This document shows, piece by piece, positions 1 through 64,000 of a DNA stretch of 64,000 nt. The position numbers and the translations under genes are program-made. The DNA comes from Anadara kagoshimensis (lineage: Eukaryota; Mollusca; Bivalvia; Arcoida; Arcidae). Each line of letters begins with the position of its first letter. Position 1 is the first letter of the stretch. Below the pieces are notes generated by a model. That model saw only the letters and a list, made by a program, of their open reading frames with translations, was not told the origin of the DNA and made no database searches. The DNA lies in contig CM037866.1 of the NCBI GenBank assembly GCA_021292105.1, positions 4,749,502 through 4,813,501 of the forward strand, written 5' to 3'.

Positions 1-292
1 TCACATAAAAGTGGATCCCTCATCTATAGTAGACCGCACTATTTTTTGGGCCCTATCAAATTCTCCAATAAGGCTAATCACCCATTAGCCATATACACAT
101 ATATCCTTGAGCAGAATGAAATATGTAATTCATATATGACAAAAGTTTGGATATTGATTCTTGATTACTATGTAATTCACATCTCATACCAAATGCTGAC
201 CTAATTTTGTGACAGGACATTTTGTGGATCAAAACGTTTTGTCCATTACTGATAAATAAACAATAGATTTTCTTGTATTATTTGTTTAACAG

Positions 293-1449
293 GATTAAAT
301 GTGGTCTTTATGCAGATTCCTGGAGAAAGCAACGATCAAATAGGAATGTGGGTTCCGGAATGGAAAATGTTTTTCCCTGGAGACACCTTTTATAATGCTT
401 TTCCGAACTTGTATTCTATCAGGGGAACACCGATGAGGGATCCGAAATTATGGTACTCGTCTGTGCAAAAAATAGCGGACCTAAAGCCAGAGTACCTTGT
501 TCTAAGCCATCATTACCCCGTGATAGGAAAGACCAAAATCCAAAAATATTTGACCGAATACCGAGATGCTATACAGTTTGTCCATGATCAGGCGCTTAGG
601 TACATCAATAAAGGATACTACCCCGATAAAGTTGTCGAGATGGTCAAACTGCCTAAGAAACTAGCTAAACGTCCTTACCTACAGCAGTGTTACGGCACCA
701 TCGCCTGGTCAGTGAAAGGCGTGTTCCAGCTTTTCCTGGGCTGGTTTAGTGGAGACCCGGCTGAATTGCTTCCAATGACATATACTGAAAAAGCCAAACG
801 AATGAAAGAACTCGCAGGAGGTGTAAGCGGTCTTGTAAGCAAAGGCAAGGATGCCTTGAAATCCGGAAATAATCAGTGGGCGCTGGAACTATCGTCCTAC
901 GCTCTAGAATTAAAACCAGATAACAACCAAGCCAGGCAATTAAAATCAGAGGCGTTAGTTGCTCTTGGCGACGCTACTTCATTTCCGCTTGCGATAAACT
1001 ATTACAAAACAATGGCTTTAGAAGTAAGCGGAAAAATTGATTTGAGTTTGAGGCCAGAATACATTCACCACCTTGTCTATTCCTACCGAATGAGGCAGTT
1101 GTTCGAGCTCATGCCGGCGATGTACATCGCTGAAAACTGTTCCGATAGGACGGATATCGTTCTATTCAAATTTCGAGACACTGGATTAGAAGTCTACGTG
1201 CAGCTGAGAAATGGCGTCGCAATCATATCCGATTCTAAACCGGAAGGAGATGGCGTTTATAGTGTAACCTTTGCTTACGAATATTTGTTCCGAGACCTTG
1301 TTGTCATGATGGCGGATGGGACAGGTTGGCCCTTCTCTCTTCTTACGGAAATAAGCTCAAAAGTTAAGATAATGTCTCCATTTACAATGACCCGTTTCAC
1401 GGAGATAATGCATTGTTTTGATTGGTACATGAATGTTAAAACAACTTAA
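293..1449 (+). CDS. Terminal exon of an alkyl-sulfatase (metallo-beta-lactamase fold, C-terminal half)
   Basis: This is the 3' coding exon of a gene that begins upstream of the window. A polypyrimidine tract and AG at 291-292 precede it; the exon enters in phase 1, so its first two bases complete a Gly codon, and it runs 384 codons to TAA. Early residues carry PGESNDQIGMW and PGDTFYNAFPNLY-IRGT, followed by LVLSHHYPVIG, which supplies a late metal-binding His of the alkyl-sulfatase metallo-beta-lactamase fold. Then come an alkyl-sulfatase dimerisation region (ELAGGVSGLVSKGKDALKSG, then helical-repeat-like sequence) and an SCP2-like C-terminal domain. The family hydrolyses primary alkyl sulfate esters such as SDS; the animal substrate is not known from sequence. 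The HxHxDH half is not in this exon. The same strand and the same splice phase as the locus at 7350 point to a tandem duplicate. Confidence 0.9.
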
Positions 1450-1498
1450 ATTGTATGTCTCAGTCCATTTAGATTGAATAATTATTTCCAATAATCAA

Positions 1499-1504
1499 AA
1501 TAAA
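1499..1504 (+). terminator. Candidate poly(A) signal of the alkyl-sulfatase
   Basis: AATAAA lies 50 bases after the stop codon of the exon at 293-1449. A second AATAAA occurs near 1543. Either could end the transcript; no cDNA is available. Confidence 0.5.
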
Positions 1505-1550
1505 TTTAGTTCTTTAAAGGAATCTTGATTTGTTTTTGTAAGCAAATAAA

Positions 1551-1740
1551 TTACAGGCCTGTCAAAAGTTTAACACTACGTTAATAAATTAGTGCCTAAG
1601 CAACAAAAGATCTCGATCTATCGTTAGCTATATCTCGAAAATATTTCAATAGTACTCGTCTATCTCCCGATAACATTTCGATAGCAGTCGTCTATCTCTC
1701 GACAGGTTTTCGACTGATCGACAGTCTAACTTCGACTCCA
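1551..1740. repeat. MITE-1 copy, degenerate
   Basis: It starts with the MITE-1 end (ACAGGCCTGTCAAAAGTTTA) and has the family's internal sequence of alternating 'ctatctctcgacag' and 'tcgatag' stretches. The right inverted terminus is not intact; SINE-A sequence follows. Confidence 0.6.
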
Positions 1741-1754
1741 TATGGTTTTACACT

Positions 1755-2105
1755 TTCAGCAGGTTGATTGATTGAATGATTCAATGGGGTTTTATGTTTA
1801 AGTCAAGAATATTTCACTTTTATCGACATGTCACTAGCTATAATTGAAGTGGTAGAAGTTTTGACCTTTGCAATTCGCTCAGGGTATTGTGCAGGGAGGG
1901 TTCATTAACGTTCCACGCCTGTAGTGAAACGGGACACGACACGAGTCTCTTCCGAAGACACCATTGCTTTCTTTTCTAAATACCGAGTGCTTGACCAAAG
2001 AACAACCACTTCCAACTTTTACGTCTTGGGTCGGACCCGGTTCGACCTCCCTCTGACAGAGCAAACATTCTACCAACTGAGCTACCGCAGTGGTTTTTAT
2101 ATAAA
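1755..2105 (-). mobile_element. SINE-A, tRNA-derived, reverse orientation
   Basis: Read on the minus strand, a tRNA-like A box (GCGGTAGCTCAGTTGGTAGA) is followed by a body and then by the tail seen in other SINE-A copies (gtgaaatattcttgact...). The B-box region is diverged. Plus-strand copies with the same head and tail are at 21564, 32272 and 35509. Confidence 0.75.
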
Positions 2106-2142
2106 GTATTTGTTTGTCGATTAAAAAAAAACTATCACCCAC

Positions 2143-2180
2143 TCGCGCGCGCGCGCGCGCGCGTGTGTGTGTGTGTGTTT
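2143..2180. repeat. (CG)n/(GT)n microsatellite
   Basis: A run of alternating CG passes directly into alternating GT. Such alternating purine-pyrimidine DNA can adopt Z-form; no function is implied. Confidence 0.95.
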
Positions 2181-2279
2181 TAAGATCCACTCACTGTTTC
2201 ACTTATATTCGTAAGTTCTAGGGCGATGTAATAAACCGAGTACTAGTAGCCAGAGAAAACCGCCACACTTCGACAAGCG

Positions 2280-2580
2280 AACCAGCATATTTTATGACAT
2301 CAGGATCCGCTAAAATGGTGTTCGAATCTAGTTAGGAAAAGATCTATGGTCCGTGAACAGTTCGCCACGTACTTGATATTTAGAAAGGAAAGTCACGGGG
2401 TCTTTCGGAATGTACCTACGAACCATTGCACCGTTCGGGTGGCGTGGCAAGATAAAGTATACTTACTAGACATAACTCTGTGAACTCTGCAAGTGTAAAA
2501 ATCTCCTCCACATCACCCATATAGCTGGTGATGTCTCGATATAAATGAAACATTCTTGACTTGGACGCAAAAAAACTTAA
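2280..2580 (+). repeat. Diverged SINE-A copy lacking a clear tRNA head
   Basis: It contains SINE-A body phrases (agtcacggggtctttcgg) and the tail 'gctggtgatgtctcgatata'. The polymerase III boxes cannot be recognised. Confidence 0.5.
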
Positions 2581-2584
2581 TCAC

Positions 2585-3054
2585 TCAATCAAGATGGAGA
2601 GAATTGGTGTTTAAACACCTCAATCAAAATTCTCTCACTGATATCAAGACAGATTTGGGAAGGTGGAGTGGAGTAAGGGATTTTACTCTCTTTAGTCTCT
2701 GTGGGTCCGGATACGCGAAATTTCCTGAAAGGGCAATAACTCTGTCATGGTTCATCCGATCACCTCGCCTTTACCACCGATGGATTCCTCTCTTTGAGGC
2801 GGACTTGACGGTACATCACACGGTTAAGAGATCGAGTTCCGACGGGCATTTTTGCCAATCCGGCCCTTCGGGGGTCATCACGGACTTGAGGGTGGTTTAC
2901 TTTGATCCGGTTTTCCTAGCTATTTTTAGACCTAGGCCGTTCTTTCCCCACATACCGGACCTTCCCCAGTTTCTTCAACATCTCAACGTGTGACCCTGTG
3001 ACCTCTGACGTCATGCATATTTAACAAATCTAGCATCCAGCATTATAAGACGGC
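2585..3054. other. Repeat-derived, no gene seen
   Basis: It begins with phrases related to the 75-bp array downstream (caagacagatttgggaagg). The 145-codon open frame at 2556-2993 has no recognisable domain and overlaps repeat sequence, so it is not called as a gene. Confidence 0.5.
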
Positions 3055-3440
3055 TTCTATCTGCTTAGACTCTACTACTGTGGAGTGGAGTAATAGTTAC
3101 ACCTCAGTCAAGATTCTATCACCCATATCGAGACAGTCAGTTCTGGGAAGTTGGAGTGGAGCAATGGTGTTTAACGCCCCAGTCAAGATTCTCTCATTTT
3201 TATCGAGACAGTCAGTTCTGGGAAGGTCGAGCGGAGTAATAGTGTTTAATGCCCCAGTCAAGATTCTATCACTTATATCGAGACAGTCAGTTCTGGGAAG
3301 ACGGAGTGGAGTAATGATGTTAAACGCTTCAGTAAAGATTATATCAAGTATATCGAGACAGTCAGTTCGAGGATGTTGGAGTGGAGTAATGCTGTTAAAC
3401 GAATCAGTGAAAATTCTATCACTGATATCGAGGTAGTCAT
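3055..3440. repeat. 75-bp minisatellite, about five copies, derived from a SINE-A tail
   Basis: The phrase ATCGAGACAGTCAGTTC recurs at 3127, 3202, 3277 and 3352, with a diverged copy at 3427, giving a 75-bp period. Each unit carries the SINE-A phrase 'cagtcaagattctatcac', so the array looks like an amplified SINE tail. Open frames on both strands here (118 and 127 codons) follow from the period being a multiple of three. Confidence 0.85.
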
Positions 3441-3444
3441 GCCT

Positions 3445-4346
3445 CGGATTGTATTGGATTGAAGTGTTGGCACTTACCATTTCTAACTAAATTATATGCA
3501 GCTATATTTCAACTTCGTGGTTGACTACTTTCTTTCAGCGAAAGGTTCATGCATGATAATTGAAGATTTCACAGTGACCCAGTATAGGACCACTTCTAAA
3601 TACACCAGTTGTCGAGTTTTAAAACTTCACTTCAACATTTTTATCATATTGCCACCAACTGCATTTCTAACTTGATCGAAATATTGTCGAAGTTTTTGCA
3701 GAAACGACGGGGAATTGGACATTGTCCTTTGCTATCTGACAAGGAAACTTAATGCAAAAAACGTGATTGTCGCCCTTGGTTCTAACTCGACTTGACCTTA
3801 TGATTATAATGGGAAAATTGTACAGGCATATAAAAATGTTAACATCAAGCCAACAAGTTGGTATAGAATCGTCAGCACGCCCCGCTCCTCGTCCTTTTTA
3901 TATCTCCACAGCTCTCCAGCAGCTGTTATTTATATATCTACATCATTTTGGCCACTAGCTATCCATAATTTGGCCACTGGACAAAAAATGTCATTTTTAA
4001 AACATAAAATAATAATATATCAAAAATATTAACTACGTTAATATAAAATTATGATAAATATTAAATCAATGTTTTGTTAACTCCCTCCTCCAGCATCTGG
4101 TACAGTATATAAAACGATTCAATGTCATTTTGAACACATTTACCACAAACTTACTACAGACTAAGGATATTTCCAGTAGAGGGGGCTATAAAGCTTTAGT
4201 TCAAGGTAGGATAACTGTGCCAATTTTCTCTTTTTTTGGAAATTTCAGCTCAAAAATGTATTTTGAAATTTTTATTACAGGGTGGTTTTGTTTATTCACA
4301 TTTTTGGTCATTATGGTGATTATTTTTTTTACAATTTTATGGTTAG

Positions 4347-4381
<35 letters not shown>

Positions 4382-4735
4382 ATTGTTACCACCATATTCA
4401 AGGTAGAAGATATTGTAGACAAAATTCACAAACATTAACAATTTTTTCTAATGGCATCATTTTATTAGGATGTGAGTTAATATACAATTTTAATCTCGGT
4501 GGAACGAAAAGTGATAATGAACCCCTGTGAACCTTAAACACGTGCCAAGGTGTCCAATACCACTTTGTTTTAACATTATAATTTTGTCAGGTAAATTGTG
4601 ATGTCATCCACATCACCAGCTATCAATCATTCCTTTTGAGGATTAACATATGGAGTTGTTGGACATAGAAATCTTTCAGTTTGAAGTTAAATTAAAAATG
4701 TGTGTTGAAACTTTATGAAATAGGATAGCAATGAA
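3445..4735. other. No gene seen; contains a (GA)n tract
   Basis: AT-rich sequence without a recognisable exon. A pure GA microsatellite lies at about 4349-4380. Short open frames are not supported by domain content or splice sites. Confidence 0.6.
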
Positions 4736-4739
4736 AAAC

Positions 4740-4985
4740 TGACGTTGTACATGGTGCCGCTAAAAAAATGTTTGGAAAATGTGTCTAAAATTTCTGAGAT
4801 GGTTGTAAAATGTGGTGACTACAATCTCTCTTAAGTGTTTGTAAAATGTGACTACTTTATCTGAAATGTTTGTAAAATGTGGCTACAATATCTGAAATGT
4901 TTGTAAAATATGACTACAATCTCTAAAATGTCTGTAAAATGTGTCTACAATCACTGAAATGTTTGTAAAATGTGGCTACAATATA
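4740..4985. repeat. About 31-bp degenerate minisatellite
   Basis: The phrase 'tgtttgtaaaatgtggctac' recurs about seven times with substitutions and small length changes. Confidence 0.8.
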
Positions 4986-5204
4986 AAAAACGGGGTATAA
5001 AGAATAACGAATATATAGGATTCAGCTCTTAAAATTTTAAAGATCTCAATATAAAAAAAAACCCACAATTCATAATTGTCTATTGTCCAAGGTCCCGTGG
5101 CTGGCCTCACAGGTTTTAATCAATTACTTAGGTCCCGAGTGTGGTCTTTATATACAGGTTTTACTGTATATAGGTCCTGTGGTTGGTCTTTGTTTACACG
5201 TTTT

Positions 5205-5510
5205 AGCTAACCATAAGGTGCTTACCCTTCCGGAGCACCCGTCCTCATTTCCCTGGTGGGTTTTCACGTGTCTAACCTAACCTGTCAGTTCCAAAGTTTT
5301 TACTTTGCTTCTGGATTGTGATTCGGACATGGATTAGTATGTTTGTTTTTACTTTGCTTCTGGATTGTGATTTGGACATGGATTAGTATGTTTGTTTTTA
5401 CTTTGCTTCTGGATTGTGATTTAGACATGGATTAGTATATTTGTTTTTACTTTGCTTCTGGATTGTGATTTGGACATAGATTATTATGTTTATTTTTGAT
5501 TAGATCCTGT
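5205..5510 (+). mobile_element. PLE 3' tail with its last 49 bp repeated four times
   Basis: The segment matches the 3' tail that follows the reverse-transcriptase frame at 12104-12925 (ggtgcttacccttccggagc, ttccctggtgg, ttttactttgcttctggatt). The terminal unit then repeats with an exact 49-bp period starting at 5297, 5346, 5395 and 5444. Partial 42-bp units related to the next array flank it. Confidence 0.8.
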
Positions 5511-5666
5511 TGGTGGGTTTTATATACAGGTTCTACTGCACTTACGTCCTGTGGGAGTTCTTTGTATACAATTTTTACTATATCACTTAGGTCCTAACTG
5601 GGTGGTCTTTATTGACATGTTTTACTGTTTTATCTAGGTCCTTCTGGTGGTCTCTGTATACAGGTT

Positions 5667-7094
5667 TTGCTGTATTACTTAGGTCCTAACTGGGTGGTCT
5701 TTATTCACAGGTTTTACCTAGGTCCTTTGGGTGGTTTCTGTATACAGGTTTTGCTGTATTACTTAGGTCCTAACTGGGTGGTCTTTATTCACAGGTTTTA
5801 CCTAGGTCCTTTGGGTGGTTTCTGTATACAGGTTTTGCTGTATTACTTAGGTCCTAACTGGGTGGTCTTTATTCACAGGTTTTACCTAGGTCCTTTGGGT
5901 GGTTTCTGTATACAGGTTTTGCTGTATTACTTAGGTCCTAACTGGGTGGTCTTTATTCACAGGTTTTACCTAGGTCCTTTGGGTGGTTTCTGTATACAGG
6001 TTTTGCTGTATTACTTAGGTCCTAACTGGGTGGTCTTTATTCACAGGTTTTACCTAGGTCCTTTGTGTGGTTTCTGTATACAGGTTTTGCTGTATTACTT
6101 AGGTCCTAACTGGGTGGTCTTTATTCACAGGTTTTACCTAGGTCCTTTGTGTGGTTTCTGTATACAGGTTTTGCTGTATTACTTAGGTCCTAACTGGGTG
6201 GTCTTTATTCACAGGTTTTACCTAGGTCCTTTGGGTGGTTTCTGTATACAGGTTTTGCTGTATTACTTAGGTCCTAACTGGGTGGTCTTTATTCACAGGT
6301 TTTACCTAGGTCCTTTGGGTGGTTTCTGTATACAGGTTTTGCTGTATTACTTAGGTCCTAACTGGGTGGTCTTTATTCACAGGTTTTACCTAGGTCCTTT
6401 GGGTGGTTTCTGTATACAGGTTTTGCTGTATTACTTAGGTCCTAACTGGGTGGTCTTTATTCACAGGTTTTACCTAGGTCCTTTGTGTGGTTTCTGTATA
6501 CAGGTTTTGCTGTATTACTTAGGTCCTAACTGGGTGGTCTTTATTCACAGGTTTTACCTAGGTCCTTTGGGTGGTTTCTGTATACAGGTTTTGCTGTATT
6601 ACTTAGGTCCTAACTGGGTGGTCTTTATTCACAGGTTTTACCTAGGTCCTTTGGGTGGTTTCTGTATACAGGTTTTGCTGTATTACTTAGGTCCTAACTG
6701 GGTGGTCTTTATTCACAGGTTTTACCTAGGTCCTTTGTGTGGTTTCTGTATACAGGTTTTGCTGTATTACTTAGGTCCTAACTGGGTGGTCTTTATTCAC
6801 AGGTTTTACCTAGGTCCTTTGTGTGGTTTCTGTATACAGGTTTTGCTGTATTACTTAGGTCCTAACTGGGTGGTCTTTATTCACAGGTTTTACCTAGGTC
6901 CTTTGGGTGGTTTCTGTATACAGGTTTTGCTGTATTACTTAGGTCCTAACTGGGTGGTCTTTATTCACAGGTTTTACCTAGGCCCTTTGTGTGGTTTCTG
7001 TATACAGGTTTTGCTGTATTACTTAGGTCCTAACTGGGTGGTCTTTATTCACAGGTTTTACCTAGGTCCTTTGGGTGGTTTCTGTATACTGGTT
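5667..7094. repeat. 84-bp minisatellite, 17 copies
   Basis: Seventeen nearly identical 84-bp units, each made of two related half-units of about 42 bp (aggtcctaactgggtggtct and aggtcctttgggtggtttct). The main variation is one G/T site (ttgggtgg or ttgtgtgg). Because 84 is a multiple of three and the unit lacks a stop in one frame, a 520-codon open frame results; I regard it as non-coding. Diverged single half-units lie at about 5083-5200 and 5510-5660, and also just after the array. It ends about 250 bp before exon 1 of the alkyl-sulfatase paralogue. Confidence 0.97.
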
Positions 7095-7349
7095 TTGCTG
7101 TACCTAGGCAATGTCTGTTCCTTATATACAGGTTTCACTGTTATGCTTAGATTCTGTGAGCGGTCTCTATATACAGGTTTTACCGTATTTAGAATGAACT
7201 TTATAAACATATTTATTAAAGTCCCGTGACTGGGTCTTCATATACGTATTTTAATGTAATAAGTTCCACATATTGGTTGTTGCATATATGTTTTACTTCT
7301 TTAAGTTCTCTTTTGTTATTTCAGTATTTGACAGGTGATGAGGTAAAAA

Positions 7350-7475
7350 ATGGCGGTATTTATTAAGAACACGTGGTTTGTTTACTTTGTTTTTTATTGG
7401 TCTGCCGGGATCAGTCCTTCAATGGGTGCTGATGAAGCTAAATGCCCAAAGGGGTGGCCAAAGGAAATTCAAAAG
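7350..7475 (+). CDS. Exon 1 (signal peptide) of a second, secreted alkyl-sulfatase paralogue
   Basis: ATG at 7350 opens 42 codons ending at a phase-0 donor (CAAAAG|gtactc). Residues 3-22 form a basic N-terminus and a hydrophobic core (TWFVYFVFYWSAGI), consistent with a signal peptide, then a short acidic/Cys segment (GADEAKCPKGWP). A pyrimidine-rich tract with AG sits 20-odd bases upstream (tgttatttcag), so a 5' non-coding exon may exist. Phase 0 matches the next exon at 7970. The frame reading on past the donor stops at 7541 and would give 63 residues if unspliced. Confidence 0.75.
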
Positions 7476-7539
7476 GTACTCAATTATATAAAACAAACAC
7501 TTACAGCTAATAATACAGACCGGTCAACAGCAAGTCATT

Positions 7540-7860
7540 GAAAAAGTTCGGCTGCCGAGATATGGACAGCTAGTAACTGAAAATCTGTAGCAGCTAGAAG
7601 TAAAAAATACAAGATATCAATCCATGTTAAACCGCTGATCTATGGTAGAGTCGACGTTATGTTGCTGAGTGACTGAGTTATGGAAACCTGGTAGTAAAAA
7701 AATAGGACGTAACTATCAAAAATTGTCGAGATTTATAGCTGATGAGGAGACGAGATGAGCAGCTGCCTATTCGGGGGATCGCCGGACACGCCCACAATTC
7801 TCCGACAAAGGTTCGGCATGACCGGCGATACGTCAATTCGGCACTAACTTGTTAGCTTAT
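7540..7860. repeat. MITE-1 remnant with a small MITE-3 insert
   Basis: MITE-1 internal phrases (ggctgccgagatatggacag) cover the block. Within it, 7776-7845 carries GGGATCGCCGGACACGCCCA and GACCGGCGATACGTCAATT, the two ends of MITE-3 (compare 58951-59147) with most of the interior missing. Confidence 0.65.
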
Positions 7861-7969
7861 TGTTAACTGTAGTTTCAAAATATTTCAATGTTTTGTTTGA
7901 TTTGTTGTAAAAGAATCGTCAATTTTTTATATCTATTTTTGTACCAAAACTTATGATTCTTTATTTTAG

Positions 7970-8176
7970 GTAACAAATAATGTATATGTTGCCATTGGAT
8001 ACGCAGCGGGAAATTCCATAATGGTGATTGCGCCGGAAGGACTTATTATAGTTGATGTAACGGAAACTGTAAATGCTTCCGCGGAAATTTTTGCGGAGTT
8101 CCGGAAGATTTCCACAAAGCCAGTGAAAGCAATTGTATACACTCATTATCACCATGACCACATTATGGGTGCAAAG
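7970..8176 (+). CDS. Exon 2 of the alkyl-sulfatase paralogue: metal-binding THxHHDH motif
   Basis: The exon is flanked by 'ttattttag' and 'gtaatg' and encodes 69 residues in phase 0 at both ends. It reads VYVAIGYAAGNSIMVIAPEG, then LIIVDVTETVNASAEIFAEF and RKISTKPVKAIVYTHYHHDH. The last six residues are the HxHxDH signature of metallo-beta-lactamase-fold hydrolases, and the preceding strand order fits alkyl-sulfatases. It therefore supplies the first zinc-site ligands that the exon at 293-1449 lacks. The minus-strand open frame here is a shadow. Confidence 0.9.
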
Positions 8177-8349
8177 GTAATGCGCTTGTAACGTGTTTCT
8201 AGCTAACAGAGCCTTATTTTGAATACAACTCGGGACAGAACCTAATGTGAAAAAAGTGTATCGGTTTGTTAACCGGAGATAAATAGTGTTCTCAAGGCAA
8301 GGAAATACATAGCCATTATAATTATGGTTGTATCACCTAATATTTTGTC

Positions 8350-8755
8350 ATTAGTGATGGGAATCGGTTGCATTTTCATAATCGATTAATTGGTTATAAT
8401 CGGAAGATTTTAATTTTCCGATTATAATCTGTTAATAAATTGAAGCGGAAATAAGAAAGTAAATAAGTTTAACTTCTAATTTTTAGTCTTGATAATATCT
8501 ACAAGATACATGAGATATTTGTATCTCAGTTAAGACTTAAATTATCTTCCATTTTTCTGATCATTTACTCTTGTGTTAGTTTTCTTTTCTAAGTACACTT
8601 ATTTCAGCTACAATTTCATACTTATTTTATAAGAGACGAACTTCAGTAAATAATCGAAATCGATCAATTATTATATTTTAGAATCGATTATCGCTAATCG
8701 GACGCTCAAACGATTAGGTATCGATTAAATCGATTAATCGGTCCAACACTAGGTG
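8350..8755. mobile_element. Non-autonomous hAT-like MITE
   Basis: The left end reads TAGTGATGGGAATCG and the right end ATCGGTCCAACACTA. The interior is rich in 'atcgattaatcg' in both orientations and so folds back on itself. The flanks share the phrase gtatcacctaat..tcgtcatt/ttgtcatt on both sides. The hAT assignment rests only on the short terminus. Confidence 0.55.
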
Positions 8756-8840
8756 GTATCACCTAATAATTCGTCATTACGTAGTGATCAATTAAAGTGC
8801 AGGTGCTTGTTTCACAATCATCCCTTAACTTACATCCAGT

Positions 8841-9112
8841 CAAAAACAAACATACTAATTCATGTCCGAATCACAATCCAGAAGCAAAGTAAAAACTTGA
8901 CTAGTTGAGTAAGACACGTGAACTTCCAACAGAGAAGTGAGGCCGGGTGCTCCGGAAGGGTAAGCACCTCCTGTTTAGCTAGCTACACCTGCCACGTGTG
9001 TAATCAAAATTGTGTGAAAGGACGTTTATTATATCCAGGGCAATCCTGGACAAAGAGACATCAGACTTATCAACAATCATGTGATGACGGCCATAAAACT
9101 TTGGCAAATTTT
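8841..9112 (-). mobile_element. PLE 3' end, truncated copy
   Basis: On the minus strand it contains the last codons of the PLE frame (GRHH... region), then the conserved ~200-bp 3' tail ending ATTAGTATGTTTGTTTTTGA. It lies in the intron between exons 2 and 3 of the alkyl-sulfatase paralogue. Confidence 0.85.
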
Positions 9113-9419
9113 GACATACATTTACGGAACTATAAATTATCATTTTTCACAAAACTAATTAAATATATACAAATGTTATAAGCTTGAAGTGATCTTTAAA
9201 ATGACTCAATAAAACTATCTTATAAGTTAACAAAATTTTTGAGATTTGTCAAAATTTGTCAAAGTAAGGAAAAAATCTTAGTTAAGAAATAATTGTAAAA
9301 CCGGGGCCTGGTTGAACAGATAATTTCATACGACAGAAAATCAGGTTTTACTTCTCTTCTGACATTACCAAAGGGAAAAACGAATTGCGTGTATTTTAGT
9401 GACATTTACCTTTTTTTAG

Positions 9420-9660
9420 ACATTTGTAGATGACCCAAACAATCCACCAGACATTTGGGCAGATATAAACCTTCTTGACAGCTTAGAGAATTTTCAAACG
9501 TATGCTTTTGTAATCAGAATGACGCGGGCGCTCAGGCAAGTTGGAAATAACGTTACCGGTTCTAATGCAGGACTTGGAAACGCTTTGGCAATCGGTGAGG
9601 AAGGATTCGTAATTCCAAACAAGTTTGTTGACAAACCCAGTGTTAAAGCAAACGTTGCAG
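9420..9660 (+). CDS. Exon 3 of the alkyl-sulfatase paralogue
   Basis: The acceptor 'tttttttag' and the donor GCAG|gtaata bound 241 bp that enter in phase 0 and leave in phase 1. The product reads TFVDDPNNPPDIWADINLLD, then SLENFQTYAFVIRMTRALRQ and a Gly/Asn-rich stretch ending KANVAG. The RMTRALRQ segment corresponds to the conserved helix 'YARSMRQFG' of alkyl-sulfatases. Phase 1 is exactly what the terminal exon at 293-1449 needs, so the ancestral gene joined these two exons. No equivalent C-terminal exon is visible downstream of this copy; it may be absent or hidden in the assembly gap. Confidence 0.88.
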
Positions 9661-9724
9661 GTAATACAACTTTAAAATAACATAATTGTATGGTGTTCTG
9701 TAAGGGTAAAGTTTGCATTATCGA

Positions 9725-10935
9725 AGATACGATGGAGAAGAAGCGAAGATGCGATGGCGAGGGATCCTATGGACTATCGCATCTTCGCTTTCTCGCCACA
9801 GTATCTTCGCTCCTTTGCGTTATTGCAACTTCTCTTTTTCGCCATCGTATCCTTGCTCCTTTGCGTTATTGCAACTTCTCTCTGTCGCCATCGTATCTTT
9901 GCTCCTTTGCGTTATTGCAACTTCTCTCTGTCGCCATCGTATCTTTGCTCCTTTGCGTTATTGCAACTTCTCTCTGTCGCCATCGTATCTTTGCTCCTTT
10001 GCGTTATTGCAACTTCTCTCTGTCGCCATCGTATCTTTGCTCCTTCGCGTTATTGCAACTTCTCTCTGTCGCCATCGTATCTTTGCTCCTTTGCGTTATT
10101 GCAACTTCTCTCTGTCGCCATCGTATCTTTGCTCCTTTGCGTTATTGCAACTTCTCTCTGTCGCCATCGTATCTTTGCTCCTTTGCGTTATTGCACTTCT
10201 CTCTGTCGCCATCGTATCTTTGCTACTTCGCGTTATTGCAACTTCTCTCTGTCGCCATCGTATCTTTGCTCCTTTGCGTTATTGCAACTTCTCTCTGTCG
10301 CCATCGTATCTTTGCTCCTTTGCGTTATTGCAACTTCTCTCTGTCGCCATCGTATCTTTGCTCCTTTGCGTTATTGCAACTTCTCTCTGTCGCCATCGTA
10401 TTTTTGCTCCTTCGCGTTATTGCAACTTCTCTCTGTCGCCATCGTATCTTTGCTCCTTTGCGTTATTGCAACTTCCCTCTGTCGCCATCGTATCTTTGCT
10501 CCTTTGCGTTATTGCAACTTCTCTCTGTCGCCATCGTATCTTTGCTCCTTTGCGTTATTGCAACTTCTCTCTGTCGCCATCGTATCTTTGCTCCTTTGCG
10601 TTATTGCAACTTCTCTCTGTCGCCATCGTATCTTTGCTCCTTTGCGTTATTGCAACTTCTCTCTGTCGCCATCGTATCTTTGCTCCTTTGCGTTATTGCA
10701 ACTTCTCTTTTTCGCCATCGTATCTTTGCTCCTTTGCGTTATTGCAACTTCTCTCTTTCGCCATCGTATCTTTGCTAATTCGCGTTATTGCAACTTCTCT
10801 CTGTCGCCATCGTATCTTTGCTCCTTTGCGTTATTGCAACTTCTCTCTTTCTTCATCGTATCTTTGCTCCTTCGCGTTATTGCAACTTCTCTCTGTCGCC
10901 ATCGTATCTTTGCTCATTCGCCATCGCAAATTCTC
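9725..10935. repeat. 46-bp minisatellite, about 25 copies, with an inverted copy at its left end
   Basis: The unit (gccatcgtatctttgctcct, ttgcgttattgcaacttctc, then tctgtc) repeats with a 46-bp period and few substitutions. Since 46 is not a multiple of three and the unit lacks plus-strand stops, all three forward frames stay open for 360-430 codons. At 9725-9765 the sequence is the reverse complement of the unit's start, making a foldback with 9770-9800. It lies just 3' of exon 3. Confidence 0.97.
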
Positions 10936-10939
10936 TCCT

Positions 10940-11495
10940 TAAGCCGAGATTTGAGCAATAATGGAAATTTAACCTTAAGGGGGATCAAAGTAGGTATCAG
11001 TAGAGAAACAAATTCCGTAATAATTTCATATAAAACTGTTTTTGAATTTTAGTGTCACTAGATATGTTACTTAATATTAGAAAAAAAACATAACTGTAAT
11101 CATTTTTTAAAAAGCTTTCAAATTATGTATTTTAATAACCATTCTTGTATCCTTTGCGGCAAAACAGTTTTTGGTATTAAAGTTGAACAATATTTATAAT
11201 AAAGTTTTCCGATCAATTGGCATAAGATAAGTCTAGTACATGGGCCTTTAGTTTTGTAAACACATTTGAGGTTTATGATACTTGGCAATTTATGACGAGG
11301 TCTCTTTGATTTATTTTCCTTAACTTAACAATATTCAACTTAATTCATATAGAACAGTATTGCGTGACCGTGCACTTTTTATAACGTGTTGTATTTTGGA
11401 TTATTAGTGACCTTAAATATAAATATTGCGCCTGATACACGCAATTTTAGAAGGCAAAAATCATAGAAAACCTCATTCATTAATTGTACAGTTTT

Positions 11496-11540
<45 letters not shown>

Positions 11541-11900
11541 ATAATAATAATAAAAAAATAAAACCAAAAGCTTCGTATTTCTCTAACAAACTCTGATTCC
11601 AATACACTTGATTTGTGTTTTGATCATTGAATGGTAAACTTTATTTTAAATTTTGTTCAGCCCTCACAATAAAAACTGTTTTGTCGCAGAGGTTCTAAAA
11701 TGTCAATTAAAATCATATTATATATAAAAATTTCAAATATTTCTCCTAAATGATTTCTGATACATCAGATATGTGATTTTCTGTATTTAAGTAACATATT
11801 TAGTGGCATATTAATTCAAAAACATGTTTATATTATATAGAAGGAAAGTGAAATTGCTGTTCTTGTCAAACCCTATTTAAAATCCCCTTAACACAAAACG
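10940..11900. other. Intronic or intergenic, AT-rich; poly(A) and (AAT)n tract
   Basis: No exon recognised. A long A run at about 11499-11539 followed by 'ataataataat' may mark a retroposon tail, but no retroposon body can be seen beside it. Confidence 0.6.
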
Positions 11901-12103
11901 ATATAATCAAAAACAAACATACTAATCCATTTCCGAATCACAATCCAGAAGCAAAGTAAAACTTTGGAACTGACAAGTTAGGTTAGACACGTGGACTTCC
12001 ACCAGGGAAGTGAGGCCGGGTGCTCAGGAAGGGTAAGCACCTCATGTTTAGCTAGCTACACCCGTCACGTGTGTAATCAAAATTGTGTGAAAGCAACATG
12101 GAA

Positions 12104-12925
12104 CTATGAGACGTCAAATATATCCAAGGCAATCCTGGACACAGAGACATTAAACTTATCAACAATACTGTGATGACGGCCATTAAACGTTTTGAGGGCC
12201 TTGATAAGCCTAGGCTTGCAATATCCTTGAGTCAACAATTTATTTGCAAGCAGCCTACTTCGTTGTACAAAGTCCCCGTAGTGGAAACAAGCTCTACCAT
12301 AGCGTATTAATTGGGAAACAAATACACCATAAGCAGGAGAAGCAGGTATATTGCTGCATAAAAAAGGAAAGTTGACAATAGAAAAATTGAAGTCATCACG
12401 TTTGTCATAAATTTTCAAATGTAGCCTTTCTTGTGCGTCATAATTCAGGTATAAGTCTAAATATGAAGCAGAACTTGAAGAATCAGTCGTGTCTTTTATT
12501 TCAAGCTCACTAGGATAGATGACATTTACATAGTCTCCAAATTTAGGATTGTTAAGAGACAGAACGTCATTTATGTATCTGTATGTTGAGTTGAATGATT
12601 TGGCGACAGTTTTCTTTCCAGATTTAACAAGGTTCTGCATAAATTCTGCTTCGTAAGAATAAAGAAACATATCAGCAAGCAATGGTGCACAGTTTGTACC
12701 CATTGGTATACCGATTGTTTGCTGAAAAACTATATTACCAAACACAACAAATATGTTATCTATCAAAAACGCCAACATTTTGTTGATGGTATCTTCAGTA
12801 TATTTTTGTTTGGAATCCGTATGATGCTTGACAAAATAACCATAATCCCTGTTCAGCACCAGATATTTGTATCTTGGCTTACCAATTGACCTTTTTGTAC
12901 GATGTATCAATATCTTCAGAATCAA
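12104..12925 (-). pseudogene. Reverse transcriptase of a Penelope-like element, catalytic residue lost
   Basis: A 273-codon frame covers the RT palm and beyond. GIPMGTNCAPLLADMFLY is RT motif 3/4 in its Penelope-like form. The active-site box reads YINDVL where YIDDVL is expected, so the first catalytic Asp is Asn. Then come ELEIKDTTDSSSSASYLDLY, IYDKRDDFNFSIVNFPFLCS and a C-terminal thumb-like part (SQLIRYGRACFHYGDFVQRS). The frame stops with no GIY-YIG endonuclease behind it. Canonical Penelope elements have a C-terminal GIY-YIG; members with the nuclease at the N-terminus are known, so an N-terminal arrangement is possible here but unproven. Frameshifted sequence continues toward 13331. 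Confidence 0.75.
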
Positions 12926-12940
12926 CTCAAATCAATGTCA

Positions 12941-13298
12941 ATGAGGCTGCGGTGGCATAATGGATACGATGTCAGGTTCTTTTACCGTTTTGAGTTCGAG
13001 TCCCTCTCAGACCACATGTTGGAAAGTGAATTTTTCCTTGCTGTTGGTCCATCCGGTGTCAGTATAATGTGATTGTTGGAGTGGTATGTTTGTCTTCGGC
13101 GTATTGACTCGGTGATATAGTACCTTAAAGACGCCCTGAATACGCGCTAATACAAGGCAGAGCATAAAACACACTCGCACTTTATATGCATACGCGAACT
13201 TGTTCATAGAATAATACATAGAAATTAATAAAGTAGTTTTCGTCGCGAATAGCTGAAAAATTGTTGGTGCGACGTTAAGCAACAGTCAACAAAAACAT
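12941..13298 (+). mobile_element. SINE-B, tRNA-derived, with a 13-bp target-site duplication
   Basis: The head has an A-box-like TGGCATAATGGATA and a B-box-like GAGTTCGAGTCCC. The body ends with 'cgcgaatagctgaaaaattg' and 'gcgacgttaagcaac'. CAAATCAATGTCA flanks it at 12928-12940 and 13299-13311, a direct target duplication from LINE-type insertion. A second copy is at 28655. Confidence 0.9.
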
Positions 13299-13331
13299 CA
13301 AATCAATGTCACAAAAAATTTGTGTTTTCAA

Positions 13332-14331
13332 NNNNNNNNNNNNNNNNNNNNNNNNNNNNNNNNNNNNNNNNNNNNNNNNNNNNNNNNNNNNNNNNNNNNN
13401 NNNNNNNNNNNNNNNNNNNNNNNNNNNNNNNNNNNNNNNNNNNNNNNNNNNNNNNNNNNNNNNNNNNNNNNNNNNNNNNNNNNNNNNNNNNNNNNNNNNN
13501 NNNNNNNNNNNNNNNNNNNNNNNNNNNNNNNNNNNNNNNNNNNNNNNNNNNNNNNNNNNNNNNNNNNNNNNNNNNNNNNNNNNNNNNNNNNNNNNNNNNN
13601 NNNNNNNNNNNNNNNNNNNNNNNNNNNNNNNNNNNNNNNNNNNNNNNNNNNNNNNNNNNNNNNNNNNNNNNNNNNNNNNNNNNNNNNNNNNNNNNNNNNN
13701 NNNNNNNNNNNNNNNNNNNNNNNNNNNNNNNNNNNNNNNNNNNNNNNNNNNNNNNNNNNNNNNNNNNNNNNNNNNNNNNNNNNNNNNNNNNNNNNNNNNN
13801 NNNNNNNNNNNNNNNNNNNNNNNNNNNNNNNNNNNNNNNNNNNNNNNNNNNNNNNNNNNNNNNNNNNNNNNNNNNNNNNNNNNNNNNNNNNNNNNNNNNN
13901 NNNNNNNNNNNNNNNNNNNNNNNNNNNNNNNNNNNNNNNNNNNNNNNNNNNNNNNNNNNNNNNNNNNNNNNNNNNNNNNNNNNNNNNNNNNNNNNNNNNN
14001 NNNNNNNNNNNNNNNNNNNNNNNNNNNNNNNNNNNNNNNNNNNNNNNNNNNNNNNNNNNNNNNNNNNNNNNNNNNNNNNNNNNNNNNNNNNNNNNNNNNN
14101 NNNNNNNNNNNNNNNNNNNNNNNNNNNNNNNNNNNNNNNNNNNNNNNNNNNNNNNNNNNNNNNNNNNNNNNNNNNNNNNNNNNNNNNNNNNNNNNNNNNN
14201 NNNNNNNNNNNNNNNNNNNNNNNNNNNNNNNNNNNNNNNNNNNNNNNNNNNNNNNNNNNNNNNNNNNNNNNNNNNNNNNNNNNNNNNNNNNNNNNNNNNN
14301 NNNNNNNNNNNNNNNNNNNNNNNNNNNNNNN
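13332..14331. other. Assembly gap, 1,000 N
   Basis: Exactly 1,000 unknown bases, a conventional size for a gap of unknown length. It falls in the last intron of the alkyl-sulfatase paralogue and could hide its C-terminal exon as well as the 5' part of the PLE. Confidence 1.
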
Positions 14332-14755
14332 ATGTATTGGTATTTTGGTGTTGTGTATAAGTCCGTAACTGTGATATATTGGTCTACAGTTATAATGTTT
14401 GGTCTATCTATGACGTATATTGGTCTGGACCTGTAATATATTAGTCTGAATCTATGGTTAATTGACTTGTATCTAAGATGCATCAATTGGCCCATTTCCT
14501 GTGGTGCATTGGCGTATATCTTTGGTGTGTTAATGAGTGACTGCAATGTATTGGTATTTGGATGCGATGTATTGGTCTGTACCTATGACATATTGTTCTG
14601 TTTCCTGCGATGCGTTGGCAATTGTTGTGATTTATCGATCTGTGATGTACTGGTGTTTGACTCTTTTAGTAATTGGTTGTGATGTATTGGAATTTGGATG
14701 TGATGTATTGGTCTTCGATTGTGTTGAATTGGACAGCCCATGCGGTATATTGGTC
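14332..14755. repeat. Degenerate short tandem repeat ('gatgtattggtct')
   Basis: GATGTATTGGT(A/C)T recurs irregularly about every 27-35 bp with diverged linkers. Open frames here are repeat artefacts. Confidence 0.8.
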
Positions 14756-14905
14756 TGTGCAGAGAGGGTTCTTTAGCGCGCCACGTTTACCATGGCATGG
14801 GGGATCGGTTTGTAAGATCTCTTCCGCAGGACCCCGTGATTTTCATTTCGAAATACCGAGAGCTTGGCGAAAAAACAGTCACTAGCTATTTTAAATCTTG
14901 GTCAA
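14756..14905 (-). repeat. SINE-A fragment
   Basis: Phrases such as 'gagagggttctttagcg', 'tctcttccgcaggaccccgt' and 'aaataccgagagcttggcga' match the reverse-oriented SINE-A at 1755-2105. Confidence 0.6.
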
Positions 14906-14935
14906 ATCCTAACAGGGTTCGAACCCTCTTGTCTA

Positions 14936-15310
14936 AAAATGTAAGCTGGTGTTCCCCAGCCAGGGTTCAGTCCTAGATCCTTTTGTCTCACAAATGCAAG
15001 CTGGTGTTTCCCGGTCAGGTTTGAGTCCTAGATCCTCTTGTCTCACAAATGCAAGCTGGTGTTCCCCTGTCAGGGTTCAGGTCTTCTTGTCTTACAAATG
15101 CAAGCTGGTGTTCCCCTGTCAGGGTTCAATCCTAGGTCTTCTTGTCTCACAAATGCAAGCTGGTGTTCCCCGGTCAGGGTTTACTCCTAGATCCTCTTGT
15201 CTGAAAAATGCAATTTGGTTTTTTCTCGGCCAGTGTGTTCAGTCCTAGATCCTCTTGTCTCACAAATGCAAGCTGGTTTTCCCCGGGTAAGGGTTCAATC
15301 CTGGGTCCTT
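14936..15310. repeat. 55-bp minisatellite, seven copies
   Basis: GCAAGCTGGTGTTCCCC-type units start at 14941, 14996, 15051, 15100, 15155, 15210 and 15268, giving a period near 55 bp with small indels. The unit includes 'gggttc(g/a)a', which suggests origin from a tRNA-like SINE B box. Confidence 0.9.
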
Positions 15311-15411
15311 CAGTGGCTTTACTATTTAATTATTTTATGCTAATGATGTTGTTAATACGTTCAATATTTCAATAGTTATTGAATGAAAATCAATAAGTCA
15401 TATTGGGGTTA

Positions 15412-15640
15412 TACGGTACAGATCTGTCGAAAGTTTAACACTGAGCTAACAAATTACTGCAGAATAGGCAGCTCACCGGCCTCTCGTTGGCTATATCTCG
15501 ACTGCTGCTATCTTTCTTTCGGCAGCTTTTCGTTTCATATCTCGGTCCCTCGGTCACTAGTGATCCATATCTCGATCACTCGGCAACCGGGCTTCTACCC
15601 CTTTTTGCTAGCTCACTTTCGACAGGTCTGCAATATACAA
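15412..15640. mobile_element. MITE-1 copy
   Basis: The left end (GTACAGATCTGTCGAAAGTT) and right end (ACTTTCGACAGGTCTGCAAT) are inverted copies of each other. The interior holds the family's 'ctatctcgactgctgctatc' and 'ccatatctcgatcactcggc' stretches. Confidence 0.85.
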
Positions 15641-15811
15641 TTGTACCCGGTGACACAAACCATGCTGTGAAACACACAACGTAATTGAAATCAGCATTCA
15701 TTATACCATAGGAAATGCACAATGTTGTATATAGTGTGAATACAAACAAGATTTCAATAAATTAAGTCCGCCTTTCAGATGACTTTTTCAGATGTATGCA
15801 CCGGACTCGAT

Positions 15812-15900
15812 AGGTGACCGGGTAGCTCAGAGCAACGTGCTGGTATAGGGATGGTCCCGGGTTCGAGCGATAATGCCGCACAACACGATTTTTAAAATTA
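15812..15900 (+). repeat. SINE-C, tRNA-like head
   Basis: GGGTAGCTCAGAGCAACGTG and GGTCCCGGGTTCGAGCG resemble A and B boxes. No complete cloverleaf or acceptor stem forms, so this is a SINE rather than a tRNA gene. Confidence 0.65.
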
Positions 15901-15905
15901 TATTA

Positions 15906-16084
15906 CAGTCAAACCTGTCTATAAAGGCCACTCAAGGGAATCAGTGAAAGTGACCTTTATGGGCAGATGGCCTTTATATACAGGTTCAAATAATATGAAT
16001 ACAGAACAATTGGGATACAATTCTACTGGCCTTTATAATCAAGTGGCCCTTTTATAGAGGTGGTCTTTAAGACAGGTTGAACTG
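15906..16084. mobile_element. MITE-2 copy, 179 bp, TA-flanked
   Basis: It begins CAGTCAAACCTGTCTATAAA and ends GACAGGTTGAACTG, inverted copies of each other, and TA lies on both sides. This termination and duplication fit a Tc1/mariner-type element. Other copies are at 59290, 60380 and 61748. Confidence 0.88.
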
Positions 16085-16089
16085 TAGAT

Positions 16090-16460
16090 CCATTTTTCAG
16101 AGGGTTGCTGAGTAGCGCAGTTAATAGAGCAACCCGCTGGTATTGGGAAGGTTCCGAGTTCGAGCGTGAATGCAAACAAGATTTGAATGTCAGATCCAGA
16201 TGTGACGGACCGGCCTGGTAGCTTAGTCGATAGAGCATCGTGCTAGTATTGGGAAGGTCCCGGGTTTGACCATCAATGCAAACAAAATTTAAATATATAA
16301 CACCCACTTTTTAGATGACTTGTTTGATATATAGCGGATTGGGTTTGATTGGTGGTCAGTCGGTAGAACATCCCGCTAGTATCAGGAAGGTCCCGAGTCC
16401 AAATCCTGGTTTTGCCCAATGCATTTTTACCCTTTCTGGTTATATTTGGGGCTTCGTCCG
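16090..16460 (+). repeat. SINE-C cluster, three more tRNA-like units
   Basis: Heads at about 16095, 16210 and 16345 share '(t)agagca(t)c(g)tgctagtatt' and 'gggaaggtcccgggtt'. 'tgcaaacaa(g/a)att' follows the first two and 'ctggttttgcccaatgcat' the third. They form a head-to-tail cluster with the unit at 15812, split by MITE-2. Confidence 0.65.
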
Positions 16461-16724
16461 ACCTGGGAAAGTTGCAGACCATGGCCAATAAATAGATCAG
16501 ATTGAAACCCGGCGCGGCATGGCTTAAGCATGGGCATTATGCGACTTTAAATCTGGTTTCCGACAACTCAAAACTGGTTTTCACCTCCAAAATCCAGACA
16601 AGAATTTTAAACATAGAGTCGTTTCGGTACAGTCTTAATGTAATGGGGGTCGTTTCAGTAATTCAAACAGAAAGAACACGTGTTCATTATAATAGGAATA
16701 GGGATTAAAATATTTTAATTGCAG

Positions 16725-16780
16725 CTCTATTTGTTGATAATCCGGACGATAATCTCAATGGAATCACTGATCCGGAGTAA
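16725..16780 (+). CDS. Candidate short terminal exon of the alkyl-sulfatase paralogue
   Basis: After 'ttttaattgcag' an open stretch encodes LFVDNPDDNLNGITDPE and stops at TAA. If spliced to exon 3 (phase 1), the first two bases complete an Ala codon and the frame fits. The result would be a 209-residue secreted protein with the HxHxDH motif but without the late metal ligands, dimerisation and SCP2-like regions. The peptide also faintly resembles the start of exon 3 (TFVDDPNNPPDI), so it may be a decayed exon copy. Evidence is phase and splice consensus only. Confidence 0.35.
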
Positions 16781-16989
16781 TTAACACGAATGATACAGCC
16801 TAAATCACGCTGATTTAACTATCTATACATATCCTTCATAAAAGACCTTGACAACAAAATTTAAATATATATAATATTATGTATATGGCGGTACCCTCCA
16901 CTACGTTTTTGATATAGACTAAAAAAGTTTAAAAATGGGGCAGTGATTAGAACATTTTTGTAAAATAATTCAACATAGAATGTAGTTTA

Positions 16990-17515
16990 TCTTTGTGTCG
17001 TGCGCGTTTTGCGTTTTTTCGTGATGTGTTGTGTTGTATTGTATTATATTTTGTTATGTTATGTTATGCTGTGTTAATTGTGTTACGTTATGTTGTGTTG
17101 TGTTGTGTTGTATTGCGTTACGGTAAAGTATGTTTCATTGTGTTATGTTATGTCGCATTGTGGTATGTTGCGTTGTGTGACGCTGCGTTACGATGCGTTG
17201 CTTTACGTTACATAACATAACGTTATGTTGCGGTATGTGTTATGACGCGCATGTTGTGTTGCATTGTGGTGTGGAAAAATGTGTTGTGTTGCATAATGGC
17301 GGGTTGAGTTACGTTGTGTTATGACGCGCATGTTGTGTTGCATTGTGGTGTGGAAAAATGTGTTGTGTTGCATAATGGCGGGTTGAGTTACGTTGTGTTA
17401 TGTTGTGTTGTGTTCTGTCGTGTCGCATTTTGATATGATGTGGTAGGACGTGACGGTTGGGTTGCGATGTGTTACGTTGCATTACGTTATGTCTTGTATA
17501 AATAATTTTATCAGT
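16990..17515. repeat. Degenerate G/T-rich simple repeat with a 79-bp duplication
   Basis: Permutations of 'gttgtgttatgtt' fill the block. Within it, a 79-bp unit beginning ATGACGCGCATGTTGTG occurs at 17242 and again at 17321. Open frames on both strands are compositional. Confidence 0.85.
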
Positions 17516-17716
17516 TTCAGTAAACTCGATCGGTAACATAAAGATAAAAAATCTCCGGGCATACTAAGTAATGAAATGAAAACGTCCCGGTAAACTAAAA
17601 TATCGTATACAATGCACTTGTTGATAAAATGAATAATTAATGTATTTACAATGAAGTCTGTTTAAATTGTAAATACCGTAAAACCATTTTATCTTTGATA
17701 TGAATAAAATAAGAGT

Positions 17717-17717
<1 letters not shown>

Positions 17718-17770
<53 letters not shown>

Positions 17771-17841
17771 AATCGTGTTGAGAGAGAGAGAAAGAGTAAA
17801 TTGTGTTCAGAGAGAGAGAGAGAGAAAGAGAGTAAATCGTG

Positions 17842-17886
<45 letters not shown>

Positions 17887-17933
17887 AATTGTGTTCAGAG
17901 AGAAAGAGAAAGTAAATCGTGTTCAGAGAGAGA

Positions 17934-17988
<55 letters not shown>

Positions 17989-18079
17989 AATCGTGTTGAA
18001 AGAATCAGAGAGAGTTAATCGTGTTCAGAGAGAGACAGATAGTAAATTGTGTTCAGAGAGACAGAAAAAGTAAATCGTG

Positions 18080-18121
<42 letters not shown>

Positions 18122-18192
18122 AATTGTGTTAAAAGAGAAAAAGAGAGAAAGAATAAATTGTGTCCAGAGAGAAAGAGATAGTAAATCGTGTT

Positions 18193-18237
<45 letters not shown>
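17718..18237. repeat. Compound (GA)n array punctuated by a 13-bp island
   Basis: Pure GA tracts alternate with the island GTAAAT(C/T)GTGTT(C/G), which recurs about ten times at irregular spacing. The islands are conserved while GA lengths vary, so the composite unit has been duplicated as a whole. Confidence 0.93.
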
Positions 18238-18241
<4 letters not shown>

Positions 18242-18244
18242 CCA

Positions 18245-18690
18245 ACGTGTATCCTCAGGGAAGTCTGAAAACCAAAAAAATGAGAAAAAATGGCGGAATC
18301 ATTCAATTTTGAACATTTCTGTAAAAAGTAAGTTTTCAAAAAAAATTACATTGAATTTACGTTTATGTGGGGGAGGGTGGTTACAAAGGAAGCTGTCAGC
18401 TCATTTGTGATTTACTAGTAGTTGCATTTAGCTATCAATATTTTATTGATGTTTTGAGCGGTGTTTTAATTTTGAAATGTAAAATTATCTCAAACCAATG
18501 ATATAGAAAATTGATTCATTGCCTTACGCATTTTCCGACAAAATATCCATTTAATGCATAAAATTTACAGTTAAAGTGTTTATGATTGTGACGTCATCGG
18601 AATAATTGAATTTTAAGAAGCGCTAAATGTCACGCTTATGCATACAAACCATTAAGTTTGTCAATAAATTGAAGATTTTCGATCGAAATT
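18245..18690. other. No gene seen
   Basis: AT-rich single-copy-looking sequence with no recognisable exon, splice pair or repeat terminus. Confidence 0.5.
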
Positions 18691-19275
18691 GTTTAGGAGT
18701 AAATTATGCTATAAATTATTCTATTTCATTTGAAAAGATTAAATCAATGAAAATAGGCTACATTGACTTAAACATAACGCGTAATTACGGTCTAATATAG
18801 TTCGCTTTGACCTTCTTTTGAGGCCCTCAGACGGGGTTCGTGATGACGATACCATCTTTACTGTCAGTTCAGGAATGGCTGAGGAAACTGGAGTTTGTTT
18901 AAGAGTAAATTACGCCATGAAATATTGTTTCATTTGAAAAGATTAAACAATGACTTTGGGCTACATTGACTTAAACATAACGCGTAATTACAGACAAATA
19001 TAGTTCACTTTGACCTTCATTTGAGGACCTCAGACGGGGTTCGTGCTGACACGTCAGTTCAGGGTTGGTGGAGAAAACTGGAGTTTGTTTAGAGTAAATT
19101 CCGCCATAATTTTTTCTGTTTTTGTAAAGATTAAATTAATGAAAATAGGCTAGAACGCGTAATTATGAACTAATGGTCCACTTTGACCTTCTTTTGAGGC
19201 CTTCAGACGTTTTTTGCTGACAGTGTCATCATTCGGGTCAGTTCAGGGATGGTTGAAGAAACCGGAGTGAGCGTA
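18690..19275. repeat. About 190-bp diverged tandem repeat, three copies
   Basis: Each unit has 'gagtaaatt(a/c)(t/c)gc', 'aacgcgtaattac', 'ttgaccttcttttgaggcc' and 'cagttcaggg/atgg'. Copies start near 18695, 18900 and 19080 and differ by many substitutions, so the amplification is old. Confidence 0.75.
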
Positions 19276-19529
19276 GAAATCGAGCGATCGACCTTCGGCA
19301 AGCGAAATGACGAACTTTCTCTCATTAGGATCTGGCTTTGTAGGATTCAAACATAAGCACTGTTATCCATAGGTCAGTCGGTCGACGAGGTTCCGAAATT
19401 TATTTAAGGCTCGTGTTGACAGTGTCAACTTTCAATTATATCGATATTATCAGTTCAGAGATGGTGGAGCAAAAAGGAGTTACCCCGAGAAGGACATCGA
19501 CCTTTGAAGGCAAACTGACAAATCTGTTT

Positions 19530-19825
19530 AAACTTGAATCTGTATCTGTCGGATTCAGACGGTGAGTGTGCTTTAAAGCATCTGACCACCGAGGTCCGGC
19601 GACATTCATTTAAGGTCTTAACACGAGGTTTGTGTCGACAATGTCATTTAAACTTTCGACATGTCTGTCCAATATATCTCGACAATTTTTCCGCAACTGC
19701 TTTCTATCTCGGTAACTGTTCGGTAACTAAATTAGCTATCCATATCTCGGCTACTCGGCTACCGAATTTCGATCGACTCCATTTCGTAAGGTCGATGTAA
19801 AACTTTCGACAAGCCTGTACTGTAT
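19530..19825. repeat. MITE-1-derived sequence
   Basis: It carries 'ctttcgacatgtctgtcc', 'tatctcggctactcggctac' and 'aaaactttcgacaagcctgt', MITE-1 phrases in partial order. A pure GA tract of about 45 bp follows at 19874-19918. Confidence 0.6.
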
Positions 19826-19870
19826 ATCTCGACTATCTCTCGTCAGCTTTCGGCTACCAGCTACTCACAC

Positions 19871-19922
<52 letters not shown>

Positions 19923-19924
19923 TG

Positions 19925-20535
19925 TAATGGGGTTTAACGTCCCAGTCAAGAATATTTCACTTATATCGAGACGTCGCCACTCAACACCCCCTTTTCGTTA
20001 GCTCTGCGTTAAACTTTCGACAGTTCTGTAATGAAAGAAGTAAAGAAGCTTAAACCGCAAATATTTCGGCCTAAAATACTGGTTTTCAGTTTAATAATGA
20101 AAAGCACTTAATTTAATTTTTGTTAAACAAAGGTGTGCTATTTATACATTTATAATGTCACTGCTTATGGATGCAGTTTTTCATAAAAAAAATCAAAAGT
20201 ACCATTTATAATATCTAGACCGAAAATTGTTACTTCCTGGCAACAAATAACAATTTTTATTTGCACAAAGACAAAAGGACAAACACGGCTTTTGAATAAT
20301 ACATCTCTGTATTAATATTAAAGAAAAACACTTGAAACATTTCAAACACACCATGTGCTAACAGAGAAGTTTTGTCAACATGGACAGACGGGAGTGAGAA
20401 AGAGATCTTATCAAGGTAGGAGTTGCCCTGTTTTTTTTAAATCCAGTAATTCCGGAATCTTGAGGATAAATTTGTCCTGTCTTAGCGAAAGAAGCCATCT
20501 GTGATCACGATTAGTTTGATCTTTCTTTTGACATT
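19925..20535. other. No gene seen; SINE-A tail fragment at its start
   Basis: 19925-19970 matches the SINE-A tail (gtcaagaatatttcactta). A MITE-1 right-end fragment follows near 20010. The rest is AT-rich without recognisable features. Confidence 0.5.
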
Positions 20536-20547
20536 TGTTTTTCAGCC

Positions 20548-20552
<5 letters not shown>

Positions 20553-20615
<63 letters not shown>

Positions 20616-20850
20616 GAACTTATGAAAATTATCCTCTTGAACTTCGATTACAAAATGAATTTTCGATATATAGACCCATTTCTCAAATACACTAGGGAGA
20701 GAGAGATGGACTTTCGCAAACGGAACACGTTGATCTTTTAAGCGCGGACCTACATGAAAACACCAGATCGGAGAGAGATAGAGAGAGGGGCGAATTTGAA
20801 CCTTTGTGAAAGCCAATTTATGTATTTTCAGCGCAGACCTCACCAAAAAC

Positions 20851-20902
<52 letters not shown>

Positions 20903-20975
20903 GCGGACCTTCGTGAAAGCAATTTAAAGGTCTTTTTAGCACGGACCTCCTTGAAAACAACAGAAACTAGTATGA

Positions 20976-21026
<51 letters not shown>
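20553..21026. repeat. Cluster of (CT)n and (GA)n tracts separated by a 'cggacct' repeat
   Basis: A CT tract at 20553-20611 and GA tracts at 20853-20897 and 20981-21026 are linked by copies of 'gcggacct(c/t)c(g/t)tgaaa'. The same spacer phrase is tandemly arrayed at 22440-22790. Confidence 0.88.
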
Positions 21027-21029
<3 letters not shown>

Positions 21030-21256
21030 ACATCGAACAATAACAGTTGTGAAATTATTACAAATCAAAATAATCAAAATTTATAAGTCGTATATTTAAA
21101 CAATAGACCCCTGACGACATGTCAATGACAAGACGACCATGTCTTGTTTATTTTGAGATAGATTTAAAGCCGTAAATTCCACTTTAAAACTTCTCAAGCC
21201 CCCTGCACTAAATACTCGGATATTAAACCATACAGTTTATTAACTACACATTTATC

Positions 21257-21923
21257 TACAGTACAGACCTGTCGAAAGTTTAACACTGAGCTAACAAAAA
21301 GGGAATGAATCTCAGCTGCTGAGTGGCCGAAATAATGATAGCTGTAGAAAGTTTTAGAAATTTAAAATTTTGTTCATAAATTTAAGGGTTCATTTTAGAG
21401 ATCATCTCGAGATTAACCGTCGTTATTCTTGTTTTATTTTTAGTACGATAAAAGATCTGCAAAAAATGCCAAATTTAAGATAAGGAAAATCTTAATTAAA
21501 CTGGGACCAGGTCACTAGCAATATTCGGCATTCGTCGACTCCTTTTCTTAGGTCAGTGATCACTGCGGTAGCTCAGTTGGTAGAGTGCTCGCTCCGTAAG
21601 TTGGATGTCGTGGGTTCGATCCCTGACCAGGTCTGACACAAGACCTGAAAGTGGGTAGTGGAAGTACTCGGCATTAGTCATACGAAATAAAAGTCATGGT
21701 TCTTTCGGATACGAACTTAAAATAAACAAGGTCTTGTGTCACAGTAGGCTTGGCATGATAAAGAAGCCTGCTATATAATGCCACCAGCGCAACACACAAG
21801 CAAAATTTCCTTATAGCTAGCTGGAGACGTCTAGATATAAGTGAAATATTCTTGACTGGGGCATTAAACATCAATACTCAACTCTCGCAGGTCAGTGTTA
21901 AACTTTCGACAGGTCAGTACTAT
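21257..21923. mobile_element. MITE-1 copy interrupted by a SINE-A
   Basis: The left end (CAGTACAGACCTGTCGAAAG) is at 21257 and the right end (TTTCGACAGGTCAGTACT) at about 21905-21923. Between them the MITE interior is diverged and a SINE-A occupies 21564-21884. Confidence 0.7.
21564..21884 (+). mobile_element. SINE-A, best-preserved copy
   Basis: The head has A box TAGCTCAGTTGGTAGAG and B box GGTTCGATCCC, as in a tRNA, but no acceptor stem. The body includes 'agtcatggttctttcgga' and 'aggtcttgtgtcacagt'. The tail is 'gacgtctagatataagtg', 'aatattcttgactggggc' and an 'attaaac...actcaact' end. Confidence 0.88.
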
Positions 21924-22374
21924 GGAAGCTTTTCTAAATTTACAGGTGTATGTAACCTTTTTATCTTTTGTACACCCCAGCTTTCTGTATTGTTCTCGCT
22001 TGACTGATACAAAATCAAGATATCTTGTGACACATGTTTTTCATGTTGTCACGTGATTATCTTGATGTTCATCAGCAGTCACGTGGTTTGTCAGGCCCAT
22101 TATCAGCAGTCTCGTGCTTCATAATTACTCTTATAAAGAATTGCGCGAGTTAATTGTTCAGCACTGGTAATTTGCAATTAATTTTTAGATAAACCTGTTT
22201 TTGACAAATTTGAAGCATAAAGCAATTTGTGTTTAATTACAGTTACTGATAAAGAAATAACAATTTGTTTAATTATAAATCTATGATAATATCTGTTTGT
22301 AAACACCACCACGACTGTATCTTGTTACAGCACAGTGGGCGGTTACCGGTATATGATCGCAACTTAGAATCAAT

Positions 22375-22397
22375 AATGAGAGAGAGAGAGAATCAAT

Positions 22398-22444
<47 letters not shown>

Positions 22445-22790
22445 CAAACTCGGACTTCCACGAGAACCACACGGACCTCCGTGAAAACAACACATTTGAT
22501 ATCGGACCTCTATGAAAGCAACATTTAATTAGTGTGGTAGAGTGTGGTAAGCGCGGACCTCCGTGATACCGGACCTCTGTGAAAGCAACACATATAATAT
22601 CGGACCTCTGTAAAAAGCAAGATTGCTTAGACTCTCGTGAGTGCGGACCTCCGTGAAAACAACACATCTGTGAAAGCAACATTGCTTAGACTCTCGTGAG
22701 TGCTGACCTCCGTGAAAACAACACATCTGTGAAAGCAACATTGCTTAGACTCTCGTGAGTGCGGGCCTTCGTGAAAATACTATAAATACG
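22375..22790. repeat. (GA)n tract plus about 60-bp minisatellite
   Basis: After GA tracts at 22378-22442, units built on GCGGACCTCCGTGAAAACAA and TTGCTTAGACTCTCGTGAGT repeat; the last three start at 22643, 22702 and 22761 (period 59-60). Minus-strand open frames here are artefacts. Confidence 0.88.
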
Positions 22791-22926
22791 ATCAGCGTTA
22801 CAGCAACGTCTCGCCTTTCGTATTATTTTTTCTTCTAAAAATTTGTCAAACAAAAGCAAAAAGTATCTCAATAGCAGTGCATGCGCAGTGATACAGTTCA
22901 TTACTTTATGGAAATAGTAAATCAAT

Positions 22927-22931
<5 letters not shown>

Positions 22932-22974
<43 letters not shown>
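22932..22974. repeat. (GA)n microsatellite
   Basis: An uninterrupted GA run. Confidence 0.97.
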
Positions 22975-22976
<2 letters not shown>

Positions 22977-23039
22977 CAAACAGTAAACAGTAACACCAAT
23001 AACGACCTCCAGATAAGTCAATAAATTAAGTACTTAAAC

Positions 23040-23413
23040 AACACATAGAACATGGTAATAGAGATATTATCGCCTACCCCCACCGATTTTGTCTGATGTT
23101 CAGTTAAGATTGAACAGTAATGATAAAGATTTTTTACAACAATCTTTGTTTTAGACACTTAGTCGATACAATAAGTATCGCCCAACATAAATCAAAGTAT
23201 ATTTTCGAATACCCTGACGTGTCTTTAATTTGTAAATGGTATGTTATGGTTTTCGTTAAATAAATAAAAAAAATGAATATATAAATCCAATTTATTTTCA
23301 AGTATGATGTCTTTAAATGACCTTTAGTGATGTTGGTAAAATAAAATAAATAAATACATGTACATAAATAAATAAATAAATAGATAAATAAATAAATAAA
23401 TTAATTAATTAAA
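23040..23413. other. No gene seen; (AAAT)n-rich
   Basis: AT-rich sequence with degenerate 'aaataaataaat' runs. The same motif resumes beyond the MITE at 24205-24325, so the transposon inserted in a simple-repeat tract. Confidence 0.6.
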
Positions 23414-23415
23414 TA

Positions 23416-24162
23416 CAGTAAAACCTCTCTAAACCGGACAAGCTCCGGACCAAAAATTTTGTCCGGTTTAGGGAGGTGTCCGGTTTAGAGAGGTTTTGAA
23501 ATTTTAACTTGGCTTATCTCCCCTTAACTAAATCAATCAAGAAAGATGTAATACATGTCAGAGAAGCCACAATCAACAACTGTTAAGTACACATCTCATT
23601 ATAGGATATGCTAAATGTAAAAGCACTAATTGGTTTTAAATCACCTTTAATTCACTTTCTTAAGAAGATTCTAATTAGGGTACTCAAGACAAATAGACTA
23701 CCTTTATTAATCCCTAAAAATAAAGAAAAATCACAAAAAGAAAGAATATATATATATATATATATATTATAGAGATAAAAAATATTTAATAAATAAATAA
23801 TTGAATTAAATACCAAATGTTTTAAAGTTTTAAATGAGAATAAAAAAAAATTAAATAAAATTATGATTTTTAAGTGATCATAATTGAATATTTTTATAGA
23901 TCGGTTTAAAACTAATATATTTAAAAAGAAAAAAACAAGTAATTAAAAAAATCAAAATGTTGTCCGGTTTAGAGAGGTTCAATTTTAAGGATATAAGCAA
24001 CTTGGGACTAAAAAGTTTGTCCGGTGTCCGGAATAGAGAGTGTCCGGTTTAGAGAGGTTCTTGTTAATTGAAATAAAGAAGGATAAATTCGGGACCAAAT
24101 ATTTTGTCCGGAATAGAGAGTTGTCCGGTTTAGAGAGTGTCCGGTTTAGGGAGGTTTCACTG
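23416..24162. mobile_element. 747-bp TA-flanked non-autonomous DNA transposon with CCGGTTTAGAGAGG ends
   Basis: The left terminus is CAGTAAAACCTCTCTAAACC and the right terminus is its near-perfect inverse (TTTAGGGAGGTTTCACTG). TA lies on each side (23414-23415 and 24163-24164). The phrase GTCCGGTTTAGAGAGG and variants recur seven or so times near both ends. The interior is AT-rich without a transposase. This fits a pogo/Tc1-mariner MITE. Confidence 0.88.
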
Positions 24163-24356
24163 TATTTTTAAATGCGATGTCTTTTAAAAATGGCCTTTAT
24201 CTTTTTCATTAAATAAATAAATAAATAAATAAATCATGAAATAAATAAATAAATGTACATTTGTAAATATATAAAGTAATACGTGAAAATTAATAAATTT
24301 AAATAAATAATAAATAAATAAGAGAAGTGTCATATTCTACTATGTAACGTTTTGAA

Positions 24357-24650
24357 TAATCAAAAACAAACATACTAACCCATGTCCGAATCACAATCCA
24401 GAAGCAAAGCAAACACTTTGGAACTGACAAGTTATTTTAGACACGTGAACTTCCACCAGGGAAGTGAGGCCGGGTGCTCCGGAAGGGTAAGCATCTCCTG
24501 TTCAGCTAGCTACTCCCGCCACGTGTGTAATCAAAATTGTGTGAAAGGAACATGGAACTATGAGACGTGAAATATATCGAGGGCAATCCTGGACACAGAG
24601 ACATAAAACTTATCAACAATACAGTGATGACGGCCATAAAATTTTTTCCA
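24357..24650 (-). mobile_element. PLE 3' end, truncated copy
   Basis: Minus-strand reading gives the end of the RT frame ('ggccgtcatcactgtattg') and the full 3' tail. It lies directly beside the simple-repeat tract at 24205-24325. Confidence 0.88.
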
Positions 24651-24689
24651 TCATAAACAGTATAGACCAGAAAAAAATTAAAACTGAGC

Positions 24690-25620
24690 TGATGCACTGA
24701 AAGGAGTCGAGGGTTCGAGTGCGGAGTGACCGAAGTATGGACAGCTAGTGGCCAGAAAAGTTGTTAAGACATGGGTACCAACTACCGAAATCTAGGTAAT
24801 AAGGGATCGGAATGAGCCGTCGACACCTATTCACTACTTGAGTGTTGAATTCTTGACAGATCTATCCTGGCCCCGGTTTCACAATCATTCCTTAGCTAAG
24901 ATTTTCCTTAACTTAAATTTAGCAAATTTTTGTAATCTCTTTTTGGAACTGTTGGTGAATATTTTTGTCAAAACTAAATGCACATGTTTAATTATAACAA
25001 TTATCTTAAAATTGACACCTTAAGTTCCTGAATATCTTCAAAATTAACAACATTATAAAGATATGAAATTTTGCAAGATTTAAGTTAAGGAAAATCTTAG
25101 ATAAGTTCAAATTCAAACTTTATTGTCATATAATCAGATGACAGATTGTGACAAACAAATACAATACAAAGAAGCAAGGAACATAAAAAATGAAACTGGG
25201 GCAAGTGTAACAATTACCCCTCAACTAAGATTTTTGAAATCGGGGCCTGTAGTATAAAAACTGCAGATGTAACAAATTACATTCAACCAACCAAAAAAAA
25301 AAAAAAAAACCCCAATCAATACAACCAACTTAATATATTCTGTCGCTTTTCCGTCAATGGAAGCCGCATGTTTTAAAAAGTTATTTCGTTAAATAAATGA
25401 TCATTATTTACATAATTAAATACAGTTTCAAATAATTTACGTCATTGCTGATCTGTAAATACTAAAAATTGACCTTGTTCTCAATGGAACAATACCTTGT
25501 ATTTAAATATACGGCAATGTTCCGTCAATTTGAAGTGGTAATGGGGTATTCATATGAACCAAACATCGAGTTATTTTTGTATAGACTTATTTATGGCCTA
25601 GGAAAGCGATATTTGCATGC
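24690..25620. other. No gene seen; MITE-1 scraps and a poly(A)-like run
   Basis: 24700-24840 has MITE-1 phrases (gagggttcgagtgcggagtg). 24870-25250 has two inverted-looking copies of 'cccggtttcacaatcattcc'/'gattttt..cggggcctg'. No exon is recognised. Confidence 0.5.
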
Positions 25621-25622
25621 AA

Positions 25623-25828
25623 TACAGACCTGTCGAAATTTTAACACCTACCTCGCGAACAGCAATAGAGGATCGGTTCCAAAGTTGCCGAGGTATAGGC
25701 CGAAAAAACTGCCGAAAGAAAGACAGCAGCTGCTATTGTCGAAATATAGCTAACCAGGGGTCGAGATGAGCAACTGATTCGACACTAATTTGTTGGATAA
25801 ATGTTAAACTTTTGACAGGTCTGTACTG
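25623..25828. mobile_element. MITE-1 copy
   Basis: ACAGACCTGTCGAAATTTTA on the left and AAACTTTTGACAGGTCTGTA on the right form inverted termini around a family-typical interior in reverse orientation. Confidence 0.85.
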
Positions 25829-25846
25829 TGCATTTGTTGTAAAATA

Positions 25847-26077
25847 CAGTACAAGCCTGTCAAACATTTAACACCAAGTTAAAGAATTAAAGCCAAATGG
25901 GACAGCTCATATTGGTCTATCGTTAGCTATATCCTGACAGCTTCTCGATAGCTGCAATCTCTTGGCTCACGACAGGTTTTCAGTCAATCACTAGCTATCC
26001 ATACCTCGACCACTCGGCAACCGAGCTTCGACTCCTTTTGGTTAGCTCAGTGTTAAACTTTCGACAGGTCTGTACTT
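25847..26077. mobile_element. MITE-1 copy
   Basis: It starts CAGTACAAGCCTGTCAAACA and ends ACTTTCGACAGGTCTGTACT. The interior carries 'ctatcgttagctatatcctg' and 'accgagcttcgactcctttt'. It sits 18 bp from the previous copy. Confidence 0.88.
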
Positions 26078-26202
26078 AACAGTCTCCGAAATTAAACAAA
26101 TGTGTTCGATTTTTATTAAATGTTTACCTAATGAACTGCTTTTAAAGATATGCACAGTAACGTTCTTGTATTTGAATTGGTCGGTGGTAAAACCATCATA
26201 TA

Positions 26203-26392
26203 CAGTACAGACCTGTCGAAAGTTGAACATTGAGCTAACCGTCGGAAAAAGAGTCGAAGATCGGATGTCGAGAGAAACAGCGAGAGATAGATAGCTTCGA
26301 GATATAGATAACGAGATGCCAAGATGAACTTTATGTAGATTTTGTAATTGTTAAGCTTAGCTTAATGTTAAACTTTGAACAAGCCGGTGCAT
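26203..26392. mobile_element. MITE-1 copy, short
   Basis: CAGTACAGACCTGTCGAAAG opens it. The right end (TAAACTTTGAACAAGCCGG) is diverged. That right end is duplicated together with flanking sequence at 26527-26590. Confidence 0.75.
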
Positions 26393-26394
26393 AT

Positions 26395-26464
26395 AATGGA
26401 CACAAGGGGTACAACAGCCTAGCTTTCAAATAATAATAATAATAATTAAAATAATAATATTATT

Positions 26465-26498
<34 letters not shown>

Positions 26499-26690
26499 GA
26501 AAAAACAAACAAGAAGGAGGTTCTTAATGTTAAACTTTGAACAAGCCGGTGCATATAATGGGCACAAGGGGTACAGCCTAGCTTTTAAATAATAATAATA
26601 ATAATAAAATATTAATAATAATAATGAATGATAATAATAAAATTAATAAACAGAAAAAACAAAAAAGAAGGAGGTTCGCCACTTTTCCCA
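26395..26690. repeat. (AAT)n tracts within a 180-bp direct duplication
   Basis: 'ggtgcatataatgg(a/g)cacaagg' followed by (AAT)n and 'acagaaaaaacaaa(c/a)aagaagg' occurs twice, at about 26340-26520 and 26525-26675. Confidence 0.8.
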
Positions 26691-26819
26691 AATTTCATAG
26701 GAACAATATTTTGGTGGAGTAAATGTGGCATTGGCTATTTGTATTTGCATCATGTACATGGGTGGGGACTTCCCAGTTTAGTTTGTGTCAAAATGGGAAC
26801 AAGTTTGAAATGAGAACTT

Positions 26820-27200
26820 ATTTCAGTTAAAACTTGTTTTATTTCGTATCAATTTGTAGAATTGTATATCGGTGGTTTAAGTTTACAATTTTCGAGGCCG
26901 TGACTTTTCAGTTATACGTGTTTACGTTTATTTCTTTTTCATTTGTGGAAATGTATATGGGTGGTTTAAATTTAGAAATTTGTTAATTCGTTTGTGGGGA
27001 CACTTTTGAAATGATATATAATTTCAGTTACAACATGTTTTATTATATTTTATTTCTGTAAGGAATTGTATCTGTAGTTTAAATCTACAAATTTTTTAAT
27101 TCGTTTCGTTGTCACTTTTGAATCAGTTATATCATGTTTTATTTTATTTCTTTTTACATTTGAGGAATTGTACATCGGTGTTTTAAATTTATAAATTTCT
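26820..27200. repeat. About 115-bp diverged tandem repeat, three to four copies
   Basis: Units contain 'cagttacaacatgttttatt', 'tttctttttcatttgtggaa' and 'gtggtttaaatttaga'. They differ by many substitutions. Confidence 0.65.
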
Positions 27201-27204
27201 TAAA

Positions 27205-28390
27205 AACAGTTAAAATATGATCTGAAATGTACTCAATCACAGCCAAATATTACTTACATTGTATTTAGTTTTGGGTGGATCTTATTTCATGTCATTACCT
27301 CTATTTAAATTCGATCTTAAAACTTTCTTTTTTAGGGTCATTTAAGACTACCGTTTAGTTCAGATGTTTGCACATTTGGTATCGGATTTCTGTTTACCTT
27401 GGAATTCTATTACAATACACATACAAAACCTTACACAACTTCTGTAATATGAAGCTTGAAATGCGTTCTTTCCAAATATTCACAAATTTTACGGAACCCG
27501 CACAGTGGCATATGTAGTGGAAAGAAGTTGTTTCTTATTTATCACTGCCTTTTAGGGAAAGAGGGGATATTATATTTTTGTTTCCGTCCGTCCATCCGTC
27601 CTTTATTCTGTCCTTCCGTCCGTTCGTCCGAAATTATTGTCTGTGCAATTCTTCAAAACTATGAAGCACTTTTTCATAAAACTTGATGCAAAGTATCAAC
27701 ATCGATAGGAGATGCGTATATTATTAACCTGAGTTAGTTTGCTCATTTCCCTGGAAGTTATTGCCCTTTGAAGATACCTGCTGGTGGGGGATCATAATTC
27801 ACTGAATTTACTTGTTTCGAAATAGTATTTTGTATATTCAAAATAGCTATATCGTATTTCCCAAATAGTGTTTCGTATTTTCGAAATAACTATTGCATAA
27901 ATACTAAATATTTTTACACATTTCACCTTGCGGACTCCGTACTTTTTTCTTTGAATAATCCAATTAAAACACATTATAACATGGGTAGAAACAGACGGGT
28001 ATATTGGTATTCATTTGTAAGTAGATATTATATGCTTGTCTGAGACATGCATTAATTTGTTTAGGGTGTTTGATTGAGTTTGTAAGAGGTATTCTTAGGG
28101 AGAAATTGGATTTGATCGATAACGCATTTGATTCAGTCGATCAAGGCCGATAACTCCTCTATCAATTTATTCATGCACAGAAACGGAAATCACCAAGAAA
28201 GTAAATACAAGTTTGTATGAGGACATGCATTAATTTGTTTTATAGCAACTGGTTGAGTTTGTAAGAGGTAACCATAGGTAGAAATTTTATTAAGTTAATC
28301 AAGGGGTATAACTCTTGGCTTTTATTTTATCTATGCATCAAAACGGACAAAGTGTTGGTTTCATTTGTAAGGGGAAGCAATGGGAGTGGA
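27205..28390. other. No gene seen
   Basis: AT-rich. A short 'ccgtccgtccatccgtcctt' simple repeat lies at 27585-27630, and a diverged duplication ('gagtttgtaagaggtaacc') at 28020-28300. No splice-bounded open stretch was recognised. Confidence 0.5.
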
Positions 28391-28654
28391 GTGGGCTAAT
28401 GGTATTTTACAGTTTCTTTTATAAAGACGATGAGGAATGGTAGAAGAGTGAAGTAGAGTAATGACTTATACGCCCCAGTCAAGATTCTTTTACGAGGAAT
28501 CAGTTTATGTATCATGGGGAAAACGGAGTGCCCGGAGAAAACTATCGGCCTTCGGTAAACGAGGTGACAAATTTTCTCAAATTACGATGGGACCTAATTG
28601 GGATTCGAGTCTAGGTGATGGGATCCGTAAGAGTGCACTTAGACCACTGGGCCA

Positions 28655-28984
28655 TGAGGCCGCGATGGTGTGATGGATAAGACGTCAGTCTGCAAATCCT
28701 GGGTCTTTCACTGCTGTAAGTTTGAGTCCTACTTCGATCACATGTGGGATGCCGTTGGTCTTTACTGGATCGCCTGGTATCGGTATAATGTGACTGGGGG
28801 TGGTTCCTTGTCTGCGGTGTACTGACTCTGTAAGCTAGCACGTTAAAGTCACACTGAGTGCGCGCTAGTACAGGGCAGACCATAAAACACACTCGCACTT
28901 TACATACATACATGAACTAGTTCTCGTCGCGAATAGCTGAAAAATTGTGGATGCTACGTTAAGCAACATTCAACCAACCAACCA
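28655..28984 (+). mobile_element. SINE-B with a 12-bp target-site duplication and (CCAA)n tail
   Basis: The head GATGGTGTGATGGATAAGAC and a B-box-like AGTTTGAGTCC precede a body matching the copy at 12941 (cgcgaatagctgaaaaattg, acgttaagcaacattcaacc). It ends in CCAACCAACCAA. ACCACTGGGCCA flanks it at 28643-28654 and 28985-28996. It is inserted in older SINE-A-like sequence. Confidence 0.92.
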
Positions 28985-28999
28985 ACCACTGGGCCACGG

Positions 29000-29410
29000 T
29001 GGCCCCAACGAAATAAAAGAAAGTACTACTTTATATTTTTGTTGTCAAACTGAATTCAATATCCATTAAAACCCGAATTTGAGAGATTTAAAATCGACGT
29101 GCGCTATAAAACCCTTACGCGTTGTCAAGTATGAGAAACGATTTACAGATCTTAACAGGCCGTAAAACTTTATGATCTGTTAAATGAGGAAAAAATCCTA
29201 CTGAACTTAAATATATTAGAATTTAATGAATACGCAATACACAAGAAAAAAACCTTTGATTTTAGACAATGAAACGGTTAAATCAAACATTTATAAATTC
29301 CAATGAAGTCAATTTTCCGAATTCGAAGTATTAAAATTTACTGCCGTTTTATTATTTACCTACGATGTATATATTTAAAGTAAATGACGAGGGAGAATTC
29401 AATAAATCAA
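29000..29410. other. No gene seen
   Basis: AT-rich, without recognised repeat ends or exons. Confidence 0.5.
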
Positions 29411-29415
29411 AAAAT

Positions 29416-29626
29416 ACAGGTCTGTCGAAAGTTTAACCATAAGTTAACAAATTAAAGCTAAATCGGCAGCTAACTCGGCCCTTCGTTATCACGACTTTTT
29501 TCTGAAACTGTTATCTATCTCTCGGCAGCTTTTCGGCCTATCGCTGTCAATAACTTGGTAACTAGACAGTCAGGTCTTGACTCCTTTCATAAGCACAATG
29601 TTAAGTTTTCGACAGGTCTGTACTTT
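29416..29626. mobile_element. MITE-1 copy
   Basis: ACAGGTCTGTCGAAAGTTTA and AAGTTTTCGACAGGTCTGTA are inverted termini. The interior has 'ttatctatctctcggcagct'. Confidence 0.85.
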
Positions 29627-29769
29627 ACATGGTGTTATCAACAGCTATTGTCATTACATAAGCTAACCGTTTAAACATGAAAATGATCATAAATTTGTAT
29701 AAATTTCTTTTCCTTCCTCTGACACCCGGGGAAAATTAATATCTTGGAGGCGTGCTCATTCTGGATATT

Positions 29770-30370
29770 CTTACAAAGCTGTTATGACATACAGCAAGTA
29801 TAATTTATATGAATAAGAACTGACAAGAATTCTGAATTTAGTTCATAAACACTATATGTATATATGAAGAAGTAAATTCGTTTGATTCAGAATTGATAAG
29901 AATTTGTTCATTAAACGTTTAAAATTTGAATTCTCTAGCCAGGGATATTTGAATTGATAATTTCTGGAAAATATATGAGATGTAGTGTCGGAATTTTGTT
30001 ATGCCATATACAAGGGAAATTCATTTGAATAGGAAGAGACAAGAATTTGTTTATTAGGCATTAAAAATTAGGATTTTCTTACCAGAGAAAAATAAGTAAC
30101 ATTAAATATTAAATTTTTTTTTATGCCATATACAAGGGAAATTCATCTGACTGGGAAGTGACAAGAACATTCGTTCAACGTTTAATATTAAGATTTTCTT
30201 ACCAGGGTTGCTTTAATTGAGAATTTAAAAAAAAATATATATGACATCGTAGTGTCGGAATTTTGTCATACCGTATACAACGTAAATTTATTTGAATAGG
30301 AAGTGACGAGAACTTGTCAGGATTTTTTGTCAGGGATATTTTTATTCAAGTTTTCAAAAATATATGTAGA
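29770..30370. repeat. About 110-125-bp diverged tandem repeat, five copies
   Basis: Each unit has '(gccatatacaagggaaattc)', 'gacaagaatttgtt' and 'attttcttaccaggg'. Copies begin near 29790, 29870, 30000, 30120 and 30270, with heavy divergence. Confidence 0.7.
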
Positions 30371-30374
30371 TTCA

Positions 30375-31220
30375 GGAATTTAGAAAATATGGATGCAAAG
30401 AAAAAGAAAAGGTTCGTATAAAAACAAATCATTATTTGAGCTGATTGGTGTCTAGTCGGGATTTTATTTATTTATTATTTATTTATTTATTTATTTATTT
30501 ATTATTTATTTTTTAAATTTATTTATTGAAAGACAACCAAATCCTCTGAAAAGTGCATTTACAAAAAATCAAAAAATTTTCTATATATTTACAAATTGGC
30601 GAATATTGTAAACTGCAAAGTTTCACTTAAGGATATATCAGCAGAAATATACCACACCAATATGCTAATTTTGTTTTGATAAAAAAAATATGATCTATTT
30701 TATCTCGTAACAAATAATTTAAAAAATCACACGAGAAATTAAAATTCAAAAACATTCACTTAAAATTTATACTTCTGCTATTAAATACACTCATAAAAAC
30801 TAGAATTTGAAAGACTGTTTTATTTATTTTATTTATTTATTTTATTATTACACAAAGTAGTTTAAATTATCGACTAAAAAACTAGGCTGACGTTCATTTA
30901 TTATTTAATTTTATTTTTATTTAAAAAAAATCGATGGTATAAAATTTATTCCTTAAAAAGACTTTTATACATGAATAAGTTCACAGAAAAATTTAAATAC
31001 CGTTTAAAATTTAATAATAACGTTTAACACAGTGATGTAGAATTAGTCAATATGTAATGATGTATTTATTCAAATTAAAGTTCATATGTTCATTTAATGT
31101 GTAAATTATAGGTTGGTAAAACGTTTAATAGGTGAATATAAACATGTTTCTTTCAAAATCCATATAACCCGTCATTTAAACGGTTATATGGAAAATGTAT
31201 TTTTTTCAATAACGTACTTC
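30375..31220. other. No gene seen; (TTTA)n at about 30465-30525
   Basis: Very AT-rich sequence with a TTTA simple repeat and no recognisable exon. Confidence 0.55.
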
Positions 31221-31224
31221 GGTA

Positions 31225-31395
31225 CAAATTTTGTCAACATAAATTTTTCCCGTTAACATTATTTATTTTCTATTATTTAGATATTCACAATAGTGGTGTT
31301 TTTTCCCATAACATTATTTTTTTCTATTATTTAGATATTCACAACAGTGTTTTTTTCCCCATAATATCTTTATTTTCTATTATACATACTTAGAT
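31225..31395. repeat. About 57-bp tandem repeat, three copies
   Basis: 'tattttctattatttagata' with 'ttcacaatagtg' and 'tttttcccataacatta' recurs three times. Confidence 0.75.
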
Positions 31396-31399
31396 ATTT

Positions 31400-32265
31400 G
31401 AAAAATAAACACGATAGCAGTACCGTAACTAGACCCTTAAATAAACCGAGGCAAGAAGTGAAGATCAATCGAAATACAGTACCAACATAGTCTCCCTTTG
31501 TCAACTCGCAATAAAAAGTTTGATGACTGGTCCTTGGCTTTTTGATGTTTTTCCCTTCTTTCATGGCTCTTTAACCCTTTGTTCACCCATAGCGATTGTT
31601 CAGTCCTTAAAGGTTTTCGATATAAACCTTTTATTTCTAGATCCTGAACTAAATGAATATGCACAAAAGCCCCATCCATATTTGGGGAATAACTTTGCCA
31701 GTCACAACTGAAACGCTTGCCTTGTTCATGTTTTTGTAACTTTTACTGGGCGGACAAAATTAAGTACGCTCATTTTCATTTAAGGGTTCCGCGGATTCTG
31801 ATCTTTTATGTAATATACTGTGTTTCAAGTTTCTCCTTAACAGTTACACCCAAGTCACCTTCCAATTTTGATATTTTTCAGGTATATCAAAACTAGTTTC
31901 TTTTTTCAGCGCAGTTTCATGTAAACTGTCACAAGTTGAAGGAATATCTTATTAACACTTGGAATGATTGCAACCCAATCACATCCTGGAAAAAAATGAC
32001 GACCGTCGGGACTCTCTCTCTCTCAAAATATCACTTCTGCGAAAAAGTATTTGGTTAAATTTTTACCGAGGCAGTTGCCTCGGTTGCCTCATAGGTAGTT
32101 ACGGTACTGCGATAGACAAGTTTTCAAAAGCGCGCGCTAAGGGGATCAGTGTCTCTCACCGCCTAGGATCGAATCCCACTTGGTCCTTGAGTTAGAAAGT
32201 TTGTCAATTCGCTTGCCAAAGGTCGGTGTTTTTCTCTGGGTACTTTGGTTTCTTCCACTCAGGAC
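31400..32265. other. Possible decayed coding fragment on the minus strand, otherwise nothing recognised
   Basis: An 80-codon minus-strand stretch (31679 to 31437) has coding-like composition (VQDLEIKGLYRKPLRTEQSL) but matches no family I recognise and is bounded by stops rather than splice sites. It may be transposon debris. A SINE-like segment starts near 32105. Confidence 0.3.
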
Positions 32266-32271
32266 AACCGT

Positions 32272-32706
32272 TGCGGTAGCTCAGTTGGTAGAGTGCTCGT
32301 TCCGTAAGCGTCCGGATCTGACCCAAGACTTGAAAGTGGGTAGTGACTGTTCTTTCGCCAAGCACTTGAAAGTCATGGTTCTTACGGACGAGGCCCCGTG
32401 TCACGGTGGGCTTTGCACGCTGATGAATCCTGCTGCATAATACCTTCAGCGCAACGCACAGGCGAAATTTCTGCACCTTAGCCTATAGCTGTGTCCTATA
32501 TCATTTTTTTTAATTTATTCATAAAATACATTTAAAAATTGGTATCTGACAATATACATTCAAAAATGGTATATGACAATATACCATTTTTTAATGTATT
32601 TAATGATTAAATTTTAAAAAAGGTATATGACAGCTGGTGACGTCTCGATATAAGTGAAATGCAATGTATTCTTGACTGGGGCGTTAAACACCATTACTCA
32701 ACTCAA
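32272..32706 (+). mobile_element. SINE-A with an internal insertion
   Basis: The head TGCGGTAGCTCAGTTGGTAG starts at 32272 and the tail 'gacgtctcgatataagtgaa' ends near 32706. Between them, 32495-32635 is AT-rich with 'ggtatatgacaatatacc' duplicated around it, apparently a later insertion or local duplication. The B box is lost. Confidence 0.75.
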
Positions 32707-32709
32707 CTC

Positions 32710-33235
32710 CACTCGGGTCAGATCCTTGAGTAAGAAAGTTTTGTCAGTTCGCTTGACAAAATGTAGGTGGTTTTCTCTGGGCACTTGGATTTTCTCAACC
32801 ATCTAAAGAATACATGGAAACATTCTGATCTTTGTGTAAAATCTCATTACTCAATTATAGCATTTTAGGGTTCTTGTAGAAAGGCTATTTACATGTATAT
32901 CATATATATTTTCGTTCCATTAAAATGGAATTATAACCAATTAAAACGATCTTATAGGAATCAATACCCCGTGGTGAGCCCCTTTTTAAAACTTGATAGA
33001 AACTATTTAACATGTATTGTAATAGATGTTATTGAAATCACCAAGTACTATTGAGCTGCTTTGTGTTATGATCGTATTAACGTAAAGTTAACACGGGTTG
33101 TTTAAAATATATTACAAAATTTCGTTTCGTTTATTATGAATCTGTGAATCAGCGATGTTGTATCGAAGGACGCTTGTTTTGTAAACGAAACGACATGATG
33201 ATTTTTTTACACTCCCACTCATGTCTTATACATGT
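32710..33235. other. No gene seen; SINE-A fragment at its start
   Basis: 32715-32800 carries 'gagtaagaaagttttgtcag' and 'tctctgggcacttgg', a SINE-A body fragment. The rest is AT-rich. Confidence 0.5.
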
Positions 33236-33239
33236 AGCT

Positions 33240-33480
33240 AGATGGGGGTTCAGGTGTTACTGAGACAGTTACCAGGGGTAGTTGTGAACCTGCGGATGTT
33301 TATTTTTTTAATTTAAAACTAAAAAATAAACACGGATAGTTGTGATTTTGTGAATGTTTATTTATTTAAGGATACTTTTGAACCTGTGAAGTTTATTTTA
33401 TTTAAATTATCTAAAAATAAACAAGGATAATTTGTGAACTTGTGGGTATTTATTTATCTGAAAAAAAAAAACAAGGGTTT
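33240..33480. repeat. About 60-bp diverged tandem repeat, four copies
   Basis: 'ggatagttgtgaacctgtg' with 'atgtttatttatttaa' recurs with substitutions. Confidence 0.7.
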
Positions 33481-33489
33481 TAAAATTTT

Positions 33490-34550
33490 ATCAGATAGTG
33501 GAATTTTGAACTTAATTTTGAACTTAGACAAATATTGGATCTTAATACGTGAAATTGATAAAGAAGTCTACTTGTTAAAGTGGATTGTTTTAACGACTTT
33601 TGAATTTAGTTTATAAGAGACTGGATTTAAAAAAAAACCACGTGTGGTTTAAGACTTACTTATGTTGTGATTAGTTCAGTTCAGGTATTCAAAAAACCTT
33701 GATTTGTTTTGAATTTAAAGGTAGGTGTATATACTTTATAATTTAAAAAAATTAAATGTTAAATTTAGATTTTTTAAATTTTAAATATCTTGCCATTTCT
33801 GATTATTTCAATTTTCGTTGTCAATTTGTAAGTTAAACTAATATACATGTGAAACATTGACACACTAAGGCAATGGTATTTATTAAAATAATATCTCGTC
33901 CCATTTACAATCATTTCATAACTAATATTTTCATTAACTTAAATCTGGTTTATTTTAAATATATTTATTGTTTTAAAGATATTTGTGTATCCAATGTGTC
34001 ATTTTGAAAAACAGCCAAAGCTTATTACAGCTATATTTTACCCCACATTTTTTATTAGGTAGTAACTAAATATTGCAAATTTATAAAATTTTAGTTAAAG
34101 AATGATTGTCAAACTGGACCCCGATACACTTACATGCAGCAACACGAGTATTCACACTGAATGTAAGAATATGAATCAAGTTGATCTATGTGTGAGAAAA
34201 TTTGTCATTTCGCCCACTGAGGGTCGGTATTATTTTCCGGACACTCCAGTTTCTTCTACCACCTTAGAACTGGCGTCCTAATATAAGTAAAGGAATCTTG
34301 ACCGGGGATGTAAATACCATTACCGAATTCAAGTATGTGATTAGTAAAGAATTCAATCCCAAACAGGTCTCTACTAAAACTATTTTTCTCGACAGCTATT
34401 CAAATATCTTAAAATTTAGATTTCAAATTTTCCAAAGTTAAGCAAAAATTTTTTGAAATTGAAGTATAGACTACAAATCTGGTAAAAGAGTACAAAAAGT
34501 TGAAATCAAATAAGATTTACCCATATGCTAATCCGTCTTAAAATGTACCT
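33490..34550. other. No gene seen; SINE-A-like fragment at 34185-34330
   Basis: The fragment includes 'gagaaaatttgtcatttcgc', 'tttccggacactccagtttc' and 'cgtcctaatataagtaaagg'. The rest is AT-rich without exons. Confidence 0.5.
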
Positions 34551-34677
34551 ACGGTACAGGCTTGTCGAAAAATCATCGAACCATCCATTGAATACCAAAT
34601 CAGCATCTCGACCCCTTCCCAGCAACATCGCGAAAACTGCTACCTATCTACTTATCCATATTATATATTTTGGTTCA

Positions 34678-34723
34678 AGCACTACTGATGAGGAATTGTA
34701 TTCCGCAACGGCCGTCTAGTGCT
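34678..34723 (+). ncRNA. Hammerhead ribozyme copy 1 (core variant)
   Basis: Stem I is AGCACTA paired with TAGTGCT; the core is CTGATGA; stem II is GGAAT-TGT-ATTCC. The second core strand is GCAA where GAAA is required. Stem III is the palindrome ACGGCCGT, followed by cleavage triplet GTC before the stem I 3' strand. The A-to-C change in the invariant GAAA probably abolishes cleavage. Confidence 0.88.
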
Positions 34724-35016
34724 GTAAAATTAAAACTGGTATAATATGTAATTTAAACCACTGAGCCGATATCTCTTTTGATGGCTGGTGCCCCGAGGAT
34801 ATCACAAACTCAGTAGGCAATAATTTCGTATTATTGACAGAAATATACATTAATTGTCAAAATTTCCTGCAAGATAAAATTTGAATTTTCTCAAAAACTA
34901 ATGTATACTCCCTCATGCAAAGTATTTCCTTAGCTTAATTTGGTAAAATATATTTTGGTCCTTTGGGTAGCTATTCAACATCTTCAAAATAGTTTTGGTT
35001 TCATAATTTTGGTTCA

Positions 35017-35062
35017 AGCACTACTGATGAGGAATTGTATTCCGCAACGGCCGTCTAGTGCT
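35017..35062 (+). ncRNA. Hammerhead ribozyme copy 2 (core variant)
   Basis: It is identical to copy 1, including the GCAA core variant, so the substitution was shared before or during array duplication. Confidence 0.88.
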
Positions 35063-35355
35063 GTAAAATTAAAACTGGTATAATATGTAATTTAAACCAC
35101 TGAGCCGATATCTCTGTTGGTGGCTGGTGCCCCGAGGATTTCACAAACTCAGTAGGCAATAATTTCGTATTATTGACAGAAATATACATTAATTGTCAAA
35201 ATTTCCTGCAAGATAAAATTTGAATTTTCTCAAAAACTAATGTATACTCCCTCATGCAAAGTATTTCCTTAGCTTAATTTGGTAAAATATATTTTGGTCC
35301 TTTGGGTAGCTATTCAACATCTTCAAAATAATTTTGGTTTCATAATTTTGGTTCA

Positions 35356-35401
35356 AGCACTACTGATGAGGAATTGTATTCCGAAACGGCCGTCTAGTGC
35401 T
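35356..35401 (+). ncRNA. Hammerhead ribozyme copy 3 (canonical core)
   Basis: Same stems as copies 1 and 2 but with an intact GAAA core, so every invariant nucleotide of a type I hammerhead is present: CTGATGA, GAAA and GTC at the cleavage site. Stem III (ACGGCCGT) is only a 2-bp hairpin in one molecule but self-complementary over eight bases between two. Confidence 0.92.
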
Positions 35402-35508
35402 GTAAAATTAAAACTGGTATAATGTGTAATTATAAGCAACTTTTGACGACTAGCTATTCATATTTTGGCTAATCGACAGTCGAGCTTTGACTCCTTTCCT
35501 AACAATGT

Positions 35509-35838
35509 GGTAGCTTAATTGGTAGAGTGTTCGCTCTGTATGTGGGAGGTTATGGGTTCGAACCCCAGTCAGGTCCTGACCAAAATTTAAAAAAAGGTAG
35601 CTACTGTTCTTTCACCAAGCACTCGACATTTAGAAATGAAAGTCACCGGGTCCTTCATAAAAGATCTTAAAAACCGATGCCCCATGTCGCGATATGCACG
35701 TACGTCAAAATAAAAAAAATCTCCCTGTACATTGGCCTGAGCGCACTGTAAAGGTCAAAATTTCTACTTCACCAATAGCTGGTGACGTCCCGATATTAGT
35801 GAAATATTCTAGATTGCATCGCAACGCCCGATTCAACC
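35509..35838 (+). mobile_element. SINE-A copy
   Basis: A box TAGCTTAATTGGTAGAG and B box GGTTCGAACCCC are clear. The body ('cttgtcgcgatatgcac'-like) and tail ('gacgtcccgatattagtgaa') follow. Confidence 0.82.
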
Positions 35839-35844
35839 AATCGA

Positions 35845-35975
35845 CGCCTTAAATTCCGTTAGCTCAATGTTAAACGTTCGACAGGTCTGTACTGTATATT
35901 TGGGTTGTTCGACAGCAAAGCTTCGAATTCTTTTCGTTACCTCAGTGTTTAACTTTCGACAAGTCTGTACCTAAG
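35845..35975. repeat. Two MITE-1 right ends in tandem
   Basis: 'gttaaacgttcgacaggtct' near 35870 and 'gtttaactttcgacaagtct' near 35946 both terminate MITE-1-like sequence without matching left ends. Confidence 0.7.
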
Positions 35976-35979
35976 ATTT

Positions 35980-36525
35980 TTCGGGGTAAGAAACTCATAT
36001 CGCACAAAGGAACTGTTAGGAGAGGTACTTTTATTTTAAATTCTTCTCAGGAGATTGTGTATTACGTTTTTATTTAAACAGGATTTAATTTTGATTTGAA
36101 ACATTTAATATTTTTGTTAGGTCTTTTTGTGGATTAAATTTTGCGACCAATCTCTTTTAAAAATTTAGGACTGAATTTTAAAATGGGGTATATCTTTTTG
36201 AAGTGTATTAAAAGATTATGTGTTTGATTTTGAACCGTTATCATGCACAGGTAGAATTTCGGTTCATAAAATGTCAAAGTCTCTAATCTACTGCATTGTC
36301 AAGTGCTTCATATTTAGAGTTATGCCACTGTTATGACACTGTGCTACTTTTGAATGCATTATTTTATAAAAATTCAAAAGTAGCATAAGGCAGAAATTAT
36401 ATTGATGTGGAAAACTTTGTTGATGGCAACATTTTTTCGATGTGTTTTTGAGTCTTTTTAAGGCAACATTTTTCAAAACTTCGACTATTTAAATGAAATG
36501 TTTGAATTTATTTCTAAAAAAAGAA
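35980..36525. other. No gene seen; contains a small hairpin
   Basis: 36340-36385 holds inverted phrases (tgctacttttgaat / attcaaaagtagca). Otherwise it is AT-rich without exons. Confidence 0.5.
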
Positions 36526-36529
36526 TTAA

Positions 36530-36800
36530 AGTCAGCACAGGTGTGATTAAACTGGAAATAAATGTTGTGTGCATATATGTTGTCAAATGTCTAAATCTTG
36601 ATCTTATTTTTAAAATATAACCAAACTTATTACAGGTGTGACTAAGTAGGGAATAATTGGTTTTGTGTATATATACACGTTGTCAAAATGTACAAATTTG
36701 AACTTATTTTAAAGAAATACAATCAAACTTAGCACAGGTGTAACTAAATAGGAAATGAATGAAGTATGTATACGTTGTCAAAATAGTTTTAACAAATCGG
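36530..36800. repeat. About 100-bp diverged tandem repeat, three copies
   Basis: 'cacaggtgt(g/a)a(t/c)ta', 'aggaaat(a/g)aatg' and 'tatatgttgtcaaa' recur in order. Confidence 0.7.
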
Positions 36801-36937
36801 AAGTAAGTTTTTAAAAAATTTAATCAATTATTTAAATTAAAATAAATTTAAAAGATATTAATCTCTACAAATCTCAGCTGTGACATATCTATTATTACCT
36901 TACATGTTTAACATCGGAGGTTTTTTATTTAACATAC

Positions 36938-37152
36938 ACTACAGACTTGTCGAAAGTTTAACATTTAGCTAACAAAAAAGAGTCTTAACCTCGGATATCG
37001 AGTTTCCTAGATATGTATAGCTAATGGCCAGCAAAGCTGTCAAGAGATAGATATCAGCTGCCGAAGGGCTGTCACGATAGAGCTAGTAAAGAGCTACCTA
37101 TTCAACACTAATCCGATAGCTCAGTATTAACCTTTAGACAGGCCTGTACTGT
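36938..37152. mobile_element. MITE-1 copy
   Basis: CTACAGACTTGTCGAAAGTT and ACCTTTAGACAGGCCTGTAC are the inverted ends. The interior is in reverse orientation ('agagatagatatcagctgcc'). Confidence 0.82.
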
Positions 37153-37385
37153 ATTTATGCATGCATATTTTAAAACCCCTGCATAGATTCTAAATAGTCC
37201 CATTTACATGGTTGCTCACCATGCTGATTGTTAATGGGTCTTCGTCAACGTGGAACATCGCCAAGATGAAAAACGGTTAGGCCAGAGTCAGTTTATTTTC
37301 AAAGAATGTGTAATAGGTATAATCTTATTAAAATGAAATGCATTTTAAACTGTTTGTCAGGTCAAAATTTATATCTTATAAGTAT

Positions 37386-37537
37386 AACTAGCTAAACAGA
37401 AGGTGCCTACCCTTCCGGAGCACCCGGCCTCATTTCCCTGGTGGAAGTTCGCGTGTCTAGCCTGACTTGTCAGTTTCAAAGTTTTTACTTTGCTTCTGGA
37501 TTGTGATTCGGACATAGATTAGTATGTTTGTTTTTTA
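37386..37537 (+). mobile_element. PLE 3' tail
   Basis: It begins TAACTAGCTAAACAGAAGG and runs through 'cccttccggagcacccggcc' to 'ttagtatgtttg', the complete 3' tail without any RT codons. Confidence 0.85.
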
Positions 37538-37559
37538 TTATCTTACTCAGTCTGTTCTA

Positions 37560-37690
37560 AATCACTTCTATTTGTATGGGTTCTCTGTAGCGACCACAGG
37601 TGGCCTACTCTTTTTCAAAATCTACAGAGATGTCTTTAGCGCGTTCACTGAGAAGCTGGACCTCGGTTTTGAGTCTTATCCGAAAACTAT
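37560..37690. repeat. Dispersed repeat, inverted partner at 50840-50975
   Basis: 'gaccacaggtggcctactct', 'ctacagagatgtctttagcg' and 'cctcggttttgagtctta' are the reverse complement of the segment at 50840-50975, with substitutions. The identity of the parent element is not recognised. Confidence 0.7.
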
Positions 37691-37699
37691 TCTAGTATT

Positions 37700-38300
37700 G
37701 AGGTTTTTACAGGTCAAGTGTAAAATATACTTGGAGATAAGCATTGATGTAAATTAACGATTCGATTGAAGATTTTACCACAAAACATGCGCTTTAGAGA
37801 ATTCAGCCATTGTGACCCTTTACAAAACGTGAACCAAGTAACGCTCTTACTAACAATAAGTATTTAAAAAACAACAGAAAATTAAATACCTTGGCCTTAA
37901 ATATAATTTCATGTATTAAATACAACACGTATACACAATTGGACGGTATCTAGGATTAAGGGATGCGTAATATTACATTCATAAAGATCAATTGATTAAT
38001 TTGTTTTTAAAACTCGTCTCTTAAAGCAATAAATTTGCATGTGTGTTTTGAAGTTTTGAAATGCGGTCAAGCTCAATATTTGTGGGGTTTTTGCTTGGAA
38101 ACTTGTGGGATTTTGGGATGCGTAATATCACATATCATAAACCACACGTGGATTGGTGTATATTTCGTTTTTGATTGATTTATTTTTAAAACTAGTCTCT
38201 TAACACCATAAATTTGTGTTTGTGTTTTGAAGTTTCGAAATATGGCCAGGCTCAAGATAGTTGTGTTATTTTTGCTAGGAGACATGTGGATTTAGGGTAA
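37700..38300. repeat. About 165-bp diverged duplication
   Basis: 'tttgtttttaaaactcgtct' through 'gttttgaagttttgaaatgc' (about 37990-38110) recurs at about 38175-38290. The flank at 37700-37980 shows nothing recognisable. Confidence 0.65.
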
Positions 38301-38639
38301 CCGTCACATCAAATTCTAGAGTGAATTGCTAGAAATGATCACTTGTGTCGTTTCCGAACTTGTCAACTAAAATATGCCGAACATTAAAGAATACTTATTT
38401 GTGATATACTAAGAAATGAGAATTTGTGCAAGACGTGCAGACTTCGACGGATTCATATAAATTTCCTAAATCTGAATTCAGAGAAAGTGAACAATTTACA
38501 TTTTTGGGACATAAATGGTAATACAAAGTTGGATTACAAATAAAAACAAACATACTAGTCCATGTCCAGAGTAAAATTCCAAAGCACAGAAAAATTGGAT
38601 ACAAAGTATTTTTTGAAGAAAACCCTTATTTACGCTAAT

Positions 38640-38925
38640 GCATGTATAGTAAAATCGAAATACCGGTAACAAAACAGTTGGTTTTAACGAGGGGTGATTT
38701 TTGACAAATCTTTCACGCTAGAATGCATGCGTATTAAAATCGAAATAATAAGAGTTGGCTGTAACGAAGGGCGATTTTTGACAAATCTTTTACGCTAGAA
38801 TGCATGCGTTGTAAAATCGAAATACCAACAAAAGTTGGTTGTAACGAAGGATGATTTTGACCAATCTTTTACGCATGCGTATGAAAACCGAGGTAATAAC
38901 AATAAGGCTGTAATTATAAGGTATG
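38640..38925. repeat. About 85-bp tandem repeat, three copies
   Basis: 'gtaaaatcgaaatacc', 'agttggttgtaacgaagg' and 'gatttttgacaaatctt' repeat with moderate divergence, ending about 50 bp before the first exon of the Death-domain gene. Confidence 0.8.
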
Positions 38926-38974
38926 ATATGTAAAAGTTTAGTAGCCATTATCAAAATGGATATTATATTTCCAG

Positions 38975-39076
38975 ATCGGAGTCTGAGACGGCCAGTATGA
39001 AGAGTAAGGAAATCTCTAACCAGTGCAATGTAGCCACCGGAACCGGAAAGACCGACATAATGGATGATGAAGCACA
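38975..39076 (+). CDS. Exon a of a ZU5-ZU5-UPA-Death protein: possible start
   Basis: The exon lies between 'tatatttccag' and the consensus donor GCACA|gtaagt. An ATG at 38997 gives MKSKEISNQCNVATGTGKTD and then IMDDEA, leaving in phase 2, which fits exon b. The same frame is open upstream of the ATG to the acceptor (SESETAS), so the protein could continue into earlier exons that I cannot see. Used as the start, the six exons total 2,052 bp, exactly 683 codons plus stop. The peptide is polar and without a signal sequence. Confidence 0.7.
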
Positions 39077-39106
39077 GTAAGTATTAACACTCATTCCTCA
39101 TTTACA

Positions 39107-39820
39107 GAAGACTGTCGCCAAATCATTCAACTCAACATACAGATATATAGATGACGATCTGTCTCTTAACAATCCTAAATTTGAAGACTATGTAAATGCC
39201 ATCTATCCTAGTGAGCTAGAAATAAAAGACACGACTGATATATTCCTTAACTTCTGCTTCATATTTAGACTTAAACCTGAATTATGACGCAGATGAAAGG
39301 CTACATTTGAAACTTTATGACAAACGTAATGACTTCAATTTTTCTATTGTCAACTTTCCTTTTTTATGCAGCAATATACCTGCTTATGGTGCATTTTTTC
39401 CCAATTAATACGCTATGGTAGAGCTTGTTCCCACTACGGGGACTTTGTACAACGAAGTAGGCTGCTTGCAAATAAATTGTTAACTCAGGGATATTGCATG
39501 CCTAGGTTTATCAAGGCCCTCAAAAAGTTTTATGGCCGTCATCACAGTATTGTTGATAAGTTTGATGTCTCTGTGTCCAGGACTGCCCTGAATATATTTG
39601 ACGTCTCATAGTTCCATGTTTCTTTCACACAATTTTGATTACACACGTGGCGCGTGTAGCTAGCTAAACAGGAGGTGCTTACCCTTCCGGAGCACCCGGC
39701 CTCACTTCCCTGGTGGAAGTTCACGTGTCTAACCTAACTTGTCAGTTCCAAAGTTTTTACTTTGCTTCTGGATTGTGATTCGGACATGGATTAGTTTGTT
39801 TGTTTTTAATTACAAACTTT
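39107..39820 (+). mobile_element. PLE copy, 5'-truncated, inside intron a
   Basis: Plus-strand sequence resumes the RT frame just before the active site (YIDDDLSLNNPKFEDYVNAI) and continues with frameshifts and a stop through SQLIRYGRACSHYGDFVQRS to the terminal DVS, then the 3' tail ending near 39815. Here the YIDD box keeps both Asp residues. It is degenerate and cannot encode a full enzyme. Its orientation matches the host gene. Confidence 0.85.
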
Positions 39821-39824
39821 TGTT

Positions 39825-40366
39825 GAACTCATTCTCAGTAAATATCATCTAAATGATAGTTTGCGACCTGGAATCATCTGTCTTGAGTTGTAACGAGTGT
39901 TATCACAATACAATTTGTCAGAGAGGTATTTTTTCAAAAAGACTTAAGGGTGAAACACCTTAACATCAATATTTTTGCATTCATGTGATGTTTAATATAA
40001 ACCACTAAGTCTTTAACAATTAGGTCATTTTGACTCTTTCTTCAATGGACACTTACAATGGTTCTTCTGTAATTGAACTTAATGCTTCTCGCCCGAAAAT
40101 CCTTTGTAATATTCATTCCGCTCTATTCTGATTCTTGGCCACGGCACCATCGATGTCCCATCGGATGTATAAAGGGAGATAATTCCCCAATTTATCAAGG
40201 TCATGTGATGTCAGAAGGCATACCAATCAAGTTTATTACTTTTCAAGCTCATAAATGATCTAGAAATTAATTCTTGTTTCTTGCGTTTGGTTACATGTTG
40301 TATTGCTTGGACCAAATACGCGTATTTCTATTTATAAAATAATAATGGTCTTGTATTATTTTTCAG
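39825..40366. other. Remainder of intron a; nothing recognised
   Basis: AT-rich sequence. The phrase 'agtttgcgacc' near 39860 is shared with repeats at 43630 and 44840. The acceptor 'tatttttcag' ends the block. Confidence 0.5.
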
Positions 40367-40703
40367 TTTAAAAGTTAGCTATTCGCCAGGAAAGAAGGGG
40401 GGTAATTTTGGACTTCCACTAGGCGCCAAACTGACCGTGCCTGATGGTTTATTCGGAAAGAAAGATAGTATAACATGCCAGGTGGCGCCAGTTTCTCAAA
40501 GATGGCGAAACTGTCCGGTTTTACCATCTTATGAACATATGACAAGTGAAATTTTTAGTTTGACTTCGACATTACATCCGCTAAAGAAGGCAATAATACT
40601 GCAGATACCTTACTATAAAATAAATAAGGAATTTAACGAAGTTAATGTGAAAGGCATATGGAAAGATGAAAATGAATGGGTGAATGTAGGATTCTTAAAC
40701 AAG
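40367..40703 (+). CDS. Exon b of the ZU5-ZU5-UPA-Death protein: first ZU5 domain
   Basis: Enters in phase 2 (one base completes His) and leaves in phase 0 (AACAAG|gtaatt). It encodes residues 27-139, with LKVSYSPGKKGGNFGLPLGA and KLTVPDGLFGKKDSITCQVA, a ZU5 start (glycine-rich strand, then an 'xxxIPxGxL'-like strand). It continues with CPVLPSYEHMTSEIFSLTST and ends IPYYKINKEFNEVNVKGIWK, where ZU5 domains have 'lPh' and paired strands. ZU5 domains occur in ankyrins, ZO-1, UNC5 and PIDD and mediate intra- and intermolecular contacts. Confidence 0.85.
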
Positions 40704-41249
40704 GTAATTAATTAAGTAAATGTGGGTAGTTTTATAACCATCGAACATAGAAAATGACGTTGATAATGCTTTAACTTCTGTAGCAAATCTAATAATGCTT
40801 CCTTCTTTGACGGAATGGTATATAGCACTGAGTTGAGTTGAGTCATGGTGTTTAACGTCCCTATTAAGTATATGTCACTTAGATTCTTAATTGGGACGTA
40901 AAACACCATTACCTAACTTTTAACTCTTACTTAGAGGCCACAGACGTTACATTGTTTAATGTCGTCATTTGAAATCAAGCCTTTATTGTTCCTGTACAAG
41001 GAGATTTCAAATACACGGAGACTAAAACATGTCCAGCCTGTTGCTGTGTTAATAGTTGCCATGGTTATCTCTTGAAATGGGGTTAATCCCATTTTAATCA
41101 CTTATTAGTTGTTCTGAATTTTTTATGGTCTTATGATTGAATTTTCAAATTAATTTCAATTCAGAAATAAATTGTAAAAATCATTATAAATTTATAGGCT
41201 GGTTGCATATCAAGTTTTTCATTTAATTTTGCACTTGATGTACATAGAT

Positions 41250-41341
41250 ACAGTACATACCTGTCTAAAGTTTAACATTGAGCTAAATGAAAATAAATCA
41301 AAGCTCAACTACCAAGTGGCCTTGATATAGATAGCTTGTGA

Positions 41342-41376
<35 letters not shown>

Positions 41377-41745
41377 ACCGAGAGATAGATAGCAGCTGCC
41401 GAAAAGCTGTGCCAGAGATAGTTATAGAGGGACAGAGAGGGGTTAGTGATTCAAGCTGTGCCAGAGATAGTTATAGAGGGACAGAGAGGGGTTAGTGATT
41501 CAAGCTGTGCCAGAGATAGTTATAGAGGGACAGAGAGGGGTTAGTGATTCAAGCTGTGCCAGAGATAGTTATAGAGGGACAGAGAGGGGTTAGTGATTCA
41601 AGCTGTGCCAGAGATAGTTATAGAGGGACAGAGAGGGGTTAGTGATTCAAGCTGTGCCAGAGATAGTTATAGAGGGACAGAGAGGGGTTGGTGATTCTGC
41701 TCTAATTCGTTAGCTTAGTGTTTAACTTTGGACATGCCTGTATAA
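41250..41745. mobile_element. MITE-1 copy expanded by a 49-bp minisatellite
   Basis: ACAGTACATACCTGTCTAAA opens it and 'ttaactttggacatgcctgt' ends it. Inside lie a long A run (41342-41374) and six near-identical 49-bp units (gctgtgccagagatagttat, agagggacagagaggggtta) from about 41407 to 41695. The unit is itself MITE interior. Confidence 0.88.
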
Positions 41746-41869
41746 TTTGATATGCTATATTTTGTATAATAATACATAGAATAAATTATTCAGTCACTAT
41801 TCAAAATCTATTATTGGGAATTTCTTTTAATATATATATAGGCAAAGACACAATGGTGACAATTTGAAA

Positions 41870-42140
41870 TCTGATACAGTACAAACCTATCGATTCAGAT
41901 CTAACTCGTTGGCATATCGTTAAACTTTCGACAGGTCTTTACAGTGGATAGACACGATGTTGGCAATTTGTAATTTGATACAGTACAGACCTATGGATTA
42001 GGCACTTATACATTGGTTTATTGTTAATCTTTAGAAGGTCTACACTGTACAAGGGTTAGAACACGATATTGACAGGCCTGTCGACTCGTTGGCTAATTGA
42101 TTCAGTACAAACTCATTGGCTTATTGTTAAATTTTTGACA
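41870..42140. repeat. Tandem of short MITE-1 end pairs
   Basis: Three blocks near 41876-41945, 41975-42055 and 42070-42150 each have 'acctat(c/g)ga' or 'gcctgtcgac' on the left and 'gttaaactttcgacaggtct'-like right ends, with the interior deleted. Confidence 0.65.
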
Positions 42141-42325
42141 GACCTGGACTGTATACAGGCAAGGACATGATATTGACAATTTGAAAACTGATACTTATGT
42201 AGGTCTACATAAATAAAAATCGAAAAAAAAACATGTTTCATGATGAATAAAAATGACAGATCTATAGCCCTCTCAGGTTCACTATTGAAACTTGAATGGT
42301 TATTGTGAAGGATAAAACAGATTAC

Positions 42326-42518
42326 GTACAGATATGTCGAAAGTTCAACACTAAGCTAAAAAATAGCTTATCTCTGCTCTTGGTAGCTATATCGCTACCG
42401 CTGCTTTCCATCTTTCGGCAGCTCTTCAGTCAATTGCTATCCATATCTTTAGCACACTAGACAGCCGAATTTCGACCCTTTTTGTTAGCTGGTAAACTTT
42501 GAACAGGTCTGTAGTGTA
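42326..42518. mobile_element. MITE-1 copy
   Basis: GTACAGATATGTCGAAAGTT and GTAAACTTTGAACAGGTCTG form the ends around a family-typical interior. Confidence 0.8.
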
Positions 42519-43007
42519 CAATATAATTCTATACCCCTTATTGAATTATGTCTTGTCAAATTCGCAGTATACTTATCAAATTATACAGACAAAAACCTGT
42601 TTAAAAAAATCAAGGATTTTTTAATTATCTAGTCTTAAAAAACAAAATTTTACCTTTAAAATTTGAAAATAAACCACTTTGTGAGGGTCAGGCTTAGTGT
42701 TAAAGATATTTTTGGCCATGTTTTGACCTTGCTTATTCAGTAATTACAGGGAAAACTCAAAATTTGTATAGTCGAAACTAAAACGGTGAACTGGCAAAAA
42801 GGAATAGAATTTCACTTGCCTGCAAATTTAATTAATTATTGGATAATGCATGAGAATAAATAATGTTTATACTAATGGAGTCGAGGTTCTGGTTCCGAAT
42901 GACTGAAATATTGATAGTTATTGGCCGAAAAGCTGCCCAGATAGCTGCTGAATAAATTGCTTAAGATGTATCGAGATGAACTGTCGATTTCAGTCTTATT
43001 GTTCACA

Positions 43008-43400
43008 GTACATGCCTGTCGAAAATTTAGCAATAAGCTAGCTAATTAACGCCAAATCGACAGGTCATCTCCTTAGCCATACATCGATACCTTTTTAGCA
43101 GCTGTTATCTTTCTCTCGACAGCTCCTTATCTACCGGCTATCCATATCTCGGTCACTCGGCCGCCTAGCTTCGACTCCGAGTCATTTTCGTTAGCTCAAT
43201 GTTAAACTTTCGACAGGTCTGTACTTTAGCTTAGTGTTAAACGTTCGACAGGGCTGTACTTTAGTATAGTGTAAAACTTTCGACAGGTCTGTACTTTAGT
43301 ATAGTGTAAAACTTTCGACAGGTCTGTACTTTAGCTTAGTGTTAAACTTTCGACAGGGCTGTAATGTAGCTTAGTGTTAAATTTTAGACATGTCTCTACG
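43008..43400. mobile_element. MITE-1 copy with its right end repeated
   Basis: The left end ACAGTACATGCCTGTCGAAA starts it. After the first right end at about 43225, the terminal phrase 'gttaaactttcgacaggtct' recurs four more times at roughly 40-bp intervals (to about 43400). Confidence 0.85.
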
Positions 43401-43449
43401 TATACTGTTTTGTTGGTTTAGAATTTAATCCCCAGATTATAAATTAACT

Positions 43450-43905
43450 CACACCGACTGTAAACCCATTATACATGCATGATACGAAATATGAAACTAC
43501 CAATATTTCAATTAAAACTATTTAAATTAACATCCATTGTGATATTGTTGTCTTTCAGGGGTCAAAAGGTGACATCTGTAAAAACTTATTATCAGTTAAA
43601 TAATGTTTATGTGTATTCAATCGATAGCAAGCTCCGACTGAGTTCATTACCCGGGCATTACTAACATGGTTGCTCTCTAAAACCCTCGGCATTACGAAAC
43701 GAAAATCACGGTTCTTTCGGATGGGAACTGTAATTGAACGAGGTCCCGTGTCACTGTAGGGTTGGCACGATAAAAAACCTTGTTGTATAATGTCATCAGC
43801 GCATCGCACAGGCAAAATTTCTACACCTTCGCAAATGGCTGGCGACGTCTCAATATAAGTGAAATAATCTTTACTGGGATATTAAACACCATTACTCAAC
43901 TCTAC
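43450..43905. repeat. Dispersed repeat plus SINE-A body and tail
   Basis: 43480-43670 matches 44645-44880 (tgtaaaaacttattatcagt, cattacccgggcattactaa). From 43680 it runs into SINE-A body and tail (aatcacggttctttcggatg, ggcgacgtctcaatataagt). Confidence 0.75.
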
Positions 43906-43980
43906 CCACATCTAAGTGCACTTTTTTTTCTCGTGTCGTCATTTCCGGAACAAGTGTAGAATTTATGTAGATAGAGAAAG

Positions 43981-44368
43981 TGAAAAACTAAACTTGTTTT
44001 CTATGCTTTTTCCCAGATATAACGTTAAATCTGAAAATGTGCGTGCCCTCGCACACTTAAATGGAAATTCAGTTGTTTTTATGCTATTTCCCAGAGTATA
44101 GGTTAAATTTTGCGTCAATTTATTTTTGCAAGAATATCTGCAAACCTTGTATGAGACGTCGAATTTTGGACAAGTGAAAAACTAAACTTGTTTTCTATGC
44201 TTTTTCCCAGATATAACGTTAAATCTGAAAATGTGCGTGCCCTCGCACACTTAAATGGAAATTCAGTTGTTTTTATGCTATTTCCCAGAGTATAGGTTAA
44301 ATTTTGCGTCAATTTATTTTTGCAAGAATATCTGCAAACCTTGTATGAGACGTCGAATTTTGGACGGA
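43981..44368. repeat. 194-bp tandem duplication
   Basis: The sequence beginning TGAAAAACTAAACTTG at 43981 repeats from 44175 with almost no differences through 'gacgtcgaattttggac'. Each unit also contains two related half-units ('ctatttcccagagtatagg' and 'ctttttcccagatataacg'). Confidence 0.93.
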
Positions 44369-44644
44369 ATAATTGCAAGTGAAAAATGTTGATATATATT
44401 CTCGAAAAAAAGAATTCGTCTTTTTTTCGCGAATTGACACTAAAATAAATCAAATGCGAATTTTTTTAGGTGAATAGAAAAAGTGACCTCGCACACAAAG
44501 ACCATGTTCGCGATTTTTTAATTTCGCGTCCTCTTTCTCTTGCAAATCGACGCGAAAATAAGTAGAACGCGAAAATTCCTCAGTTATAGTACATAGATAC
44601 CAACCCACGACAACTATAAAGGCAGTTCAAGATTAAATATACAT

Positions 44645-44885
44645 GAATGAACACTGCCGTAGAAGAAATACGAAACCCCCAGTATTTCCATTAAATCAAA
44701 AACAAACCTACCAAATTAAACTAATAATATTTTATTTAACATCCATTATAATATATTGTTTTTTCTGGGGTCAAAAGTTGGCATCTGTAAAAACTTATTA
44801 TCAGTTAAATAATGCTTCTTCATTCAATCAATGACAAACTGCGACCGGGTTCATCATCCGGGCATTACTAATATGGCTGCCGTCT
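44645..44885. repeat. Dispersed repeat, second copy
   Basis: It matches 43480-43670 over 'ggggtcaaaagttggcatct', 'aacttattatcagttaaata' and 'catccgggcattactaatat'. Confidence 0.75.
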
Positions 44886-45109
44886 TAAGATTTAAAATCA
44901 TCTACCGTGATCTATTTATCTAATTATATCAAACAATATTGCAATTATCTTTCGTGTTTAACAATTTAGGGTCAATTTAAATTTTAATTATGATTTGTCA
45001 TGCTTGTGTATATATGTATTTTTATTTACAATCACCCATATATTCTCCTACTGGGTGGCTGAATGAATAAAAGCGCACTTACGAGTCTAAGCGACTCTAA
45101 AGTCTAGAC

Positions 45110-45385
45110 AATCAAAAATTATATGGCCGTCATCACAATATTGTTTATAAGTATGATGTCTCTGTATCCAAAATTACGCTGGATATGTTCCTTTAATTCC
45201 AAATTTTATTGCAAACGTGGCGGATGTAGCTAGCTAAACGTGATATGCTTACACTTCCGAAGCTCCCGGTCTCACTTCTCTGGTGGAAGTGTACGTGCTT
45301 AACCTAATCTGCCAGCTTCAGTTTTTACATTGCTTTTGGATTTTGGTTTGGACATGGATAAGTATATTTGCTTTTTATTCACATC
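45110..45385 (+). mobile_element. PLE 3' end, diverged
   Basis: It begins in the last RT codons (GRHHNIVYKYDVSVSKI) and continues through a mutated 3' tail to 'gataagtatatttgcttttt'. Confidence 0.82.
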
Positions 45386-45641
45386 CCACTTATCGAAAAA
45401 AAAAAACCAAGAAAGTGTTATATTTCGCTTGCCGAAGTTTGAAACTTTCTCCCGATTTCCACTCGCAGCAATGTACAGCTTTGCAATAAATTACTTTAAC
45501 CACACCACTACTTAATTCTTGTCTCACGATGCCTGTAATTTTTGTCGTGTTGTCTTGTTTTGCCGTTTTTATTACACGTATAAGCTTCTATAGTGGTGTG
45601 TTATCGGTTGTGTTAGGTCTTACCAAGTGCATATTTTGTAG

Positions 45642-45790
45642 TTCCTAATTTCTGTTGGTCCTTTGGATATTTCTCAACATCTTGAAAAATTTGGTTTTAC
45701 AATTTTGGTCCAAGCACTGCTGATGAGAAAATGCATTCCGAAACGGCCGTCTAGTGCTGTAAAATTAAAACTGGTATGATATGTAATTTT
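45642..45790 (+). mobile_element. Solo retrozyme-like fragment
   Basis: About 150 bp matching the junction region of the 339-bp monomer: 'tgttggtcctttggatattt', 'ctcaacatcttgaaaaat', the hammerhead, then 'gtaaaattaaaactggta'. The rest of the monomer is absent. Confidence 0.82.
45713..45758 (+). ncRNA. Hammerhead ribozyme copy 4 (solo, weakened stem II)
   Basis: CTGATGA, GAAA, ACGGCCGT and the GTC cleavage triplet are all intact. Stem I is AGCACTG with TAGTGCT, containing one G-T wobble. Stem II is GAAAATGCATTCC, with mismatches, so folding should be weaker. Confidence 0.85.
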
Positions 45791-45983
45791 GCCTATTTTA
45801 ATGTTTTATGAATAAGATAAACATGCTGAGGGTTTGTATACTTACCGGTATAAATATGAAATATTTGAAATATTTGAAAAAGCATGTTTGTCCACCAGTT
45901 AAAAAAGGGTAAGATAAGACAATCGTAAAGGTTGTATAAATATACTTGAACCATCCAACTATTTTTACAACTAACATAAAAGA

Positions 45984-46325
45984 TTAAGTCGCTAACTAAA
46001 CAATAAACATTGCTTCAAAGTACGTGTGTACTTGAATTGGCTATTGTGCCACTGTGACCCCTAAATATCAAACGTATGCAGCTTCAACGGTCGTTATCAG
46101 GGGACATAACCCTTGAAATCAAAACAATGTAAAGCAATGATTTGACATGTTCTTTATTTATCATTATACTTTGAATAAAAAACAAACATACAAATCCATG
46201 TCCGAATCATAATCCAGAAGCAAAGTAAAAACTTTGGAACTGACAAGTTAGGTTAGACACGTGAACTTCCACCAGGGAAGTGAGGCCGGGTGCTCCGAAA
46301 GGGTAAGCACCTCTTGTTTAGCTAG
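45984..46325. repeat. Direct duplication, copy 1 (partner 46624-46965)
   Basis: 'aaacattgcttcaaagta', 'caaacgtatg(c/t)a', 'acggtcgttatcaggggac' and the adjoining PLE tail recur in the same order and orientation at 46624-46965. Confidence 0.85.
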
Positions 46326-46620
46326 CTACACCCTAGACTCGAGAACTACCCTATGGTTGGAAAGAACTTCATCTTTGGTACAATTAGTTCTAGTATATGC
46401 AGGGTTATTTGATATACTATCTAAACCAAGCTCCTTAATAAGACTTTCAAGGTAGAATCTCTTACAAACGAGAATAATGTTGTTTTGAAGACTTATTAGC
46501 TGGGACAACAACATATTTGTTGTGTATGTCTGTTAGAATTGCCTTGATTTCTGGATCCTTGAGTACTGAAGACAGTTTAGTACTCATAGACCCTTTAAGT
46601 TTGGCAACCTTACAACTAGT
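46181..46620 (-). mobile_element. PLE copy with a large internal deletion
   Basis: On the minus strand it starts with the N-terminal flank of the RT (VAKLKGSMSTKLSSVLKDPE, ILTDIHNKYVVVPANKSS, then after a frameshift NNIILVCKRFYLESLIKELG). It then jumps directly to the 3' tail at about 46330. The 'VVVPA(D/N)K' region precedes the RT core in Penelope-like proteins. The copy therefore preserves an upstream coding part missing from the 12-kb copy. Confidence 0.75.
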
Positions 46621-46623
46621 GGT

Positions 46624-46965
46624 TTAAGTCACAAACTAAACAGTAAACATTGCTTCAAAGTATACTTAAATTGGCTATTGTGCCACTATGACCCCTCAAT
46701 ATCAAACGTATGTAACTTTAACGGTCGTTATCAGGGGGCGTAACCCTTGAAATCAAAACAATGTAAAACCTTGCAATATACCAATAATTTGACATGTTCC
46801 GCATTTATCTTTATACTTTGAATAAAAAACAAACATACAAATCCATGTAAGAATCACAATTCTTATACAAAATAAAAGCTCGCAAATAGGGTTAAACACG
46901 TGAACTTTCATTAAGGAAGTGATGGTGGATGCTCGGGAAGGGAAAGCTCCTCCTTTTGAGCTAGC
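46624..46965. repeat. Direct duplication, copy 2, with PLE tail
   Basis: Partner of 45984-46325. Its PLE tail (46826-46965) is more diverged than the first. Confidence 0.82.
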
Positions 46966-46999
46966 TATACCCACCCCAACACCTGTGTAATCAAAATAA

Positions 47000-47765
47000 A
47001 AACTACTGATTTGTACTTTTAAACGACTGTTACGGTCTTTTTATATTTCAAGCCGTATACCTTAAGTTACTATAAGGTTAGTTATAAAGTTATTTATTAT
47101 CCGATATGCCAACTTTTGACCCAGTCTAAAACAAATATATCACTAATATAGTTTAAATTCAAATAAAACAGTAAAAATGTTAACTTAAATAGACGCATTG
47201 AAATATTGATAGCCCCGTATTTCTTTCTGCGGTGTTCTTGAACTCCAATAAATTCCATAAAATGACTTTTTAAAACGACATTATACATAGTTGTTTTTGA
47301 GGTTGATTTACAATCAAGGAATTACTCGTAGATCTCAAATATTTCCATCGAGGTCTTAAAATATGTGTCCGTTTTATCAAACATTTTGGTTATCTAAACA
47401 ACTTGCTTATGTTTTCAACTGAGTTTTTTAAACACAAACCAGTTTATAAATGAAAAACATGGGTTAGAAAGAAAGAAAGAAAGGCAGAAGGAAGGAAGAA
47501 AAATTGTTTTTGCCAATAGAGAATTTGTTTCATTTTAGTATATAACGCCGCTTGGTGTATAATTAGAAAAAAGTCCATCAAGGAGCATTCATTGTCTTTA
47601 TTCCTTCTAATTTAAGATACAACGCTACCTAGTATATCAATATAGACAAAACAGGGAGAAATTATTTATACTTTTAGGATACAACTCTAAAATAGCAATT
47701 ATTTTACATTCGTGATGTTTATAACCTTACCACGCTACGGCATGTAAAATTAGAAGATAAACAAA
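47000..47765. other. Intronic; nothing recognised
   Basis: AT-rich. A purine-rich 'gaaagaaagaaaggcagaag' stretch lies near 47470. 47525-47700 has 'gtatataacgccgcttggtg' and 'agatacaacgctacctagta', which resemble the start of exon c ('gatacaacgccacctagtgt') and may be decayed copies of that splice junction. Confidence 0.45.
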
Positions 47766-47771
47766 CAGGGA

Positions 47772-47965
47772 TAATCAAAAACAAACATACTAATCCATGT
47801 CCGAATCACAATCCAGAAGCAGAGTAAAAACTTTGGAACTGGCAAGTTAGGCTAGACACGTGAACTTCCACCAGGGAAGTGAGGCCGGGTGCTCCGGAAG
47901 GGTAAGCACCTCCTGTTTAGCTAGCTACACCCGCCACGTGTGTAATCAAAATTATGTGAAATAAA
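47772..47965 (-). mobile_element. PLE 3' tail, well preserved
   Basis: The complete ~190-bp tail with few differences from the copy at 24357. It lies 130 bp upstream of exon c. Confidence 0.9.
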
Positions 47966-48095
47966 TTTTTACATCATCTTTCTTTCCGGAGCGTAAATTT
48001 AAACTGGTATAATATGTATTACAACGCCCACATGGAATAGAATAAGAACATAGGGAAACATGAAGAATTCATTGTCATTATACTTTCTATTTTAG

Positions 48096-48284
48096 GATAC
48101 AACGCCACCTAGTGTAGAATTAGAAGTAGACAGACTAGGAGTATTTATTGTAACTTTTACACCAAAGAAAGAATTATTTGACGTCACACCTCAGGGATGT
48201 TTATACAATGCACATATAAGTAGATATATCAGTGTTAGGTTCCCAAAGAAGGCGGCGGACAAATCCTTCCAATGCGCAATACAG
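48096..48284 (+). CDS. Exon c of the ZU5-ZU5-UPA-Death protein: start of the second ZU5 domain
   Basis: Bounded by 'tttctattttag' and CAATACAG|gtaaaa; 63 codons, phase 0 at both ends (residues 140-202). It reads DTTPPSVELEVDRLGVFIVT, then FTPKKELFDVTPQGCLYNAH and ISRYISVRFPKKAADKSFQC. 'V-FP-A' followed by strand sequence fits the first part of a second ZU5 domain as in PIDD and ankyrins. In PIDD the link between the two ZU5 domains carries an HFS autocleavage site; the equivalent here, RLGVFIVTF, has no HFS. Confidence 0.85.
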
Positions 48285-48379
48285 GTAAAATATATACTAG
48301 CTGTACGCATGTCGATTTCAGGAAATGAAGTGTAACACTTAAATGAGAGGTGACAAAATTGGTTACTTTCTATGGGTTA

Positions 48380-48945
48380 CATAACTTCCCGTCATCTAGT
48401 TCAAAGCAAACACAAACACTCCGGTCTATGTTCAAATTACAATCCCTAAAGGAAAGTAAAACATTGAAAACCACAACGTGGACTTTCGCAGCAGGAAGCG
48501 ATGTTTGAAAAAAAGATAGCCAAATAAAATAAAAACCGATAGCTGGCTTTCGGATCAAAGATCCTCTCATTCGCTAGTTTCAATCAAATGAAAACATACC
48601 GGTCTATGACTAAAGCAAAATCCAAAAACAATGTAAAAACTTTAACAACTGCCAAATTAAGTTATGTTTAACACGTGAACTTTCGCCAGGGAAGTGACGC
48701 CTAAATAAAAGATGGCCAAAAAGACCTAAATCATCGGCTTTTGGATTAAGGAGCCTTGCATCGCCTATGTTCAAATCACAATCTCAAAAACCATACACAA
48801 GCATAGTGGTCCATGCACAATTGAGTAAAAATACTTTTGAATACTTTCAAATGAAGTTACACACCAGGGAATTGGGATCAGGTGCTACGGAAAGGTAAGG
48901 ACCTCCTCTTTAATTAGCTATGCCCGTCATGTTTTTATTCATGCA
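48380..48945 (-). repeat. Three strongly diverged PLE tails
   Basis: Segments at about 48385-48500, 48590-48720 and 48775-48940 each retain phrases of the tail in order ('ccggtctatg', 'gtaaaaacttt', 'caactgccaaattaagtta', 'gggaagtgacgcc', 'ttaattagctatgcccg'). They are old insertions in intron c. Confidence 0.6.
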
Positions 48946-48961
48946 TTATGTTTTTTTCCAG

Positions 48962-49260
48962 ATCAATCCAATACCTGCCGACAAATTAGAATTAGCACAC
49001 GACCATTATCCAGTGGAAACCAGCGATATAGTACAAGCAACAGAATTTATAGACATATTACCCAGTGTTCCGTGCAATTTCCGGCGAGCAGTTTCAGTAA
49101 AGCTCCCTCTACCGGGTGGAGTAGAGTTAGAAGATTTAGACGAGAACAGCAACACCGGGATAGCGGTGTTGCAGAAAAACGAACAGGGATGGGAGCTCGT
49201 AGAATCAAAATATAAGTACACCCGTACTACCGTCACTTTCGATGTTAAATCATTATCAAG
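48962..49260 (+). CDS. Exon d of the ZU5-ZU5-UPA-Death protein: rest of the second ZU5 domain
   Basis: After 'gtttttttccag' the exon enters in phase 0 and leaves in phase 2 at TCATCAAG-type donor TTATCAAG|gtacaa. It encodes INPIPADKLELAHDHYPVET, SDIVQATEFIDILPSVPCNF and RRAVSVKLPLPGGVELEDLD, the 'ps..f..pv.v.lPlP' strands of a ZU5. It then runs to TTVTFDVKSLSR, which joins FCIAQSK in the next exon. The closing 'V-SLSRF' is where PIDD has its second HFS cleavage motif, so His and Phe are missing. If the donor were not used the frame ends at 49273. Confidence 0.87.
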
Positions 49261-49817
49261 GTACAATTATTAATGTAATATAATAATATACAGAGATTAT
49301 CAGTTATTGTGGATACCAAATACCGATATTTGAAATGAAATGTAGGGATGAAATGACGAATATATTACACACAATTAAATATCTTGAATTTTTTATCAAA
49401 ATGTTCCATGAAAATCAAAAACAAAACTGGCCTATGTCCAAACCAAAATCCGTAAATAAGATCTTTGATAACTGGCGAATTTAGTTCAACCCATTAAAAT
49501 CTCCACCAGGGAAGTGGGACTTAGTTATTTTAGCTTTCTACATCCGCCACGGATGATACGAATGGAACATAGAACTATGAGATAACAGAATAAAAGAAAA
49601 ACAATATCCAGCGAAAAACATATCGTAATAGCACATATACATTTAGCAAACCCTACGATTTTCCATACTTTTAAGAAGTACATGTACATTTGTTCGATGT
49701 TTTCTGTTTAATTTTATTAGCAGCAAGGGATTAATTCAAGTGTGGCAGTGCTCAAGTGTCAGGACGTTAACTTCCAAGTAATGCAAATTTTGTTACCGCA
49801 TTTTGTTTCTGTTTCAG
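49261..49817 (+). other. Intron d with a diverged PLE tail
   Basis: 49410-49570 retains 'gtccaaaccaaaatccgtaa', 'ctccaccagggaagtggg' and 'ttctacatccgccacgga' of the PLE tail (minus orientation). The rest is unremarkable. Confidence 0.6.
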
Positions 49818-50590
49818 ATTTTGCATAGCGCAATCAAAACCTGATAGAAAGAAAAGACTTGTAACGGGTTTACCGATTTTAGAAGGAAGAAACGACAAAG
49901 AAAAAGGAGAAATCATGGTATTCCTAAATCTACAGGAAAAATTTTGGTTTATGGTTCTTGAATGCTTCCCAGAATCCAAAACGCAGGCGCGCATTGCAGA
50001 AATGAAATCACGTGGTTTCAAACACGTGCAAAAAGAGGTTTTGAAAATAACGGACGTACTTGGTGGTAATGAAAACAAGTTCTTTCGACGACCGCCACCT
50101 GTTCAGACTAAACCTAAACCATCTGGAGGAGGATTTGAAATTTACGATGGAATGAAATGGAAAATTGAAGTAGTTGACGATATAAAAGTAAGCTTTGATA
50201 GTGATTATTTTGAGAATAAGGAACTACATTATTTCAGACATCTACCAGAATGCTATAGAAAATTTGTTATAGAACCCAAAACCAATGATGAAAGGTCGAT
50301 TAGCGGTGCAATAAACTTATTACCAATGGACATATCAGATCAAAAGTTGAAGGACGCAGCGACCTTCACCTTGAGAATTGACATTGACGAGGAGACAGTT
50401 CGTGCCTATTTCCGCCCTGACGTCATACCAGAAGAACCGGAACCGGAAAAAGAGAAACCGAATTTGGATTTACTTAATTCTATGACACAAAAAGAGACAA
50501 CACCAGTGCTGCCAACTATACAGAAATTTAAACCACTCCCACCACTTGTCATGGAAAGACTTATGAAACCAACCAGAAAACCGTTAATAG
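49818..50590 (+). CDS. Exon e of the ZU5-ZU5-UPA-Death protein: UPA region and acidic linker
   Basis: Between 'ctgtttcag' and CCGTTAATAG|gtgagc, entering in phase 2 and leaving in phase 1 (residues about 302-559). GEIMVFLNLQEKFWFMVLEC, GFKHVQKEVLKITDVLGGNE and later FEIYDGMKWKIEVVDDIKVS, ELHYFRHLPECYRKFVIEPK and ATFTLRIDIDEETVRAYF form the beta-rich UPA-type segment that follows ZU5 in UNC5, PIDD and ankyrins. A Pro/Glu-rich linker (EEPEPEKEKP) leads to the Death domain. The reading frame past the donor runs to 50718 but loses domain-like character there. Confidence 0.87.
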
Positions 50591-50839
50591 GTGAGCATTG
50601 TTTCTGCATCTCAACAACCAATAACATGATATTATATTGGTTTTCAGCATTTTCCTGTTCACAAAACATGGTCGGACTTGGCCGAGTGGTACTGTCACTG
50701 GCTTTCCTTTCAAAGTAGAGGGACTTAAAAATTTTTTGAGATGATTTTCATCTCCTGTCCATACTAGAGCTGTAAAAAGCTGAATACTAGAATAGTCTTT
50801 CAATTACATATTATACCAGTTTTAAATTTATATTGAGAC

Positions 50840-50975
50840 TCTAGTTTTATATTTCAAATGAGACTCTAAACCGAGATCCCGTGTCTCAGTGCACGCTAAA
50901 GACATCTCTGTAGAGTTCGAAAAAGAGTAGGCAACCTGTGGTCACTACAGAGGACGCTTATATTTACAAGCGATT
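50840..50975. repeat. Dispersed repeat, inverted partner of 37560-37690
   Basis: 'gactctaaaccgagatcccg', 'gctaaagacatctctgtaga' and 'gagtaggcaacctgtggtca' are the reverse complement of the earlier segment. Confidence 0.7.
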
Positions 50976-52672
50976 GAAATAGACTAAGCAAAGTAGAAAA
51001 GATGTGATAAAACCGAGGTATCTCCTATCCTTAGTTAGGAACTCGTGGATTTCGAATTCATCTCATTCGATTACTACGCGTACATACATAACGAAGTCAC
51101 GTGTCTATCATGTGGATTACACTATATTATCTGGAAAAAAGCATTTTTAAAGCGTCGGTCTAAATTCAAACTTTATCGTCCTTTAATAGTAAGATTTGCA
51201 CGAAGCATTCTTTCTTACTAGGGATATAGCTAGACTTTGCAAGGTTTTTTCCTCAGAATTTTCAAAATTTCAAAAAAAATACCTTTTAATTGAAAATAAA
51301 AACTTTGATTTGTTTACTCCTTCTTCGTCACTAGTGTTTCGGTCAATGATTACGTTCCAGTTGTAGACCCATAGAAACTGTTCGACTCCGAGAACGGATT
51401 GAAATGTCCGAAAACAAGCATAAAAAGGTTTGAAGCATTGGTCAAATGTTACTTTACTTTCATTCCTTCATGTTGTATGCATACATTTATATTGAAGTCA
51501 CATGTCCATTGGCAATTATGTACAAAATCTCTAGTCTAGTTTCGATATCGCATATATTCTCAATTTATCTAAAAGAAGAAAAGAATAATTTCTTTTTATT
51601 TTAATTATGTAAAATTCATTAACTCATGCCATGCACGTACTAAATAATCGACTTTATAATTTAATAATTGACTGTTCTAAAGCAGATTCTGAAGTGCCAG
51701 TCCAAAATACAAAATACAGAATTACAATGCCATTTCATTCTTAAACTGTACTTTGCAAAATGTTTCAGAAATTTAGAATCAATTCTATGTATGCAAAAGT
51801 AGAAAAGTTAAAATTGGAAGTGTTTCATCTCTTCTTCTGCTGTTGTTATTTAAATATCGTTTCTCTTTTGGTTAAAATTTTATATTCTATTATAAAACGT
51901 TTCAAATGTGGACCAACAACCAATGTCCGACTCTCTTTTTCAATAGATCAAAATATCCGAAAGTAAACAAGAAAAATTTCAAACATTGGTCAAATGTCAC
52001 TTGTACTTTCATGGTGTTTGATCCTGTTTGAGTAAATATTTAGAATTTCATTGTTATTTAATTTTGTTCTGCCTAAAATAGGATTGCATATAAAGGGTAG
52101 CAATTTCTGAGTTTATTCAACACATTTACAGTACGTCACGCATACAATCTTGTTTCCGGTCCGGAAGTAAATATTTATTGTCACGTGACTTCGATTTTTC
52201 TTTGTATTGTTTGAAATCCATATGAAAGAAATATCATATCTTTTTATAGCTTCAAGACCAAGAGGTAACGTCATAAAAGTCGATATTGTTTTGTTAAATA
52301 ATGGACTTCATAAAAACTCTTTAGATCTAGCTTAATTTATAAAATAATACAATATTTCCTAAACCGAGAACCGGAAAGGATCAATTCGCCATTGTTAAGC
52401 ATGATTGAATGTTCGCTTCAAAATATTATTGATGTATTTTTTGTATTTCCTGTGTATTAGATTCTCGTCTTTGGAAACAAAAAGCCTCTTTCAATAGTTT
52501 GAGATCGTTTTAGATTTCGATAATTAAATGTAGCATTTAAAATGACAGGCAGAATTGGTTTTATACTTTACTGGTGACACTTGAATGAAACGGTTGAAAA
52601 TTGAATAATTTACATTGATTTTGCAAAATTACCTATTGTTTCGTGTTAATACACTATTACATTTAATACACC

Positions 52673-53493
52673 ACTTAAGAAAAATCTGCAGATGGAATTC
52701 CGATGTTTCCTTAAACCGTTTTTCATTAACTTATTAAAAAGTACATAATGTTTCTATAGCCATAAATAATTATGATATTGGTGTATTTTGCAAAATACAT
52801 GTATATTTTTGTCTTTTTTCTCATTTTTACGTTTTGAAAATAGTTCACATTAATACACCACTTAAGAAAAATCTGCAGATGGAATTCCGATGTTTCCTTA
52901 AACCGTTTTTCATTAACTTATTAAAAAGTACATAATGTTTCTATAGCCATAAATAATTATGATATTGGTGTATTTTGCAAAATACATGTATATTTTTGTC
53001 TTTTTTCTCATTTTTACGTTTTGAAAATAGTTCACATTAATACACCACTTAAGAAAAATCTGCAGATGGAATTCCGATGTTTCCTTAAACCGTTTTTCAT
53101 TAACTTATTAAAAAGTACATAATGTTTCTATAGCCATAAATAATTATGATATTGGTGTATTTTGCAAAATACATGTATATTTTTGTCTTTTTTCTCATTT
53201 TTACGTTTTGAAAATAGTTCACATTAATACACCACTTAAGAAAAATCTGCAGATGGAATTCCGATGTTTCCTTAAACCGTTTTTCATTAACTTATTAAAA
53301 AGTACATAATGTTTCTATAGCCATAAATAATTATGATATTGGTGTATTTTGCAAAATACATGTATATTTTTGTCTTTTTTCTCATTTTTACGTTTTGAAA
53401 ATAGTTCACATTAATACACCACTTAAGAAAAATCTGCAGATGGAATTCCGATGTTTCCTTAAACCGTTTTTCATTAACTTATTAAAAAATTTA
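52673..53493. repeat. 187-bp satellite, four full copies and a partial one
   Basis: The phrase AAAAATCTGCAGATGGAATT starts at 52680, 52867, 53054, 53241 and 53428, an exact 187-bp period. I see no differences between the first four units, so amplification is recent or the array is kept homogeneous. The array breaks off after 'ttcattaacttattaaaaa', and a diverged extra piece ('aatgtttctatagccatga') follows at 53518-53570. Confidence 0.97.
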
Positions 53494-54089
53494 TTATAAG
53501 TAACAGGCCGAGGTACCTAATGTTTCTATAGCCATGAATAATTATGACACTGGTGTATTTTGCAAAATATATATTCATTTTGAAAGTAGTTCGATTTCTA
53601 CTATTTTGGTCGTCGCAATAATGACGAGGACTACTTTGATTCCCAAATAAAACAGGTCGAGTAAAACAATGAAACCAATAAGGAACAACATTGGTACAAA
53701 GTCTACCTGCCTTGTCATTCTTTTATGTGTATTAGTAATTTAAATATTGGATAATTATTCCTGCATGAGATAATGTTGTCAAATGGCAAAAAGAGATATA
53801 ATTACCGTACATCGTCTTTTGTAACTATATTTGCATGTTCAAGTCCTGCATGATCGTCTTTCTTTGGTCATATATATATTTCGCTTTTGTATTCTCTTAC
53901 AACGCTTTAGGAAAGATGGTATCTGGAAAAATACTTAAATGAAAGGAAAATTCTTTTTTTTAAACAAACTGCATGCGCATGCTATTCGCTTGAAAATAAT
54001 TTTAGCTAATTCTCGTAATATAGACCGTAAAAACTATGGTTTGTAAACCAAGATAGTGACTAATGCCCGAGTTATTTATGAATGTGGCT

Positions 54090-54235
54090 AAAAAGACTAC
54101 ATGTGCTTACCTTTCCGGAGCACCTGGCCTAACTTCTCTAGTGGAAGTTGTTTTTTAACTTAATTAGCCAATGACCAAAGTTTTTACTTTGGTTTTTGGA
54201 TTGTTATTTCAACATGGACGGGTACGTTTGTTTTT
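54090..54235 (+). mobile_element. PLE 3' tail, diverged
   Basis: 'gtgcttacctttccggagca', 'cttctctagtggaagttg' and 'tggattgttatttcaacatg' follow the tail's order. Confidence 0.78.
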
Positions 54236-54529
54236 AAACTTGACAACGAGAGAGGCATTTTAATAAACAGTTTGGCAATTCAAAACATAAAAATGCCGGT
54301 TTATCAACCTATGTTTCTGTGTCTTTTGCATGAACTTACCATTGTATCAGAAAATAATTATATCAAAGAGCAGTTTATGTTGAGAATGAAAAGAAAAAGT
54401 TAACATATTTTTGATATCTTTTAAATAACAAAATACAAAACTTTTCAGACATATGTACAAAATTTCTAGTTTGGTTTTATATTTATGTTCTCATTTTATC
54501 TAACAGGAATTATTCTTTTTTGTTTTCAG

Positions 54530-54903
54530 TTGACAAAGAATCAAAATGCCTCTCGGGCAAGAGTTTGATGAACATTGCAAAAATGGTACCGGAAGGACTT
54601 ACACTGGCCGTTCACCTTGACCTTCCAGACAGCACGATAACTGGCCTCGGTTTCGATGCAATATCAAACGGATTGAGCATGACAGATGTGACGTACAAAA
54701 TTTTGTTGTACTGGAAACGGAAGATGAAAGACAAAAACGACGGAGCAATAGATAGATTGACGGATGCTTTAAGAGAAATGGGAAGAAGTGATATCGCAAC
54801 CGTTGTGTACGAAAGACATAAAGCATGTAAAGAGATGACTACTGACGCTCTTGGTGAAGTGTTGACTCAAAGAGGCATGGAGAGTAGTGGCATTCTATCG
54901 TGA
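54530..54903 (+). CDS. Exon f of the ZU5-ZU5-UPA-Death protein: Death domain and stop
   Basis: After 'ttttgttttcag' the exon enters in phase 1 and runs 124 codons to TGA. LMNIAKMVPEGLTLAVHLDL, ITGLGFDAISNGLSMTDVTY, KILLYWKRKMKDKNDGAIDR and LTDALREMGRSDIATVVYER give the six-helix pattern of a Death domain, including the 'iL..W' and 'L...L...gr.diA' signatures. Death domains assemble with other Death domains in apoptotic and innate-immune complexes. The complete order ZU5-ZU5-UPA-Death resembles PIDD without its leucine-rich repeats or ankyrin without its repeats; UNC5 has a single ZU5 and a membrane segment, which is not seen here. Confidence 0.9.
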
Positions 54904-56190
54904 AATTAACTTCTGTTAACTGTTATCTTGGATCTTAATCAGAATTAAAGACTTTGCTTAATGGATTATATTTTGAAGGATAAGACATTAATCGATCATC
55001 CTAATTTATAGACTCTTTGCTGGACATATAGATTGCCTTCACTCCAAGGTATCTTTTTGTCACTTTTTACATCAATCCAATGATGTAGAAACAAGAAAAA
55101 CATGGTGATTTTTAGAATATTTTTCCAATACACGTATCGAGGACAATATTCATTTCAAGTCATTGACAGCATTATAAAGGGCGATAACTTTTAGACATAT
55201 CTAGCGTGGTTTTCCTTTTCAGCCATTGACAGGAATTAAACGAGAATCATTTCACGTATCAAATCATGCTTTCTTTTCAGTCGGTTAAACGGGAAAAGGG
55301 CGAGAACTCTAAGACGTTTTGAGAACACTATTCCATGCAGCCATTCACATGTAAAAATTGAGCTTTTGTCTTATAGATTCATGGACACACACTTTGAAAA
55401 CGATAAACTAGTGTCAACCTGTATTGATAAAAATGATTGAATATTGAAAAAGACCTTTACATCGATTCAGAGACATATTTGTTCTAGCTTTGCAATAATT
55501 GTATAAACAATTGCAAGTTGAAGAAGACGTTTGTAATTAAATTTTACATATTTCCAAAGAAGAACTTTATAACATGTATCCACTATTTCCAGCATGACTT
55601 TCAGCGTGTAACACTTGATAGCTTTTGCATCTAAAAAGCCATGTTTTTGATGATTTCATGTGGGTTTACGAATCACGGCGTTGAAATGCGTGTCAACGAT
55701 TTTCACGAAATTGCGAAATCAAAGATTTTATTAAGTAAAATATTAATATGAAATATAATAATTTGTAAACAGAATAACTCTAGTCATTATATATGTTGTG
55801 AAGGTACCGAATTACAAATTTTAATTTTAATAACATCAAAATTCTTTTAATCTGAACTAAACTGATCAAAATGTATGATTTGTGTGTTAATTTTGTTTAT
55901 TTAATTATTTTATTTAACTAATACAATTATGAGACAAGTTCAAAATAGAAAATTTTGTTAAGCTTGTGGGCACGTGTTGTTCTCTGTACATATTCTTATA
56001 TATGTAACACATTGTAACCAAGAACTTAAATTCCGTCCAGTTGTTAAAACAAATCTCGATGCTGTGAAAAGGGAGATAACTCAATCTGTAATAGGTGCTT
56101 TTTGTATAACGCAGTAATGTAATGGACATGTATGGTGTTATGAAACTGTTATTTATGTTAGATGTTGATATAATAAATATTTATTTAGAA
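54904..56190 (+). other. Probable 3' UTR of the Death-domain gene
   Basis: No exon or transposon end is recognised. An ATTAAA lies about 40 bases after the stop and an AATAAA at 56172-56177, so the UTR could be short or about 1.3 kb. Confidence 0.45.
56172..56177 (+). terminator. Candidate distal poly(A) signal
   Basis: AATAAA followed by a T-rich stretch, about 1.27 kb after the Death-domain stop codon. Use is not proven. Confidence 0.35.
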
Positions 56191-56253
56191 AATCAATAAT
56201 GTTTTAATTATCTTTATGTACTAGTGTGGCGACACCTTTAGGGGTTTCGCGGG

Positions 56254-56854
56254 AAAGAATGGAACAATCTAGAGGATTTCTATTAGTAGAGCTCATCCAC
56301 AGAACTTGCCACTCAAAAATTTAACACAGACCTAATGGATAAGTGCCAAACCTACCAATAATTTGGTATAAAATTGGTTACTTTATTATGGGTACGAATT
56401 CAAAACGGTACGTTAAACGTTGATGATAGGGTCGACTATAAACTCTTATTGTGGATTTTGTGTACAAGATAGATAAAATATAAAAATACCGTTTTTTCCG
56501 CGAAATCTTAATCTATTTTCGGCGCATTGACGACTTTTTCGTACAACGAACGGTTATTGAACAGGAGTCGGTTAAACAGAAAGTTTGTATGAAAAGTCCA
56601 TTTTTTGCATGTTTTACCCCAAAATTAAGTATGATCCATATTTTTCACAAAAATATAACATAGTTAGATAGCTAGATCGCATTAGACTCCATAACATCTG
56701 AAAATTTTGGCAAAATCTATAGTCAAAAAGTTAACTTCCTCAAAGATGCCATAATATGCTGCTAAAAAGGGGAAAGTTGTCGCCTTTATCATTTCACATC
56801 CAGAGGATGTTCCGAATGAATTCGGAACTAATCCTCTAGATTGTTCCATTCTTT
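56254..56854. mobile_element. 601-bp element with perfect 25-bp inverted ends
   Basis: AAAGAATGGAACAATCTAGA (continuing to base 25) at 56254 is matched exactly in reverse complement at 56830-56854. The interior has no open frame. No target duplication is obvious, so the superfamily is unassigned. Confidence 0.8.
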
Positions 56855-56984
56855 ATTTTTATGGTACAGAGTTAATACTCAATACCGAAATTGGATTCGG
56901 AATTTCTAAAATCAATACTATGTGAAACATATCCGTCATTTTATTACATTTCAGATTGTCGATACATGTTCAAAAAGAAAAGTT

Positions 56985-57265
56985 TTAGCAGCAGTTGATT
57001 GATTGAATGGGGCTTCATTTTATTGTAGAGACGTAACCAGCCATAGGTGAAGTTGCGGAATTTTTTCAGGGCAAAGTGCAGTGTTTTTAACGTTCCGCGC
57101 CTGCGCGGTTTTGAGGTCTCTTCCGAAGGACCTCGTTACTGTCATTTCTAAATGAGTGCTTAGCAAAAAAAAAACCAGCCACTTCCTGCTTACAAGTCTT
57201 GCTTAGATACTGAGGTTCAAACCAACAACCTCCAACATGCGAGGCGTGCCCTCTACCAACTGTTC
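56985..57265 (-). mobile_element. SINE-A, reverse orientation, diverged
   Basis: 'attgattgaatggggcttca', 'cgttccgcgcctgcgcgg' and 'tctcttccgaaggacctcgt' match the copy at 1755-2105. The tRNA head is degraded. Confidence 0.7.
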
Positions 57266-57349
57266 TTACGTAATAGTTTTATAATCATGAGTATTGATAA
57301 ATGTTTATCTTTCCTCATGGTTACATTATGTTAAACTTGTGGTATTTTG

Positions 57350-57520
57350 TATAAAACCAGTCCATGTACAAATCGCAATCCCAAAGCAAAGTAAAACTTT
57401 TGAAAACTGGCAAATTACGTTGAACAAGTGAACTTGCATCAGGGAATTAAGTCTACTCCGGAATTGTCTGCAACTCCTGCTTAGCTAGCTACATCCGTCA
57501 CGTGTAATACATGTTAGTAA
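57350..57520 (-). mobile_element. PLE 3' tail, diverged
   Basis: 'ccagtccatgtacaaatcgc', 'aaagtaaaacttttgaaaac' and 'ttagctagctacatccgtca' keep the tail order. Confidence 0.72.
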
Positions 57521-57559
57521 AATGAAAATGCATCTGAAAACACGTATTTGTGCAACCAA

Positions 57560-57720
57560 TTAGTTAAACCTGTCAATAAAAGCCACCCAATGGAAAAAGT
57601 ATAAGTGGCCTTCATAGGCAAGTGGCCTTTATATACAAGTTCAAATTATATGAATAAAGAACAATTGGGATACAATTCTACTGACCTTTACACGCCTTTT
57701 TAGCAGGTTGGAGTATTTAC
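57560..57720. mobile_element. MITE-2 copy, degenerate
   Basis: 'gttaaacctgtcaataaaag', 'gtggcctttatatacaagtt' and 'gaacaattgggatacaattc' match the 15906 copy. Confidence 0.75.
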
Positions 57721-57724
57721 GGCA

Positions 57725-58325
57725 CAATACAAGTAAATGATAAAACACCCCGTCATTTATTTGTAAGCATCTTGCTTCGTCTAAGAGAGACCTTGGTGAA
57801 TAATTTGCATAAATTCACTTACAGATGACAAACTCTTCACCCAGGTTAAAATCTCATTCGTTAATATTCTGGTTTTAAAACAAAAAGTTGGTTTTGTTCT
57901 GACACTCCAGTTCCCTTTACCATTTCAAAATTTACAATGTCGGTATAAGTGTAACATAAAGTTCATAATTACAAATCAAGGAAGTAAAATTTAAAAAAAG
58001 CAAGTATTTTCATTTTTATATTTTTATTGTCAAATATACGAGATTCACATAAACAAAAACATGACTATGTTATGACACAAACACAACTCTACGACTAAAG
58101 CATTATTTATTATATGAAATGTTGTAATGCTGAAATAACTCATAAAAGTACATTAAAGACAAAAATGTCCTAATTAAAAATACAATCATATAACATTCAT
58201 TATGATTTACTTATTTATCTCTGGTTTTTTTAAACGATACCAGACAAATTTATAAGATCTAGAGAAAAATCTTGGGGCCCGTTTAACACCGTAGTTGCTT
58301 AAAAAATGTCGAAATATCATAAAAT
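57725..58325. other. No gene seen
   Basis: AT-rich. A possible SINE-A scrap lies at 57890-57960. Confidence 0.5.
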
Positions 58326-58329
58326 AGTA

Positions 58330-58485
58330 CAAGCAAACATGTTTATAAAAAGGCCTTCCAAGGGAGCCTGTAAAACTGGTCTTTATGGATAGGTTGTCCT
58401 TACATACAGGTAAAATGGGATAAAATTATGCGGATGACCCTTATAATTATAGAGGTGGTCTTAAAGGCATGTTCGACTTTATAGT
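58330..58485. mobile_element. MITE-2 copy, degenerate
   Basis: 'atgtttataaaaaggccttc', 'ctggtctttatggatagg' and 'gaggtggtcttaaaggcatg' follow the MITE-2 order. Confidence 0.65.
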
Positions 58486-58654
58486 TGTTTCATCTTCATT
58501 ACTTGGAATAAAATGGTGGTGAAAATTTTCAAAAGACAAGGTATTGCACATCAATGTCCACTGCAGAAAACAAAATAATGATACATGTCTGGCCATTTTC
58601 ATGGCATGCACATAGATTTTAATCCAACTTCAAATTGCATTAAGACTACATAAT

Positions 58655-58860
58655 AAAATGTTTGAAAACTGGGAAATTAAGTAAAATTGCTTGCTCTTGA
58701 AGGATAAGCACCTCTTGTTGAGCTAACTATACACGCCATATATGAAAAATCAAAATTGAGAGTGAAAGGATCATGGAACTATAGGACGTCAAATATATCC
58801 AGGGTAAATTTGTGGACAGGAAGCATCATACTTATTAACAAATATTGGGATGACAAAAAA
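58655..58860 (-). repeat. PLE 3' end, diverged
   Basis: 'aactgggaaattaagtaaa', 'aggataagcacctcttgttg' and 'aactataggacgtcaaatat' correspond to the tail and the last RT codons. Confidence 0.68.
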
Positions 58861-58950
58861 TTTGCATTTGCTAACATTTTATTTACATATAAATTGTATC
58901 CATAGCAACTACAACATTAAACACACCTCTTACATGGAGATCATAACAAC

Positions 58951-59147
58951 AATTGACGGATCGCCGGATACGCCCACAATGTCCCAACAAAAGGCCCAGT
59001 ATGCTTAAAGATTCAAAACTCAGCCTGAATTGTGATATTTAATGACGTCGTTGACACTTAAACGTCATTAGTTGCCGTGGCGCTGCTTCGGTATCATGAT
59101 GGCGGCCAGTGTTGGAACATAAAAGGTGTGACCGGCGATACGTCAAT
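58951..59147. mobile_element. MITE-3, 197 bp
   Basis: AATTGACGGATCGCCGG at the left is repeated in reverse complement (CCGGCGATACGTCAATT) at the right with one mismatch. A reduced copy is at 7776-7845. Confidence 0.85.
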
Positions 59148-59289
59148 TACGTTTTTGTCCAATATAGAGAATTAAAGAATATGTATGGTTATGAATTTCA
59201 AAATTACATAATAACATTACATAATCACAATATTTATCAAGTTGATCAAGTTTCTAGAGTAAAATATATCATATATAATAAATAGACTA

Positions 59290-59466
59290 CAGTCAAACCT
59301 GTCTATAAAGACCACCCAAAGGAACCAGTAAAAGTGGCCTTAATGGGCAGGTGTCCCTTATATACAGGTTCAAATAACACGAATAAAGAGCAATTGGATG
59401 TTATTTTACTGATCTTTAATAGCAAGTTGTCCTAATATACAGGTGGTCTTTAAGGCAAGCTGGACT
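59290..59466. mobile_element. MITE-2 copy
   Basis: Starts CAGTCAAACCTGTCTATAAA after TA. The right end (GGCAAGCTGGACTAA) is slightly mutated. Confidence 0.85.
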
Positions 59467-59469
59467 AAT

Positions 59470-60200
59470 TAAATTTTTGGGTTAAAAGAATTTCAATTCA
59501 GACACATAAAAGTGTCTAGTATTTAGTTATAATGTTTAGGTATAAAGCATCTTGGGACTTTTAAAGCTTAGAAGAAACGTAAGCATAAGCACGAAATGTC
59601 GGTAACTTTGATTAAAAATTTTAAATTTCAACTTCACAAGATGTGCAAGGCAAACACGATTAAAAATCTTTACCAAAACCCAACATACCATGCAAATAAG
59701 TTCACATCTGGGTATGGCATAAGGTCTTGTAAACTTCGTGCAGACCGTGATCTTGTTTACTAAATATTATGAATGAAGGTCATGAAAAAAGGTCAAGGTT
59801 GCTAATTTGAGCTTAAATACAAAAGGATTTAAAGCAAAATCTGCTAATATAATATTTCTCTGTTGACAAAAATCGCACAATAAAATAGTATATTCAACAA
59901 CAGTTTTTTATTCAATGATTCTTATGTAATGTAATGGAAAATCATTTAAAATTTAATTAATGATAAAAAAGTAAAAGGAAAAATCACAAGATAGTAAAAA
60001 ATAAATAAAAAATTCATTAACTATTTTTGTGAATCTGACTTGGCTTTAAAAGCTATAAAATATGGCATATTACACATTTAATAAAATACAATATGAATTA
60101 AAATCATAACAATATAATTTAATAATAGATTTTACCAAAATGACTTAAAAAGCTAATAAACTAACACCATTATTACAATAACAAAACATATAAACAGCAT
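59470..60200. other. No gene seen
   Basis: AT-rich sequence without exon or repeat ends. Confidence 0.5.
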
Positions 60201-60660
60201 AACACATACAGTTAAACCTGTCTACAAGTATACGTGGGCTAAAACCTTGACAAGAAAATGAAATTTCTTTAAGTAATGAAGCCTTCACTTAAAAACAATG
60301 GACTAACATGGCATGATGTGTTGGGGTGAAATCAACACCAGTATTACAATAACAAACAATATAAACGGCATCAAAAGTACAGTGAAACCTGTCTATAAAG
60401 GCCATCCAAAGGAACCAGCAAAAGTGGTATTTATGGACAGGTGGCCTTTATATACAGGTTCAAATAATATGAATAAAGAACAATTGGGATGAAATTTAAC
60501 TGGTCTTTATAAGAAGGTGGCTGATATATAGAGGTGACATTTAAAGCAGGTTGGACTGTACAGGATATAACCCCAAAAAGAAATGAAATTGCTAAAAATA
60601 CTGAAGACATTCACTTGAAAACATTTGACATGACATGACGTGTTGGGGTTGAATCAAGTT
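60155..60660. repeat. About 185-bp diverged direct duplication carrying MITE-2 ends
   Basis: 'attacaataacaaaacatat' with 'acagttaaacctgtctac' (60165-60225) recurs as 'attacaataacaaacaatat' with 'acagtgaaacctgtctat' (60340-60400). The first MITE-2 is only a stub, and 'tgatgtgttggggtgaaatc' / 'tgacgtgttggggttgaatc' follow both. Confidence 0.7.
60380..60558. mobile_element. MITE-2 copy, 179 bp, TA-flanked
   Basis: CAGTGAAACCTGTCTATAAA to GCAGGTTGGACTG, with TA on both sides; the same length as the copy at 15906. Confidence 0.88.
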
Positions 60661-60664
60661 CCTT

Positions 60665-61680
60665 GGACCATTACAATTCAAAATATTTAATAAAAAACCC
60701 CAATTTTTTTCTAAGACAGTCACTGCACTTTTTTATATAAGGCCAACAACGCACAAATCTCTAGCATGTAAATAAATTATTATAAAATAAAATATTTCAA
60801 AACAAAATATGTAGAACAATTCACAAAAGTTGTAAAAGTTTCAGCAAATTTGAAAACAACTTTCTGCCTATTATGTAGCTTAGGAACTTAAAACTTAAAA
60901 AACTTCATCAAGTTGGAATAATAAAATCTATGCCACCACACATTGACATTGAAGTGGTCAGTTCTGGATAGATGGAGGAAACCAATATATCCAGAAAAAA
61001 CGTCAACTCTCGACTTTACTAAATCAATACCAAACATGGCAGTTCATGTCCAAATCATGATCCAAAAAAGTATGGTAAAGAATTTAACACATGAACCAAG
61101 GAAGTAAGTCCGTGTGGTAAGATAAGTATATTTTTATCCTGCTCAAACTTCCTTTAAAATTAAAAATTAAAATTTTCTGTCAAAGTGATTGAGATGGCCC
61201 AATATTTCATTCTAAAATATCTTATTTTGTCTAAAAAACAAAATATGTAAACGTACTGCTATGAAAGATCATAAATATCTAGTGGTTTTCGCCCTATATT
61301 TCATTTTCTTCAACTGTCCCAAAAGTGTCCGCTTCAATAAAAGTGAAAGTTTTTATTGGAAAGTTGAAACACCATTATTCAACACCAGCATACTAGAACT
61401 GACTACCTCAGTATAAGTCAGTATAAGTGAAAGTCTGGACTGGAAAGGAAAACGTCATTAATTAAATACATTTTAACAGAAGTGACCGTCTCCACATACG
61501 TGAAATAGTCTAGTTCGAGGAGTAAAACAGCATTATTCCAACCTAGCACCCTAACAATTACCACCTAGATACAAGTCAAATAGTCTTGACTGAGAAGTAA
61601 ACATCAATCAAATAACATCTTATTTACATTACGTTAGGACTAGCTGATGCATACACACACAATACAAAAACACATCCAAA
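60665..61680. other. No gene seen; diverged PLE tail and SINE-A-tail scraps
   Basis: 61020-61130 is a PLE-tail relic ('cagttcatgtccaaatcatg'). 61320-61600 has several 'agtataagtgaaagtctgga' phrases akin to SINE-A tails. Confidence 0.5.
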
Positions 61681-61682
61681 TT

Positions 61683-62025
61683 ATAGGCAAATAACATTGA
61701 CCTGTCCGCTTGACCTCCCATTTAAATATTTATTTGGAACGAGTATACAGTCAAACCTGTCTATAAAGGCCATCCAAGGGAACCAGTAAAAGTGACCTTT
61801 ATGGACAGGTGGCCCTTATATAAAGGTGGCCTTTTAATGCAGGTTTGGCTGATTTATAAACAGGGAAAGCACCTGTTTATTTCGTTTACATAATGAGAAA
61901 CACAAAGAACAAATACTGCTCATGTATGAACTGACAATACTATACTTTCTAAGTAATGGGTGGGCCCTCCTATATGAATATTCCTAATGCAAGGTCAAGC
62001 TGACAGGTCAATCTTGTTTGTCTAT
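61683..62025. mobile_element. MITE-4 with a nested MITE-2
   Basis: The left end ATAGGCAAATAACATTGACC and its extension CTGTCCGCTTGACCT are mirrored on the right (AGGTCAAGCTGACAGG, then TCAATCTTGTTTGTCTAT). A 105-bp internally deleted MITE-2 occupies 61748-61852. Confidence 0.82.
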
Positions 62026-62029
62026 TCTA

Positions 62030-62960
62030 TTGCTAGTTATAAACATTGCACATTTAAACATTAACAAATATACAATGTATGTATGTATATATAACAAATT
62101 TTCTATTTTACACATTTTAAATGTACTATATATCTTTGTTAACAGACAATAAAATATTACTACTGGCAAAAACTATCACATTAAAGGGACATAACCCTGA
62201 AGCAAAGAAAACGTAAATCATAATATATGACCAAATTCACTCTTGACAAATAAATGTACAATAGTAACTGATAAAAGAGCAAAATGAATCAAAGTACTGA
62301 AGGTACTGAAGCATCAGCTAAACAGCGCAGTTTGATTAAAAAAATGTGCACTTGAAACTGAGATTTGTTTAATGAATAATGTAATACATATATTTGACCA
62401 ATTTTACTATTGATAAAATGTACAATGGTAACTGATAAAAGAGCAAAATGAAAAATGATACTCTGATTAAATGTTGAATGATCAAGGCAAAACTCTGAAA
62501 CAATAAACATAACAAACAAAACCGATATAACTATGGGGAAATGTAGAATAATGACTGAAGTTTAGATGGGAAATTTGTATTTGATGTCCTAGTCAAGATT
62601 ATCTCGATATCAAGGTGGTCAACCAATCTTTAGTAAGGCAAAAGGGCAAATCTCCGACTCAAATTAATAACAAACATACCGGTCCATGTCCAAATCACAA
62701 GAGTTAAACATGCAAACTTACATAAGGGAAGCAAGAGTATAGCACCTCCCAATTAGCTAGCTAGACCAGCCACATGGGAAATAAATATTGCAGATGAAAG
62801 TTCTATTGTATTGGAAAGGCATAACAATAAAACAATTATGTTGGATTTAAACAAGTATCTCATTGGCTGACATAACTGAACTCAATTCATTATACAAAAT
62901 GTATATGTGAAACAATGATTCTCATAAACCTTTGGTTTCCTTACCTTTCCCTTGGCTGAA
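62030..62960. other. No gene seen; local duplication and a PLE tail
   Basis: 'aactgataaaagagcaaaat' occurs at 62266 and 62430 within a ~165-bp diverged duplication. 62668-62785 is a PLE tail relic ('accggtccatgtccaaatca', 'ccaattagctagctagacca'). Confidence 0.55.
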
Positions 62961-62962
62961 AT

Positions 62963-63187
62963 ATAGTAAAACAAAAATGACCTGTCTGCTTGACCTTTCG
63001 TCTGGAATATTAACGCACAAGCATCATGCATAAACAATGCTTGCTTCCAGATAAACATTTTTGTTCTTTATATATTAATAATTAAAAACAAACATACTAA
63101 TCCAAGTCCGAATCACAATCCAGAAGCTAGTTCGTAATTAATATTTAACTAAAAGGTCAAGCGGGCAGGTCATTGCTGTTTGCCTAT
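62963..63187. mobile_element. MITE-4 with a nested PLE terminus
   Basis: The ends (ATAGTAAAACAAAAATGACC and GGCAGGTCATTGCTGTTTGC) match the copy at 61683. At 63083-63130 the last ~48 bp of the PLE tail interrupts the interior. Confidence 0.78.
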
Positions 63188-63189
63188 AC

Positions 63190-64000
63190 AATGACATTTA
63201 TCTCCTAATAATATACTGATAAAGCCACATCTCAAAGAATGGTAAAACATTTCTATGACATCATAAATATACTTTAGTCTTCAATAATTTATACATGTAT
63301 TTTTATGTACATATAATCAAAACAGTAAAATATGCTTAAACGTGAAATGCATTAATGGTCCATGATTTTATCTAGATTATTTAATTTTCAGAGTTGCAAC
63401 AAAACTCAAAGTTTAAAAAGAACATCAGTTGGTTTGCAATAAAAAAAACTAATAAGTTATAAAACAAATTAAAACTGTAAAAAATTTATCATTCATAAAA
63501 AATGTGAAACCAGTCCACTATTAAATAAGTTCATTATTAAAGCAACCAGCATCATCAGTTAAGTTTCTTTGACAATTAAACTGATACTAAATTCATAATC
63601 CAGTATAAATAATTTCAGAAATCAGATTTACTGTAAAAGGGGGAAATTTTAGTGTGGGTAAGTTTTTCGCTTATTTCAAGTTAAAGAAATGACCTTGAAA
63701 ATAAGTTAACCATACAGGTTAAATTAAAATAATATATTGAATATACACCCACTTATATTGGTTACGCTAAAATTGCACTCACGCGAAATTCCAGATTTCA
63801 GAAATTGCGAAATTTTCATCCTGCGAAAATAACTCCCTTTTCAGTATTCCCCTCAGTTCAATATAAATACATATTCAGGTAAAAATAATTTTTTGGAAAT
63901 CAGATTTACTCCTTTCAGTTCAACATTAATATGTTATACTTTATGGATTTTTAAATGCTTCTCTTTCAAAGCACGGGTTGGAAATGAAATATTACATGTG
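63190..64000. other. No gene seen
   Basis: AT-rich sequence. A near-repeat 'aatcagatttactgtaaaag'/'aatcagatttactcctttca' lies 280 bp apart (63620 and 63900). No exon is recognised. Confidence 0.5.

Follow-up and report, generated by a model that had tools for sequence, protein, structure and literature searches.

Within a 64,000-nucleotide stretch of Anadara kagoshimensis DNA (the window), we found a short tandem array that is a metazoan-type retrozyme, a real member of an already known class. Nearly all of its sampled relatives in the same genome share one 3' end, fixed beyond the hammerhead cleavage site, and their 5' ends are scattered. Our main reading, to which we give a probability of about 0.6, is that the element is non-coding and non-autonomous and that its RNA circle would be reverse-transcribed from an internal start, most likely by a Penelope-like enzyme.

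The array and its hammerhead motifs

Tandem Repeats Finder detected in the window a repeat of period 339 at 34667–35431 (2.3 copies, 98% matches), and its first two units differ at 4 of 339 positions. The tandem 339-bp repeat described in an earlier note was thereby borne out; of the span given there, 34666..35428, the array stood, while the limits moved to 34667 and 35431. The array is low in GC (33.5%) and non-coding, its longest stop-free stretch being 49 codons, and no reverse transcriptase or GIY-YIG reading frame, as carried by Penelope-like elements, was found in it. Two traits of metazoan retrozymes, a tandem unit of 150–450 bp and one type I hammerhead per unit, were present. Together with the composition, the short stop-free stretches and a large dispersed family, they agree with the retrozyme-like element that had been proposed. 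Elsewhere in the window, perfect tandem repeats at 52663–53488 (187 bp, 4.4 copies) and 43978–44365 (194 bp, 2 copies) are very recent amplifications. The features referred to below are:

34667..35431, + strand: retrozyme array, 765 bp, 2.26 units of 339 bp; starts at unit position 253 and stops at the family's fixed 3' end
34657..34666, + strand: extra 10 nt CATATTATAT at the 5' junction; not present at L111, the empty paralogous site; probably a TATA duplication with filler
34676..34724, + strand: hammerhead copy 1; core GCAA, not GAAA; nominal cleavage after 34716
35015..35063, + strand: hammerhead copy 2; core GCAA, not GAAA; nominal cleavage after 35055
35354..35402, + strand: hammerhead copy 3; intact core; nominal cleavage after 35394
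35395..35431, + strand: 37-nt tail, running from the cleavage point as far as the terminal TGTAATT, the end common to 74 of 79 elements with a visible right flank (33–37 nt)
45647..45789, + strand: second retrozyme copy, 5'-truncated; same 3' end; motif at 45711–45759 with two non-pairs in the model stems
47995..48018, + strand: tail-only match, 24 bp; probably an extremely truncated retrozyme copy
50798..50830, - strand: tail-only match, 33 bp; probably an extremely truncated retrozyme copy

The three type I motifs lie 339 bp apart, each with the 7-bp stem I, CTGATGA, 5-bp stem II and GTC that had been read in them. The claim of a hammerhead in every unit stood for the motif but, judged from the letters, is not supported for a working core in each. 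In two of the three, copies 1 and 2, a C replaces the second base of the core element GAAA, and this base is needed for cleavage. Full-length motifs from the fetched loci and the window numbered 151 (L017, L023 and L026 left out as duplicates); 140 were ungapped, 120 of these had an intact core, and GCAA occurred in the two window copies and in one motif of L080.

A covariance model built from 24 motifs typed at other loci of the same genome scored the window copies at 82.4 bits (35354), 76.5 bits (34676) and 76.5 bits (35015). The value for copy 3 is high by construction, because the model's first row, the commonest form, is letter-identical to it, and copies 1 and 2 are close kin of the model's motifs. 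With the same model a fourth window motif, missed in the earlier note, scored 66.8 bits at 45711–45759, its core letters intact. The Rfam hammerhead gave no gathering-score match in the window and nothing at E ≤ 10 in 34500–35600; as it was likewise silent on L013, L044 and L053, loci with intact motifs, this silence is uninformative. The pattern CTGATGA-N8..30-GAAAC was found twice in the window against 0.23 expected, and two or more occurrences arose in 2 of 100 shuffles. Searched in viral contigs, the hammerhead motif gave 0 stretches.

Stems I and II form in the predicted fold of copy 3, and stem covariation did not rise above shuffles. When 28 units were folded as circles, stem I was predicted to form in 21, and the last bases before the 3' end were predicted to lie in a weakly closed loop in 17 of the 25 listed folds. 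The stability of the circular folds was not clearly above that of shuffles (-66.4 vs -60.2, sd 6.1).

A fixed 3' end and scattered 5' ends

Searching the assembly (1.115 Gb, 36 contigs) with the 339-bp unit returned other copies, as the earlier note had foreseen: at least 142 matches on many contigs from 40 scored of 3276 candidates, a large dispersed family. The second copy (45647–45789) gave at least 40 matches from 40 scored of 4542 candidates. Both counts are lower bounds, because only 40 candidates were scored per query, and the loci carry a sampling bias, having been reached through the unit, the tail or a Penelope search (L053, L064, L067).

Boundaries were determined by chaining matches to one unit (as found from L013) into 92 elements, from which 7 with duplicated flanks were dropped to leave 85. 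The right flank is visible in 79, and 74 of these terminate at unit position 335–339, that is 33–37 nt past the cleavage point (302); the other five end at 216, 243, 256, 311 and 313. Elements of 678 bp or more, in which the phase of the query cannot select the 3' end, have the same one in 14 of 15 cases; the exception, L035, is chained to an adjoining divergent piece. TGTAA is followed by T in 59 of 61 cases and by a further T in 46 of 61, after which the sequence is mixed. The 5' ends are scattered in 68 elements, 44 of which exceed one unit in length, up to 4446 bp or 13.1 unit lengths. At L082 three retrozyme tails lie 551–552 bp apart in a compound tandem unit; two of them belong to truncated copies of 110–112 nt, followed by identical non-retrozyme sequence. 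L035 and L048 show signs of a short-unit subfamily in which roughly 100 nt of the 339-nt unit are missing after the tail.

Inside arrays, units run across the cleavage site unbroken and in 339-bp phase, so the template must have been joined or uncut there. Unit identity between arrays averages 96.46%; within arrays it was higher in 18 of 20 multi-unit arrays (duplicated loci included), in L017, L022 and L023 only slightly, while L024 equals the mean within rounding and L027 falls below it. The window array mixes two cores, GCAA in its first two units and GAAA in the one at the 3' side; this speaks against a single circle without later change, and could reflect gene conversion, later duplication or a template switch.

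A fixed 3' end with variable 5' ends is also what ordinary target-primed reverse transcription yields. It would arise without a circle if a LINE-type or other enzyme began at the 3' end of a linear multimeric RNA that finishes in TGTAA, and linear multimers from an already homogeneous source array would give homogeneous arrays likewise. We nevertheless regard this account as rather unlikely: the end lies away from the hammerhead cut, where ribozyme-made 3' ends lie, sequence beyond TGTAA is kept in phase inside arrays, and among the 12 loci fetched out of 76 tail-pattern sites there was no second element with this tail. The idea of a tail common to an autonomous partner had been raised by the window's two matches to the tail alone. 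It was rejected, as all 12 of these loci were retrozymes.

Under the circle reading preferred here, the 5' ends would mark where the enzyme stopped. In a narrower set of 56, the hammerhead takes 11 ends where 8.8 are expected; the densest 4-nt cluster holds 6 ends, a size matched in 83 of 5000 simulations. In a wider set of 69 the corresponding count is 17 against 10.9, with 8 ends within 4 nt just 3' of stem II (matched in 4 of 5000 simulations); this set was assembled when the cluster was already known. It comes from 95 chained elements, of which 81 were kept, and also admits elements whose 3' end is cut off or decayed, plus one L064 piece. From both sets 12 ends at unit positions 118–145, where the short-unit subfamily diverges, are omitted. 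The modest excess 3' of stem II points to the folded ribozyme as a possible stop for the enzyme.

The insertion site

In a search with the joined 229-nt flanks of the array (40 scored of 71 candidates), one other place matched in full (229/229, 89%): L111, which lies on the same contig at a distance of about 210 kb; the remaining matches were short right-flank pieces or the window itself. The empty paralogous site reads CTTATCTATAAGCAAC, while the window at the same site reads CTTATC, CATATTATAT, the element, and then ATAAGCAAC. Compared with it, the window picks up again at TATAAGC on the right of the element and carries the 10 extra nucleotides CATATTATAT on the left. The array is therefore an insertion. 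As the paralogous stretch (G000:C10:4585724-4585874) has the retrozyme copy found at 45.6 kb in the window (99%) but lacks the array, the array is probably younger than the duplication. A tRNA-like stretch at 35504–35576 (+), scored by Rfam tRNA at 26.3 bits, under the cut-off of 29, is perhaps a SINE; it belongs to a repeat that has related copies in other parts of the window, and the empty site carries it as well.

The empty site changes several details of the earlier note, which had described a full retrozyme insertion splitting a MITE, possibly with an ATTATA target duplication. The insertion holds; full it is not, as the array begins part-way through a unit (253). A split MITE is not supported by the flank matches given above or by the 600-nt flanks, which are without a long inverted repeat (best 18 nt, 94%, E 0.002). 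ATTATA was not recovered as such; read from the letters, the junctions most simply fit a 3–4-bp TATA duplication plus filler.

Copies dispersed over many contigs, with differing flanks and one common 3' end, also leave little room for a satellite DNA spread through unequal crossing-over with the hammerhead as a passenger, and the empty site disfavours it further. Head-to-tail arrays and high within-array identity would fit such a satellite, and some copies have multiplied together with their surroundings (L010/L017/L023, L019/L026), yet we consider it very unlikely.

The target of L019 is a satellite; the site lacks a few bases relative to the satellite monomers, with TATC shared at the 5' junction. 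Across 61 pairs the best adjacent flank match was 2.15 nt on average, and shuffled pairings gave 1.88 (sd 0.12), so target duplications are not constant, and a general duplication was rejected on this comparison. Where metazoan retrozymes have target duplications, these are longer than 4 bp; here, matches of at least 5 nt were observed in 3 of 61 pairs, the window included, against 1.7% of control pairings. The 3' end of Helitrons carries CTRR. A Helitron-like rolling-circle DNA transposon with tandem internal repeats would account for the fixed 3' end with the T that follows it (59 of 61), the tandem arrays and a weak or absent target duplication, but is hardly credible with scattered 5' ends and an end, TGTAA, that differs from CTRR.

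Penelope-like elements, the proposed route and known systems

A GIY-YIG search of the same genome gave 50 places, of which 30 were fetched. By script, minimal CTGAAGA...GAAA hammerheads were detected past the reading frame in 20 of these 30, in families A, B and C; in some other Penelope-like members the motif is mutated. By eye, a CTGATGA...GAAAC...GTC motif was seen in L054 and L055 (family D). Positions of the 3' ends were counted by hand from the hammerhead cleavage point. In family A, 18 of the 43 longest matches end at +42 and the other 25 at +48 to +71, where the query stopped; the later ends fall in TA-rich sequence in the copies inspected. In family B, 12 of the 44 longest end at +56 to +67, six of them at +64, and L051 ends at +33, while most others end later or elsewhere. 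Family C ends at about +40 in L069 and L076 and later in the other four, and family D at +67 in 32 of 41 matches, but there the query stopped 2 nt later. Copies of families A–C often abut TA runs, whereas the listed right flanks of retrozymes do not.

Two inverted family B pieces, G000:C11:16993746-16993834 and C11:17238491-17238579, end at query position 190, which is the hammerhead cleavage point. In the window itself, the ORF 12104–12925 (-) resembles a Penelope-like reverse transcriptase, with a tblastn match of 95.7% over 161 aa to DNA beside L051 and weak matches to L054–L056. Pfam gave no match to the window ORFs 12104–12925 and 49915–50718; in ORF 301–1449 it detected an alkyl sulfatase dimerisation domain.

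A hammerhead followed by a short tail, a trait of Penelope-like elements, is thus seen in the retrozymes at 33–37 nt (74/79) as architecture only, not as membership; as read from the sequences, the two tails would show a likeness of architecture rather than proof of partnership. The boundaries of the retrozymes are what a circular template with internal initiation predicts, a 3' end fixed beyond the cleavage site. In the proposed route, array RNA would be cut at each hammerhead into 339-nt monomers, which may be joined into circles, a step reported in other retrozymes of animals. Inside the circle, 33–37 nt past the hammerhead junction, a reverse transcriptase would start, most likely one from a Penelope-like element, with DNA synthesis beginning at A/T-rich target DNA. 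It would then run round the circle for a variable distance and stop at scattered places, somewhat more often than expected at the hammerhead.

In the accessible text of PMC11167929, an Anolis Penelope-like protein starts reverse transcription in vitro at an internal site past the hammerhead, on A/T-rich ATT targets, and this start is tied to the genomic tail. The same text describes the hammerhead as dispensable for in vitro insertion, so priming may do without ribozyme cutting. PMC7229834 proposed that circles serve as templates and named Penelope-like elements strong candidates, a view repeated in PMC7761336; in the portions available, the proposal rests on co-occurrence and a common hammerhead type. 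More tentatively, and with less than even confidence, we suggest that the arrays could be frozen records of rolling reverse transcription by a Penelope-type enzyme, with a fixed start 33–37 nt past the junction, a ribozyme-made circle, up to 13 rounds and the folded hammerhead as a preferred stop.

The closest descriptions are those of the non-LTR retrozymes of Mytilus galloprovincialis in the available text of PMC7229834. They too are non-coding, low-GC tandem repeats with one type I hammerhead per unit and many copies, in a genome with Penelope-like elements; likened by description, their unit is 350–390 bp against 339 bp here. Expression and cleavage have been demonstrated for the Mytilus retrozymes, whereas the present family is known from genome sequence alone. 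The hammerhead repeats of newt and axolotl, as described in the same text, are similar in their tandem units of about 330–350 bp, type I hammerhead and short stem III; compared by description, stem III has two pairs here and one pair in one of two axolotl groups. Minimal-hammerhead Penelope-like elements, in the accessible parts of PMC11167929 and PMC3846280, resemble the retrozyme in tandem or partial-tandem copies, in a hammerhead close to the end, with the 3' ends some tens of nucleotides beyond it, and in A/T-rich targets. Unlike them, the window retrozyme is non-coding, has a different hammerhead and shows no TA-run preference, and one main 3' end stands against their optional extension.

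The words tail, truncated and priming are absent from the main text of PMC7229834, and the fixed 3' end and tail are not described there. In the literature covered, mostly papers available without subscription and without their supplements, no fixed 3' end or tail of animal retrozymes was found, which does not establish its absence from print. A Penelope-like route for animal retrozymes had thus already been proposed, and the boundary anatomy is useful as added mechanistic evidence. If the route is true, the parasite would have in its retrozyme tail an equivalent of the Penelope tail. Any retrozyme-bearing genome can be examined for the predicted anatomy, with its 3' end at a set distance past the ribozyme, its scattered 5' ends and its lengths of several units, and so can the published in vitro Penelope-like system, which makes the question of retrozyme mobility a testable one.
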